Below, one piece after another: positions 1-64,000 of a DNA stretch of 64,000 bases (position 1 is the stretch's first letter; every line of letters begins with the position of its first letter). The notes beneath the pieces were generated by a model. That model was given only the letters and a program-made list of their open reading frames with translations, did not search any database and was not told the origin of the DNA. The stretch spans positions 310,001 through 374,000 of the forward strand of contig NTMA01000007.1 of NCBI GenBank assembly GCA_002917075.1, read 5' to 3'. This DNA comes from Hawksworthiomyces lignivorus. Taxonomy: Eukaryota > Ascomycota > Sordariomycetes > Ophiostomatales > Ophiostomataceae. Position numbers and translations under genes: made by a program.

Positions 1-1569
1 CGAGCTGCAGCCTGACGGCTCGTTCCAAGTGCCGGCGCGGTGGCAAGCAGGAATTTCTAACGGGGCCCAGTGCGGCCAGATCATTGGTCTTTTGCGTATG
101 TTCATTTTTTTTTCTGTCCCTCTGTCTTTCTACCTTCATATTAACTGTGACAGTCACCGGTATTTGTGTCGAACGTTTTGGATACCGCCTGTTCATTCTC
201 GCCTGCATTGTCTACCAGGCTGGTATCACTGCTCTTTTTTTCTGTGCCTCTAGCATTACTGTCTTGCTCGTGGCCTACTGTCTTGCTGGCATCGCCTTTG
301 GTGTATTCATGTCGAGTAAGTAAGATCTCTTTCTGTGTGCGTGTGTGTGAGTATATCTAATTGTTGCAGTTGCCATCTCATATGCATCTGAGATCTGTCC
401 TGTCGCCTTGCGCGGCTACCTCACTACCTGGGGCAATTCATGCTGGGGTATAGGCCAACTTCTGGCCATTGCCGTCATCCGAAGCATGTTTGGCCGTGAC
501 AACGAGTGGTCGTATCGCATACCGTATGGCCTTCAGGTATGTTCTTTATTCTCCTTCGGTAGTCAAAAGTCCATGCACTTATTTATATTCTTTCTCTGTC
601 TCTTAGTGGATGTGGTTTCCTCCTCTCCTGATTGGCATTTTCTTTGCGCCAGAGTCACCCTGGTGGCTCGTTCGGAAGGGTCGGTACGAAGACGCTAAGA
701 AAAGCCTGCTGCGCCTGACGTCGCCTAAGCGCGACCCAACTTTCGACGCTGCCGAGACTGTCGACATGATGCGGCATACCAACGAGCTTGAGCGCGACAT
801 GTCTGAGGGCGCCACATACCTGGACTGCTTCCGCGGGGTCAATCTGCGACGCACCGAGATCGTGTGCATGCTATTCGTCTCGCAGAACTTCGCCGGCAAC
901 ACTTTCTCTAACTATTCGACCTACTTTTTCGAGCAGGCCGGCCTGGAGGGCACGATCCCCTACGACTTCGCGCTCGGTCAGTACGGCCTCAATACCGTCG
1001 GCGCCTTCTTCGTCTGGGCCTTCATGGCCTGGGGCATCGGCCGACGGACGCTATTCTTGTGGGGCCTCTTCGGCCTGTTCTGCACGCTGCTGGCTATCGG
1101 CTTCGTCGGTTTGGCGCCCGAGAGCCACAGGCACGAGGCCTCGCTAGCCACAGGTTCGCTCATGATCGTCTGGGCTGCCTTCTACCAATTCTCTGTCGGC
1201 ACCGTTACCTTCTCACTGGTGGCCGAGATGTCCACCCGCCGGCTGCAGGTCAAGACCGTGGCTCTGTCGCGTATCGCTTACAACATTGCCGCCATCGTCG
1301 TAAATGTGCTGACCCCCTACATGATCAACCCGACGGCCTGGAACTGGGGCAACTACGCCGGCTTCTTCTGGGCCGGTACCACAGCCATCATGCTGACCTA
1401 CCACTACTTTCGGCTGCCCGAGCCGTCCGGCCGCACATTTGCCGAAATGGACTTGCTGTTTGAGCGACACATTCCAGCACGCAAGTTTAAGACGACCGAC
1501 GTCAACGCCTTTGACGTGGCCGTCGGCAACATAGACAAGGCCGAGGTAGCCCACGAAGAAGACGTATGA
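1..1569 (+). CDS. MFS sugar transporter, maltose/alpha-glucoside permease type (5' partial)
   Basis: Exons <1-95, 154-315, 370-536 and 607-1569; all three introns have GT..AG ends and every join keeps frame. The N-terminus lies left of the window. The visible part starts just before a helix with PARWQAGISNG. It keeps family marks of the sugar porter group: VERFGYR after the next helix, ALRGYLTTWGN, the PESPWWLVRKGR signature after helix 6 (normally PESPRWL), and a C-terminal half ending in a short acidic cytosolic tail. Sugar porters of this group carry maltose or other glucosides with protons across the plasma membrane; the exact sugar cannot be read from sequence. It converges on the P450 gene at 2045-4091. 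No frame break is seen. Confidence 0.9.
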
Positions 1570-2044
1570 GACACTGACGGAAAGAGGCATGAGCACAAGA
1601 AATAAAACATGTTGGACAAAGAGATCAGTCTATGTGGAGGACTGCAATGCATGTGAAGCAATCTCCTGTGATTCATTCTGGAAGTGCACGTCTCCACCCA
1701 CTTGTATCACAAACAATTAGGCCAAAAAACACGTAATTTCATTTTGAAATTTGATATATGGCACATATTCTTTGCCTCAGATAACATCTTATGATACGTG
1801 ACATGTTTGTAACTGGTAGACCTCAGATGTGATCCTTGAAAACCAGATTCAGGGTGAGTTGTCGTAGATATTTCTTAAACTTTAAAATTTGGACACACTG
1901 TTCTGGCCGCTGTGGGCGGCGGCTCTCTGGGGTAGAGAGTCAAATAAACCAAGCACTTTAATCCCTCCATCGCGAAAGTGGCGTTGAATCATCTCTTTTA
2001 TATCGTCGCCAAAAAGACTGTGCTAGTTGTACTGGCAGCTACAT
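1570..2044. other. Convergent intergenic region, 3' ends of sugar permease and P450
   Basis: AT-rich DNA between two stop codons. It holds the 3' untranslated regions of the flanking genes and nothing else that I recognise. Confidence 0.6.
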
Positions 2045-4091
2045 TTACTTTCTTTCTCTAAATAGCAGCTTCTTGGACGGGTCAGGGATCGACTAAAAAG
2101 GTTGTGAGTTATTAGTAAAGCGGAAACGAAAGTGGACCGGATCCGAATCTGTCGTACCATGTTTGTAAACTCAATGTTAGGATACCGCTCCGTGGCACCG
2201 TCTACGAGCTTGATATCGTAGCGCAGTAACACGTGAGCTAAGATCATCTTAATCTCGTTGGCGGCAAAAAATCGACCCGGACACGCGTGGCGGCCGTAGC
2301 CAAAAGACAGGCTGGTGGTGCCCACGCTAACAAACTGGCCATGAGCGGCGGTGGCAACATCCTTGGCTTGCTCGCGCATATGATAGAAGCGCAGGCCGTC
2401 GAAGCGCTCCGGGTCAGGGAAGATTTCAGGGTCAGAATTGACGGACACGACAGGAATCTCGATGGTGACACCAGCAGGGATATGCTGGCCGTTGGATAAC
2501 GTGAAGGAACGGAGAACTTTGCGCTGAAAGGAGGCTGCGTAAGGGGGGGATACGAATGAGGGTGGTTAGTACAACATTGTTTAGAGGGATTTGACTTCGC
2601 CCGGCGTGGCCAGCGACAACACTCACCCATGGAGATTGGATTCGTTCGCATTGTCTCTTTGAGGAAGCTATCGAGCTTCTTCATAGACTGCAGCGCCCGT
2701 GACGTGAAGACGTTGTCGTTCTCAGCCAGCGCCTGCGCAATTTCCTCGCGTAAGATGGGGACATATTCTTGCATGGCGGCGATGTTATAGAACCTAATGT
2801 TTTAAAACACAAAACTCAATGTTAGCTACCGAGGATAAGCTATATAAAAAACCCCTTCTTAAGGAAAAAGAAACGGGGAGGACTGCACGCGTTTGTGGCC
2901 GACAGCGTCGTTGTGTGAATAGCTGCAAAGCTGAGGCCCAGCTGGATGCGAGGCAGATTCTGGCTGTTAGGATCGGAATATTTTGGCAGAGCGTCGATGA
3001 GCCACTCCAGCATATCATCTGGCTTGGTATCATTGTTGCCGCTTGCGTTGGCTTCGCGGCGTAAGCGAATCAGTGGCTGCATAAAGGCGTCGGCATCGGC
3101 GATGCGCTTATGCAATCTCTGTACCTCCGGCTGACGCCGCGCCAAGAAAGGCCGCAGCCAGGGCCGCATCTCTTGCACGGCGCGCTGGGCTTTCATAATG
3201 TCTGTCGTATAGTTGATGGCAGCGTCAAGATACTCCTCGGTGCGGTTCAGTTCGGGGCCGATAAACACACGGCCGGACACCATGGCGACGATGCGCAGCA
3301 AGCTTTGGTGGATGTTGACTTCGGTCCACTCCGACGAGGGCGGGATCTCCAACGCGAGGGCCTCGCCGGCCTCCTCGGAAATCATGCGGTTGAGTCGGGC
3401 TGAGAGAAAATTGGTAAGAACACATGCTGAAATGACATGATGCTAGGGGCTTGACGCGTCCACGTACGCAGTGCGGGAGTCAGCTTGCCGGAGATCGTAT
3501 GTGGAACGATGGGAGTGGAAGTTTCGATCATGGTGTACTTCGTTTCCATAGACTGTACACGGTGAGCACGATAGCGGCCTTTGAAACGACAGCCGCAGAA
3601 ACCAAAGAGCTTACATCATTGACAGCTTCTTCCATGCTTAGGACATGGTTCGGCAGTTTGCTGAGCTCCGGAAGAAATTTAGGGGAGAGGACAACAATTG
3701 TGGACTCTGTAGCGGTTAGACACTAACACTGACTTCAGAAGCCGCTGAGGCAAGCTACACACTTCGCGACGTTGTGATTTGGAAGATGCCATTTTGAAAC
3801 TGGTCGTGGTTAGCAGATTGGAAGATGTAGATTGTAAGAGGAACACAGAGCGTCTGCGCTGCTGACCCGTTTGTATCCGTCGTTGTAGAGCTTGCGGGCG
3901 CTCGTGAGGTAAGCTTGTCGCCGCTGTTCCTCGCCGCCGAGATCTTTGCCTACGGTGGGAATAGCTGCCAGCCTAGCGTAGGTCAAACACTTTGGCAGCA
4001 GCCAGGCCATTAAGAAAACGGTTGCGAGGATAGTCGTTAAAGCGATAGTGCGATCGCTCGTCGCAGTCTCGTACAGGAGGGATGTGGCCAT
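2045..4091 (-). CDS. Cytochrome P450 monooxygenase, ent-kaurene-oxidase-like ascomycete type
   Basis: Eight exons: 4091-3867, 3799-3763, 3706-3615, 3552-3468, 3399-2889, 2793-2627, 2534-2158, 2092-2045; 513 aa. A membrane anchor sits near residues 14-33. The I-helix reads AIHTT, a variant without the usual acidic residue that occurs in this ascomycete group. The K-helix ExxR lies in KETMR, the PERF region in [10 protein letters not shown], and the haem loop [10 protein letters not shown] has its ligand at about Cys457. The last intron (2093-2157) matters: reading through it gives an odd tail, whereas splicing gives [15 protein letters not shown], a normal P450 ending. Expected to be an ER-bound oxidase of a hydrophobic, perhaps terpenoid, substrate. 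It is divergent from the DUF7702 gene. Substrate unknown. Confidence 0.9.
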
Positions 4092-5106
4092 TGTAAAGAC
4101 GAATCACGACACACCGGTCTTGTTGCGAACAATGCTGCCTCAAAGGCGTTGGCGAGACAAAGATAAGGATAGGAGAGGTGGCCGGGACGGATGAGCAGAA
4201 GCTTTTAATGTCTTCCTCGCAAACCTCTGGTCCAATGAACAAAGCCACAATCTATCCTGAGATCAAACCGCCTGCTATATACACGCGTGCTGCTATTGGA
4301 CATCCTGGTAAATGGGAGCGGCGCTGGAATAGGCAAAAGTCATGCCGCTCTTGTCTTTGATCTCGAGGGGCAGCATTGACAGACGCACTCCCCTGCATAG
4401 ATCGACAAAAGATCTACCCTTAATTCTCTTACGGCAGTCCACTGCCGGCCATAGCGCATGCAGTACATAGCGGTCATAGAGCCGTCGCCAGTTTGCTTAC
4501 GTTAGTTGTAAGCCTCTGACAGGTCGTAGATAGCTTCGGGCTCGCTCTCGCTCTCGCTCTTTGTGGGGCCAAACAATGGCCAAGACGGAACACGCCGTCG
4601 CCACTAATCATAAATCGACATAGTCCACCACAAATCTCCTATTCTTGTATCGCTCCAACATTATAGTTAAGTTTCGTATTGTCAAACAGCACAGCCATTG
4701 TTGCGTGAATGGTTCGGCCCTATCTTGGATCATTTCTCAGACGAGCCAGGCAACAACATACTAGATAGAACTAACACGTTAATCGTGTACCATGTTGAAG
4801 AAGTATCTGAAGCCAATAATAAAATATAGCTAAGAAATAAAAATGAAAATAAGACTTGAAATAAGTAAGGCTAAAGAAAAAAAGACTAAGAGGTGGAAAC
4901 CCCGTAACTGAAACTAAAGATGGTAAAAAAAACTATAAACGTCGATGTTTCCTCTCCCATCATCTACAAGAATGTGAGATGCCTCTGTACAGATTATTAC
5001 ATGTCTTGATTCTTCATCTATTCCTCTGCATTTTCGTCAACTTAAAGTATTTCATGTTTTATCTTTTCTACTTCTTCTCGAGCCTAGACTACCTTTCTCC
5101 CTCATC
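4092..5106. promoter_or_regulatory. Divergent promoter region, P450 / DUF7702 gene
   Basis: No gene seen. It should hold the promoters of both flanking genes. A tandem hexamer, three copies of CTCGCT, lies at 4541-4560, and A-rich DNA precedes the DUF7702 start. Confidence 0.5.
4541..4560. repeat. Tandem CTCGCT hexamer in divergent promoter
   Basis: Three full copies of CTCGCT plus two bases, about 450 bp upstream of the P450 start. A similar CTCGGT repeat lies upstream of the MFS exporter at 8479-8500. Confidence 0.8.
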
Positions 5107-6070
5107 ATGTCTACTGGCAGCCCCCCTCCCAGCAGCGTCATCAACTTGGCCATTGCCGATCTAGCCATCTATGCTGTTCTTCTATTCCCAGTCTTATATA
5201 TCACCTGGAGACATGGCAAGACCGGCATGGTCTGCTGGCCCATCTTCGTATCTTACTTCGGCCTCCGCTTTGCCGCGGACGCCTATCAGGTTGCCAACCG
5301 CCACCAGCCAGAGTCGTACAACGAGGTTGTCATAATGACCAATGCAGGAAGCCTCGCATGTCTGTCTCTGACAATCATCGGTTTGGTATATGAGGCGTAA
5401 GTGATAAGGTCCCCCGCGCAGCAGCTTCACAGAGGCGTTTGCCTAACTGTTATTGCCCTGTCTCAGAAACATGATCCTCCCATTACCACCGAAGAGCAAG
5501 GCTGAGAAGATCATCCTCGCTGTCACGCATCTCGCCAACACGGGTGGCATCGCCGTCTCCACGTACGGCGGCGCTCCCAGTGTCACGACGCCCACGGGCG
5601 TGGTCAACGACTCGCTCAACAAGATCGGCAACTGCCTCATGCTCTTTGTCATGTTCACCATCTGCTGGTGGCTGTGGCCAACTTACCGCCGCCTCATCAC
5701 TGTGCCCGCGCACCCCAACTTCCGCAGCGCGCGGGCGCTGCTGATAGGTGCCGCCGCCGCTCTGCCGTTCCAGCTCGTGCGTCTCGCCTACAACACGACG
5801 TACGCGCTGCTACGTGTGCCTAGTCTTGACCCTGTGATCGGTAGCTTCGCCACGCGCTTCGTTCTGCTGTTCCTCATGCAGCTGGGCGTGGCCCTGGCAG
5901 CTACTATGGCGGGATGGTACAGCCTCGGCGTGGTGCCGCGGTCGCAGCTGGCGGGCGACGACCTAGTGCTGAGAAAGACGCGAGACAGCAGCGCGTCCGC
6001 AAGCGTGCGCAACGTTGAGGACAATGGCGAGAGCGGCGTGATGCTGTCCACGCGAGTGAATGCCGCCTGA
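5107..6070 (+). CDS. DUF7702 integral membrane protein
   Basis: Exons 5107-5396 and 5467-6070; 297 aa. The protein has about seven hydrophobic helices, starting with a short serine/proline N-terminus and INLAIADLAIY, followed by the conserved stretch LYITWRHGKTGMVCWP and SYFGLRFAADAYQ. This pattern matches the fungal DUF7702 family, whose biochemical role is unknown. The polar C-terminal tail after about residue 255 is probably cytosolic. DUF7702 genes often sit near accessory metabolism genes; here it shares a promoter region with a P450. Start chosen because the ATG follows a pyrimidine-rich leader and begins the conserved N-terminus. Confidence 0.85.
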
Positions 6071-6485
6071 GGGGGAAAGACCACAGTACACACCGACCCA
6101 CTAGTAGAATACCTGTGCCCCTGTTGCATGAGTTTTGGAAGTGAAAGGAACTTAAAAGGTGTTAGAAATACTTTATTCCTCTCTTTTTATATTCTGAAAG
6201 TTCTTGTCTCTAGCGTTTTAGATAGATGGCATGCCCAGGAGGCTATTGCTCGAATTTTCTTTTGTCATCACTATATCTCTGCTACTTCGTTTTCCATAGA
6301 ACAAAAAATTACTATTAAGGCTAGTTACTTGTGTCGCCATTATATACATACATATATATATATGTTCTTGATATGATAAATTTTATATATATCATATCTT
6401 GAATAGGCTACGCTACGCTATATTACGCTATCTATGCTCCACTATGCTATGCAATCTATTACTAAAAATGAAAGGCCCCTTCGCG
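6071..6485. other. Convergent AT-rich intergenic region
   Basis: 3' flanks of the DUF7702 gene and the DHA1 exporter. It contains TA-rich simple sequence around 6340-6395. No gene seen. Confidence 0.6.
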
Positions 6486-8266
6486 TTAAGTCTCTGCTTC
6501 TGCGGGCCGTTTTCTCGTCCGTATGCGCTCGCCGTAGATAGCCAGCAGAAGCAAGATAGGTGTCAGCAGAAGCTCGACACCCGCCAACAGCGTGTTGCCC
6601 CAGCCCAGTCCGAGCCGATCATACAGACTGAGCCCGCACAGCGGCAGCACCGCACCGAGAATGCTGCGCAGGAGGGAGTTGGCCGCCATCGCGGATGCTG
6701 CATGCCGCGTGAACGCGTCCACGAGGTACATCTGCGCGGCCATGAAGACGCCCATCATACCGAAGCCTATGACGGCCGTGCCGATCATAGGCACGATCCA
6801 GTGCACGTGCTTTTCGGCGGTCCAGCCGTAGATGAGCAGGCCCGCGGGCAACAGGAGCGCACAGGGTACCGTAAAGACGGGGTCGAGACGGTCCTCAGGA
6901 CGTCGGGGGAGGCCAGCGGCCTGGCGACGGCGGACGCGGCGGTCGGAGAGGGATGATGCGAAGAAGAGGCCCAGGAGGTTGCCGACGCCACCCGCGATGA
7001 AGGCCAGACCGGCGCCATCGGCACTGAAGCCGTATGTCGCCTCGTAGACGAACGTGAAGGTAGTGAAGAGGATGTACAGCACGCCGTAGATGGCGGCGAT
7101 GTACACGCAGACGCAGGTGACGACGGGCTCTGTCGCCAGCAGACGGAGGGGCGCGGTTAGGGCGCGGAGCACGATGGCATGCTGCTGCCGGGGTGCGCCC
7201 GTGGCGAGCTGCTGCAGCGCGGAGTGGTATGCAGGATTGCCCGTCTCGCGACGTAAGCGGGCCGCCCGTCGCTGCAGGAGGACTGGCGCGTAGGTCTCGC
7301 GGAAGGCAGCAAATGACACGATCGTGACGGCACCAGCCTAGAGGGCGGTGAGATAGAAAGACTGCGGTTAGTTATATAGCCCCTGAAAACAAAAAAGCAC
7401 AAAATTTGTTTCAAAGATAACCTAGCGGTGCCACACGTACCACGATTGTAATCACCCAGAACACCCAGCGCCAGCCTTTGGCCTCGACGAGGAACCCGGC
7501 ACACACGGGGCCGATGACTGGACCTATCAGTGGTCCGACCGACCATGCGGCCATAGACCGGCCACGCTGCTCGGGCGGAACCATATCGGCTATGGAGCCG
7601 CCACCGATGGTTATGACTGCCACGCCAGCAAAACCGGCCAAGAACCGGAAGCCGACCAGCATGCTCATGCCGGTGGATAGACCACAAGCCGCGGTGAAGA
7701 TGACGAAGAGAGTGTTGCAGACATGGTAGACGGGAGTGCGGCCGTACATTTCGCTGAGCGGGGCAAGGATGAGAGGACCGAAGGCGAAGCCGAGGACGAA
7801 GACGGACACGCAAAATGTCCCGTACTGATCATTGTGGACGGCGAACTCTTCTAGGATGTCGGGCACGGCGGGCGCCATCATGGAGGAAGCGAGTGGCCTG
7901 CAAGAGGAGCAGCGGGGTCAGGGAACAGGCGTCCGAAGGAGTGTGAGCTAATGAATGAATAAAAAGAAGAGAGCCTTACGTCAACAGACTCAGGACAGAA
8001 AGCGTGCCAATGATCGACCACTTCTTCCTCATAGTCCAGTTTAGGGGGTTCTCACTGTCACCGTCTGCCCAAGTGACAGCGAACTCGTCGGTAGCTGGAG
8101 CCTCGTTCTCCCTGGACGGCTCCGTGCTGCGACTGTCGCTCATGCCGTTGGCGTGACTCTTGTTGTAATCAGGTACCGACGCATCGCCTTCATCATCGGA
8201 ACTAGCCGCTCGCGACACCTGAAGTTCCTCTTTGCCTGCTTCAAGGTCCTTTGCATCTTCTGACAT
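6486..8266 (-). CDS. MFS multidrug-type exporter, DHA1 family
   Basis: Exons 8266-7980, 7897-7441 and 7337-6486; 531 aa. A polar N-terminus of about 80 residues leads to [11 protein letters not shown], typical of fungal DHA1 carriers just before helix 1. Motif A is visible as [14 protein letters not shown] between helices 2 and 3. The antiporter motif C is [17 protein letters not shown] in helix 5. Twelve hydrophobic segments are expected. Relatives (Flr1/Tpo1-like) export drugs, polyamines or secondary metabolites using the proton gradient at the plasma membrane. It lies between the DUF7702 gene and an UPC2-like regulator that is transcribed the same way, so it may export the product of the neighbouring P450; this is inference. 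Confidence 0.9.
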
Positions 8267-8478
8267 TGTTGAGCTGCTGGGTCTAGGCAGTGTTTAGATG
8301 CTTCGAAGGTAAAGTACATAAGCGCGGTCTAAAGTTAAAAGAAGAACTATATTAGAGAACTTTAAAATTTGAAAAGGGATATTAAAATAAACAGCAACCG
8401 ACCCAGTCACCGGGAAGACGGACAGCTTCAGTATCCGGGTAGTTGGGTAGTGAACTGATATCACGAACAGTTGTCGCT

Positions 8479-8500
8479 CTCGGTCTCGGTCTCGGTCTCG
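8479..8500. repeat. Tandem CTCGGT hexamer
   Basis: About 3.7 copies of CTCGGT, 213 bp upstream of the DHA1 exporter start. It resembles the CTCGCT repeat in the P450/DUF7702 promoter. Confidence 0.8.
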
Positions 8501-8770
8501 CTACCGTTAATCTTATTCAAAAGGGGTTAGACCACACTTCCAACCAATGATCTTGGCAGTACTTGTAGTCATTTCTCCACGTAGAATGCTCGGCAAATCT
8601 TCTGCTCCTCCTCTCCACAGGATGTGTACATTGACACTCGCCCAATGTTCTATTGCGCCCAGATGGGATCGCGGCTCATAGTGTGGAGAAGTCTATGTAT
8701 GCATATGGCGCAAGAAATTTGAGCCACAAATTGAGAGATTGCTCCCGGTATAAGAAGTGTTCATGTCCCT

Positions 8771-8796
8771 CTACACAGCACGGTTGTGCTGTGTAG
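8771..8796. repeat. Perfect inverted repeat, 11-bp arms, 4-nt loop
   Basis: Arms CTACACAGCAC and GTGCTGTGTAG flank GGTT. It lies about 130 bp past the stop of the UPC2-like gene and 505 bp upstream of the MFS start. It could fold as an RNA hairpin in the 3' UTR or be a dimeric protein site; the sequence alone does not decide. Confidence 0.85.
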
Positions 8797-8928
8797 TTGC
8801 CGCGCCTATGACAAGTAGTAATTCTGTAGTTTGTGCCTGTTGCGTCTCGACCTCGTAGACCGGTCACTTTATGCTTGCCATTTCTACGGGTGCATGGATG
8901 AGCTACATCAGCTTCTCCTCTCTATCTC

Positions 8929-10440
8929 TTAGGGGTCGATGCAGATGTGCTCCAGCGGCCAGTCAAGGAAAGCGATGTAGGACGCAGGCAGACCGGCGCG
9001 GACGGCGCGCAGCAGCTTGGGCGCCCATCCACGAGTAAACCAGCTGCGCCTAGCGGAGGCCTCGATGACGATGCAGTAGTGGGCCAGCACGGCGAGGCTG
9101 GCGGGGTGGCGGTTCCGGAGCAGCTGCACGAACGCGTCGGACACGGCGATGGGCCACAGGATGACGAAGCGCAGCTCCGGGTCCGACGACTCTTCGAGGC
9201 AGAGCTGGGAGAGATCGCGCAGCCGCAGGATCTCGCCGTCGATGCACGATAAAATAGAAGCCGGCTGGTCAATTTCCGTTCCCATTCCCGTTCCTGTTCC
9301 ATCCTCTGCTCTAATCCTGTCGGCTAGCGGCCGGCGCAACTTCTCTAGCCGGTCCGGTACGTCGTTCCAGAAGGGCAGAATCCGGGCCGCATCGGCGGGC
9401 CGCGACGCATCAAACAGCGCCCCGAAGGGGCCGCGACGGAGGACAGGCTCCCACGACAACAGCACCGTGTTCATGCCCTTGAGCAGGACGCAAATCTCGA
9501 CCACGTCGTCCAGCCCGGGGCTGTGCTCGCCGGGGTCGGCCGCGTGCACGGTCAGCGCTGCAAAGGTGCCGACGGCCAGCAGCGAGGCGGCCATGAAGAG
9601 CGCGTGGCAGCTGTTCTCGTCGAGCGCGGTCAGCGCGCTGCGCATTCCGGCGAGCCCGCGGTTCTGGTGCTCAGCGGCCGCATAGACGTAGCGCATCCCG
9701 CGCGCCGGCTCCTGGTGGTGCACCAGGTGCGCCAGGTGAAACGCCGAGAAGGCCAGGAGTAGGTGCAGCAGGTAGGTGTCTCGCAACGCAGCCACGACGG
9801 CCTCGACTTGCCAAATGTGGCCGACTTCGTCGGCCCGCGGCATTGTGCGGTGTGCCGCCGTGCAGTAGTGGTGCATGAGCTCCATATCGGTGATCCAGTC
9901 GCGCTCTTGGTTGGCGGCTATGGCGGAAGTGGTGAGTGGTTGAGCGGAGGAGGTGTCAAGAAGGACAACAGGGGTGGGTGCCGACGTGACTGCTGTAATT
10001 GCAGGCAATGAGCCTGAAGGTGAACCAGATGCCTGAGAGCCTCCTCGGGCGTATCTTGTCCTTCGGCTTTTGGCGCCGTCCTGCTGCGTCCCTCGGGCTA
10101 TAGCACCGTCGGCTCCTTGCAGAGGAGGAGTGGTGACACGCAAATTGCTGCTGCTTGTCAGCGGCGACGGCAGAGACGCCGCTGCACTCAACTGCGAAGT
10201 GGTGCCATCACTGTACGACGCGTCGTCGTCGGCCACAAGACTGCAGACCAGGCTATGGCGCAAGCAGGCGCTGCATGGCCGCTTCTCGTCGCACTAGGAG
10301 CCGACGTAAGGGTGTCAGCGTGCTCAGTAGCCTCGCCGCTGGCGCAACTAGTCCCCCGAGGCTCGTAGACCCACCTTAACTTTACGCTGTCGGCACTTCA
10401 GACAGCCAGTGCGCACTTTTCTGTACCCTAGCCTTGGCAT
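8929..10440 (-). CDS. Zn2Cys6 transcription factor, UPC2/ECM22-like
   Basis: Exons 10440-10375 and 10293-8929; 476 aa. The intron splits the zinc cluster, so the domain appears only after splicing: C13-x2-C16-x6-C23-x5-C29-x2-C32-x6-C39, with a basic KVRTGCLKCRQRKVKC core. After a disordered Ser/Thr/Ala linker, the C-terminal half starts near DMELMHHYCTAAHRTM and resembles the ligand-sensing region of UPC2-type regulators (YLLHLLLAFSAFHLAHL). UPC2 proteins bind DNA through the cluster and sense sterols through this region; many fungal relatives control other pathways. It lies next to a DHA1 exporter and near a P450, so it may be their local regulator (inference). Confidence 0.9.
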
Positions 10441-12488
10441 GCTAACCAGAACTGTGGTGCGTGGTGGAAGACGCGGCAGTTAAGTGCGCGCGCAATGCAG
10501 CTTACACGACTATGCAGGAGATGGAGGCCAGCAGGCAACGGCGAGCAGAAAAAGCTTCTAGGGTACCACTAAAGGGGTGATGCGGAGGGTCTAAATTAAG
10601 GACGAACAAAGAACTGGTAATAAATCAGAGTAACGGTTTTTGGCTCTTTGAGCAGGCGCTGAAGGCATTAACAGCATGATCTTTTCCTTTAGCAAGGGAA
10701 ATCCGGGCTTACTACCCCAGAAATTGTCAGACATCTGCTACCACACCGCCGTTTTCATTGGCCCCCACCACCCCGGTACCCCTTATTCTTATGATCCTAG
10801 ATGCTACCTACTCTAGATAGCATGCAGCGGATCCTCAAGAATAGGTATTTGTCTGGTGTTTTTTTTTTCTTCCTATTATAATATTTGTATACAATAAAGT
10901 CAAACTCTGTGATGTAGTAGTTCCAACAGATTGACATTGCCATGGTCCGTGACTATGACAGCATGCGGTACAATCACGGCTTTTAATGCTCTCATAAGTT
11001 TGCATCACAGCTGTCAGCAACAAACTAGAAAACCCCGTGTTATCCAAGTCCGCAAATAACATCAATCGGCTCCGAAAGAAAAAAAAAGCCTTGTGTAAAA
11101 TGTAAGCAGCGGGTTGCGGGGTGGCTTCACGTAAGGTTATTTCCACTGAGAAATAGAAATACATACGACTATTGCAAGTCAAGATATCGTGATTACACCT
11201 AAGCATCTCATTTTCAATACTGAACTCTTTGGGACGGGTTGAGAAATATACTGTTGCCAAAAGACAGAGCCAGTGTCGATTGACCCCAGCCACTGTCCAC
11301 TTACTACCGTCGCCTCGAGAGTAGCTCTCACCGCGGAGAACTCCCGTTAAGTAAACTATAAATATGCTATAATTTTCTTTTGCAATAAAGATATCGTATT
11401 TATATAGAGCCTGACGAAGACACCAAAGTTAATCACTGCCAATATATAGCTTCACATATCCCAAATAGAGAAGCGGCTAGCCTTGTGAGTTGTAGAAACT
11501 GCTGCAGCATGGTCTCCAAGCCGTTAGAGGAGGTTGCTAGGACGTTGGTTTTGCTAATCGTCATCACCGTAGTGGAACATAAAAGGAGCGACTGAATTTT
11601 TGCCTTATTTTTTACTTGGATAGGCAGGCATTATTAAAATACGGAAAAGGGGAGGCAGAGCATTTTGATTAGACAAATCCATATCGAACAAGATTTGATT
11701 GGTGCCAAATTGGCGAGGTTACAAAATAGACCTCAGGTCAACGATATGAGGCTGATCTGGCCACAAGTCTCTCATAGACTGGCTGAATCACCAACTTCTA
11801 GAAGTCCAGAAGAGACGCTATCACTCCCTTCAGGAGTAGGATTCACTAGACAACTAGAGATCAGGCTGTCCTATCCTTCCTACTTCGGTTGGAAGCAGTT
11901 GCGATGGCCTTTATGATTAGATTGAGAACTATCCGGAACCTTAGTTGAGAGAAAAAAGCTAAGAAAGTCGTAAAAGCAGCATAGAAAAAAAGGCACCGTG
12001 GATTTAATACTGTATTCAAAACAACACAGCAAAGTAGAAATGAAAATTAAAATAAAGAGGAAGGAAATGGTTATGAAAAGTCGAGATTACAAGAGAGTTA
12101 CGAAGGAAAAGAGCACAGGTATTTTTGTGTGGTTGTCGAGAGAGGCAAAGAGACTTAAGCCAATAAGTGAGGCAGGATCGGCCATATATTCTCACAATAA
12201 TAAACTCATAGCATGCTCAGCAGGCGCGTTAAGGAACAGGCCGCCAAGAGAGGCCTCGCTTTCTCACTTTCCACGTGCTTTAAAATCTTAGTATTGTTGG
12301 CCAACCATTCACGTACAGCTTGTTCGACTGCACCGGGTCAGGTCGGGCTTTACGCAATTGCTAGCTCTCCGACGCTTCATATAGTTTTCCCCGCGCTCAG
12401 CTGCATCTTGGATAATGGCCAGATGCGCTTATCTCGGAAATATTAACTGCGCAACATAGATTGACGACGGCACAAAGAGAGCTTTATC
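10441..12488. other. Divergent intergenic region, AT-rich
   Basis: About 2 kb between the UPC2-like gene and the phospholipase gene. Mostly AT-rich, with A-rich stretches around 11940-12110. Open frames here look random and lack splice-supported extension. I see no repeat family or gene remnant I can name. Confidence 0.55.
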
Positions 12489-15400
12489 ATGGCCGAATAT
12501 TTGTAAGTCCTCGTAGGCTGTCGTCAAATATAAATTTATGAGAAAAAAGGCTAACTCACTAAATGTGAAGTCATTACGGGCATGATAATGCCGACACCGA
12601 GGAGCAGATTGCGTATCAGAGAGAAATTCTCGCAAGCCAGTTCGGCGCAGCCGCACCGGTCACTGATGAGGAAAGCTTCTCTTCGGATCGCGGCTTAGAC
12701 CGCGGCATCAGAACTTCTGGTGGCGACTTCGCTAAGAAGGCTCTGGGAGTGCTGGGATACGTAGGAGAGACCGTCCAGAGCGGCGCCAGGTATTTCAAAG
12801 TTGAGAAGCAAGTCACAAGGGATCTAGATGACCCAGTCAAATTCCCAGAGGTCGCTCATGTCGCCTACGTTCGCAAGGGGCTCGGCCTCTCTCCAGAAGA
12901 GGCTTCCTTCTTAGCTGCGAGAAAAGCCCGCATGAGAGAGAGCTTCGCGAGGTACATGGGCTTGGATCCTGCCTCAGTCCACCCAGACGACATCCCAACC
13001 ATCGCTTTTGGAGGCTCCGGTGGAGGATACCGAGCCATGCTCGCCATGCTTGGCTATTCCCTGGCGATGAAGCAGACAGGACTGTGGGATCTGCTGACCT
13101 ACATTTCCGGTGTATCTGGATCATGTAAGCTCCCCCTCAGATGGGTGGAAAGCCAATGTCAGTGAAGGATCAAGATAGCTAACTGTTCTCACAGGCTGGG
13201 CCATTGCCTCTTATTACACTCTTGGTCACGGCGACGTGCTGAAAGTCATAGAGCACTGCAAGAAACGCCTATCGCCTCTGCATCCCTTGTCGCCAGGTGC
13301 TGTGCAGAAAGTCCTTAGCATCCCCCGTGGCGACTATGAAACTCTTGGTCCCATTGTCCAGAAGAGAAGGAGTGGGCTGTCAACCGTGGCCATGGATTTG
13401 TATTCCGTCTTCACCACAGGCTATCTCTTCTACCAAGAGGATCCCGTGATGCAGCCGATGGGAAGCGCTTCCGCTGAGATCCCAGGGTACCACAGGGCGT
13501 GGTGGAAGTGGACACAGGCCATACCATTCCTGGCCAATGGTGCAGAGCCGCTGCCGATCATGACGGCTATTCGTCATGAGCGGCCGTGGAAAGACTGGGC
13601 GGATGCCGAGCACCCGTTTGCCGACAATGACCCCACCGCGAAGGAGCAGCGGGACGCCGAAGATGCTTGGTGGCAGTGGTTCGAGCTCAGCCCATACGAG
13701 GTGGGGTGCGACGAGCTCGAGGCGTGGTGCCCGACGTGGGCATTCGGACGGCAGTTTGAGGGCGGCAAGTCGGTCAGCACCTCGCCCGAGCAATCCCTTG
13801 CCCTCCTCCTGGGGCTGTGCACCAGCGCTCCGGCTGGTCCGCTGTCCAGCTATCTCACCACGATCCAGAGGAACCTTCCCAGCGGCTTTATCGGGGACAC
13901 CATCAACAACGTGGCGTCGGGAATCGCCAGGATGTGGGGAAAGCAGGAAACGGCGGTTTTCGAGAACCACCATCCGCTCCATGCGTCCAACGAACACAAC
14001 TTTGTGTTTCATATTACGCCAACGCCGCCCGATGTTGCAAGGCCTCCAGGCATCGAGAATTCGCCTCGGATTCATCTTATCGACAGTGGCCTAGTAAGTC
14101 GTGTCAATTCCAACAATGGAACGTGTTCCTCTGTTAAATACTAGAAACTAATGATCTGCTTCATAGGATAATAATTGTCCAACAGTAAGGCAATCTTGCA
14201 TCTATCGAGTCCTTCGGGGCCTAACCTGTATGTATAGAACTGACAAATATGATCGATATAGTACGTGATGCTGCGCCCGGAGCGCATGGTCGACGTCGTT
14301 TTCAACATGGATGCTTCGTCTGACGTCCAGAAGGATTCTTTCCAGCAGCGCGTCAGCCAAATCGGATACCGCCGCAGCCTGGAGTTTAAAAGGCTGCTCG
14401 ACGTCAAGCCGGGTACAGACCCTGCTGATCCCGACCGCTTCAAAGGCCTGTACGCGCAGATCTACAACGGAACCTTGATGCCCCAGCGCCCGGAGACCGT
14501 CGTCGATTCCTACGGCAAGACAGTGACGAACCCGCCCGCACAGCCTAGCCGCCAAGACTGCACCATGGTGTACATGCCTCTGCTGCCGAACGAGCGGGCT
14601 GTCCCCGGCTACGACCCGTCCACGGCCAAGTTCAGCGGCAGCTACAACCTGGTCTGGACGCCGGAGCAGGTGGACATGATTATCAAGACCAGCGTCGCCA
14701 ACTTTTACGAGGGACAAGACACTATCAAAGAAGTGCTCTATAATGCGTATATGCGCAAGAAAGCGATGCGTGAGCAGGCCTTCCCTAGTGCGGGACAACC
14801 ATATGGGAGTGCAGGTCAACCCCAAGGGAGTGCGGGCCAACCCTATGGAAGTACGGGACAGCCACCCTATGGTAGTGCAGCCCCGCCAGCTGGGAGTGCA
14901 GGACAACCCTATGGTAGTACGGGCCAGCCACCCTATGGTAGCGCTGGCCCACCAGCTGGGAGTGCAGGCCAACCATATGGCAGTGCAGGCCAACAATATG
15001 GTGGTGTGGGCCAGCCGCCCCATGGCAGTGCATCCCCGCCGTCCGGGAGTGTAGGCCAGCCTTACGGAAATACAAGCCAGCCCCAGGGTAGTGCAGGCCA
15101 GCCTTACGGCAATGCGGGCCAGCCGCCCCTTGGCAGTGCAAGCCAGCCTTATGGCAGTGCAGGTGTTGCAGGCCAACCCTATGGTACTGTGAGTCAGCCA
15201 TCTGGGGGTGCAAGCCAGCCTTATGCTAGTGCAGGCCAACCCTATGGGAGCACGGCCCAGCAGCATGGTGGTGTGGGCCAGCCCTATGGAGGTGCAGGAC
15301 AGCCCTATGGAAATGCGGGACAGCCCTATGGGAGCCCAGGTCAGCCATCTGGGAGCGTAGGCCAGCCGTATGGAAGTCCAGGTCAGCCCCATGGGAGTGC

Positions 15401-15707
15401 GGGCCAACCTTATGGTAATGCAGGCCAACCGCCCTACCAACCATCTGGGAGTGCAAGTCAGCCGCCCTATGGTGCTGTAGGCCAGCCGTCTGGAAACGCA
15501 GGTCAGCCTTATGGTAGTGCAGGCACACAGTATAGTGGTGCAGGCCAGACGGCTGGAAGCGTAGGCCCGCCAACTGGAAGTGCGGCTCAACCCTATGGCA
15601 GCGCAGGTCAGCCTTATGGCACTGCAGACCAGCCTTCTGGTAGTGGAGGTCAGCCACCTGGGAGTGTTGGCCAACCCTATGGCAACGCAGGCCAACCCTA
15701 TAGATGA
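12489..15707 (+). CDS. cPLA2-type phospholipase with a long heptad-repeat tail
   Basis: Exons 12489-12502, 12571-13124, 13195-14093, 14167-14184 and 14262-15707; 976 aa. The 18-bp fourth exon encodes DNNCPT and is needed to join the catalytic region. The nucleophile elbow is FGGSGGGYRA with Ser154; the second dyad residue is the Asp of IDSG (about Asp486). These fit the PLA2c/lysophospholipase fold, a Ser-Asp dyad enzyme that cleaves fatty acyl esters of phospholipids. No signal peptide is seen (MAEYFHYGHDN start), so it is probably cytosolic. From residue 671 to the end (about 306 aa) the protein is a GSAGQPY-like repeat, annotated separately. The first two introns and the start rest on splice signals and on the tidy N-terminus they give. 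Confidence 0.9.
14787..15702 (+). repeat. Coding tandem repeat, 21-bp unit (GSAGQPY heptad, about 43 copies)
   Basis: Imperfect 21-bp units encode G-S-A-G-Q-P-Y with variants (GSTGQPPYG, GNAGQPYG, GGVGQPYG, GSAAPPAG). Third-base differences between units show that the array is not a very recent copy burst, while the heptad period is kept throughout. It lacks stops on the opposite strand too. Confidence 0.95.
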
Positions 15708-16677
15708 GAAGATCCTCCGGACGCACCTCAAGTACGGTTAGATATAGAGTATTTCTTCAGTGCACACTGCGATAAGCTAATTTATACTTGAAATTATTAA
15801 ACATTGATCTTTAAATGGATGAAGGTATTGATAAACTCATCTCTACTCTTATGTCCCTATCCGCCATATCCATAGAGCTTTAGTGATTAGCTTCTCAATG
15901 ACGCCAACTGATCAGATATCAATCCTTTTTTTGCGTAGCTTGCGCGCTACAGTGTCGAGGACTTCTTTTGAATATTCTACCTCAAGTAAGCGTGCCTCAT
16001 GACCAGGCAGCCAAAAGCGATCTCAGCGTAGAATACAAGCTTATTTCATGACCTGTGGTCTGACTCCCTTCCGTGACGAAGGTATCTCTTGACGAAAGGG
16101 ACCTTATACAGCTGATACTATCAACACAAAATATGCCCCTATCCTGATCCTCGTCGCAGACCCTAGCTTAGCTATGTTCAGCAAGACATATTACGTCAAG
16201 AAATTAATTGGACAACGACTCCGTCGAAGGAGTATGGTGGTTGCTTGATATATGGCCAACGTTTAAGGAGCAAAATAGACGCATGAAAGAGTGAATGCAA
16301 TTCTCAGCTCGCAAGATAGCTGAAATCATAGGATCGCATGTAGTGGCACGGCGTTTAATGCATATGGCAGCTTGTGAATTCATTTGTGTGATACACAGCT
16401 AAGCGGGTGGGCATCCCCATGTACATATCCGGAAGCTGTGCACAGGTTTATTGGTTACCGTTGCAACTTCCAAATTGGGCGAAGATATTCCATTCCGAGC
16501 CGCTCTTTCCTTAACGGAACAGCAACATCATAATACTACCCCTTTCTAGTTAATTATTCATATAGCCGGGTTATTTGTGAATTCGACTCAAATCTCACCT
16601 CCAATGTGACGTTCTCCTGGCTTCTTTTCTGCCTCATTCTTTAGCCTCGTCAGGAAATCTCTGGCCATACAGCTGCA
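15708..16677. other. Intergenic region
   Basis: 3' flank of the phospholipase gene and promoter of the glycoside-hydrolase-like gene. No further feature seen. Confidence 0.6.
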
Positions 16678-18667
16678 ATGATGGCTGCCACGGCATCTTC
16701 TGTCTTGCTCGCGCTGTTGTTGGCAATTCCTACGGCACGTGGCCAACAGACCGGTGTACATACCGATTGGCCTCGGTGGTGCGGAAAAGTCTATGAGTCG
16801 GGGTATGCTGGGATGGGCTTCCTTCTTATTTTCCTGGGACATTCCTATGTATTTCTAAACTTGCTAACACAATTGATCAGATACTCGAGTTTTAATCCTG
16901 GTGGTCAGACGGTTAAGCCCAAGGCGGTATCCAATGGACCTTTACTCTATGTCCAAGTAGCACCTCGCTACAGCCTCTACTTAGATAATGAGTCCCATGG
17001 CGAGTTTGTCGTACGGACAGCCTTGTCGCCGTATTTTGGAAGTCCTCTACCTGCTTCCGCAAACAGCAGCACTGCAAAGCTCGCCGACCGCGAGAAGCGA
17101 GATTTGCATTTCACTATTTCTCTGCAAAGCACTGGCCGTATCCTGGCTAGTGGTACAGCGGGATTCAACGCCTTGCAGGCGCAAGACACATTCGTTCCGT
17201 TCAATTTGACGAATGGGCTTATCCAGTCGAGCTTGGTGGGACAAAATGTGACGCTCACGGGCTGGGTGGCAGGCCCTGGCAACGCTGCTAATGGGACTTA
17301 CACGGCCACGACCGAGCTCTTTTATCTGCCGGAGAAGAAAACCGGCAGCGTGACGCGACTTGACAACGTCAACGGTGGCTTTCTGTTCCGCAATACGTCA
17401 GATCCGCAGAGCCATTTTGAACCTTTCTTTCCATATGGCTTCTACTCCTCTTACGACGGATTCCTCTCTGGCGTATCCGATAATGCTTCCGCCGCAAGCG
17501 TCATCGGCAAGTACGCTGGCTTTGGCCTCAATGCCATGACGCCACTGACGCAGTACCCACAGTCGGCCGCTGCATTTGCTTACATGGAAGCGACAAACCT
17601 GCGGTTCCAGTTCGACTTGCGCGAAGGCTACACGAATCTGACGTGGGTCACTAACCAGGTCACTGCGGCACACAACAACGCCGCCCTCTTTTCGTATTGG
17701 AGCGCAGATGAGTATGTCACCAAATATTTGGACACAAAGTCCATTCCATTCTCTATCCTCTGTAGTATGCTTTCGTGATAAGTTTTTAACATACTCTTGC
17801 AGACCCGATGGCCACCAGGATCCCTTTGACGCACCCGTCAATGCCCGCAGCACCATCCGCAGCATTGACCCATACCATCCTGTGGCCGTCGTGCTCAACT
17901 GCCAGGACTACTACTTTGGGCCGTACACGGACGGCGCCGACGTCATCATGGAGGACGTCTACCCGATCGGCACCAACGCGACCTTCTCCAAGTGGGGCAC
18001 GGCCTGCAACGCGACACTGGGCGACTGCGGCTGCGACAACTGCCAAGGCGGGGCGCACGCCGTCCAGGACGTGCGCGACCGGCTCGACGATCTGGCCCGC
18101 TACGAGAGCTGGCTAGGCCGGTGGCCCAAGACCAAGGTGCACAACCCGCAGAGCTTCCACGGCGAGGGCTACTGGTCCCGGGACCCCACACCCGCCGAGG
18201 AGTGGGCCATGGTGCTCCTGGCCGTCAACCACGGCGCCCAGGCCATCATCTCGTGGGTCTACCCGGCTGCCGACGTGCTGGCTGCTGCACATGGCCAGTT
18301 GGCCCTGGTGCTGGCCTCCAGGCCGGTGCTGGACTTTGTCGTGGCCAACGACCGGCCGCACGCAGTGCCGGCTCCCTCGGAGGCACCCAACGTCGACGTA
18401 GCCTACTGGCGTCGGGGAAACCAACTGCTGGTGTCAGTCGTCAACGGTGGATACGATGACTACACACAGCCAGTGTCGATTCCCATTCCGGCGGTAGCAA
18501 CCGCAGCAACCGTCGCCCAGTCGAAGGACAGCCAGCAATTCTCTGATTTCCGCAAAATTAACAGCGTACCCTGGGGCAACCTGACGTGGTCGTGGGTAGA
18601 TGGAAAGCTATCGACGGACAAGGTTCCCGCTTTAGCGACAAGCCTGGTGATTTTATCAACAGAATAA
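16678..18667 (+). CDS. Secreted glycoside-hydrolase-like protein (TIM-barrel GH superfamily)
   Basis: Exons 16678-16802, 16881-17711 and 17803-18667; 606 aa. The first about 22 residues form a signal peptide ending near TARGQQ. An N-terminal beta-rich part (residues about 40-220, several N-glycosylation sequons) is followed by LFRNTSDPQSHFEPFFPYGFYSSYDGFLS, where the barrel seems to begin. WSADEPDG, rebuilt across the second intron, puts Glu319 in a typical acid/base position; MEDVYP is another possible catalytic site. Relatives are usually annotated only as glycoside hydrolase subgroup catalytic core; the substrate is unknown. Expected to act outside the cell on polysaccharide. The alternative ATG three bases downstream changes nothing. 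Confidence 0.8.
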
Positions 18668-18993
18668 GAGCGAAAAGTATGGAAGAAATGAAACTTTGTC
18701 TTAATGCTAAGAACAAGGAGCGTAATAGTTACATTACAGTTTTCAATGTCCAAATTCTAAAATGCATCTTCCTGCAGTCCATTTTGGCGATCTATGCAGT
18801 TCTGTTTCTCCTCATAGTCCAATAATATGCAATGCGTCGCCCCCGTTTGTATGCAGTAAAATCCGAATCCAAAACTTATACCGCCTTTCTTCCACTGCAT
18901 CCTCCTCCTCTCTCCACTTGATGATATTTTTGGTTGCATGCCTCTGAGAGGCAGCTGTTTCTGAGATAGCAGGTGTCCTAGACTGATCCATTC
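18668..18993. other. Convergent 3' region
   Basis: 3' flanks of the glycoside-hydrolase-like gene and SYG1. No gene seen. Confidence 0.6.
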
Positions 18994-21900
18994 TTATTGC
19001 TTCCGGTCTTCCTCGTCCTCCTCTTCGTCCTCTTCGCGGAAGCCATACACCTGCTCGCCACCGCCGTCTCGCCCGGGCCCCTCGCGCCGCCACCGCTGGT
19101 GCTGCCGGGCCTCTACCATCTCCTCCTCCTCCTGCTCATCCTCGTCCTCTTCTTCCTCCGCCAGCAGGCCTCCATGGCCCTCCGCTTCCACCTCTGCCTC
19201 CTCGTCGTCATCTGCGTGCTCGTCGTCGCTGTCATCCACCGCCTGCCGACCGCCCATTAGCATCGGCGACGCCTCGGCCGCATCGCCGCCGCCAGACCCA
19301 CCGGTCTCGGGCCGGCGCTTCTTCTCAAAGTCTTGCTTGTGCGCCTCGGCAATGATCATGCCAAGGGTCTTCCGCCCCAGTGTGCTACCGCCGCCACCGA
19401 GCGTGCTGGTCAGGCGACGCCGCAGGGTGCCACCACCGGCCTCCAAGGCTGGCGACGGCTCTATGATCACACCTGTAGCCCTGCCAGCCACGCCTTCTTC
19501 GGCGGCGCCTGTGTCCGTGGGCAGGGTGCCGGCGGCACTTGCCGGCGTGCCACCAGCTTGCGGTTGCCGACCAGAACGCATGCTTCCGGCCAAAGTGGCG
19601 CGGCCGCCAGGCGTGCCGAGAATGCCAGCCGCATCTGGCGCAGTGCCGCCGTGGGCGAGATCGTGCTCGCTAGCAGCGCCCAGGAAATCCTGACTCGGCC
19701 GGGGCGATTCGATCTCATGCAAGTGGTAGGGCAGCGGCACGTCGCGGGAGGCCTTGTACTGGGCGACGTTGGCGCAGTGCTCGTTCTCGACGCGGAAGAG
19801 GGTCCACATTCCACGGCGGGTGGCCTCGGCCAAGGAGACGAGGAATGAGCAGATAGTGCTGTGCTGAGCGTCGTGGGTGAAGATAGCGTAGAAGATCCAG
19901 GAGAAACGCAGAATCGGGTCGATGATCATGATAGCGTAATAGAGCCAGCGGCGCTTGAGGGCTAGGATGTCGCGCAGCAAGAAGTGGCGCGAACCAGCCT
20001 GAAGCAGGGAGAAGTCCATAAACAGATCCCAGAAGGCTAATGGCGAGAAGGAAGAGGTTAGCAGAGCAACAAAAGGATGAAAGGGCCTTGTTAGGATTTG
20101 GAGGTGTGGAATGCTAGGCTTACAGGTGTAGATGCTGTTCATGGTCGAAAACGTGATGAACAGAGCCAGGTTGGTATGCGAACCGTCGATGCGGTAGAGA
20201 CTGAGACACATATTGCTGATGATAGTCATGGTGTACTTGCCGCAGTTGACCAGATGAGGAAACATGTTCTTGGTGTCGCGATACCGACGGATACACTGAA
20301 ACGCGCGCCAGATGGGTGGCAGGGTGGAAAAGAAGCCCAGCAGCCGGGAGTTGCTAGAGTTGCACTGAGCGGGGTTGTTCCAGGCGTTGGCGTAGAGACA
20401 GAAGAAGAGCTCAATGTTCTAGTAGAGCTATTAGCAACAAGAAAGAGGACGGCGCAGCAGGGGAGAGAGAAAAAGGCGGCTGGGCGAGGACATACACAAG
20501 TAGGGTAGATGAGCGAGCAGTAGATGTCACCAAGAAAGAAATCACGGAATTCGACCGGGTACAAACCAGCAAAGAAAAGGCGCCACTGCAGTAGGTTCCG
20601 TCAGCAAAACCAACCCATTCCAAAGGATAGAAAGGGGGAAGAGAGAAGAAGATACACACGTGCGAATATAGGAACCACTTGCGGCTGCGGTGCCAGAGAG
20701 TGGGGGCCGGGAAGAAGAGGAGGACGAAGGTGAGGCCGATGAGCATGACCGGGTAATAGAGGAAGAGGCGGGGATTGGCTGCGTCGGAGAAGTTGAGCCA
20801 GAGGAAGAGGCCGAAGAGCAGGAGGAAGAAGCTGGGGAACTGGCTGAGCTGGCGCCAGTCGAGGTGGGAGCGGGGGTCGAACTCAAAGATGAAGGGGTAG
20901 TTGATCTTGTTGCGGGCCCAGGCCCAGCAGTCGAGGCAGAAGAAGGCGAAGAGGTAGAGCATGAGGAAGTAGCCGCCGTAGATCTGCAGCAGGTAGCTGG
21001 TGTGCAGGCGGGTGACGGGGTCCGGGTGGTGCAGCAGGGTATCGACGCCGTGGACGAGGCCCTGCAGGGTGAAGACGGCGCCGACGCCGAGCAGGAGGCC
21101 GTTGCGGAAGGCGCTGCCGGACTCGTCGCCGGGCCGCTTGGTGAGGGCGCGCAGCTTGCCGGCGGCGATCTTGTGGTTGCCGCGCTCAAAGTAGCGGGCG
21201 TAGAGGTCCTCGACAGCGACGATGAGGTCGTCGACGACGGTGCTGTTGACGAACCAGGCGCGGTTGACCTTTTCGTTCATGTAGCGGTAGGGCGGGCGGG
21301 CGTTGACGGCCTTGTCGTACTTCTTGTTGAGCTTGCGGAAGGCGGTGCGGTTGAGCAGCGCGTACGACTTGAGCAGCTCGAGGCCGCGGTAGAACTCCTG
21401 CAGCGCCAGCTTGAGCTTGCGCTTGGCCGTGCGGTAGGGGATCTCGTGGTCGCCCGGCCGCCGCGTGTAGTCGCGGTGCGCCGGGTCGGCACCCAGCACG
21501 CCGGCGGTGGCGCCGCCGACCCCTCCCAAGATCCGCGGCGTCTGCGGCATCTTCTGCAGGGCCTTGGAGTTGGGCCCCGGCTTGAAAAGCTTGGCGCGCA
21601 ACGGCGCGATCCACTCGTGCTGAATGTCCCAGCTCTTGCCGTCCTGGCCGGCGGCGCCAGAGTTGCCCTGCTCCTGCGGCTGGTGCTGCTGCTCGTCTCC
21701 GGATGCGCCGGGGCTCATGCTCTCGTTTCCGTTTCCGTTGCCGAGGCCGCCGCCGCCGCCGCCACCAGCGTCGGCGTTGGCGTCGCGCTGTTTGCGCGCC
21801 TGCTGGATCTCGTTGATGCGGCGGTTGCGCATCTCGTGCAGCTGCTCGCGCAGCAGGGCCAGGCGCTCGCCGGCCTGGGCCTCCTTCTGCTTGTAAAAGG

Positions 21901-23014
21901 TCTCGACCTTGTCGAGCTCGCCGTCCAGAAAACGGAAGAACTCGAGCTCGCGCTCGCGCACATCGTCGAACACGCGCAGGTCGATGTCGTCCTTGTTCTC
22001 GCCGTCGGGCCGCCACCCCTGCTGGCCTCCGCCGCCGCTACGCCACGACCCGGGGGACGCCACGGAGAACATGCGGCGCAGGCGCTGCCGCGGCGTTAGC
22101 TCGTACGGTGTCGGGTCGCGGGAGGACGATGGAAAGCTGCCCCCGCCGCCGCCGCTGCTGCTGATCCCGCCGCCGAGACCTCCTACTGCGGGGGGCGTGT
22201 GGTACGGCACGGCCATGGACGCGCTCCGCCGCTGGGGCGGACGCACCCAGGGCGGTGTGGCCTTCATGACGCTGGGCGGGGACACAGCCTGCCGGGTGCC
22301 GTCCTCGCCGCCACCAGGTAGGGCCGCAGCCTTCGGCCGGGTCCGGCTGGCCGAAGCATCGCCCGCGGCGATGGTCCCGCCGCCGCCAATAGTGGACAGG
22401 TTGGACGGCACGCGCAGGGCCGGGGCCGGCAGCTCAAAGGCGTGCGCGCTGCTATCGGCGGTGGCCACGGACGGGCTCCGCATGCGTGTCGGCGGCGAGA
22501 TGCTGCCATAGTGGCGCGGCCGGTCCTGCAGCGCCGGTGACGTCAGGCTCTGGCGCTCGCCGGCCGCCTCTGCTGCACCAAGCTTGCTGCTGCCACCGCC
22601 GCCGCCACCACCGCGCGGCGTGGCTTTGGATCTGCCCAGGCGTGCAGGGCTCGCGCGAAGAGACGCTTGCTCGTCGTCATCGTCGCCTGTGCGTCGCGGT
22701 GGCTTCTGAGCAAAGGGACTGCCCGGCGCAAAGAGGTTGCTCGGGGTCTGGCGGGGCGGTAGGAGGTCGCCGGTGCGGCGGAGGATCGGGGTCGCATTGG
22801 CACGATTGATAGCTTTCGCAACAGCTTTAACGTACCGCTTGCCGGCCTTGTAGTCGAGGTACTTGATGCGCCATTCTAGAACACAAACCCATTCCTTGTC
22901 AGAATCAAATGCGCCCTTCTTCTCCTTCCCACAGACGATGAGAAAACAGGAATATAATCAGCTGAGGATCTTACCGGGAACGAGCTCTTGCTCGAGCTCC
23001 TTTGCGAACTTCAT
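18994..23014 (-). CDS. SYG1: SPX-EXS phosphate exporter, SYG1/XPR1 homologue
   Basis: Exons 23014-22975, 22875-20660, 20585-20496, 20418-20124 and 20036-18994; 1227 aa. The SPX domain starts at the first residue (MKFAKELEQELVPEWR). It is interrupted by long Gly/Pro/Ser-rich insertions, then resumes with ELEFFRFLDGELDKVETFYKQKE. The helix bearing the inositol-polyphosphate-binding lysines is visible (KRKLKLALQEFYRGLELL and AFRKLNKKYDK). Transmembrane helices follow, and the EXS part includes FYPVEFRD-like residues across intron 2 (LYPVEFRDFFLGDIYCS) and FWDLFMDFSLLQ across intron 4. The last about 200 residues are acidic and disordered. XPR1-type proteins export inorganic phosphate and sense phosphate status through SPX; in fungi they lie in the plasma or Golgi membrane. 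Confidence 0.95.
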
Positions 23015-24319
23015 GACGTCAGCCGGCTCAATGGAGACAATGACGGCAGAGGAAGAGAGACTGAGGCTTCAGCGAGCCTATTCAGCCAATTTCCTATAGG
23101 AAAGGGACGTGCTTCCTACACAATGGCATAGGAGCAGGTAATTAAGGTGCCAAGATGATGAGAAGAGTGAATAAAAGACGCAAAAAAAAAAAAGGCGAGG
23201 AAAAGGAAAACGGGCCCTCGTCGCGTGGTAGTTTGGTAGTGTGGATGGATGCTCGCAGAGAGAAATTTGGAGGTTGCCGATGGGGACGGCAACAGCGAAT
23301 CACAGAACACTGATACTACATCGCGCTAGCCGCAACAGAAGCACCGAACATCACTGCTGAAATGACCCAGCGGAAGCTGCTGACTGGGACCAATTAGCAA
23401 CCGCAAATACAGCACAAGGCCCTCTAGACCCCCTCTAGATCGACTTTTATTAGAGGCATTTATAGGCATACACAAGGGCATCCTAGGGGACCCGGCCTCC
23501 ACACCCCGCGCATTGAGCTCCAGCTGGTGGTTCCGTCATGGGTGTCCAGGCCCGTCCTCCACGAATTAGACGCTTTTAAACAATATGGCACGCTCTAATA
23601 TGCTATTTACACTTTCATTTGGCTGAAGTTCGATGTGCTCGTTTGTCCATTTTACACGTGAAAGGACCCTGCGAATCGATTTTGACAATTGTCGGGCGTG
23701 GTCCAGAAGGCAGAACGATAAGACGAGAATGCAAGAAAAGAAGCATGTGGGCAAGCAGAGAGGGCAGAGCAAATACGAGGCCGCGGACAAGAGGAAGCAA
23801 GATAAAGTGCAAAAGCAAGAGAAAGAGAAAAAACATTAATTAACAATGTCATTCAGAATGCTAGTAGTTCTTATCATGCTCTATGGTAGTAATAATGTGT
23901 GTTTGCTGTCTGCGTCTGTGTGTGAGCAAGTGTGTGTGTGTGTGTGTGTGTGTGTATGAAAATGTTTTGGTTGTTTTTCTATGTCCCCGCCTGAAATAAT
24001 ATGATTGATCATGATGAGTTAAACGTTTGATGGTGGTATTGATGCATCCTCTTCCGCTCCCACACGGAATGTGTTTTTGGTTTGGGGATACGGCAGATGG
24101 AGAGGCTGTCTGTCCCCTCCCCCCCTTTCTCTCTCCCTCACTTTCTCTGCTCGCTTTCCCGCCCTCTCTTCCCAAGATCCAGCAGCGGCTCCGGCTATCG
24201 GCGTGGCATTGCATGTGGGTCATAGCAGGTCGACGGCAATCCGGCAGCCAACAGAGATTTGCCCTCTCTCTTCCGGTCTCGCAAAATCGCGAGGAAAGAG
24301 ACGAAAGTGAAAACCGGCT
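23015..24319. promoter_or_regulatory. SYG1 promoter and FAD synthase 3' flank
   Basis: No gene seen. It holds the upstream region of SYG1 (CT- and GA-rich stretches), a TG microsatellite at 23931-23955 and the 3' flank of the FAD synthase gene, with a T/C-rich tract near 24110-24175. Confidence 0.5.
23931..23955. repeat. (TG)n microsatellite
   Basis: An uninterrupted TG dinucleotide run of about 12 units, downstream of the FAD synthase gene. Confidence 0.95.
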
Positions 24320-25503
24320 TCAGCGGCCCCGGCCCAGCCGCTCCTCGTTGTCGGCCATCAGCTCATACGCCGGCCGGAACGAAGTGCTGTCGCCAGCCTT
24401 TGCCAGCGCCGGGTTTGGCCGCGTGTCGGTGGTGCCGCCGAGCGAAGTGAAGCCTTGGTTGTACAGCTTGCAGAAGGGGATATCAAGGTGGCGGATGAAC
24501 TGGTGCCCAGGAGTTAGCAAGAGAACGTGCTCATGGTGGTTTGGGGGCCAAAACAGAGGGAAATTAAGAAAGTCTACACACCCGCCAGATCTCTGCGTAG
24601 TGCCAGTCCAGCACGGGGTGGATGCGCATCAGCTGCGGCCAGCCGGGGTCCGTCGGCGTAAAGTGGTCCAGAAACTCGCCGTGCGGGTCCGTGCGGCGCG
24701 TGCCCATGAAGATGGCGCGGACTGCCGGCCGCTCGCCCATGAAGGCGTCGAGGGCGGCCCGCATGGGCAGGGCGTAGCGGGAGAGGTCGAGGTGGTATTC
24801 GAGCGTGGACGTCTCCACAAAGGCGTCCACCTCGGGGAACGGGTCCGGCGGGACAATGTAGATAGCCTGCACCGGCGGCGTCGGGATGGCTTCCGCCGTA
24901 GCCGCATCAGCCGCAGGCTGGTCGGCCGGGGCCGTGTCGGCGCCGGCATTCGGCGAGCAGGTCGGCAGGCATGCCAGCAGGAGAATAAGGAGCACGAGGC
25001 AGTCTTTGCCGCCGTTGTACGAGAGCGAGAGTTCACTGAGCCTGGATAAGGGGGAGGGGGCACGCGCAGGGAGGCGCGGGGTGTTAGCAAGTGGGGCTCC
25101 GCTTCTGACGTCTTCGAGCAGCTTCCAGCATGCATCAGCCGCTGCCGCAGGGGGAAACCTACCCGTAGCGCTGCAGAGCCTGTTCGATCACGTCCACGGA
25201 GATGCGCACCTGGCTCTGGACGGCACGCAGCAGCTCGTCCTCGAGGTCGGCCGCAAGAAAGGCCAGGACTTTGCGCCGCAGCTTGTAGCAGATTTCGGGG
25301 AAGCGCAGCGCGGGTGCAGGCAGAGCTCGTGCGTCTCGTTGCGCATGTGCCTCTGCATGTGACTGGGGACCTGCGGGTCCGGTGCCGTTGACACCGTTCA
25401 CTTTGGCCTTTGCCGAGCTGCCGTGTGCCACGCCATTGGGTTGCGCCTCGGCCGGAGCGGTGGCATAGCCGCCGTTGGCGGTGCCATTGTGCAGGTCTGC
25501 CAT
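24320..25503 (-). CDS. FAD1: FAD synthase (FMN adenylyltransferase)
   Basis: Exons 25503-25163, 25041-24582 and 24499-24320; 326 aa. It belongs to the PAPS-reductase-like group of FAD synthases. The PP-loop is SYNGGKDC right after intron 1. Other conserved parts are FMGTRRTDPHGE, RIHPVLDWHYAEIWR joined across intron 2 to FIRHLDIPFCKLYNQGFTSLGG, and an ending in EERLGRGR. It transfers AMP from ATP to FMN to make FAD in the cytosol. I start at 25503 (MADLHNG) because the longer frame from 25635 adds only a hydrophobic leader not expected in this enzyme. The first about 55 residues are a low-complexity extension. Nearby flavoenzymes (the oxidase at 52.2 kb) are not part of its operon; fungi have none. 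Confidence 0.95.
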
Positions 25504-28500
25504 GTGAGGCGGGGCAGGACGGGAGGACAGGGCAAGAAGAAGAAAAGAAGAAGAAAAAGAAAAGAAGACGAGATATGTAGTGAGCGACTTGGGTAAGCGA
25601 ATCTGCAGAAGCAGAAGAAATGACGAAAAAGACAAAGACGAAGACGACTCAGACAGAGAAGCAAACCCAAGAGGAAGTGTCGCGGGGAGAAGTGGCTACG
25701 GAGAAAGAAAAGCGGACGGAACGACTCAAGCTGCCTCTTAGCATGGAGAATGGCATGGAGAAAACCCAAAAGAGAAATGCGGCTATGCGAAACGGTCCAA
25801 AAGTCAGACGGTTCGATCGAGGCCGCGCACAGATCGGACAGCCCTTTTTGGCATATGACGGCCCTTTTTTTTTTGTACCTTGGTTGTGCTGCCCAATTAG
25901 CGTTCTAGTGCGATCCCAAGAAATTCATAATCTTTCGATTGCCTTCTCCAACAAAGAACGGCGGCGCTGCTGGATAAGGCCACTGAGCCAACGACCTCAG
26001 GACGACTAGCGACTCTGAGGGGCCTACGACAGCCGTGGGGAAGGGAAATGTTTTAGCGCGGAGAACGGGGGAAATCAGAATGAGAACCAACGCCGATTCA
26101 GCCGACGTCGCCTGGGCGCGGTCCAAGGCATCTATCTTACATTGCCTGCACCGCCTTGCTCGAATAGCCGAAAGCAAACCGTGGGGAAAGCGATATTTTG
26201 GCCAGATTGTCCACGATTAATCAGCCGTGTCCGCGATGCTAGAGGCGGTCACGATATTCGGCATGTGACATGGCTGATTCGTTCTCAGGCGACTCTGCAC
26301 AGAAAACGTGCCGATGCTGCACATCTCCTCTATGGCTGATCCTCGTGGTGCTCTGTGCAAGCCAGACGGCGATGCATCATTTGTGTCTACGGAGAGACCA
26401 GGCCGAGTAATTTCTCAAATTGTCTCATTGTTTTACCCGCTCGTTATTGGCGAGTCCGTGGGACAGCCCCTCCAGAATTCCGAGCATTCGCCGACCACAT
26501 GACGAGGCTGACCGACAGCGCGAGGGCATCTCGCCTCTCTCGCTTGCCCTCTGGCTTACTGGCTCGCTCGCTTGTTTGCTGGTTTGCTTCCTTGATTGTT
26601 AGCTTGCTTCGTCTCCCGGCTCAAGAGCCACTGCAGCCACCAGGTATGGTTGCGTCGTGCTCTGTGTCGCTGACGAGAGGTGCGTAGCCCTCTCTCTTTT
26701 GCCCCACGTTCCAGGCCTGCGGCATCGTAACTGGCTGGAAGAAATTCTCTAGAGCAAAGTAGCATTCGCGTGCGGAGCGCCTGAACACCTTCTTTGCATT
26801 GTTTTGGCAGCCTCGCCGACATGTGAAGTGAAACGCCAACGTGTATATATATACACATGCCTATCCGTGTGCAGGGCGAAAGCCTCATTCAATTTCCCAT
26901 TGTTAGTAATTCTCCTTCTTCCCGCAGCCAACTTGGTTTAGATAGCCTATGAACCCGGATCTTGGAAACCAAGTACCGAGATGGGCTCACAGAAGAATCA
27001 CCATACAATAAATGCCATCTGCTGTATTTTTCAACGTACGAGATTCTGGGGATGGCAGCATCGTATGATTTGTGCGGGAAAGCTTTAAACGAGAGCGGCA
27101 GCCAAATGGCCTAGACGTGGGGAATGGCCGTTGGCGATTTTGAGTGTGCACTGGGAAGTGCACAAGTACCAGTGTTGGCAGACTGTCTCTTGTACTCCGT
27201 ACTCCTTACCACTGCACAATGTACGGTCGCTATGTGACTTGTCGCCCGTCAATGTTTGACTGGTACATCGATGTGCTGTCGGTCTTCCCGAAATTGTGGA
27301 TTCTCGTCCAAAGAGAGCAAACAGCTTTTGTGCTTGCTATTTCACAAAATTCTCCATACGACTGAGTACCATACGAAATCTGCGTGTTCACACGGGTCGG
27401 CGGTCTCATTTCGCCTGTCACATCTGCAGGCGTAACGTGGCAGTCAGATGGGCGCAAGAAGCAGGCTCGTCAGCGGTAGAACTTTAGCATGGGAAGGCAC
27501 AGTTGCAGCGACGAGCTCTTTGAGCAGAACAAAGCCGCTGAGAGGATCTCCGTACGTGAGATTGCTTCTCTGCAAGAGCTAGTGAGCTTTGAGCCTTGAC
27601 CGTCGACAGAGATGCGCTGCTGCAGTTGTGCATCTCCTGCTGTGCACTCTGCATACGCTTCGACCACAGCACACTGTGTAGTGCGTCACCCGCCTCCGAC
27701 ATTCCTTGTGTACGACGCTGCCTCCTGCGCTGCGAGCCCACAGCGGCGTAGCTGCGACCCGAAAATTAACGGCCAACCACGGAAACAAAAGTCGGCCCCT
27801 TTCGGTTGCTGGCACCGGCTACGCCCAGTTTAAAGATCAGATGGTGCAGGCTGACCAGGGAGACACCAGGACCGCCCTTTCACACGTGTTGCCACTTTGC
27901 GTGCCCTGCTGTGCAATTCCTTCCACGCGGAAAGATCGGAGGCTCCGGACTGGACAAGTATGCCGAAGAGGATTTTCTTCTGACGGTGGATCTTGGAATC
28001 CTTGCTGGATGACCAGCGCCGCCTTGGCTGAGGAAGAAAGCTGACTTGGCTGTGGAGAGCAGGAAAGGTCTAGTTTTGTTGGTGCAAACTGCTGACTGCT
28101 GTCTACGACAAACTGACGCCATGCGTCAGGAGAATCTCGGCGGATTAAACAGCTGCAGGAAACGCATCACGCTGCGTGAAAGCGGTACGTAAAATTTAAA
28201 CTGTGATCGGGCTGCTCCTCCGCAACAAAAGATCATGGAATTGAGAAAAAAAATTGGAGAAGCTCTGGCGCCGCAGTCCAGACCCGCAGCACGACAGCAC
28301 AAGAGACCACTGGCCAGTGGGAACCATACCAGAAAAGCATGATCGCCCAGCGGGGAGAAAAATTCATGACGTCTGTCCATTTCGACCATTTGGGCATTGG
28401 CCCATTTATGTGTAGCAACAATAATGAAAGCAAGTCAATTATAATTGTGCCAAGTTGATGGAGGACGGCATACGGCCTCAGCACGCAAATACATAGAAAG

Positions 28501-31500
28501 CTACTAAGAACACGGGAAAGAAATTATTGTGACGGAAGCAGCAACCCCTGGTACATGGCTCAATACACTTTTTCTTACACAAAACTCAACTAGGAAGGAA
28601 CAACACCCGTTTATTCTCTGCACCCACCTTTTAGTGACAGATTGTCGGGAGTGTGGGAAAGTGCGAATGAACGCGATAGGAGGGAAAAAAGGAGGAAGAA
28701 AGTGGGGGCATCTTTGAAGGCGGAAGGGCTAAGAAAAATCTAAGGCAGACGGCCTTCCAAGTCTGCCTTCTGCCAAGGGAAGAAACACCGAGCGGACAGC
28801 CGGATTTGCCTCTGGTTGGTCCTTTGCCGCGTTACGAGTACGAAGAAACCCATCTGTAAGGAGTAAATCAAGGAATTGACGAAAAGGTGAAATAAGCCAA
28901 AGCGACATTGAATAAAGGGGCTTCTGGGAGAAACGACACTTTGGGAAGACATAAACAAGCCAAATTAAAGACAACATGCGGGCGAACAAAGCAAAAGCAC
29001 CAGAGAAGGACTAGGACCAGGAGACTTCGTGAAAGAAAGACCAAAGTAGTGCTAGGAAGCCAAGGAGCCATGACGTTGAACTAGAGGAGCTGTTTTCCGT
29101 AGCGTGGATTTTCAGCGCGATGAACGGCGGAGATGCACAGCAGACGGAGAAGCACAGCAGACGACGCAGTCCTGCTGCTAGAAAGACAAGGCGAGTTCCA
29201 GGTTTCGTCCGCATGTGCGGAGTAACGTACTTGGCCGTATTTGCGTAGTTATAGCCTGGCTCGCCTGGGTGACCATTTTTGGGGGATTAACTTTTTGGGG
29301 GACTGGACATTTCTGCTAAGCAGCTCGGAGTGCTGCACCGCACCGCACCACCATCGGCCACGCAGCCACCACCACTAAGAAGCCACCAGCATCAATCGCC
29401 TGCAGCAAACCATTGAAGCCCAACAAAAAGTCTAATTTCCTTTTTCAGACGTGTTTATCAATTTCCCCTCTCATCCTTTCCTCTCTCGCTCCAGTCTCAG
29501 CCTTAATCGTCAGCCGCTTTTGGGAGAGAGCTGCAACCTTAAATGGTCAGCGCTATGCCACGTTGCGGGTCTCCAGAGCTTGACCGCCGAATTTCTCCTG
29601 TCGCTCGCACTTAGTCTGCTTCTTTCTTTGTCTTAAAATTGCCTTTCTTTGATTTTCTTTGCGCTCGTTAGACCCATTACTGCGCAGTGTCTCGGACGCA
29701 TCGTGTGAGCTATCGGGCCAGAGAGGAAGACTGAGAAAAGTGCCGGTGCCGGCTTGTTTCTACACACAGCCCGCTCTTCAATGACTAGCGATAGCAGCTG
29801 GCGTCTTCGCTCCTCATTTAAGGGGCAGAAGAACACAAGCGCATTACATCACACTTTCACCCGCACCAACCCCGTTGTAACCGCTCGCATGTCGCAGCGT
29901 CAACGCTGCGACATTCCTTCTGGTGCTGGGTAATAGGCCGAAAGACCGCCGTTCAGGCTAGCTGCAAAATAGGAAATGGGGAAATGCGCAGAGCAGCAGG
30001 AAATGAGAATTGTGCATCTCTAGTCATCTCTAGTCATACACACTGGCCGGAGCATCACATCCTGCGCCTCTATCCCGCGATGCTACATTACAGCGAGAAC
30101 CGATCACTCCAGGCTCTAGTATGTCACTTTTGTGGCCTCTTGCCCATGCAGGTGCGTGCCATCGTGCCCGTGCCCGATGGGCTGGTTGGCCGCTAGGCCT
30201 ACATCGTAAGACCGCGATCAGTGCAGAAATTACAGGGCTGCCCAAAACAGGAAAGCAGGGCGCAATGGCGAGCTCCGTGGAGTCGATAAATGCAATGCAA
30301 GAATGCGGTCTTTCAATTGCCTTTTTTTTTTTTCTAATATTCCACTTCGCCTAACGAATGCAGTAACTTCTTACAAAAGAGTTTTAGTTGGATAGAAGAC
30401 AAAATGGAAGGACAAATATTGGCCTTGGCAAGTGCCGTCCGTCAATGGAAACAAATGTGTGCGTAATCGTATGTAGACACGGCTTTCGTCTCCGCCCATG
30501 CCCAGTTTTCCACCTTGTCGCAAATCTCGATCACGCCTGGTGTGAGGACAGTTTCCTACTGCAAGTACAGTATGCTACAGGGCAGGCAGGGGGACCCAGC
30601 AAGTCTTGGCTGATCAGCGGCGTGAGCGTGGAGACGGCGCTTCTCCGCTGGAACCAAATTCTGGGAGACCTGCGCACTCCATCATAAACTGTTGGTCGTC
30701 AATTGCATTTCGATCGGTATCGCACGATGCGTACGATACAAAGCGTAGCGTAAGAATCGCACACTGCTTCATCGCAATAACAACTGCATTAAGCGTTGCA
30801 GCACACACGCAGACAGTGTCATCCCAGTTTTGGCACGGCAGCCGAGGCGCCGCGACAGAGCAGAAATCCTGGAAAGAGCGTTTCGGGTCTCTCCTGCCTG
30901 CCCTGCCCGCTCTGCCCGCCCTGTCTGGGCCTGCTTGCGCTTCCCCAATTTCCCCAGACGTCATTGCTTCCTTCCCTTTTTGTGACGCATGCATTGTCTT
31001 TTTTGCCTACTCCTTCCTTCCTACTCCTTCCCTGTCTTGTCCTGTCCTGTCCTACTTCCGCCGGCATGCCGCAACGATCCAGCATCCGGCAGAGGTTAAA
31101 AAAAAGATGCAATTAAGTCTTTGGCATCGTTGGCTCTCAACTTCAAACAAGGCAATCAACTGCTTCTCGGCACAGAGATATTAGACATTAGACAAACAAC
31201 AATCATAACGTCAGTCCTATCAATGTCAACAAACACACAGCAAAAAGCCCTCAACAAAACCTCCGAACAGCCGCTTTTGCTCGTGGTCTCGCTTCACTTT
31301 CCTACACGTACTATTGGTTTTCTAGCGCTTCCCCAAGCACATCCGCCAATCCCACACCACCACCACCACCATCACCACACCCCCCCGGTGTCCAATTCCT
31401 CCAGTAAGCCGCCAAGCTGGCTGGCTCCACAGACACTGGCTCTCTCTGCTGCTTCCCTTCCTCAGTTCATGACGGTTAGCCTCCTGTCCTCTCTCTCAAC

Positions 31501-32864
31501 CGTCCACAGCCTGCTCAGCCCACCTACACCTCCCTCACGTCTTATCGGGCATAACATCATCAAAGACGCAGGCGCTACAGATATGCAACATTGACGACGA
31601 AGCGAAAACAACAAACCCAAAGGAGAAAAGCACTGGTCTTTTTGTCTGCACGAACGCCCAGATATTAAATCCTGCAGCTCTCATTCTGAGCAGACACAAA
31701 GCACTAACTACTGTGCAAGGCGCTATCCCGTATTTCTCCTGTCCACCAAGACTATTCCGGCGTACGTCAACGAAGTACTCCTCTCGAACGTCTGGGATTA
31801 ACTATTACGACGTACAACGTTTCCCAGAAAGTGTCGCTGTAAGCCAAGCAGCCCACACCACATCCCGCGCTAAATAAAACCCCCTAGCTTCCCACTACTG
31901 GGGACCACCACCACCGCCCTTCTTTGGCCCTTTTTAGCTCGCCTCCCTCCCTCCTTTCAGTTCGTTTCCGTTTTTCTTTTTCCCTCCCTCTCTCTCCTCC
32001 ACATTCTCACGACCTCTTCTATCTCCCCTCACTATCTCTCCCTCGCCCTTGGAGGCAGAACTGAGGCATTGAAGCATTGACAGGCAAATGCAGCAGAAGA
32101 AGACAAGAAAACAACAGAAAGGAACAGGCACGATCACGGTCAACACGGCACAGTCGTCCTATTTCCAACATTAGCAACATTATCCCGCACGCACATCTTA
32201 CGCAATCAGCGGTTCAGCTTGTGCTTTCCCGTATCCAAAACAGCCGCCAGCCGAAAGAGACACAACAGCAACACACGAGCTGTCCCAATCTCCATTTTCT
32301 CCGAGACCGTCTGCCCTCGCATACATTTTCTTTTCTCGCAGCACTTTGTTTCTCCGCTTCGCTGTGTATACTCTTTTTTGCTCTCGGCTCTCGTAACACA
32401 TGCTCGCTTCTTCCCTTGCTCATTCTTCCAGTGCCATACTGCAAAACACTCGGTGGGGGTGAAATCAGACAAAGCAGAGTGTAAAGTCCCCGGAGACGAA
32501 GGAAGGCCGAATACGCCGCCCTGATCGCCCTCTGCTTTCTGCCCGTGTCTGGGTTCCAGCCCTTCGAGTCCGCCTCCACTGCTAAGCCCCTTCGCAATAT
32601 CGTCGTTTTTTCCCCAACCCGTAAATTCGACCCACCAAGTCGAACACCGAAACATCCATTTCAAATCTGAAAAAGGGAGAAAACAGAAAAGAAAAAGGGA
32701 TTTATTACGGAGCAAAAAGGGGGGCAGGACACTCCACGAGAGAGATAGGCAGGAAGACACGGCTAGCTTTGCTGCTGTGATTCTTTCTCTTTCTCTCCTC
32801 TCCGCCGGTTCGCTGGTTTCCATTCCATCTATTTGCTGTCTTTGTTCCGGTCTTCTCTAAAACC
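25504..32864. other. 7.4-kb gap without recognisable genes
   Basis: The largest gene-free stretch of the window, between the divergent starts of FAD1 and the gene at 32865. Open frames here look random in composition and have no motif or exon partner. The part from about 29.4 to 32.8 kb is pyrimidine-rich, with runs of CTGCC/TCCTG (30893-31060) and CAC repeats (31350-31385), as in long fungal promoters and 5' leaders. A perfect hairpin lies at 29889-29914. It may hold a long 5' UTR or a non-coding RNA; I cannot show either. Confidence 0.5.
29889..29914. repeat. Perfect inverted repeat, 11-bp arms, 4-nt loop
   Basis: Arms ATGTCGCAGCG and CGCTGCGACAT flank TCAA, about 3 kb upstream of the gene at 32865. 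Confidence 0.85.
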
Positions 32865-34007
32865 ATGTTCGAAACACAATTGCCTATGCGGCAGCGCCCG
32901 GTCGATCCAGCGCAAATGTACGCCCATTCTCGTACACGAACAACCTCATCCAACGTCTTTCCCAATCCTGCCCACACTCCGTCTCCAGTACAGCTCGCCC
33001 AACCGCCTGCAATGGGCCACAATCATCGATCCCCTTCTGTGAACACCTTCAACTCCACGTCCAGCGCAGGCATGGTACCTCCCGCCGCTTATCGGACAAG
33101 TCCAACGAACGACATCCGGCGGTCGACCTCGTCGCGGTCGGGTGGCGGCGGAAACCCGCAGACGCCGCAGACATCGTACGTGGCCCTATTGCGCAGGCAA
33201 AAAGCGACCGTCTGGAGCGAGCGGGCACAGTTTGAAGACCCCCGCCTAGCTGCCCAGCAGCGCGCTGCCCGCATGCGTGCGAACCGCGAGATTGTCGGCA
33301 GCGGCGGTGCCTACGTCGGCGGCGGAGGGGGCGGAGGACGCACCAGTACTGGCCTCAGCTCGGCTGGCGGCAAAGTGGCAGCCAAGATCCGCCACCACGG
33401 CAGCAAGACAACCGCCTTCGGCGCCGACAGCAACTACGTTGGCATCGGCGGCGTGCCTCTGCGCCTGAGTGCGACCGAAGTTGAGGGCGAGGACAGCGAC
33501 GAAGACGACTACGCCGGTGCCGGCACCGCGCGCCAGACTAACCACCGCCGGACAGGGAGCAGCGGTCGCAGCAGCACTGCTAGTGGCCGCCGAAGCACGC
33601 CCTTCCGCTCGTCGACGGGCGCCCTCACCGCCCCTGGAGCTTCGGCCTCAGCGTCGGGCTCCAACGTCAACTTGCACTCGCTGCATGGCAGCGGCTCGCG
33701 CCGCTTCAGCCCTGGCGATACGCCCGAGCGGTTAGGCAGCCTCGTCGACGACCGCGAGCCAGTGCGGGACGATGCCGCTAGCGGCAAGGCCCGCAGCACC
33801 GCCAGCGGCAGCAGTGCCGAGCGTGCCGATAACGTGCCGGATCTCGGTGGTGCGGCCACCCGTCTGCCCGCGAATAGTGCGGCGAACGCCACTGTGACGC
33901 GCGAGCGCAGCGTCCGCAATGCTGAGGACTTGCGCCGCCGCGGCAGCGTCGACGAGCGCACGATGACGCTGTCTACTGGGCGCCTGTTCATCGCCAACCC
34001 AGATTAA
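32865..34007 (+). CDS. Disordered fungal protein with a conserved basic core, function unknown
   Basis: A single open exon of 380 aa beginning MFETQLPMRQRPV. Most of it is low complexity (Ser, Thr, Gly, Ala, Arg). A denser segment around residues 103-140, with YVALLRRQKATVWSERAQFEDPRLAAQQ and a basic helix after it, looks like a conserved short motif; I do not recognise a named domain. A Gly run, a short acidic stretch (VEGEDSDEDDY) and many RRTGSS/RRST-like sites suggest a phosphorylated regulatory protein, but this is inference. The leader upstream is long and pyrimidine-rich with many upstream ATGs, so translation may be controlled. No intron seen inside the frame. Confidence 0.75.
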   Translation: MFETQLPMRQRPVDPAQMYAHSRTRTTSSNVFPNPAHTPSPVQLAQPPAMGHNHRSPSVNTFNSTSSAGMVPPAAYRTSPTNDIRRSTSSRSGGGGNPQTPQTSYVALLRRQKATVWSERAQFEDPRLAAQQRAARMRANREIVGSGGAYVGGGGGGGRTSTGLSSAGGKVAAKIRHHGSKTTAFGADSNYVGIGGVPLRLSATEVEGEDSDEDDYAGAGTARQTNHRRTGSSGRSSTASGRRSTPFRSSTGALTAPGASASASGSNVNLHSLHGSGSRRFSPGDTPERLGSLVDDREPVRDDAASGKARSTASGSSAERADNVPDLGGAATRLPANSAANATVTRERSVRNAEDLRRRGSVDERTMTLSTGRLFIANPD

Positions 34008-35612
34008 GAGGAAAACTACAGTACTGTACAGAATTTAGCAGTTTTGTTCGCGTATTCGCTCTTTTCTTTTACCGTTCTCATCACTCCTGTTATCATTACA
34101 ACGAAGCTGCAGCTGGTCACCATCGAGCTACGCATGGCTGACTTGAAGATCTAGCCTTCACTTGCTTTCTACGTCTTGGCTCCTTTTTTTCGTTTCACTA
34201 ATAGCCCACCCCACTGCCCCATACGTTTACTCTCGCTTTGTAATATTTTCTTCTTCTTTTCTCTTGCATTAGCAGGCGTTCAAATAGGGGGAACGGGAGG
34301 GGAACACTCGTTTTGGAAAGTTGGCAGGGAGGACAACTTGCTTATCCTGATTTGAAGGGAAGGGAATGTGAGACACCAAAAAAATGGTGTATCTTGTGCA
34401 TCTGCTGCATGATACTCTACCTGTATATCTGTGATACCTCTATTAATTCCAAGACACCGACCATCTACAAAATATTTGACCCGCGAGCCGTGACGCATTG
34501 CTATGACCAGGTTGGAACAGAGAGGGTTAAACTGAGTGAAGACTTATTTGCCAGCGAATTGACCACCAACTAACACATGGAACAGACGTCATCGACTCCG
34601 AGAGGTGAGCGGTGTGGAAGCCAGTGAACGCGGCAGCGGACCGTCTTGATCCAAATTTCTTTGAGTGACAACCAGAGAACCAGAGAACAGGAGCGATAAC
34701 CAGAAATATTGAGGGAACCCGAGAAACCTTGGTTTTAGAGTCGCATCCGGACACAAGAAGTAAGAGAGGTTGAGGCACTGTCTTTGTCTAGCTAGCTTAA
34801 TAGCTGCTATTATACCTGCGGTACATAATTGCCAATTCGGTCGGCGGTGTCATAGTGATGCAACGTCAGGCAGGTCTAGCCAATGTTTGGTTGGCGTGTA
34901 GAGAGCTAAGAGGTGTTTCAGTAGCTAGGTAGATGAAATGCCACAGGGTCAACGCACACGATGTATAGTAGGCACGACGTGAGCGTTATCTGTGCTATTG
35001 AAGAAAATTACATAATCGACTTAAATGTTCACGTGACTTAACAGCCACAATTAGTTCAGCCACGGCTGGTTGACGCGTAAAAATGGGAACGCCAAATTTA
35101 CGCGTTCCTGGCTCTCTGCGTAGGCCAATTCAACAGGGGAAAGAGCCATGGGTTCCACCGATTAACGCGTCCTCCACATACGAGAACGGGAAAGGATGAC
35201 CTGTTAGAAGGGATTCCGAGCCTTCAACCAACTTGCTCCTTCCTTTGTCACCGTCTTTGTCCAGCTCACTCTTTTTCCTCTCGTGACATTCAATCTTCAA
35301 CAACGCCGTCACTTGCTTTTGTCTAGACTTTGCCATTGTACGATCACTTACCTCCTTTTCCTCAGTTCTATTTGGCTCATTGGCCGTCAGTATCGCCCAA
35401 TTCGGCTACCTCTCCTGAATTTCGAGAACGACCTGTTATCTGTCTGCATCATCTCTGCTGCCTCTCGCCATCTCGTTCACTTGTTGCATATCCCTCTCGA
35501 ATCCTCGATGCCCACAACTGTTTGTTCTTTTCTAGCGGACTAGTAGTCCTACGCCTCTGTTTAGCGAAAAGCGAAATTCCTCAGGGGCAGCACGCCCCGA
35601 CAGTTTCACCCG
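34008..35612. promoter_or_regulatory. Intergenic region, CAF-1 subunit promoter
   Basis: 3' flank of the disordered-protein gene and promoter of the CAF-1 gene. Pyrimidine-rich DNA precedes the CAF-1 start. No gene seen. Confidence 0.55.
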
Positions 35613-37888
35613 ATGCCTCTTCTCGTTATGTCGCCCAATCTCCAAGACGGCAAAGACTCTCCGTCTCGGAAGCGCAACCACGAAGATTTTTTAGATACAG
35701 AGTCCACAAACACAGCAGAACAGGGAGCGAAACCGAATAAGCTCCAGCTAGTGACGGACGTCGAAAACCTGTCCGTCCTGGAACGCCAGAAGCAGAATCT
35801 TCTGCAGCAAGACCAGGAACAGCAACCCGGACCGCAGTCTCCAAAGTCGCCTACCTTTCTCCTCTCACCGGACTCGCCCCTGTCGGAGCCGCAAAGCCCA
35901 CTCTCTCTTCTCTCCGACGCTGGGAGCAGCACCCCTACACGCATATCTCTGTCGCCAAACCCGACGCCATCCCGGCCGGCCGGCACCTCTCCCCAGCTGG
36001 TTATCTCAATCGACGCACTTCCTCCAGGGATGGCAAGCAACGGCACCGGTAGCACCAGTGGCGCTGGCAGCGCCGCTCCGCCGCCTGCCAAGCGGAAGAA
36101 GCTGACGCCTGCCGAGCGGGAGGAGAAGGCCAAGGCCGACGCGGCACGCAAGCTCGAGCGGGAGCAGCAGGAGGCGGCGCGCAAGCAGGAGCGCGAGCGC
36201 GTCGAAGCGGCCCGGAAGCAAGAGCGAGACGAAAAGAACGCGGCCGCCGAGGCCAAGCGGAAAGCTGTGGCTGAGGAGCGCGAGAAGAAGCGCAAGCAGC
36301 GCGAGGAGGAGGAGCAGCGGCGCGCCGACGAGAAGGAGAAGAAGCGCCGAGCAAAGGAGGAGGAGGAGCGCAAAGTCCAAGAGGCCAAGGATAAGAAGGA
36401 CCGCAGCCAGATGAAGCTTAACTCGTTTTTCACGCTCGGCGCGTCCACACCAAAGAGGGCCAGCCCCTTCGCTGCCGCCTCCGCAGCTGGGTCGTCCCCA
36501 CAGGCGAAAACTGCGGCTACCGCAGACAGGAATTCCGCGTCTCCGCAGAAGTCTACCAAAACTTCCGACGGCGCTGGTGCTGGTGCTGCTTCTGCTGCTT
36601 CCGCTACCGCTCCCGAATTCTCCTGGTATGACCGAATCTTCAAACCTTTCTTTGTCAAGGAAAATGTCATCATGACGACAAGTCTGTACGGAATGGACGA
36701 TGAGACGAAGGAGGCCAAGTCCCGCATCCTTGATGAGCATGTGTCCGGTGCCCGTGGTGCCTTCGTGCCTCCAAAACCTTTCAGCGCGGCAGCAGCGGTT
36801 GACTACTTCCACCTTCCATGCTATGGCAAGCAATCACCGCGGGGACGAAGACAGCCATCTGTACGCAAGATCATGAATATGCTGGGAGGCGACGCATATG
36901 GGATCGGCTTGGCAGGGTATGGTGGCTACGGTGGCAGTGGAGCGGAGCAGGACCCTCAGACCAAGCTGGCTCTCGATCTGCTCAGGAAGGTGCCGATGAA
37001 ATATCTAGCATTCCGCGAGGACGTCCGTCCCCCCTATTTTGGCACCGTTACCAGTGTGCCACCCCAGGCACGCCTGAGCAAACTAGCACGGAATCCCCTA
37101 GCAAAGAAAGTGCTGCCGCTCAACTACGACTACGACTCGGAAGCTGAGTGGGTGGACGACGGCGACGGCGAGGACGTGGACGACCTGGACGACGAAGAGG
37201 ATCTGGAGCCGGAAGAGGACGAGGAGATGGCGGACTTCCTTGACGACTCCGAAGACAACGCACTGCTGCTCCGGCCTGCATTTTCAGGCGGTATGGAACC
37301 GGAGAGCACAGGCATCTGCTGGGAAAATGAACAGAAGAAAGCGCCCCTGCCAGAGATGGACAATTTCCGTATGGAATTTATTTTGGGTAGGTTTGAAATG
37401 TTTTACCATATCCCGCAGTTTCGTTCACGATTTGCTAACAGTTCTAAGATCACGACGGCGCCATTGACCCTTTTTCGACGCAATACTGGGAAGCGCCAGT
37501 AAGCGAGCCGCATGCACCTCAAGCTGCAGCGCAAACGGCTGGCAGCACATCTGCGGCAGGCATGCCGCCACCACCCGTGCCGACTGACGCCTTCAGCGCC
37601 CTATTAGGGACAGCATCCACAGCAGCAGGCGGTGGGCCTTCGGTAGTAGCGCTAGGACCATCGTCGAGTGCAGATCCCAAGAAAGGGGGTGGCGTGGCAG
37701 CCGAGTTCGTGGGCGATCTCAAGAAAGCGATCATGCAGTATGCGAAGCTGAGCAAGCTGGGGATTGTGGAGATCCTGAGCGTGGAGTTCATGGGGAAGTG
37801 CACAAAGAGTCAAATCAAGAACTCTCTAGAGGCTCTGGCGGAGCGCACCGGGCCTGGGCAGCACAAGACCTGGAAGCTGAAAGAATAG
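35613..37888 (+). CDS. Chromatin assembly factor 1 large subunit (CAF-1 p150/Cac1)
   Basis: Exons 35613-37386 and 37449-37888; 737 aa. Domain order matches the family. A disordered N-terminus is followed by a long KER-type charged helix (residues about 160-262). Directly after it comes a PIP box, QMKLNSFF (about 266-273), fitting QxxLxxFF. The conserved middle region has FFVKENVIMTT, and the acidic ED region covers about 507-550. The GDAIDPF-like element (DHDGAIDPFSTQYWEAP) is rebuilt across the intron. A C-terminal winged-helix segment ends in HKTWKLKE. CAF-1 deposits H3-H4 on new DNA and is held at forks by PCNA through the PIP box. An alternative start is the ATG five codons downstream. 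Confidence 0.95.
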
Positions 37889-38408
37889 TAAGGGGGAAAT
37901 CCCCAGATACATTGTACGATCCTCAACGGCGTTTCTCTCACCCTCTTTCGGCAAAGAGGAAGCAGGAGATTTTTGATAATATTGGCATCTGCGGCATTGG
38001 CGTTCTTCTGTTGTATCGATTGTTTGTCCATCTTCCCTAATTTCTTATTTCCGCATGACAGGGCATGGTTATGGCGTAGAGTCTCAATTTTAAGGCAAAA
38101 CATGTCGAAGTACCACAAAAAAAATTTAAACAGCTTTTTGAACAATTTAACCACCCAAGCCTTCCCATAAGCGTGATCCATCCACAGAGCCGATTTGGCC
38201 GGCAATCCAGGACGATTGGGATATATGCAAACCTTTTGTGGCAAGCAAGCCCATAATACATGAAGCAATTCGTGTGAATTTCATCTTACAGCAGTACCAG
38301 CAACGAACTCGTCCAGGCACAACCACACTCTATACAGTAGCAATGTCTGGACCAGTATCCTTTTTAGTCATTTTCAAGCTGCGCCAATGGTAGAAATAGC
38401 CAGCTGTC
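37889..38408. other. Intergenic region after the CAF-1 gene
   Basis: AT-rich 3' flank. Nothing else recognised. Confidence 0.6.
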
Positions 38409-38505
38409 TCAATTCGGCTTTTTTGCGGCATCATCTTCTTCGTCACCGTCCTCATCGTCGTCTTCATCGTCGTCTTCATCATCATCGTCGTCATCATCAT
38501 CATCA

Positions 38506-38537
<32 letters not shown>

Positions 38538-38708
38538 TTCATCATCATCCTCCTCCTCCTCCTCATCGTCCTCTTCATTCTCTTCTTCCCTATCATTCTC
38601 TTCTTCCTCGACAACCTCTTCTTCCTCGTCGTAGACTAGTGGACCGCTCACTTCCTGATACTCCGGCAGCCAAATGGGCTCCTCGTATTCAAGTAGCTGA
38701 ACAGACAT
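38409..38708 (-). CDS. Possible small acidic protein (poly-Asp/Glu), doubtful
   Basis: An intact 99-aa frame. The first about 27 residues (MSVQLLEYEEPIWLPEYQ and following) look like real protein sequence, with a purine at -3 before the ATG. The rest is an Asp/Glu run of about 65 residues encoded by a GAC/GAT/GAA/GAG triplet array. The frame could be a real histone-chaperone-like acidic protein or just the product of a trinucleotide microsatellite that is open in this frame. It lies 520 bp past the CAF-1 stop on the other strand. Confidence 0.35.
38431..38575. repeat. TCG/TCA/TCT trinucleotide microsatellite
   Basis: An array of about 145 bp of TCG, TCA, TCT and TCC triplets, with the purest part (TCG repeats) at about 38505-38535. 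Confidence 0.95.
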
Positions 38709-41009
38709 GCTCTTTGGGCCTTTCTCTTTGGTTTTGTATGATCTATTATATAAGTATCACGCTAGTACAGACATTAATGTAGACCCGTCGAAAGCAACGA
38801 ACCTGTCTTGTTTCTAATGTGGACCGGTGATCTTCGGGACGTGATAGATGATCTCATGAAATTGTGAATTTCCCAAAATCGATGCGCTAGCGATCTACGA
38901 CCTTTATAGATAAGAAATCTCGTTAGCAGCGAAAGGTGGTTCGCCGCCTCACATCTTCAGGCTGCTACGCAGTGGGGATTCCGAGAAACGCAACTGCCGC
39001 GCTGTTTTCGGGATTGGGCCACTGATGAGGCGAGACGATGCCGCTCATCAGAATGACAGGGCTAGAGGTGCTTCGAATGATCACAAAGGCCAGACGAGCA
39101 GCCAGATCGTGCTGCGGACTGATATGCCTCTTTTGTGACGCTTCTCCGCACACGTGTCGCGCGGATTGGTAAAGGCTGCCACACCCGGAACGATCAAAGC
39201 CTTTAGAGGTGGGTTGTGGTACAAACACCTGTGCGGAAAAGGCAAGCCGGCCCGCAACGAAGACGATGTCTGCAGATACACACACACACACACAAACACA
39301 CACCAAAAAAATGGCAGAATTCGATAAGCCTCCGCGGAGCTTAGAAAGAGTTGAAGTACTGTGGCATGCCGCCAGTCTGCTCGACAGACCACACGACAAA
39401 GAGCCTCCAACAACATACAAATGAGGGTGACGGTTAACTAATACAGGCTGCGATGGCACGATACTTGAGAACGGCCAAAACGCTTATCTGAAGTTTGGGT
39501 TGCAGATGGATGCAGGTTATGATGAGCAACGGACTTTTGCTCCGCATTCTGCACGTTTGTAAGAAGATTACGCCAAGCGAACTATATCAGACGCCAGATA
39601 CGTAAAGGAACTAGAGAGTTGCGTGCGGATTAAGCCGCATTGCCGACAAGAACGGCCTGGGAAGGGGAAAACGCAGAAAAAGCAGCACGAGTCGCAAGGT
39701 CATTTGAGGTGATCGCCAGATTTTCATTACACTCGAGAAAATAGAGAGATATCGGTCTACGGAAAGTTTGTAGAGCGGCATGATAGTGGAAGGAAGATAA
39801 ATGCCGCGGCATCGTCTTAACCAGATGAAAATAGCGTTATCTATCAAAATAAACTATTCAGTTAATGCAAATCCATCAGACGAGATATAAAATGACAATG
39901 TACGTCTCTGAGTTGGCTGGTGCTTGAGTAGATTTGCACAGCCACATGGCGATGTAGATGGCGACCCACAAATGGCTAAGACTAAGCATGTGTTGTTTTG
40001 TGCTACCAACACCGGGCTTCTTATTGTACTTTGGAGAGATCAGGACGTGTTCACAACACTATCCAATGCATTTTGACTTTCTGAGATGCGCCTCGCTATG
40101 CTTCAAGACTGCCTCCACCCTTGGACGAACGGCAGGAGGCTTTGAAGTGTTGGAGAAAGCTTCACACTAGTCGTCATATCTTGTAAAGAGGCTAGACATG
40201 AAATGCATGGGCATTCACCTATTGAGAACGAGTTCCATTACTACCTTGATGTGATTTGCGTCCACTCCTGCAAGGAGTGTTTTGCACCAAACCCACAATA
40301 ACAAGGAGAATACCGGAAGAGTTAGGATGTTAGACTGGCTTCATTTTGGTAAAAGTGTACAACATGACTGATGACTCTTTGAGTGGGCCGTTGACCACAT
40401 TTCTCAAGTAGCACATCTGTTCCCTTGTCTTCAAGGACGACGTCTGTGATAATCCCCTGGCATAAAAAAGTCCCCGAAGACGGGTTAAGTGCTTACAGTC
40501 CGTCGGGAGTGAGAGCCACCGAACTGAACAGGAGAATTTGAGAATTTGCTGCTGACGTGGGTCTTCGTCTCCGCTCTCAAGGCTCCCAAGATTCGCACCA
40601 GAAAAACAATTTAGTGGAAGATTCTCGCAGCGAACGGTGGAGCCCCGCTTTTTTTTCTTTCCACACGCGCGCGCATCCGACTCGGTAGCGAAAAAAGGGC
40701 GAGCTTCTAGATGACGAGAAAGTTTATTAGTGTCATGCAGCATGTCGGATTTGTTGTCGTCATGGTTTTGCAGGCACCTCTTTGCCTAGGAGGACAAGGA
40801 CACAAGGAGATGAAAAGTATATAAGTAGAGCGAGGACGACGGTCAAAATGAAAGAAAAAGAAATATGTAGAATTCCCCAGAGCAATACCAAAGAATAAAA
40901 CAATCATCAGAGCAAAGCCAAAAGGCAGCCAATTGCATTGTACACAAACCGTTTCCCACAGCTTTACCACTTCTCTTTCTTCAACCTAAATTTCGTCTCC
41001 ATCTTCACC
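38709..41009. other. Intergenic region with AC microsatellite
   Basis: No convincing gene in 2.3 kb. A 164-aa minus frame at 38965-39459 runs through an AC repeat and matches nothing I know. The right end is the promoter of the alpha/beta hydrolase gene. Confidence 0.5.
39277..39303. repeat. (AC)n microsatellite
   Basis: An AC dinucleotide run with one interruption (AAAC). Confidence 0.9.
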
Positions 41010-41864
41010 ATGTCTGTCACCTACCTCGAGAACGACGGCGGCAAGCTTGCCGTCGAGCTGCGCGGCCCTGCCACGGGGCCCCTAGTTGTCTGCTCGCCCG
41101 CGCTGGGCGACACGCGCGACGCCTACTACCCGCTCGCGGACGAGCTGGCGGCCGCGGGCTACCGGGTCGCGCTGGTCGACCTGCGCGGCCACGGCGACAG
41201 CGACACGAAATTCCCCGCCTACGGCGACGAGGCGACGGCACGCGACTTTATCAAGGTGGTGGAGACGTACGGCGTGGCAGGGCAGCCGGCCGTGCTGGCG
41301 GGCGCCTCGCTGTCGTCGGGCGCGGCCGCTATCGCCGCCGGCCGCCGGCCCGAGCTGGTGGCCGGCCTGGTGCTGCTGGGCCCCTTTCTGCGCAACCCGC
41401 CGATGGCGGGCCTGATGCGCGGCGTGCTGGCGGTGGCGCTGCTGCGGCCCTGGGGCCCCGCTATCTGGCGCAGCTACGCCACGTCGCTGTGGCCCGGGCT
41501 CGGCGACAAGGCGGCAGAGCGCGCGGCCAGCTCGGTCACGCTGCTGACGAGGCCCTGCCACTGGGCCGCGTTCCAGGCCACAGCCGCCGGCGCCGAGCAC
41601 AGCGTCGTGGCGCCCTGGCTGCCCAAGGCGCGCCACCAGCCCGCGCTCGTCGTCATCGGCGAAAAGGACCCCGACTACAGCAAGCCGCTCGACGAGGCCG
41701 CCTGGATCGAGACCCAGTTCGACGACGCCACCACCCTCCCCGTGCCCGGCTGCGGCCACGCCCCCATGCTCGAGGACCCGACCCTCGTCACGCCCGCCGT
41801 GCTCAAATTCCTCGCCAAGCTGCGTGTCGGCGACGCCTTTAAGCCGAGCAGCCCTAGCGCATAA
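41010..41864 (+). CDS. Alpha/beta hydrolase
   Basis: Single exon, 284 aa, starting MSVTYLEN after the leader CATCTTCACC. The fold is shown by SPALGDTRDAYYPLADEL near the oxyanion region, VDLRGHGDSD, the nucleophile elbow GASLSSG with Ser100, an acid in IGEKDPDY (Asp220 or Asp222) and the base in GCGHAPMLEDP (His250). The elbow is G-x-S-x-S-x-G rather than strict G-x-S-x-G; GNSMAAG-type elbows occur in related hydrolases. No signal peptide, so probably cytosolic. The substrate (ester, epoxide or C-C bond) cannot be told. The gene is strikingly GC-rich and intronless compared with its flanks. An upstream in-frame ATG at 40938 adds a random-looking leader and was not used. Confidence 0.85.
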   Translation: MSVTYLENDGGKLAVELRGPATGPLVVCSPALGDTRDAYYPLADELAAAGYRVALVDLRGHGDSDTKFPAYGDEATARDFIKVVETYGVAGQPAVLAGASLSSGAAAIAAGRRPELVAGLVLLGPFLRNPPMAGLMRGVLAVALLRPWGPAIWRSYATSLWPGLGDKAAERAASSVTLLTRPCHWAAFQATAAGAEHSVVAPWLPKARHQPALVVIGEKDPDYSKPLDEAAWIETQFDDATTLPVPGCGHAPMLEDPTLVTPAVLKFLAKLRVGDAFKPSSPSA

Positions 41865-42393
41865 AGGACACGAGTGGCTTTTTCCTCGCGTCTCACGCTG
41901 CGTTTTACTTTCTATTTTTCCTTTCCTTTTCTTTTATTACATCGCCTCTCTAGATTGTTACGGGATACCAGTTAGGTGCCGGGTTTGATCTTTTGGAGTT
42001 TAGGTTTTCATAGATGGTCTCTTTGGGCAAATTTGCATTTTTTACGGATATGGCCTTAATGGTAATTAATGAATTGTGTTTTATTTTTTCTGAATGGTGG
42101 GGATCAATATCCGATTGAAATATTTAGAAATAGAGCAATAAGAGAAAACAATCATCAAGCCGCCTTTCATATCAGCTGATCGTGGTTTGTGAAGCCTTCA
42201 AGAACTTATGATAAGTTATAAGACAAAGGAAAGGAAAGCACAGTTTCAAGCCCGTTGTAAAATACCCAGGATATTTGCCCGATGATGAGAAGATGTAAAA
42301 AAAAAAAATCATTACAAAATGCAAATCAAAAACCCGCTTCTTTTATTCTAACATCATTTGCATAGCAGTGTCGCGGTGCTGCACACCTAAGCT
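41865..42393. other. Convergent AT-rich 3' region
   Basis: 3' flanks of the hydrolase and glycine-zipper genes. No gene seen. Confidence 0.6.
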
Positions 42394-43151
42394 TTAGTTC
42401 CAGCCGCCGTGGTGGCCGTGGTGGCCGTGGTGGCCCTGTTGGCCTTGGTTGTGCCCCGTCTTCCTGGAGGGTTGTCAGCATGTTGAGGCTTAATAATACA
42501 TTATGTTTACGACAAGATAAACAAAAAGGGGAAGAGGAGAAGGAAGATCTTACTTCTCGACAAAGTGCTCGATGATGTTGGCACCGATAGCGCCCGCGAC
42601 TGCACCGGCCACGGTGCCGAGGGCACCACCACCGGCCTTGTGGGCAGCCCAGCCCGCGCCGGCACCGCCGATCAGCGTGGCACCGAGGCCGCGCTCACCA
42701 TCCTCAGCGCCAGGGACACCGGGCTGGCCGGGCTGGCCGTACTGCTGCTGGGGAGGGGCGCCGGCGTACTGTGGCTGAGCGGGGGCGGCACCGTACTGCT
42801 GCTGGGCCGGGTACGGCGAGGTGGAGCGGTAGTCCTGCTGCGGCTGGCCTGCGTACTGCGGCTGCTGGTAGGCAGCGGGCTGCTGGCCGGCGTACTGGGG
42901 CTGCTGAGGGGCACCTCCGTAGTACTGCTGCTGCGGCTGGCCGTACTGCTGCTGTGGCTGGCCGTACTGCTGTTGTGGAGGAGCGGACTGGGTGGTGTTA
43001 GTTAGCCAAGGGGGAGCCCATATACCAGAAACCCGGGAGAAAACCGGTCAGAACGTGGGAAACGAGTGGAGGAACTTACGTAGGCCTGTCCGGTGCTGTA
43101 GCCCTGCTGCTGGCCACCCTGAGAGTTGTTGTAGTAGTCCTGGGCCGACAT
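42394..43151 (-). CDS. Glycine-zipper protein with Gln/Tyr-rich N-terminus and His-rich tail
   Basis: Exons 43151-43080, 42987-42554 and 42463-42394; 191 aa. Residues 1-110 are a disordered Q/P/Y/G-rich region built on QQQYGQP-like units. Next comes a glycine-zipper segment (ERGLGATLIGGAGAGWAAHK and GGGALGTVAGAIGANIIEHF), which could form a two-helix membrane hairpin. The tiny last exon adds a GHHGHHGHHGGWN tail that could bind metal. Such small glycine-zipper proteins are common in ascomycetes and often stress-linked, but their role is unknown. The two introns have GTAAGT and GTAAGA donors and keep frame. Confidence 0.85.
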
Positions 43152-44765
43152 TGTGAAGGCTGGGGTGTGTTGTGAGAGAGATTGGATGAAAGATAGTTGA
43201 GTTGTACGGTGTCGTTAGAGGTATGCGTGCGGCTCAAGGTGAGTCTGGACTGAATGATGCCAAGAAATAAAAGGAGAAGAAGAGAGAGGACAAAACAGAC
43301 AGGAGAGGAGCAGGAGTGAGACGAAATAAATACGAACGGAGGCGAGAGAGACACTAGGTGGAGGGGTCGGTTTCTTAGGCCTCAGGAACTAGAGAAGCAC
43401 GAATTACGTGTTAGACGAGGACACAAATTAGCATCATCTTACTCTTGGCTGCCATTCTTACTATACTTTGTTAATACACTTGCTCCGTACCATAAGCCCA
43501 TGTTACTCGGACTATTGGGGATGGATGGGGTCTGCCTCTGCCCTGTACGCTTAGGGCAGGCTGAGTGCCAAGGATATCCCCGGACTGGCCTTAGCCATCG
43601 AGGTGTCATGCTGCAATAACGAGTCCGCTGTTTTCACACTGAGTGGCTGGCTGTGTCTCAGAGCGTCCAGCAGGTGCCAGTAGGTGCCATTAGTGGATAT
43701 TAGCGAGAATTCGAGTGCAGTTGCAGGTGTGGAGGGGTCCAACCGAGGGGAAGGGAGCCAGTTAATTGGCTGGGCGAGGCCTTCGATGGGGGTGAATTCT
43801 GGGCTAGGCGTTTTTTTCATCCCGATCTGGCCAGAAAACGGCGAAGGGACGCAGCTGCATCTCCCTGTCTCCCTATCACTTGCACCTTACGAGGACAGCC
43901 TATTAATGGCGAGGCGCAGCGGGGTTGCCGCCGTTTGGTCCCTTGTCTTTCCTTTGCCTCTGGGTGTCTCTGTTTCTCCCCTTGTGGCGCTCTGCAACGT
44001 GCTAGCAGATGCCAAGTGCCGCGGACATGTATTGGTTCGTCTTGTCCGAGTGCGATAATGACAACAGTGGCCCATCTCTCCCAGGGCTCTGGTTGGCCTC
44101 TGGGCGCTGCGGTGTGTGGCTGTGGCCATCGCCGCGGCGGTGGTTGCTAGGACCCCGAGGACCCTTACGATGGCGGCATATGTGCAAAATATTAAGCAAA
44201 AGTAGCTTCGGGAGCTCGGAAATACGCACAAAATACTACTGCCTATTTGCATGGCATTCGTACTTGACGTGCTCAGCCGCGCTCCAAGCCACCAAGTTTC
44301 AGCGGTCCATTACACATCGTGATCTCTTCCACAGACCTTACCTTCGTCTTTTGATTACTTTGTTTATTAAATCTATCATTTGGGTTTACTAGTAGTAGAA
44401 ACAGAGTTATCAGCAAATTATCTTTAATTGTAGCAGACTGCCCTGCGCCCTTTTAGATTAATAATAATTATGGCGAATATGCCTATGTGCATATTTTCCT
44501 CCTTCACATCTTGCTTTGTTTGTTTGCGGTTGTTCCTTCCTCATATGAGAACTGGCGATGAGCAACGCGTCTGAGTTCAACCAAGGTCTGCCTCACGCCG
44601 AGCAGTCGAGAAATTAGTGGAACGAAATACAATCTTGCAAAATATGTGCCATCTTTGGTAAACTTTTGCAGTGCCGAAGTCTTCAAATAAACTCTCTATC
44701 TCGGCAGGAAATAAGTTATGTCAAACTCAATCAAGAAATGATGCTTTTCCATTCTTCTCTTTGCT
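43152..44765. other. Intergenic region
   Basis: Promoter of the glycine-zipper gene on the left, 3' flank of the 5-oxoprolinase gene on the right. Frames in this stretch look random. Confidence 0.55.
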
Positions 44766-47700
44766 TTAGCACATGAGCTGTGCCTCCTGTGGCTTGCCCC
44801 AGCCGCCACCACCCGGCGTGATGATGTGCAGCTGCTCGCCGCGCGCCAGATGCACAATGCCCTTGGCGCCCACGTTGACAAACTGCTGCTGGCCGCTCGG
44901 ATGGATGAGCCGGGCCAGGTTTAGTCCCGGCTGACCAGGCTCGCCGCCCGCCATGCCGTACGGCCGGTTGACACGACGATCCGTGTTAAGTGTGAACGTC
45001 ATCTTGCAGCGCGCCTCGTGCACACGGATGGCGCCGTCACCGCCGGGGTGTAAGCCCCGGCCGCCCGAGCCGTGGCGGATGCCAAACTGCCGGACCAGCA
45101 CAGGGATGCGCTTCTCAAGGACCTCTAGGTCAGTGGCGCGCGTGTTGGTCATGTTCTAACAGCAATGCGTTAGCGGTGGTACGCAACAGCGCAAACTGCG
45201 GGAGGTGTCGTGCGTCGAGTAACAAAACGACAAAGACAGTTCTGCTCGCAAAAGGAGACCAAAAAAACATACCGTGTGGATGGCAGAGACACCGCTCCAG
45301 GTCGGGCCCGCGCCACTGCCGCCGCAGATCGTCTCGCCATAGATGAACGCGTAGCCGGCAAACTTGGTGCTACCTGCCGCTCCCGCCGCTTTCTCGGGCG
45401 CCTCCTTGGCGCCACCATACATCTGGATGCCGTTTAGCGTGCCCTGGCTGGCCGCGCATGCCTCAAAAGCCTTGAGAATCACGTCCGTGATACGGCTGCT
45501 GGTCGTCGAGTTGCCGGCAAAGACAGCCGCGCCGCGGGTCGGCGAGATCAGCGTGCCTTCAGGCACAACAATGTCGATCGGGTTGAGACAGCCTTGGTTC
45601 AGCGGAATGTCCTCATTGATGAGGCATCGTAGCACATAGAGGATAGCAGACCGCGTCAGGCTGGGCGGCGCGTTGTAATTGCCGTACGTCTGGTAGGTCG
45701 TGCCGGTAAAGTCAAACGTCGCGGCGCCTGTCGTGCCGTCGATGGCGATGCGCAGGTGAATCTGCGTGCCGTCGTCCAGCATGTCCACCGCCGCCAGCGG
45801 CGCCCCTTCCCGCTCTTTGGCGATCTTCTTCAGGAACGTCCGTACCGCGCTCTCAGCGTTCGTCTGGATCGCCGCCATGTACCGCTGCACGGTCGCAGCG
45901 CCGTACTCGGCGAACAGCTCGTTGATGAGGTTGACGCCGCGCTGGTTGGCCGCCACCTGTGCCTTGAGGTCGGACAGGTTCTCGTCGACGCTGTTGGAGC
46001 CCGTGCAGCCGGGATACTTGGCAGGCTCCTCGACAAAGATCCGGCGGACACCTGACCATACAATTAGAATAATGTCTTGCAGAGAGGGATGCCACAACTG
46101 TCTTTCTTACCTTCTTCGTCAAAGATGCCTTGGGACACCAGCTTGAAGGAGTCAATGACGGCTCCCTCCTGCTCTAGATACGTGCACCGCGGGTTGCCCG
46201 AGATGCCGTCGAGACCACCAATGTCACGATGATGGCCTCGAGCTGCCGTGTAAAAGATGATGTTCTTTCCATCTGCGTCAAAAACGGGAGAAACGACAGT
46301 AAGATCTGGCAAATGCGTTCCGCCAGCCGCTTTTATCACACGTCAGTTAGCTCTGACCATGTCAATGCAAAGGCAGAAATGGTGTCACGTACTAGGGCTG
46401 TTTGTGAGAAGGACATCGCCCGGCTTGAGCTTTCCAGCGTGGAGGTTGTGCTGATACTTCACAGCATGTTGCATGCTTCCTAGGTGGACGGGAACATGGG
46501 GTGCTACATATGGTTAGCAATGTGAACAATGTCTCAAATAAGTAAATTTTACGTACCATTGGCAACAAGGTCGCCATCAGGGCCAAAGACGGCGCAGCTG
46601 AAGTCCAGGCGTTCCTTGATATTCAAGCTGACGCTCGTCTTTTGCAGCGTGAGCCCCATCTGCTCGGCGATGCTCATAAACCGGTGGCCGAAGATGGACA
46701 GGTGAATGGGGTCGATGATGTCCGGCCGCACAACTCTCGTCTTGGCACCTCCGACGCGAATGATGATCTTGCGATCGAGCTTAATTGCGCGGTCGCGTGG
46801 GGCGATCAATATGGTCTGCGTATTGTCTAAGATAATAGCTGGGCCCTGATACTGTTAGCAAATGCTGACCAAGTTGTGACCTTTCATATCTTACCAGGAC
46901 GTGATTGTAGACTTCGAGATCCTCGAGCCGGTAGACTGCGGTCGGCAGGCGGCCCAATCCCTCGAAGAAGACGGGCGTCGTGTTGTGCGCAGCAGAAGCG
47001 CTGACCAGTGATCCAACTTTGTCTGCAGTGGACAGCGCCTTCGAGATGCTGACTTCTTCGATGACAAACGGATCTCGGGCAACGCCACGGACGCGGACGT
47101 CGTCGACGAGGATCGGTCGGCCAGGGACGTGGAAAGAAAATTCCGTGATATGTCTTTTACAGAATGCCGCCTCGAAATCACCGTCGGCCGGCTCCGAAAT
47201 CATGAGAGACGTCGTCGTGCCCTTGTAGCGCAAGTTCAGGTATCTCTCAAAGTGTAGATGGCTGTCGGAAAATCCCTGTTTTCTCAAGTTCCGTGCAACT
47301 TCGCCCTGTAACGCCTGGAGCTTTTTCACCAGCGTTGGCATCGAGTCCTTCGACAGGGTCTCCGAGCAGGGCTCTTGGCTCTCGTGCACAACATCCGCCA
47401 AGGCCATGCCGTATGCTGAGAGAATAGACGAGTACTGGTGAATTAAGACTTCGTGGATGTTCAAAATTTGAGCAATAGAACTGGCGTGTTGGCCTCCTGC
47501 GCCGCCAAAAGCGGCAAGCCGATGGTTTTCGGCGTCATAGCCCTTGCCCTCCGTGAGGGACCGAATAGGCCGGCACATTGCTTCATTGGCCACATTCAAG
47601 AACCTGAATTATCTTTTCTTAGTCTCTCTTTGGAATCATTAAGCAGATAAATTTTGCGCTTTAAAAACATACCCAATTGCAACTTCTTCGGGGGTTAGAG

Positions 47701-49270
47701 TATTTCCTGTCTCCTCATTGATCTGAGCGGCAAGGGCGTTGAACTTCTCCTTGACAATTTCGGAATCCAACGGCATATCTGCAGATGGCCCAAAGATCTT
47801 TGGAAAGAAATCAGGAAGCAGCCGCCCAAGGAACAAGTTGGCGTCTGTGACCGTGAGCGGTCCGCCCTTGCGATAGCACGCTGGGCCGGGGTGAGCGCCG
47901 GCACTCTCGGGACCGACGACGAACAGTCCGTTCTTCCAGAACAGGATCGAACCACCACCAGCAGCCACAGTCTTGATGTCCAACTGGGGAGACTGGATCG
48001 TGATACCTGCTGTAGTCGTCTCAAAAACGTGGTCATACTTGCCAGCATAGCGAGAAACGTCAGTGCTCGTTCCGCCCATGTCAAACCCAATAATCGGCTT
48101 GCCATCTTCGGCGTCGTACGACGTTTTGGCAAAGCCAACAAGGCCACCTGCCGGGCCAGAGAGGATAGATCGAAGACCAGAAAGCAGCCTGAAGTCAACC
48201 AGACCGCCGTCCGACTGCATGAACTGGCACTTGGTCTGGCTGTTGTCGGCGAGACCACCAGCGAAGCCTTTGCGGAAATTTTCCACGTATTCTTTCATAA
48301 CGGGAGTAAGATACGCGTCGGCCGTCGCGGACATTCCTCTTGGCACCATCTTGATCATAGGTGTGAGCTGCGAGGACAAGGAAATGTGTTTGAAGCCAAT
48401 TTCCTGTGCGATACTGTTGATACGCAGCTCGTGGTCCGGAAATGTGTAGGAGTGTGCCAAGCACACTGCAATGGATCGATACCCCTCTGCGTACAGATCC
48501 TTTAGAGATTTCTCAACGCTCGCCTCATCTTTGACATATCATTAGCGTTAATGCGAAGCAGACTACGAAATAGTATGTTGCTTTGGCAGACTTACCAAGT
48601 GGTTCTAGAATCCGTATAACATCACCACTTAGTCCACGGACAGTGGTACCGATGTCGCGATCTTCCGCGTGCGGGTGATCAATCGACACACGCTCGTCGA
48701 CTTCCACGCACTTTTCATATAGCACATCAGCCTTCTTGATGTGTAGGTCAAATAGTTTATCACGGGTTTGGTGACCGATCTGTAAAGCCTCTCCAAAGCC
48801 TCTGGTAATCAGAAGGGCACTCTTTGCGCCCTTCCGCTCAAGCAGGGCATTCGTAGCCACAGTGGTACCCATGCGGATAGTAGCTATATGGATTAGCGTT
48901 CGTTGATCTTGGAATGACATCAGATCAGGCCATCATACCAATCTTTGAAGTATCCAAGGGCTCATGGCGAGGCAAGGTTTGACCTGTTACTGTCTCTAGG
49001 ATACGGCGAATTCCTTCTGTAGGTGCATCCTCGTAGTTGTCTGGGTCCACAGATAAGAGCTTGACGACAACATCCTTTTGTCCTGGTACAACACCGATAC
49101 AGTCACAGAATGTTCCACCACGGTCTGTTTGATTGTGTTAGAATGGAAAGGCCTTGAAAGCCATAGATAACCTTTTAAAAAAAAAATACAGAAAGAAAAC
49201 ATGAGAGCATACCGATGTAGACACGTAGACGGTCATCTGATACCGCGTTATTGAGATCTATACTGCCCAT
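44766..49270 (-). CDS. 5-oxoprolinase / hydantoinase A+B fusion (ATP-hydrolysing)
   Basis: Ten exons: 49270-49213, 49124-48939, 48883-48596, 48528-47673, 47603-46895, 46845-46557, 46503-46393, 46329-46111, 46051-45273 and 45155-44766; 1294 aa, the usual length. HyuA-N starts with DRGGTFCDC (the phosphate loop, usually DxGGTFTD), then [16 protein letters not shown]. HyuA has [14 protein letters not shown] and AAGGGS. HyuB starts near residue 737 ([20 protein letters not shown]) and includes [23 protein letters not shown] and a C-terminal PGGGGWGKP. The enzyme opens 5-oxo-L-proline or a related cyclic amide using ATP. It is divergent from the MmgE/PrpD gene and likely part of a catabolic cluster, so it could be a paralogue of the glutathione-cycle enzyme with another substrate. 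Confidence 0.95.
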
Positions 49271-49472
49271 TTTGGTTTGATATGACTTTGTGTTGAAGGA
49301 TGTAAGTCGCCAACAACGAGCTCTTGATTAGGAAACCATCTTAAAAACAACTTTGCTTCTTTTGTATCTTACGCAACACCACTGCATCAAGCACCCAACA
49401 GCTAGGAACGGCCAAGAAGAGCATATCCACAAAAGGTATAACACAATTCTCGGCGCTGCATAATAATGGTGA

Positions 49473-49486
49473 CGGATGCTAGTCCG
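49473..49486. promoter_or_regulatory. CGG-N8-CCG inverted half-sites
   Basis: CGGATGCTAGTCCG; a possible zinc-cluster site with unusual spacing. Weak evidence on its own. Confidence 0.3.
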
Positions 49487-49524
49487 ACACCAAGAATAGT
49501 GGAGTTTGTCCGAAAAGTGGATCC

Positions 49525-49539
49525 TGGCGGTCGAGGCCG
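49525..49539 (+). promoter_or_regulatory. Candidate cluster regulatory element (CGG-N6-CCG), copy 1
   Basis: TGGCGGTCGAGGCCG. It lies 255-270 bp upstream of the 5-oxoprolinase start and about 557 bp upstream of the MmgE/PrpD start. The same 15 bases occur on the minus strand at 54045-54059. CGG-N6-CCG is the spacing bound by Ppr1 and UaY zinc-cluster dimers. Confidence 0.6.
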
Positions 49540-50095
49540 ACAAAAGCGGAGGACAGCGCCAGGTGGCTACGTTAGGAGGAATCGACAGCGATTGTTCTGT
49601 ATTATCGTTTGTAATAGCTGAAACTGCGTTTTGACATTTGATTGCATGCGGACGGCTGCGTCAGAGCTTTTTTGCCACTGTCCCTGTCCGTCGGTTCACG
49701 GTGTCGCAGCCCCGTCGCCTGGTTCTGCACGACTCTGCAGATGCGGAACGATAGCGGAAACCATCCATGCACAGCTGCTTCGAGTGTACTTACACGACAG
49801 TGAGTGGATAAGAGATGCTTGTTGAAAGGAGGGGAAAAAAAGGAAAGAGTGAGGTACCAGATGCTCTGTCCATGCGGTATCTAGCGTATTAACGAACACT
49901 TAATTTCCGTCTCATACTTGCTAACAAGACACAAGGCCCTGAAGGAGAAAAGTATCGCAGGAGCAGGTAAAATTCGTTTGGCACCATATAATCACTTATT
50001 CGGCAAGCCATCTTATCTGTCATTGTGTCTCGACCCAGCACGCTTCATCTCCAGAACCCTTCGTCAAGAGTTACTGTCATCCTCCTAGTGACGCC

Positions 50096-51475
50096 ATGTC
50101 TAGTACGACTCAACAATCTGGCGCTACGTACCGCATGGCAGAATGGGCGGCAACTCTGCCTCGCGAACGAAGCCTATCGGCTCGATCTGATGCCCAGAGA
50201 GGAATCACAGACCTCCTCTGCTGCATGATCGGGGGCTCTGCAGAGCCCGTCCCTAAGCGCGTAGCCCAAGTGGCGTTGTCGTTCGGCGGATCTGGGCCGT
50301 GCACGATGGTTGGCTCTAGCACAAGAGTCTCGGCGGCAGCAGCAGCGTTCGCCAACGGTGCTGCTGCGCACATTCTGGATTTTGACGACTCCTTCCGCCC
50401 GCTGACCGGCCACCCGTCCTGCACAATCGTTCCTGCGATTCTCGCCGTGGCCGAAGAGCATCATGCGTCCGGTGATGATCTGCTCGACGCCTATGTCGTC
50501 GGCATCGAGATCAGCGCCGCGATCGGCCGCGCCGCTCCAAAGCACCACGATGTCGGCTGGCACGGGACTGCCACCGTGGGCGTCATAGCAGCGGCGGTCG
50601 CCTGTGCGCGGCTCCTCCGGCTGGACACAACGGGTGTTGTGAACGCCATTAGTATGGCTGTGAGCTCGGCCAGCGGCAGCCGCATGCAGATCGGCTACGA
50701 CATCAAATGCATCCAGCCGGGTGCAGCTGCGCGCGATGCAGTCATCGCAGCCTATCTCGCCAAAGCCGACATCCACGGAAACCCCGAGGTCCTGAGCGGA
50801 AAATGGGGCTGGTCTAAGCTATACGCTGGCGTCGACGGTGACGGGAGCGAGTATACTTTTCCTGGACCCGACGAGGCGCTTGCCATTGTCGATCCCGGCA
50901 TCACCTACAAGCCCTATCCCACCTGTGGCAGCACGCACCGGACTCTCAATGCCGTTCTAGATATGTGCAATAAGCATGACATTCTAGCTAGCAACGTCAA
51001 GAGCATCGAGACGATCATTCCGTTTCTTAACACGCAAAATCTCCGGTACAACAGACCAGCAAGCGGCATGCAAGCTCGGTTCAGCATGCCGTACACGTGT
51101 GCTCTAGCTGTCCTATTTCGCCAAATCCGCCTGAGTGATTTCGAGGACGCTGCTATTACAAGACCCGAAGTGCAGGAATTTATGCCAAAAGTATCGATGG
51201 TCTCACTGCCTGGAAGTGAGCATACAGACAAAACATACCTGGAGATGCCCTGCTATACAAAAATCACGCTTCTTTCAGGGGAGGTCTACGAGGATGAACG
51301 GTACGATCGCCGGGGCGAGTCTACGCAGCCTCTTACAGCTGCTGAGGAGCAGTTTAAGTTTGAAGATTGCACCAAGGGTGTATTGCACCCGAGTCAAATG
51401 AAGCAACTTCTTGGACTTTTGAGCGACTTGGGCAGCGTATCAGATATTGGAACTTTGGCTGATCTGTTGAGATAG
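50096..51475 (+). CDS. MmgE/PrpD family protein
   Basis: Single exon, 459 aa, full length for the family. Family marks: an early helical domain (MAEWAATLPRERSL), a loop with FANGAAAHILDFDDSFRPLTGHPSCTIVPAILAVAEE (the conserved D-x-DD and GHP elements), AVSSASGSR, and KPYPTCGSTHRTLNAVL (conserved cysteine and histidine region). Members act on tricarboxylic or imino-dicarboxylic acids: 2-methylcitrate dehydratase, cis-aconitate decarboxylase, iminodisuccinate epimerase. Which reaction applies cannot be read from sequence. No targeting signal is clear at either end, so it is probably cytosolic. It is divergent from the 5-oxoprolinase gene, converges on the flavin oxidase gene and is a likely cluster member. 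Confidence 0.9.
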   Translation: MSSTTQQSGATYRMAEWAATLPRERSLSARSDAQRGITDLLCCMIGGSAEPVPKRVAQVALSFGGSGPCTMVGSSTRVSAAAAAFANGAAAHILDFDDSFRPLTGHPSCTIVPAILAVAEEHHASGDDLLDAYVVGIEISAAIGRAAPKHHDVGWHGTATVGVIAAAVACARLLRLDTTGVVNAISMAVSSASGSRMQIGYDIKCIQPGAAARDAVIAAYLAKADIHGNPEVLSGKWGWSKLYAGVDGDGSEYTFPGPDEALAIVDPGITYKPYPTCGSTHRTLNAVLDMCNKHDILASNVKSIETIIPFLNTQNLRYNRPASGMQARFSMPYTCALAVLFRQIRLSDFEDAAITRPEVQEFMPKVSMVSLPGSEHTDKTYLEMPCYTKITLLSGEVYEDERYDRRGESTQPLTAAEEQFKFEDCTKGVLHPSQMKQLLGLLSDLGSVSDIGTLADLLR

Positions 51476-52180
51476 CGAGTATCTGAATTCCTTGCAGACC
51501 CTTCGGGAATTCCAGTAAAAGAGAAACTGTAATGACTCTGCATTAATAGAGCTTTACTGATGCACCCAGCTGCTGAGATACTCAAGAAATCGCTAAAAGC
51601 GCTTGCTGTACCTTGACGTGTAGCCATGACGCAGGGATTTCGGAATATTTGTTACCAGCTTTGAAATTAGCACCGTCTACACTTAGTCATGAAGGTTCTA
51701 CGCGTGAGACCGTTTTCAAGTCTACTGTTGAGTAATAAGATATTGTTACATGTGTCTAAGGGGATTAATCCTTTTTGTACTAGTACAGTGGCCTAATGGC
51801 ATTAATCAACATCTACAAGTTCAAGTGTGATGAAAAGCCGAGACAAAAATAAGGAGCAAAAAAATTAGAAGCCACTTGGTGGGAAACCCGTTACGAGCGC
51901 GTTTGATAGAGTTAGCTATAGTCTTGCTAGAAATCTAACTCGCTCAAATTGAATCAAGTGTTATTATCTGCTGAGACCGCCCATAACGTGAGACTCGTCT
52001 GTTAGCTCTGTTCCTACAAATTTGAAAACTGATTTCCTACGTTGAGACATGTAGACAAGCACTTCAAGTGTCTGATATCTCTCAATTTGAGGTCTCTTAT
52101 ACTCTTGGCCATGTTTGTCTTTCTCAGCCGGCCGGCATCAAAGACGTTCGACTACACCAGCTGAAGTTAAACCTGTTCCC
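51476..52180. other. Convergent intergenic region
   Basis: 3' flanks of the MmgE/PrpD gene and the flavin oxidase gene. No gene seen. Confidence 0.6.
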
Positions 52181-53703
52181 TTATAGATGGCTCCGCACAA
52201 CATCGCTAAGTTCCTCTGGATCGCCATCCATTCTGGGTGCATTGAGATCTTTGCCAGCGCTGGACTTTTCGAATGCCCATTTCTTAACCAACTCTGACGA
52301 CAGTGTTCCCTCTATGGAATCCACGACCAGGTCACCAATAATAGGCAAAAATTTCCAAGCATGAGCAGAGCCACCAGTAGCCAGATGGATGCCCGGGACC
52401 TGTGGGTGAGGTGCTACGAGAAAGTCTGCTGTCGGCGTCGTACAGATCCTATAAAGTCGGAGTGTGTGTTTAGCTTTAGTGTGACATTATGAAAGGAGAA
52501 TGGTGGGTCAAAAACTATTCTAAGATTTGGCATACCAGCATATCTTTGTGCGGTCAAAAGGTCTGTCCGCCAGAGGAGGCATAATTTCCTTGAGATTGGC
52601 TCTGAGGGCGAGCTCCGCCTCGAGAGGAATCTCATCGGAGGGATTGCTGACGATCGTTCTGGGGTACGAAATTTCAATTTTCTCTCCAGGGCGCTCAGGG
52701 TGCCTAACTGACACTGTGTTGACATAGCCCGGGGAACGGCGCAATATTTTGATCTCGCCACGGTACGGGGGGAACATATTGAGGCCTGTGCTGAGGTTCG
52801 TCGTGATAGACATTTTCCCCCAGCGACGCTCCTCTTCGGGAGTGATTTTGATCCAGGCAACTTCGTGGCCGATGGGATTGACCCGCTGCGCCAGGTAGAC
52901 TAGCCGGTTCGACCAGCAGCCAGCTGCAACGACGACTTTTTCGGCGTGCAGCACGTTTCCGTCTTCCAGCTGGACGCCTCTGCAGACGCCGTCAGACGCA
53001 TCAATCAGAAGCTGCTCCACGGCCACGCCGCATCGAAACTGGATCGACGGCAGCGCACAACAGCGCTCGTAGTATACTCGAATGCATGCTTCAGCGTCAA
53101 TAAAGGCGTCGTCAATGTTGCAATAGGCCTTGTTCCATCTTGATTTGCCGCCTGGGAGGACTGTCTCCTGCGGTGGCTGTGCGTCTTGGCCGTGTATGCG
53201 CTGGAAGACCGCTTCACGAGACGGCATCTCAACGATGTCGCTAGGCGGATGAAGAGAGGTTGTCAACTTGTACTGCGCCTTCCAGAGCTCTGTAAAGCGG
53301 CTAGGCTCTCCATCGCAAGCAAACGTCATGCCCTGCTTGAAGTAATACTTCCGCAGGTCAGGATCGCTTTCGATCTGCTTCTGGGCCTCTTTGGCGAGAC
53401 GGGCATAGATCGGGTCGGCATAGTCTATACAGACCGGTGTTAGTTGCCATCATCAACCCCATAAGCAAAAGGCCTCCTTTGCATCCCGAGGAACGTACCA
53501 GCTCGAATACACCGAGTTGTGTCCACACTGCTGCCATCAGCTACAGGAGGTGTCAGGCGATCAACGACTGTCACTGAAGTGAGGGGGTAGCGTTTGGCAA
53601 CAGCTAGGGCAGTAGAAAGACCGAATACCCCGGCACCAACAATAATAAGGCTTTTGGGGAAGTCTAGGCCATTTTGGCCAGCAGGCTTTTGATTAGAGCT
53701 CAT
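52181..53703 (-). CDS. DAO-type FAD amine oxidase (amadoriase/sarcosine-oxidase-like), peroxisomal
   Basis: Exons 53703-53499, 53424-52536 and 52448-52181; 453 aa. The dinucleotide fold shows GAGVFG at residues 23-28, then a second conserved strand ([12 protein letters not shown]). Across intron 2 the protein reads [15 protein letters not shown]; in amadoriases and monomeric sarcosine oxidases a cysteine in this region holds FAD covalently. [16 protein letters not shown] is the second flavin-contact loop typical of the family. The protein ends in SHL, a good type 1 peroxisome signal, which fits an enzyme that makes H2O2. It oxidises a secondary amine of an amino acid (fructosyl, N-methyl, pipecolate or similar). 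The third exon is needed for both the flavin loop and the peroxisome signal. It is divergent from the permease gene. Confidence 0.9.
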
Positions 53704-53990
53704 TTCTGAGCTTCGGAAGATAGGATAAGATGCTTGTTGATTTCTCAGATTGGCTTACACACAAAAAGGGCTAGAAGGCGAGTCGATAGGAAAAGTGAGA
53801 TAGCCTCAAGCTTATACGCGGCCGTATGCTGTCTATAAAGTTCGATTTGCAGTAAACCAGAGCCGACAAACCTGTTGTACAAGTTGGTGATCCACCGCTG
53901 GCACTAGTCGAATATCCATTGACAGGTGATTTTGTTTGATACCAGCACGGCTGCTTGGTGGCGACCCCACACAGTCCTTTAGTGCAGAAG

Positions 53991-54002
53991 CGGATGACGC
54001 CG
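53991..54002. promoter_or_regulatory. CGG-N6-CCG element, second site in this promoter
   Basis: CGGATGACGCCG, 42 bp before the shared element. Same half-sites and spacing, different centre. Confidence 0.5.
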
Positions 54003-54044
54003 ACAGTATACGACGCTGTGCTACCCAGGATTTTGGAAACTGAG

Positions 54045-54059
54045 CGGCCTCGACCGCCA
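54045..54059 (-). promoter_or_regulatory. Candidate cluster regulatory element (CGG-N6-CCG), copy 2
   Basis: On the minus strand it reads TGGCGGTCGAGGCCG, identical to 49525-49539. It lies about 342 bp upstream of the oxidase start and about 220 bp upstream of the permease start. Confidence 0.6.
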
Positions 54060-54275
54060 ACCCCAGACTTCCCCATCACGGTCAGTTGATAAGCACAACA
54101 GCTATCTCTGGAGCCTTTCGCCAAGATCCTCTCTCCGCGTCGTCTCCGTGGTCGATGGATTTGTTGAAAAGCATGGGACGTTCCAGAGAAAAAATTCTCA
54201 TGGTCTCGGGAATAACAAACACGCCACTCATCTCTGGAACCAACTGCTACAATCCATCACCTCTAGGGACTAAGG

Positions 54276-56578
54276 ATGCAACACGAGACCGACAAAGAGA
54301 AGGCGGCGACCGCAACCGCGATGGGGAAGCCAGACGACATCAGCATCGCCGAAGTCCTCGATGCGGAGACTGAGCATCAGGCCCACCTCGGCGTCGAGGA
54401 GCAGGCTACTCCAGAAGAGCTGGAAAAAGAGCGGAAGCTGGTCCGCAAAATCGACCTGCACATAGTCCCTCTGCTCATGATCACCTATGGTATGCAGGTA
54501 TGGTCATTATAGTCCCTAGAACAAGAATACCAGACTCTTGTCGCGTGCATGGCCGTTTTCTGACGCATTTTTATCAACACAGTATTCGGACAAGATCACC
54601 CTCTCGTCTGCGGTTGCGTTTGACCTCAAGCAGGACACGCATCTGGTCGGAAATGACTTTGCATGGCTATCTACCGGGTTGTAAGTTGACATTGTTGGCC
54701 GGCCGCATCCGCCAAGTGACGATCGATTCTGACTGTGAACCCAGCTATCTGGCGTACCTCGTCGCTGAATTTCCCTTCGGCTATGTCATGCAAAAATTTC
54801 GCATGGAGAAGGTTTTAGCTGTCACAGTGATTGGATGGGGCGTCTGCGTCTTCTGCCTGGCTGCGTGTAAAAACTTCACTCAACGTAAGATAGCCAAACA
54901 AACTTATCACTCTAGTAGACTGTCGACCTATTGTTGGTTCTAATCAAATTATGACATCTACAGTTATGGCAATTCGAACACTCCTTGGCATTCTCGAGGC
55001 CCCTATCAGCCCCGGCTTTCTCATCATCGTCACGGCTTGGTACAAAAGAGAAGAGCAAGTGATGAGGTCCATGGCATTCTTGTAAGTTGACGGAGAAATT
55101 GAGTATCTGGAAAAATGCGGCCGTCTAACGCAAAAGACAGTGCAATGAACAGTTTCTTCAGCTTGTTTATTCTGATGATCAATTACGGCATTGGTTCGGC
55201 CGCTGTCGGTTCTAAAATCGCTCCCTGGAAGGCGATTCACTGTACGTTGATTTGCACATTAGACATATGCATATGAGACTCCCGCTGATCGAATTTCGTT
55301 AGTGTTCCTTGGAGCGCTATCTACTGTCTGGGGCTGCATCCTTGCATGGAGGTTATGTGTCCCACGGACTGCTTCTTGGCTCACAGATGAGGTACGTTGA
55401 TCTCGCGTACCACAGAATATGGGAAACTCTGAAGCTGACTTCACCGCAAAGGAGAGATCGTTTGCACACGCCCGCTTGGTGAAAAATCAAGCTGGAGAGT
55501 CAACATCTGGCCTTAAGTTCAAGTGGCACCAAGCATGGGAGTGTTTGCGAGACCCGCAGATCTTTTTTATTTCTGCGTTCACGCTTCTGCAATCTTCCGC
55601 TTCGGGAGGTAAGCGAGATGGACGAACCCCTTTAACACGTTTGTGGCTTTGAGAACCTCTTGCTGACCTTCATCAGGCTTCTCGACTTTCTCAACTATCA
55701 TTCTCCAGTCGTTCGGTCTTGATACAAAAGATACAATCGAGTACCAGCTTCCGTGGTACTCCTTTCAGTTCATTGTACGCAAGAACCCTCCTGCGCTTCA
55801 AATTCCATACGAAACGAAGGACATAATCAAGTTGCTGACATAGCTTCAGGGAGTCATTATTCTGGCTTGGACAATTAACAGATACGCACACAAGGTAAAT
55901 CCACAGCAGGCCATAACAGTACTTTATAGCTATTATGCTAACGACTAATGCAATCGTTCAGAATCTCAACATCATAATTGCCTTCATCATGCTGTGTCCT
56001 GCAATGATTGGCATCTTGCTCGAAGCTCTCCTCACAAACACACATAGATGGGGCCGATTGGTGAGTTCCTCGTATTTTGTGGTCAAGCACATATCAAAAC
56101 TAATGCTCACATTGTCTACTCATTTAGGCTGGATTCTGGATTACTGGCTTCTACACGCCGGCTTCGTTCATCGTATGGTCGACAACTGGTCTCAACGTAG
56201 CAGGGCGGACCAAGAAATCAGTAGCACAGGCTATCATATTTTCTTGCTTTTGTGCTGGGTTCTGCATTGGCCCGCAGACGTTCTATGCCAGCTCGGCGCC
56301 TTCATACAAGCCCGGTCTCTACTTCTGCTGTGCGTGCTTCTTCATGACAGAAGTTGTTCTTGCTACCTGGTTCTTCTGGGTCCGTTGGGAAAACAAGAGG
56401 CGCGACAGACAAGTTGCCGCGACGGGAATGACAAAGGAGCAGCAGAACATGGAGGGCTGTCTTCTCGGGCTTCAAGACGCGACTGACAGAGAGGTACGTT
56501 CAGGACGATCCGGCCTTTCTCTGAGAGCTGCATTGCTAATTTCTCTTGCAGAATATACATTTCCGGTATCGCTACTAG
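54276..56578 (+). CDS. MFS permease, Dal5/allantoate (anion:cation symporter) family
   Basis: Twelve exons: 54276-54497, 54583-54680, 54745-54884, 54964-55081, 55141-55241, 55303-55391, 55452-55608, 55677-55774, 55850-55894, 55962-56060, 56128-56493 and 56552-56578; 519 aa. The N-terminal tail ends in LVRKIDLHIVPLLMITYGMQYSDK, a hallmark of this family. Other marks are TGFYLAYLVAEFPFGYVMQKF, GILEAPISPGFLIIVTAWYKREEQ and the C-terminal ENIHFRYRY. Members import allantoate, ureidosuccinate, dipeptides, nicotinate or other organic anions with protons at the plasma membrane. A terminal exon of nine codons completes the family ending. It probably brings in the cluster substrate. A second in-frame ATG is 14 codons downstream. 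Confidence 0.95.
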
Positions 56579-56791
56579 TTATACGTAGATCCAATCAAAC
56601 CTTTATTTCTTGTTGCCTGGCGCACTTCTAGAGTACCCACAATCTGTGCAGTGTGCTATGCTTCTCTATATAGTTCATTTCTTGCGCGTTTTCTTCCATT
56701 TTACACAAAACTGAATAAGAAAAGAAACAGAAAGTAAACATGGAAGAAACGTGAAAAGTGTGTATTATTTTGATAGCGCTGTTCATATATA
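56579..56791. other. Short convergent 3' region
   Basis: 213 bp of 3' flanks between the permease and regulator genes. Confidence 0.6.
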
Positions 56792-59132
56792 CTATAGCTC
56801 CCAATCCCATACATATGGCAGTGTCTGAATATTACCATTAAATGATTCCCAGTCGAGCAATACTTGTCCTGCTGTAGAATTCAGTCCCGCGTTTTCCAGA
56901 TTGACAGGGAGCATCAGTCCCGTGTCCATCGGCGCAAAGCCTCGGTCGTGGCCCATTCCGTCATCGTGGGCTGACACACTGTCCCCTCTAGATGATGACA
57001 AATGATCAAATGCGGTGTCTGCTGAAAAATGAGAAGGGCCTTGAATGTCGGCTCCATCTGATACCTCCGTATTTTGGCTGCTTTCTATGCTGACCGCCAG
57101 AGCCGTTGCAATATTCAGACTCGAGCTTGGCGCGTTAGTGTCTTGCAGCTGGCTGAGGTTCGCCATCGTTTGTGAAGCCACCGAGTCGAATTCATCTCGC
57201 TTTTCCTTGAAAGCCGGAAAGCGCTCCACCATTCCCCAGAGAACCGTCGAAGTGGTGTATAAGAGCCTCTCGAGATCCTGACGGGAAAATTTGCCTCGGA
57301 CAGTCGCGGAGTGAAAATAGCAATATATTAACGCAGTGCCGGCATTAAAGAGATTTTCAATGGCTTGCCAGAACAAGCGAAGCTTATTAGCGCGGAAAAA
57401 TCGGCGGTATAGGTTGATCAGATAGGCGGAAGAGTGTGCCAGCGCCACCATCGCCTCTGGTGTGGGCGTGGGAATATTGGGCGAAGGACGGTAGACGTAA
57501 AGCAGGGCCCGTTGGAACGTCAGCTCAAGCACTTCTGGGGGGGCAATGTTGCTTGTATGTTCTCCCAGCGATCGGATTCTACAAATCCGGTGGTACCAAT
57601 TTTTAAGCCTCTCAGCCATGCCAGTCTGCCACCTCACGTAATCGAGCGGCTGGTACATTGGCGGCGTCTTCTCGTGAAGGACCGTATACATTTCTGATTG
57701 CAACCGTCGATAGTCAAACCAGTAATGTGTGTACCTCTTTTTGCTAATTTCTGGATTCGCAGCTTCCAGAATACCATTTTCAGCAATGCACTCGTCATCT
57801 GCGAGGCTCGGGTACTTTGTAGTATGTAAGCACTGGTTGCACGCCATGACGGATGTTGATAGGGCAGACATACCTGTGCCGTGATTATGCCATCTGACAA
57901 GCATGGGGGCCTCCCTGTCGCGACGGATACATTCCGGTCCATCGAGTAGGCAACCCAGAACGTCCGGCGCATAATGTCTAGTGTAACACAGCCCACCGTT
58001 CCTAGCGGAGGGTCTCTGTGCAAGCCCAGCTCCACTGAAAGCCGGAGCGCCGATCCGATCATATTCCAACCGCGGAAATCTGTCGGGTGGAGATACGCGT
58101 ATTGTGCCAGCAACAACAAGGCCTGGACACCTTCGATGTCATGGGGGAGAGTTGTTTTGCTCAGTGCAACTAGGGCCGTTTGATAATATCGGTCACAGAG
58201 CAGAGTTGGTACGTTAGACGGGTCGTGTTTCTGCATCGTGATCAATCCAAGGGCGAAGACCATGTTGACGAAGTACAGTGTGAAATTGAATGTGCTCTGC
58301 TGAGACTGACTGGGCCTAGACGTAGACAGAGAAGGCTGGTCCTCCCTTGTATCTGAATAGACTCTATCCAGCTTAGAGCGAAAGCTCGGCTCGTGTAGCA
58401 GCGGCGAGCTGAAATTAGAATATTCAAAGTAAGCCTTGACGAAAAACTCAGCTTTGTCTCTCGTGGGCAGCGCATTGGATGGCAGCTCCAGCCCGTCTGT
58501 TAGAGAGGAAAGGATCTGGTCCGAGTCTCGAGGAGCTCGACGGTCCCAGAGAGGTTCAAGAAACGGATCTCCGTCGAGCCCCATCAGCTTTGAAAAAGGC
58601 AATGACGAGAAAGCAGGCCGAGAATTAGAAGAACGCCGCCGAGGCAACCGGCGGCTTTCATCTGCCAGGCCAGAATCTGTGGTTGGGCAGTCCAAAGCAC
58701 TGCCAGGACTGACATCTACCAAGCCCCTGCCTTCCTGCAGCTGGATCTCCAGCTGAGCGACTCGCTCTTCCAAGTGAAGCACATAGCTAATTGTAAGGTA
58801 GTTAGTTAATAAGACTCATATTTCGAGACGCACGGTGTTGATTTGGACGGATCAAACCTCCTTGGGATCTCTCTTTTGGCAATAGCGTCATATCCGACGC
58901 ATTCAACGCCTGCCGCTTCACATAATGAGCAAGCCTATGTAGGTCAGACGTCAATGAGAAATAAGCTAATATGACATGAAAGAGAGACAGGCGAGAAGAA
59001 TGGCCGACGCACCGGTAATTTCTGGTCGCATCTCTTCTTCCTCTGACGGCAACGGATGCATGCCGTGATGTTTGATCGGGCAAGGGGGGCGGGTCGTTCA
59101 TGAGAATCGGCTGACAAGCTTGGATTTGCCAT
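56792..59132 (-). CDS. Zn2Cys6 transcription factor with fungal_trans domain, candidate cluster regulator
   Basis: Exons 59132-59013, 58934-58858, 58786-57874 and 57814-56792; 710 aa. The zinc cluster is split by intron 1: C25-x2-C28-x6-C35-x6-C42-x2-C45-x6-C52. A coiled-coil follows across intron 2 (YVLHLEERVAQLEIQLQ), normal for dimerising zinc-cluster proteins. The middle homology region has DFRGWNMIGSALRLSVELGLHRD, DIMRRTFWVAYSMDRNVSVATGRPP and the usual downstream helices. It is last in the 44.8-59.1 kb cluster and convergent with the permease. A dimer could bind the CGG-N6-CCG elements in the two divergent promoters; that link is inference. I see no copy of the 15-bp word in its own upstream DNA. 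Confidence 0.92.
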
Positions 59133-61144
59133 TTCTTTTCTCTAGGATACCTCAAAGCGCTGGATCTTATCTCCAGCGAGTTTATTGGAATAATACTAGA
59201 TTGATGGGCAGTGAAGCTCGGACGGGGAAGTCAATCTCAACCTAGATATGGAACTATATTCTTCCGCTTCGCCCTTGTCTTATCTTTTGAGGGGGCTTTG
59301 AGGGGGCTTGCAGAAGTCAGTCGATAGTTCAGTAACTAACCACTGATAGAAGTAGTAGCCCCAGACAGTAGCTTGGTCGCGTGGACTTGAATGTCTCTAG
59401 TGCGGTCTTTGTAAACCTGGCCTCCTTAGGGGCCACATGTTGGTGTTACTTTAGTAGACAGAACACCGCTGTAACTTAGCCTCTAGGGGCAAATTTAGAA
59501 ACCACTCGTACGCCACACATAACGACAGGGAGATTAATGTTTTTGCCATATGTTTCCTTTCTTGTAATATCGTTTGTTAGCGAGAAGAAAGGAACAGCTC
59601 ACCCATAGTGTCGTGAATGTAGCAGAACAAAGCATCATGTTTAGTGGACTACATCACAAAGTTTCCTAGTAAAAAAGTTTAACCGTGATATTCTAAGTGA
59701 ATCACTAAAGTGGCGAAAAAATACTATACGTTGGGCAAGGCTACCAGCAAAAGCAATGGTTCCGGTTTTTGTCGATGAGAAGCCTCATTATATTCTTTAA
59801 TATTTAAATTCAAGTACAGCGCCCATCAATATCATGCAGTCCGTGTATAAATCATTTGTGTTCTGTAAGACGTTTCGAAGCTTGAGGCACCCACCGACTT
59901 GATAAATTGTATAAAGCAATCTCTTATTAGATAAAGCCATAGATGTTGTTATAGGCATGAGAAACCCGAATTCGAATAAAACGCACCGCATGGCAGTTTC
60001 CAGCATGCAAAGAGAGTAGCAGGACGGCAGATCTCGGGAGAACTCTGCAATCACTCTCACTAGAACACCAACTTTCCATATCGAGATGCAAGATATCAGC
60101 GAAACAAGGACAGTGAAAGTCAGCTACATACGTTGTCGTATAACGTTTGCTACTACATTATACAGATTATGCATAGTTATATTGGACTCCAGGCCAGGTG
60201 CCGTCTTTCCGGCCTCCCCCCTGAACTGCAGCCTTGTATAAGTCCAAAATGAGGAACGGCCTACCGGTACCACAGCCAATATTGACGTCTTGGCTCAAAC
60301 TCTCCAATCAAAAACTCCACAAGTCCCGTATATGCATTTCGAGCTGGCAAAATATTTCTCATTTGGGGCAAGTTTCTGTCCAAGGTAGAAGAGATAATAC
60401 TACACTACGCAGGGACCTCTGTGTGTACCTACTCGCTCTCCTTTTTATTCTTTCTATGATTTCTTTTGAGCACTCCACAAACATTATGCTTAACCTAGAA
60501 CAGACACCTTGAAAGTGTCTGATCTGGTGAATCCGTGTCTTGGACCAGCAAAGCCAGGTGTGAGTTTAAGTTGGCACGTTCTGGTCTTGTCAATAATGTA
60601 GCAGACGACACACCACGCACACAATACTGCAGGCTCTAAAAAGTACCTAAACAATCCATCCCAGAGCCTTAGTTGTTCACATAGCTGCTTCTTAGGTTGA
60701 CAGAGGACTGATTGAGGACTGATTGAGAACTAACAATTCCTTTGATGGGTATCTACATCTTGCCAAGTCAAGCTGCTTGCACCACACTGAATTGGATCTT
60801 GGCAAAGGACACAGCTACTTCGAGATTCCACCATTAAGGGCTGGCAGGGATGACATAGAATAAATAATGAAAATTAAATCCCTAACTAGAAAAATCTCTC
60901 GGGATTTTATTAAGATCTACCATATATTTCTAGAGGTGCCAATGCCTTGTTTTCATTCGTATAGTTCTTATCTCCATCTCGTGTCTTCTCTGTTTTGCTG
61001 GTGTCTCTATCTCCTATTCATCTGTCAGTTTGCAGACTCCTAATCCTTGTCGATATCTGCATTTTGTTCTTTACAACTTATACATGCCGCAATCTATAGG
61101 AACAGCACTGGGTCAAAAGATAAAAGAAAAATAGGGTTGCAATC
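59133..61144. other. Divergent intergenic region
   Basis: About 2 kb between the regulator and the secreted-protein gene. AT-rich; short frames (for example the 87-aa minus frame at 59797-60060) have no support. No repeat of note. Confidence 0.5.
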
Positions 61145-61696
61145 ATGAAGATCGCTCACATCCTCGCCCTCAGCAGCTTGCTCTGGTTAGGCGGAGCGCT
61201 TGCCTCACTATGCAAGCCGAGAAATTGCACCAACCTTGTCACCGATCCCGACTTCGCCGACGGCGACTTGAACTGGGGCACCGAAGCAGTTATAGGGGCG
61301 AGCCTAACGTACCAGAGCTGCTGCGATCCCTTCGACTCGTGTGCCTTAATGGTAGCACCTGCCACGGATGGAGCCTACGCCTCTCCCATGCAGCTGGTCG
61401 CCGGCATGGTCGCAGACACCACCTACCGCGTAACCGTGCAGTACCGCATCTTGGAGAATATCGACGCGGCCGCCCTCACTTGCGGATTCTTCAAGAACTA
61501 CAAGGGCCGTTATTTTGACGCGGATCTCTCAACGGTGTCCTTAAATATATGGGAAACGCTCAGCTTCGAGTACACCGTCCCCGGCGGTCCCGGCGGCCTC
61601 ACCCTCTTCTGCCTGTTCAGCAGCAACTCCATCGCCAGCACCTTCGCCGAGCTTGCTCACTTTACCGTTGTGCCCGACTCCTGTCCCGCTGCGTAG
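61145..61696 (+). CDS. Small secreted 8-cysteine protein, CBM/CenC-like fold possible
   Basis: Single exon, 183 aa. A signal peptide covers residues 1-20 (cleavage near ALA-SLC). The mature protein has eight cysteines (C23, C28, C59, C60, C66, C113, C156, C180), enough for four disulfides. The text NLVTDPDFADGDLNWGTEA, then TTYRVTVQYRI and WETLSFEYTVP, follows the strand pattern of galactose-binding-like CBM (CenC) folds that start with N-x-D-F-x-x-G-x-x-x-W. Fungal proteins of this kind are found on the wall or secreted; some are candidate effectors. The ligand is unknown. Confidence 0.8.
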   Translation: MKIAHILALSSLLWLGGALASLCKPRNCTNLVTDPDFADGDLNWGTEAVIGASLTYQSCCDPFDSCALMVAPATDGAYASPMQLVAGMVADTTYRVTVQYRILENIDAAALTCGFFKNYKGRYFDADLSTVSLNIWETLSFEYTVPGGPGGLTLFCLFSSNSIASTFAELAHFTVVPDSCPAA

Positions 61697-62029
61697 CCAT
61701 GTGCAGCTCTGCATACCGATGTCTTTGTCCATGCTCAACTCATATAGGAACCCATCTTTCTTCATCTGATATTCTGTCTGTTAGGTCTTCGATCGCAGTT
61801 GAAGCAGTGGATGAACTACTCGGTGTATCTGCTATGTAACTAGATTCATTAGTTGCTCCTATTTAATTTTTCGTCAGGTCAGGCGTGCATATATGATGGA
61901 AAAATAGATTACAATGTATGTCTCATCGCAAGCTCAGAAGCCCGTTTCCAGCATGAATAGCTGTATGAAGAGATTGTCTTTCCATAGGCACCTCATCCAC
62001 TCCCTTCTTGATTTCAATAAGCTTGTCCC
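61697..62029. other. Convergent 3' region
   Basis: 3' flanks of the secreted-protein and VOC genes. Nothing else seen. Confidence 0.6.
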
Positions 62030-62479
62030 TCACATCGGCGATGCCCGATTAGCTAGCACCACCCGGTATCCGTCCGGGTCCTCAAACGTCTTGCCGCACT
62101 GGTCCCAATAAGGGTTGAATGCAGCTACGGGCGGAAATCCGGCGTCGACCAGGCGGTCGACAGCAGTCTGGAAAGTAGCCGTGTCGGGTAGATAGAACAC
62201 GAGCAGGTTGTCTTGGGTGGGAGCGCGGCCGGCGTCATGGCCGCGCTTGGTGGTGAATTCTAGGTGGTAGGGGGCTTGCGCCGCCGGCGAAGTGGCGCCT
62301 CCCGCGCCAGAAGGGGAATCCTGCTTCGGAAACCCTAGCATCAACCCGTCGAACCCTTCGTGCTCGCCGAACCGGAATAGCTCGGTAAAGCCGAGGCCAT
62401 CGCGGTAGAACGGCAGCAGCGCGTCCAAGTTGTTAGTCGGACGCGCGATGCGGAGGTGGGCGCCAGCGAGGAGGGACAT
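62030..62479 (-). CDS. VOC-fold (glyoxalase/bleomycin-resistance-like) protein
   Basis: Single exon, 149 aa, the length of a one-module-pair VOC protein. It starts AHLRIARPTNNLDALLPFYRDGLGF, the classic first strand and helix. Later come YHLEFTTK and FEDPDGYRVVLAN, the closing strand. Likely metal ligands are the histidine at the start and that of YHLEFT; the final acid of glyoxalase I (usually a Glu in the last strand) is not obvious, so metal use and activity are uncertain. A Gly/Ala/Pro insert (residues about 56-70) lies before YHLEF. Members include isomerases, dioxygenases and resistance proteins; the role here is open. Confidence 0.88.
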   Translation of the reverse strand: MSLLAGAHLRIARPTNNLDALLPFYRDGLGFTELFRFGEHEGFDGLMLGFPKQDSPSGAGGATSPAAQAPYHLEFTTKRGHDAGRAPTQDNLLVFYLPDTATFQTAVDRLVDAGFPPVAAFNPYWDQCGKTFEDPDGYRVVLANRASPM

Positions 62480-62935
62480 TGCTTTATTTTATCCAGCAAG
62501 GAATAGAGAACAGACGGTTGCGGCTTCGGTGGCTCAGCTTTCTTTCTGGCTTTCTACTGTTGAGCGAAAAAAAGAAAAAGAAAAAGAAAAAGGAGAGGAC
62601 GATGATAGACTCAGTTGTCGCATTCCTCGTAAAAAGAGAACAGCGGAGTCATCGGAGTTTCGATTTCTCTCCACATCGACGTCAAAACTTGGCATGCTGG
62701 TTGGGGTACACAAATCATTGCGTAAAATAAACTGCGGTACTGAGAAACATGCAGTTCATCATATTATCCTTGTTCTGCAACCAATGCAAAACAAAAGTCT
62801 AGTTCTTGATGACATTTCTATATGTACATGCAAAAATGCCGATAATGCAAAATGCGCCGTGGTGCTTTTTATGCCACCATACCGTATCATGACCCTCTCT
62901 TCTCAAATCAATGCTACACAATCTTCATCACTTCT
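62480..62935. other. Intergenic region, VOC promoter / TRM61 3' flank
   Basis: It contains an AAAAAG simple repeat at about 62565-62592. No gene seen. Confidence 0.6.
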
Positions 62936-64000
62936 CTAATTTCGCCTCTTTTCTTTCTTCTTGCCTCCCTGGAGCTCCTGCCGCTTCTGCTCCTTGCGTA
63001 GATCCCGTTTTACCGCGCCAATGACGCCCTTCTCATTGCCGCACGGCCAGCGGGCGGCTGCCGCGGCCTCATCGGCCTCGGTCCACTCGCGCGGCAGCAC
63101 GGCAAAGACCAAGTAGGAGGTGTGGGTCTTGACCTCGGACTCGACGCGAGTCGCCAGCTGGCCCTCCATCCAGGGCTTCGCGGCAGAAGAAGCGGCCGTC
63201 GCCGCGGCGCGGCCGCCTCTTCCTGCCGGTTCTGTCTCGTCGGCGACGCTCACCATCGTCTCGTCTCCGTTCTCCTGCTTCACATCGCCATCCACGTCCA
63301 TGGCGCCGCTTCCGTCCGCCGCCGCCGCCGCCGTATCTGCCTGCGCCTGCCAGTATTTCTGGTTGTGCTCGCGGGTGCGGCTGTCGATGGCCTTGAGGCG
63401 GGCGACGGCCTCGAGCACGTCGCGCGGCGGCGGGGCGGCGCCGCCGCCGCCAGCGAGCTCAGGCCGGTCCCGGTAGACCAGGATCTTCTTGTTGGCGATC
63501 TCGATCATGTCGATGTCGACCCAGCCGAGGCGGCGCAGCACGGACACGGTGCGGGTGACCTGCTCGATGCAGGGGGAGAAGGTGCACAGGTAGATGCTCT
63601 TGTGCGGGTTCAGGGGCGAGAGGGGCGCCGCCGCCGCCGCAGACGGGCTGGAGTCGGCGTCGCCTTCGCCGGCAGGCGCGGCAGGCGCTGCTGGCGCCTT
63701 TGGCCGCCGCACCAGGTGCTCCAGGGCGCGCCAGGGCGCCGGCAGGTCTAGGAAGACGGCGTCGGCCTCGGGGCTGGTGCCGTCGTCGAGCAGGAAGCCG
63801 CCGCCGTAGACGTCGCGGTTGGTCAGCGTGACCAGCCCCTCGGCCCCGTCGGTGCCGCTGAGGCCGTGGCTCGCCAGCTCGGCCCGCATGGTGCGGTAGC
63901 GCTCGTTGTGGAACTCGAAGCTGAATACTCTGCCTGAACCGCGGTCCTTGCCCCCGCCGCTGGCACTGCCGTAGACGGCGCGCGACGCGGCGTGCGTGAA
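62936..64000 (-). CDS. TRM61: tRNA (adenine-58-N1)-methyltransferase catalytic subunit TRM61 (5' partial)
   Basis: The frame is open from base 64000 to the stop at 62936-62938; the N-terminus lies right of the window. Visible parts belong to the C-terminal two-thirds of the methyltransferase: FTHAASRAVYG (usual FSHALARTVG region), VFSFEFHNERYRTMRAELASHGL (the acidic AdoMet-ribose strand), DAVFLDLPAPWRALEHL (the catalytic DLPAPW motif), CTFSPCIEQVTRTV and WVDIDMIEIANKKILV. With TRM6 it methylates A58 of tRNAs in the nucleus. Low-complexity Ala/Pro/Gly and acidic inserts (residues after RRPKAP and around DVDGDVKQENGDE) enlarge it. A lysine-rich tail ends the protein. Confidence 0.92.
   Translation of the reverse strand, partial: FTHAASRAVYGSASGGGKDRGSGRVFSFEFHNERYRTMRAELASHGLSGTDGAEGLVTLTNRDVYGGGFLLDDGTSPEADAVFLDLPAPWRALEHLVRRPKAPAAPAAPAGEGDADSSPSAAAAAPLSPLNPHKSIYLCTFSPCIEQVTRTVSVLRRLGWVDIDMIEIANKKILVYRDRPELAGGGGAAPPPRDVLEAVARLKAIDSRTREHNQKYWQAQADTAAAAADGSGAMDVDGDVKQENGDETMVSVADETEPAGRGGRAAATAASSAAKPWMEGQLATRVESEVKTHTSYLVFAVLPREWTEADEAAAAARWPCGNEKGVIGAVKRDLRKEQKRQELQGGKKKEKRRN

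What the first reader, a model, noticed from the sequence alone, without database searches (positions are those of the whole stretch)
49525..54059. Identical 15-bp word in both divergent promoters of the cluster
TGGCGGTCGAGGCCG occurs at 49525-49539 (plus) and 54045-54059 (minus). Its core is CGG-N6-CCG, the spacing recognised by Ppr1 and UaY dimers. A chance match of 15 bases between these 825-bp and 572-bp regions in either orientation is about 0.001 by simple arithmetic. A Zn2Cys6 gene with a coiled-coil sits in the same cluster. This ties the four enzyme/transport genes into one regulon.
Basis: partly seen in the sequence, partly recalled or inferred. Interest (0 to 1): 0.78.

Follow-up and report, generated by a model that had tools for sequence, protein, structure and literature searches.

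The report
Shared regulator-binding site in fungal cluster
Two back-to-back promoters in a fungal nutrient-degradation gene cluster share a rare DNA word that looks like the landing site of the cluster's own Ppr1/UaY-type regulator, and similar sites recur beside a sister copy of that regulator elsewhere in the genome.

Summary
Confirmed. The 15-mer lies at 49525 (+) and 54045 (-), in divergent intergenic regions of 825 and 572 bp. It occurs once more in the 43.7-Mb genome, inside an open frame. Sharing a 15-mer happens in 3 of 2016 non-coding pairs. A second word, AGATGCTTGTTGA, found nowhere else, is shared too.

The working unit is probably the dimer site GCGG-N6-CCG[AC]C: one in promoter 1, two in promoter 2. 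The cluster's Zn2Cys6 protein aligns without gaps to PPR1 through zinc cluster and linker. Best evidence: a regulator paralog (about 42%) divergent from an oxoprolinase paralog (about 70%) on C121 has three CGG-N6-CCG sites between them, none at N4, N5, N7 or N8. Regulator and FAD-oxidase relatives carry consecutive locus tags in three other fungi.

Against: an oxoprolinase/MmgE pair on C19 has no N6 site; the site is not enriched genome-wide; regulator and MmgE relatives are not linked elsewhere (0 of 42). Orthologous promoters could not be read; binding is untested; a UaY-like protein is the main rival binder. An ordinary kind of system, uncharacterised pathway.

The parts
49525..49539 (+). 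15-mer copy 1, TGGCGGTCGAGGCCG; dimer core CGG-TCGAGG-CCG 49528-49539, extended GCGG-N6-CCGACA 49527-49542
54045..54059 (-). 15-mer copy 2; dimer core 54045-54056, on + strand GCGG-CCTCGA-CCGCC
53991..54002 (+). second CGG-N6-CCG in promoter 2 (CGGATGACGCCG), flanks as in copy 1: GCGG-N6-CCGACA 53990-54005
49806..49825 (+). second shared word with GATA site, GGATAAGAGATGCTTGTTGA
   Evidence: 13-mer has 2 exact genomic copies, both here; alignment
53723..53740 (+). second shared word with GATA site, GGATAAGATGCTTGTTGA, about 20 bp upstream of the FAD oxidase ATG
50004..50017 (-). partial third copy of the GATA-linked block (GATAAGATGGCTTG)
   Evidence: local alignment; score within the shuffle range, weak on its own
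54088..54093 (+). GATAAG site beside 15-mer copy 2 (TGATAA at 54087)
44766..49270 (-). oxoprolinase / N-methylhydantoinase-type HyuA-HyuB fusion, 1294 aa, 10 exons, intact in the model
   Evidence: gene model; Pfam; PDB
50096..51475 (+). MmgE/PrpD-family protein, 459 aa, single exon; best solved relative iminodisuccinate (IDS) epimerase
52181..53703 (-). FAD amine oxidase of the fructosyl-amino-acid / sarcosine / pipecolate oxidase family, 453 aa, 3 exons
54276..56578 (+). MFS transporter, 521 aa, 12 exons
56792..59132 (-). Zn2Cys6 + Fungal_trans regulator, 710 aa, 4 exons, PPR1-class DNA-binding domain and linker

Best explanation
The word is a binding site for a homodimer of a Ppr1/UaY-class Zn2Cys6 activator, most likely the product of the regulator gene 56792-59132. 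Sites of the form GCGG-N6-CCG[AC]C sit in both divergent promoters (one in promoter 1, two in promoter 2) and switch on the oxoprolinase, MmgE/PrpD, FAD oxidase and MFS genes together when a pathway metabolite is present. GATAAG sites beside them probably make the response depend on a nitrogen-state GATA factor (AreA type). Shown by sequence: sites, spacing preference, class of the DNA-binding domain, open gene models, recurrence at a paralogous regulator/oxoprolinase promoter. Inferred: binding, inducer, co-regulation, nitrogen control.
For: Word rare: 3 exact in 43.7 Mb, 2 here, 1 inside an open frame. CGG-N6-CCG: 3 in promoters 1+2 against 0.131 expected from 9 in 95.6 kb of non-coding-like sequence. 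Regulator best matches PPR1, gap-free through the linker; 11 aligned relatives keep this domain, consensus CIRCRQKKKRCDQKLPKCRLC..AGVEC.GYDAVA.RQVPRSYV.SLEERVAYLE. Paralogous test: the C121 intergenic region (regulator paralog about 42%, oxoprolinase paralog 67-70% by tblastn) has three CGG-N6-CCG, all GGCGG-N6-CCG[AC]C, none at N4, N5, N7 or N8. Over promoters 1, 2 and C121 there are 6 N6 sites: 0 of 2000 shuffles reach 6 (mean 0.285), 1 of 2000 has at least one in each region, 2 of 2000 reach 6 at any spacing 0-20 in any orientation, and 1 of 2000 reaches 3 in the C121 region alone. Positive control: the uricase locus has TCGG-CGGGCT-CCGA as its only N6 inverted pair. Linkage: regulator and FAD oxidase relatives have consecutive locus tags in Scytalidium lignicola, Cyphellophora europaea and Capronia coronata; 12 of 50 regulator relatives share a contig length with one of the 120 listed (of 402) FAD relatives, 7 of these 12 on contigs under 0.5 Mb. 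GATAAG: 4 in promoters 1+2 against 0.58 expected.
Against: No binding or expression data. No genome-wide enrichment of the 1-mismatch word (36 against control 35) or of GCGG-N6-CCGACA (112 against reversed control 167; N7 spacing 126 against 150). The divergent oxoprolinase/MmgE paralog pair on C19 has no N6 site in its 550 bp, only one N5 and one N7. No CGG-N6-CCG in 59130-60200 upstream of the regulator. Contig sharing is weak where contigs are large: the Fusarium solani-melongenae pair is 119 locus tags apart, and Thyridium 6 apart. C121 was examined because it held the closest regulator paralog; its oxoprolinase was found afterwards, and the [AC]C flank was fitted after seeing the sites. 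Identity of all six spacer bases in the two word copies is not required by the model.
Confidence: 0.72

Rival explanations
1. The site is real, but is bound mainly by another Ppr1/UaY-class protein of the same genome: the UaY-like regulator on C125 or the regulator paralog on C121.
For: The DNA-binding domain on C125 is 67% identical to the cluster regulator over residues 20-68 and has the same kind of linker start, GYDPITKREIPR; the uricase promoter has the same spacing; the C121 paralog's promoter has the same sites.
Against: The one uricase site is TCGG-N6-CCGA, the six cluster and C121 sites are GCGG-N6-CCG[AC]C; the regulator gene lies in the cluster and its relatives lie next to FAD oxidase genes in three other fungi.
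Confidence: 0.13
2. The shared 15-mer and 13-mer are chance or relics of small local copying, without regulatory meaning.
For: 15-mers shared by chance are not vanishingly rare (3 of 2016, 72 of 43956 pairs); the word family is not enriched; the GATA-linked block differs between copies only by a GA insertion, as a copied stretch would.
Against: The two words lie in opposite relative orientation in the two regions, so they are not one duplicated block; an extra N6 site in promoter 2 and three in the C121 region have different spacer bases; 0 of 2000 shuffles reach six N6 sites.
Confidence: 0.12
3. A different factor reads the whole 15-mer, including the spacer, and the resemblance to CGG-N6-CCG is incidental.
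For: All 15 bases are identical, more than a CGG dimer needs.
Against: The only other 15-mer copy is in an open frame; the related sites vary in the spacer and keep the CGG/CCG triplets.
Confidence: 0.03

Closest known systems
S. cerevisiae Ppr1 and its CGG-N6-CCG site (structure 1PYI)
   Same: Zinc cluster, linker and start of the coiled coil align without gaps over 62 residues; inverted CGG/CCG with six bases between.
   Different: Controls pyrimidine genes in yeast (recalled; the PDB entry calls it pyrimidine pathway regulator 1); here a four-gene degradation cluster with its own regulator gene.
Aspergillus nidulans UaY with AreA (purine use)
   Same: Same class of DNA-binding domain and spacing (recalled); GATA sites nearby. 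This genome has its own UaY-like gene on C125 and a uricase promoter with TCGG-N6-CCGA.
   Different: Flanks differ: GCGG-N6-CCG[AC]C here, TCGG-N6-CCGA at uricase; target genes differ.
A. nidulans hxn (nicotinate) clusters, PMC8478523 (passages read)
   Same: Catabolic cluster with divergent gene pairs, shared bidirectional promoters, a specific regulator gene inside and AreA HGATAR sites.
   Different: HxnR is a Cys2/His2 regulator (abstract of PMC5746545 in the listing) with predicted GHGGGG sites; enzymes unrelated.
Bacterial HyuA-HyuB-MmgE-lyase gene row, Sphingomonas MAG (L025)
   Same: MFS, HyuA, HyuB and an MmgE 50% identical to the fungal one in a row.
   Different: LysR regulator; an argininosuccinate-lyase-family enzyme where the fungus has an FAD oxidase. 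HyuA and HyuB are only about 30% identical; seen in 1 of 3 genome loci read and 0 of 2 plasmid regions.

Membership tests
Ppr1/UaY-class Zn2Cys6 regulator (protein 56792-59132) | Six-cysteine zinc cluster plus Fungal_trans domain | tested here: met
   Pfam Zn_clus 5.6e-11 and Fungal_trans 4.6e-30
Ppr1/UaY-class Zn2Cys6 regulator (protein 56792-59132) | Ppr1-length linker leading into a coiled coil, which sets the N6 spacing | tested here: met
   gap-free alignment to 1pyi chain A, query residues 22-83, best of 15 PDB sequences at E up to 1; linker layout kept in 11 aligned relatives with small variations
Ppr1/UaY-class Zn2Cys6 regulator (protein 56792-59132) | CGG-N6-CCG in target promoters, in excess over other spacings | tested here: met
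   promoters 1, 2 and C121: 6 at N6, at most 2 at any other inverted spacing 0-20. Not seen upstream of the regulator itself or in the C19 pair
Ppr1/UaY-class Zn2Cys6 regulator (protein 56792-59132) | Binds CGG-N6-CCG as a homodimer | not testable with these tools
   needs EMSA or DAP-seq
UaY ortholog itself | Closest regulator to UaY in its genome | tested here: inconclusive
   A separate UaY-like gene exists on C125 with a longer open frame, so the cluster regulator is probably not UaY; no A. nidulans UaY sequence was compared
Nitrogen-controlled (AreA-type GATA) catabolic cluster | Excess of GATA sites in the promoters | tested here: met
   GATAAG 4 against 0.58 expected; HGATAR 3.64 and 8.74 per kb against 2.60 background
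Nitrogen-controlled (AreA-type GATA) catabolic cluster | Ammonium repression and GATA-factor dependence | not testable with these tools
   needs expression data
Iminodisuccinate epimerase (MmgE protein) | Epimerises N-substituted aspartates | not testable with these tools
   best PDB match is IDS-epimerase 2hp0, 8.9e-56; homology does not fix the substrate

The most novel reading that the evidence does not exclude
The cluster encodes an undescribed fungal pathway for ring-shaped or N-substituted acidic amino acids (lactam, hydantoin or Amadori-like): the oxoprolinase-type enzyme opens the ring, the MmgE/PrpD protein epimerises the product, and the FAD oxidase splits the C-N bond, replacing the lyase of an analogous bacterial operon; one Ppr1-class regulator, duplicated with an oxoprolinase elsewhere in the genome, controls it through GCGG-N6-CCG[AC]C.
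Probability: 0.3. Interest if true: 0.6.

Novelty: new member of a known kind. Interest (0 to 1): 0.42.

Why it matters
It gives a concrete, testable regulator-site pair for an uncharacterised fungal degradation cluster, with a natural replicate (the C121 paralog pair) and a natural contrast (the C19 pair without an N6 site) in one genome. That allows the flank preference of a Ppr1/UaY-class regulator to be separated from that of UaY itself, and points to a substrate class to try as inducer. The HyuAB-MmgE association, seen also in one bacterial gene row, hints at a pathway that recurs across kingdoms.

Tried and rejected
Rejected: that the 15-mer is frequent. That the two promoters are one duplicated block: the two shared words have opposite relative orientation. 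That the motif marks a large regulon: no genome-wide excess of GCGG-N6-CCGACA.

Led nowhere or gave less than hoped: orthologous promoters. The collection of genomes that I could scan holds bacteria and archaea only (search for related loci gave 3 bacterial loci); metagenome scans were capped at 0; viral contigs were not scanned. The plasmid search gave MmgE places in 568 records; the two regions read show no oxoprolinase. Literature: no held paper with UaY + CGG-N6-CCG or with UaY + TCGG + purine + Aspergillus nidulans; the one paper with 5-oxoprolinase + fructosyl amino acid oxidase + gene cluster + fungal (PMC8709101) was seen only as a listing; one search gave one paper (PMC5559640). IDS-epimerase papers were seen as listings. 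Passages only were read of PMC8478523, PMC5559640 and PMC7347537.

Labels from memory, from no call: the UaY consensus TCGG-N6-CCGA and uricase as a UaY target, the name UaY-like for the C125 gene, Ppr1's role, M3 peptidase for the frame around the third word site, glyoxalase for the frame at 62030.
Full report
What is there. The window lies in a 43.7-Mb genome (contig C159), fungal by its intron-bearing genes and nearest relatives. Five genes with open models were spliced from sequence alone: an oxoprolinase/N-methylhydantoinase-type fusion (44766-49270, -), an MmgE/PrpD protein (50096-51475, +), an FAD amine oxidase (52181-53703, -), an MFS transporter (54276-56578, +) and a Zn2Cys6 regulator (56792-59132, -). 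Domains. Closest solved relatives: N-methylhydantoinase and 5-oxoprolinase, IDS epimerase, fructosyl peptide/amine oxidases, D-galactonate transporter, weakly.

The word. TGGCGGTCGAGGCCG is at both stated places. Genome-wide it occurs 3 times, the reversed control 0 times; the third copy is in an open frame of 282 codons stop to stop. Allowing one mismatch gives 36 matches against 35 for the reversed control, so only the exact word stands out. In a control of 64 non-coding-like runs (200 kb of ten other contigs plus the rest of the window), 3 of 2016 pairs shared a non-simple word of 15 or more, and none of those also had a second word of 13 or more; among 43956 pairs of 825-bp tiles of all kinds, 72 and 12 did.

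A second word. AGATGCTTGTTGA is in both regions and has no other exact copy in the genome. Aligned with its flanks it is GGATAA(GA)GATGCTTGTTGA, so each copy carries a GATA site. Its orientation relative to the first word differs between the regions, which speaks against one duplicated block. In local alignment the two words score 30 and 29; the best of 200 shuffled pairs scored 29, so each alone is at the edge of chance. GATAAG occurs 4 times in the two regions, 0.58 expected.

The unit. CGG-N6-CCG occurs once in promoter 1 and twice in promoter 2 (49528, 53991, 54045), against 0.131 expected from the local non-coding background. Copy 1 and the 53991 site share GCGG-N6-CCGACA although their spacers differ. 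That 10-base pattern has 112 genomic matches (reversed control 167; N7 version 126, control 150), so it is not enriched genome-wide; two of the matches fall in these two regions.

The regulator. Its DNA-binding domain matches PPR1 best of the solved structures found, without gaps through linker and start of the coiled coil, and 11 relatives keep the same layout. As a positive control, the genome's uricase gene (found by PF01014) has TCGG-CGGGCT-CCGA upstream, the only N6 inverted pair in that 3.3-kb locus.

The paralogous test. The closest regulator paralog (about 42%) is on C121 (only 63 of 260 candidates were scored there). Its upstream region proved to be a divergent promoter shared with an oxoprolinase paralog (67-70% identical by tblastn). 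The intergenic region, 1718 bp from ATG to ATG (the tests used 1775 bp, with the first exon), holds three CGG-N6-CCG sites, GGGCGGATGAAACCGACT, GGGCGGTCGTTTCCGCCG and GGGCGGCATTCTCCGACA, and none at N4, N5, N7 or N8. Over the three regions N6 has 6 sites; other inverted spacings 0-20 have at most 2. Of 2000 dinucleotide shuffles none reached 6 at N6, 1 had an N6 site in every region, 2 reached 6 at any spacing and orientation, and 1 reached 3 in the C121 region alone. I looked at this region because of the regulator paralog and fitted the flank pattern afterwards; both soften the numbers.

The contrary cases. A second paralogous pair, oxoprolinase (72-78% in the exons listed) divergent from MmgE (63%), lies on C19; its 550-bp promoter has no N6 site, one N5 and one N7. 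The only C19 match to the regulator's list is 27% over part of the protein. The upstream stretch 59130-60200 of the regulator has none. So of six gene regions examined for N6, four have sites (promoters 1 and 2, C121, uricase) and two do not. Other oxoprolinase paralogs listed (for example on C111, C33, C126, C118, C17, C140, C107) were not examined.

Linkage elsewhere. By locus tags, a regulator relative and an FAD oxidase relative are neighbours in Scytalidium lignicola (g2335/g2336), Cyphellophora europaea (05423/05424) and Capronia coronata (07204/07205); in Thyridium curvatum they are 6 tags apart, in Fusarium solani-melongenae 119. By equal contig length, 12 of 50 regulator relatives share a contig with one of the 120 listed FAD relatives (of 402), 7 of them on contigs under 0.5 Mb; 4 of 42 MmgE relatives share one with an FAD relative (one of these, 2480 bases, looks like a coincidence); MmgE with regulator 0 of 42. 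Equal length is an indirect sign of the same contig. In Niveomyces insectorum the MmgE and FAD orthologs (80% and 84%) go together, and the best regulator match (39%) goes with another FAD paralog (55%). The regulator is thus tied to the FAD oxidase family and, in this genome, to oxoprolinase; its tie to MmgE is seen only here.

Pathway. Of three bacterial MmgE loci, one, in a Sphingomonas MAG, has the MmgE (50% identical to the fungal one) after MFS, HyuA and HyuB genes and before an argininosuccinate-lyase-family gene, with a LysR regulator beside them; the other two loci have no oxoprolinase match, nor do the two plasmid regions read list one. The lyase passes NCBIfam's cut-off for argH, so it may simply be an arginine-synthesis gene. 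IDS degradation by an epimerase plus a C-N lyase is known in Agrobacterium (title in the reference list of PMC7347537). I infer a ring-opening, epimerisation, C-N cleavage route in the fungus, with the FAD oxidase in the lyase's place; substrate unknown.

Conclusion. The kind of system is ordinary for fungi. Three literature searches turned up no paper that I could recognise as describing this cluster, regulator or site; the one listed paper was not opened.

Noticed in passing
L045 and L038 (own genome, C121 about 61500-69700): A paralogous divergent pair, oxoprolinase and a Ppr1-class regulator, with three CGG-N6-CCG sites between them.
   Followed up: yes
L047 (own genome, C19 113500-115420): Another divergent oxoprolinase/MmgE pair (MmgE 63% identical) whose 550-bp promoter has CGG-N5-CCG and CGG-N7-CCG but no N6 site.
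   Followed up: partly
L025 2663-10884: Sphingomonas MAG gene row MFS-HyuA-HyuB-MmgE-argininosuccinate-lyase-like with a LysR gene beside it; a possible bacterial counterpart of the fungal cluster.
   Followed up: partly
L043 677-690: Uricase promoter of the same genome carries TCGGCGGGCTCCGA, the recalled UaY consensus.
   Followed up: yes
L046 1492-1507 (own genome, C54): A 16-base exact match to GCGGTCGAGGCCGACA of promoter 1, but inside a long open frame.
   Followed up: yes
window 62030-62488 (-): A 152-aa open frame that reads like a glyoxalase-fold protein (from memory); no domain search was run.
   Followed up: no
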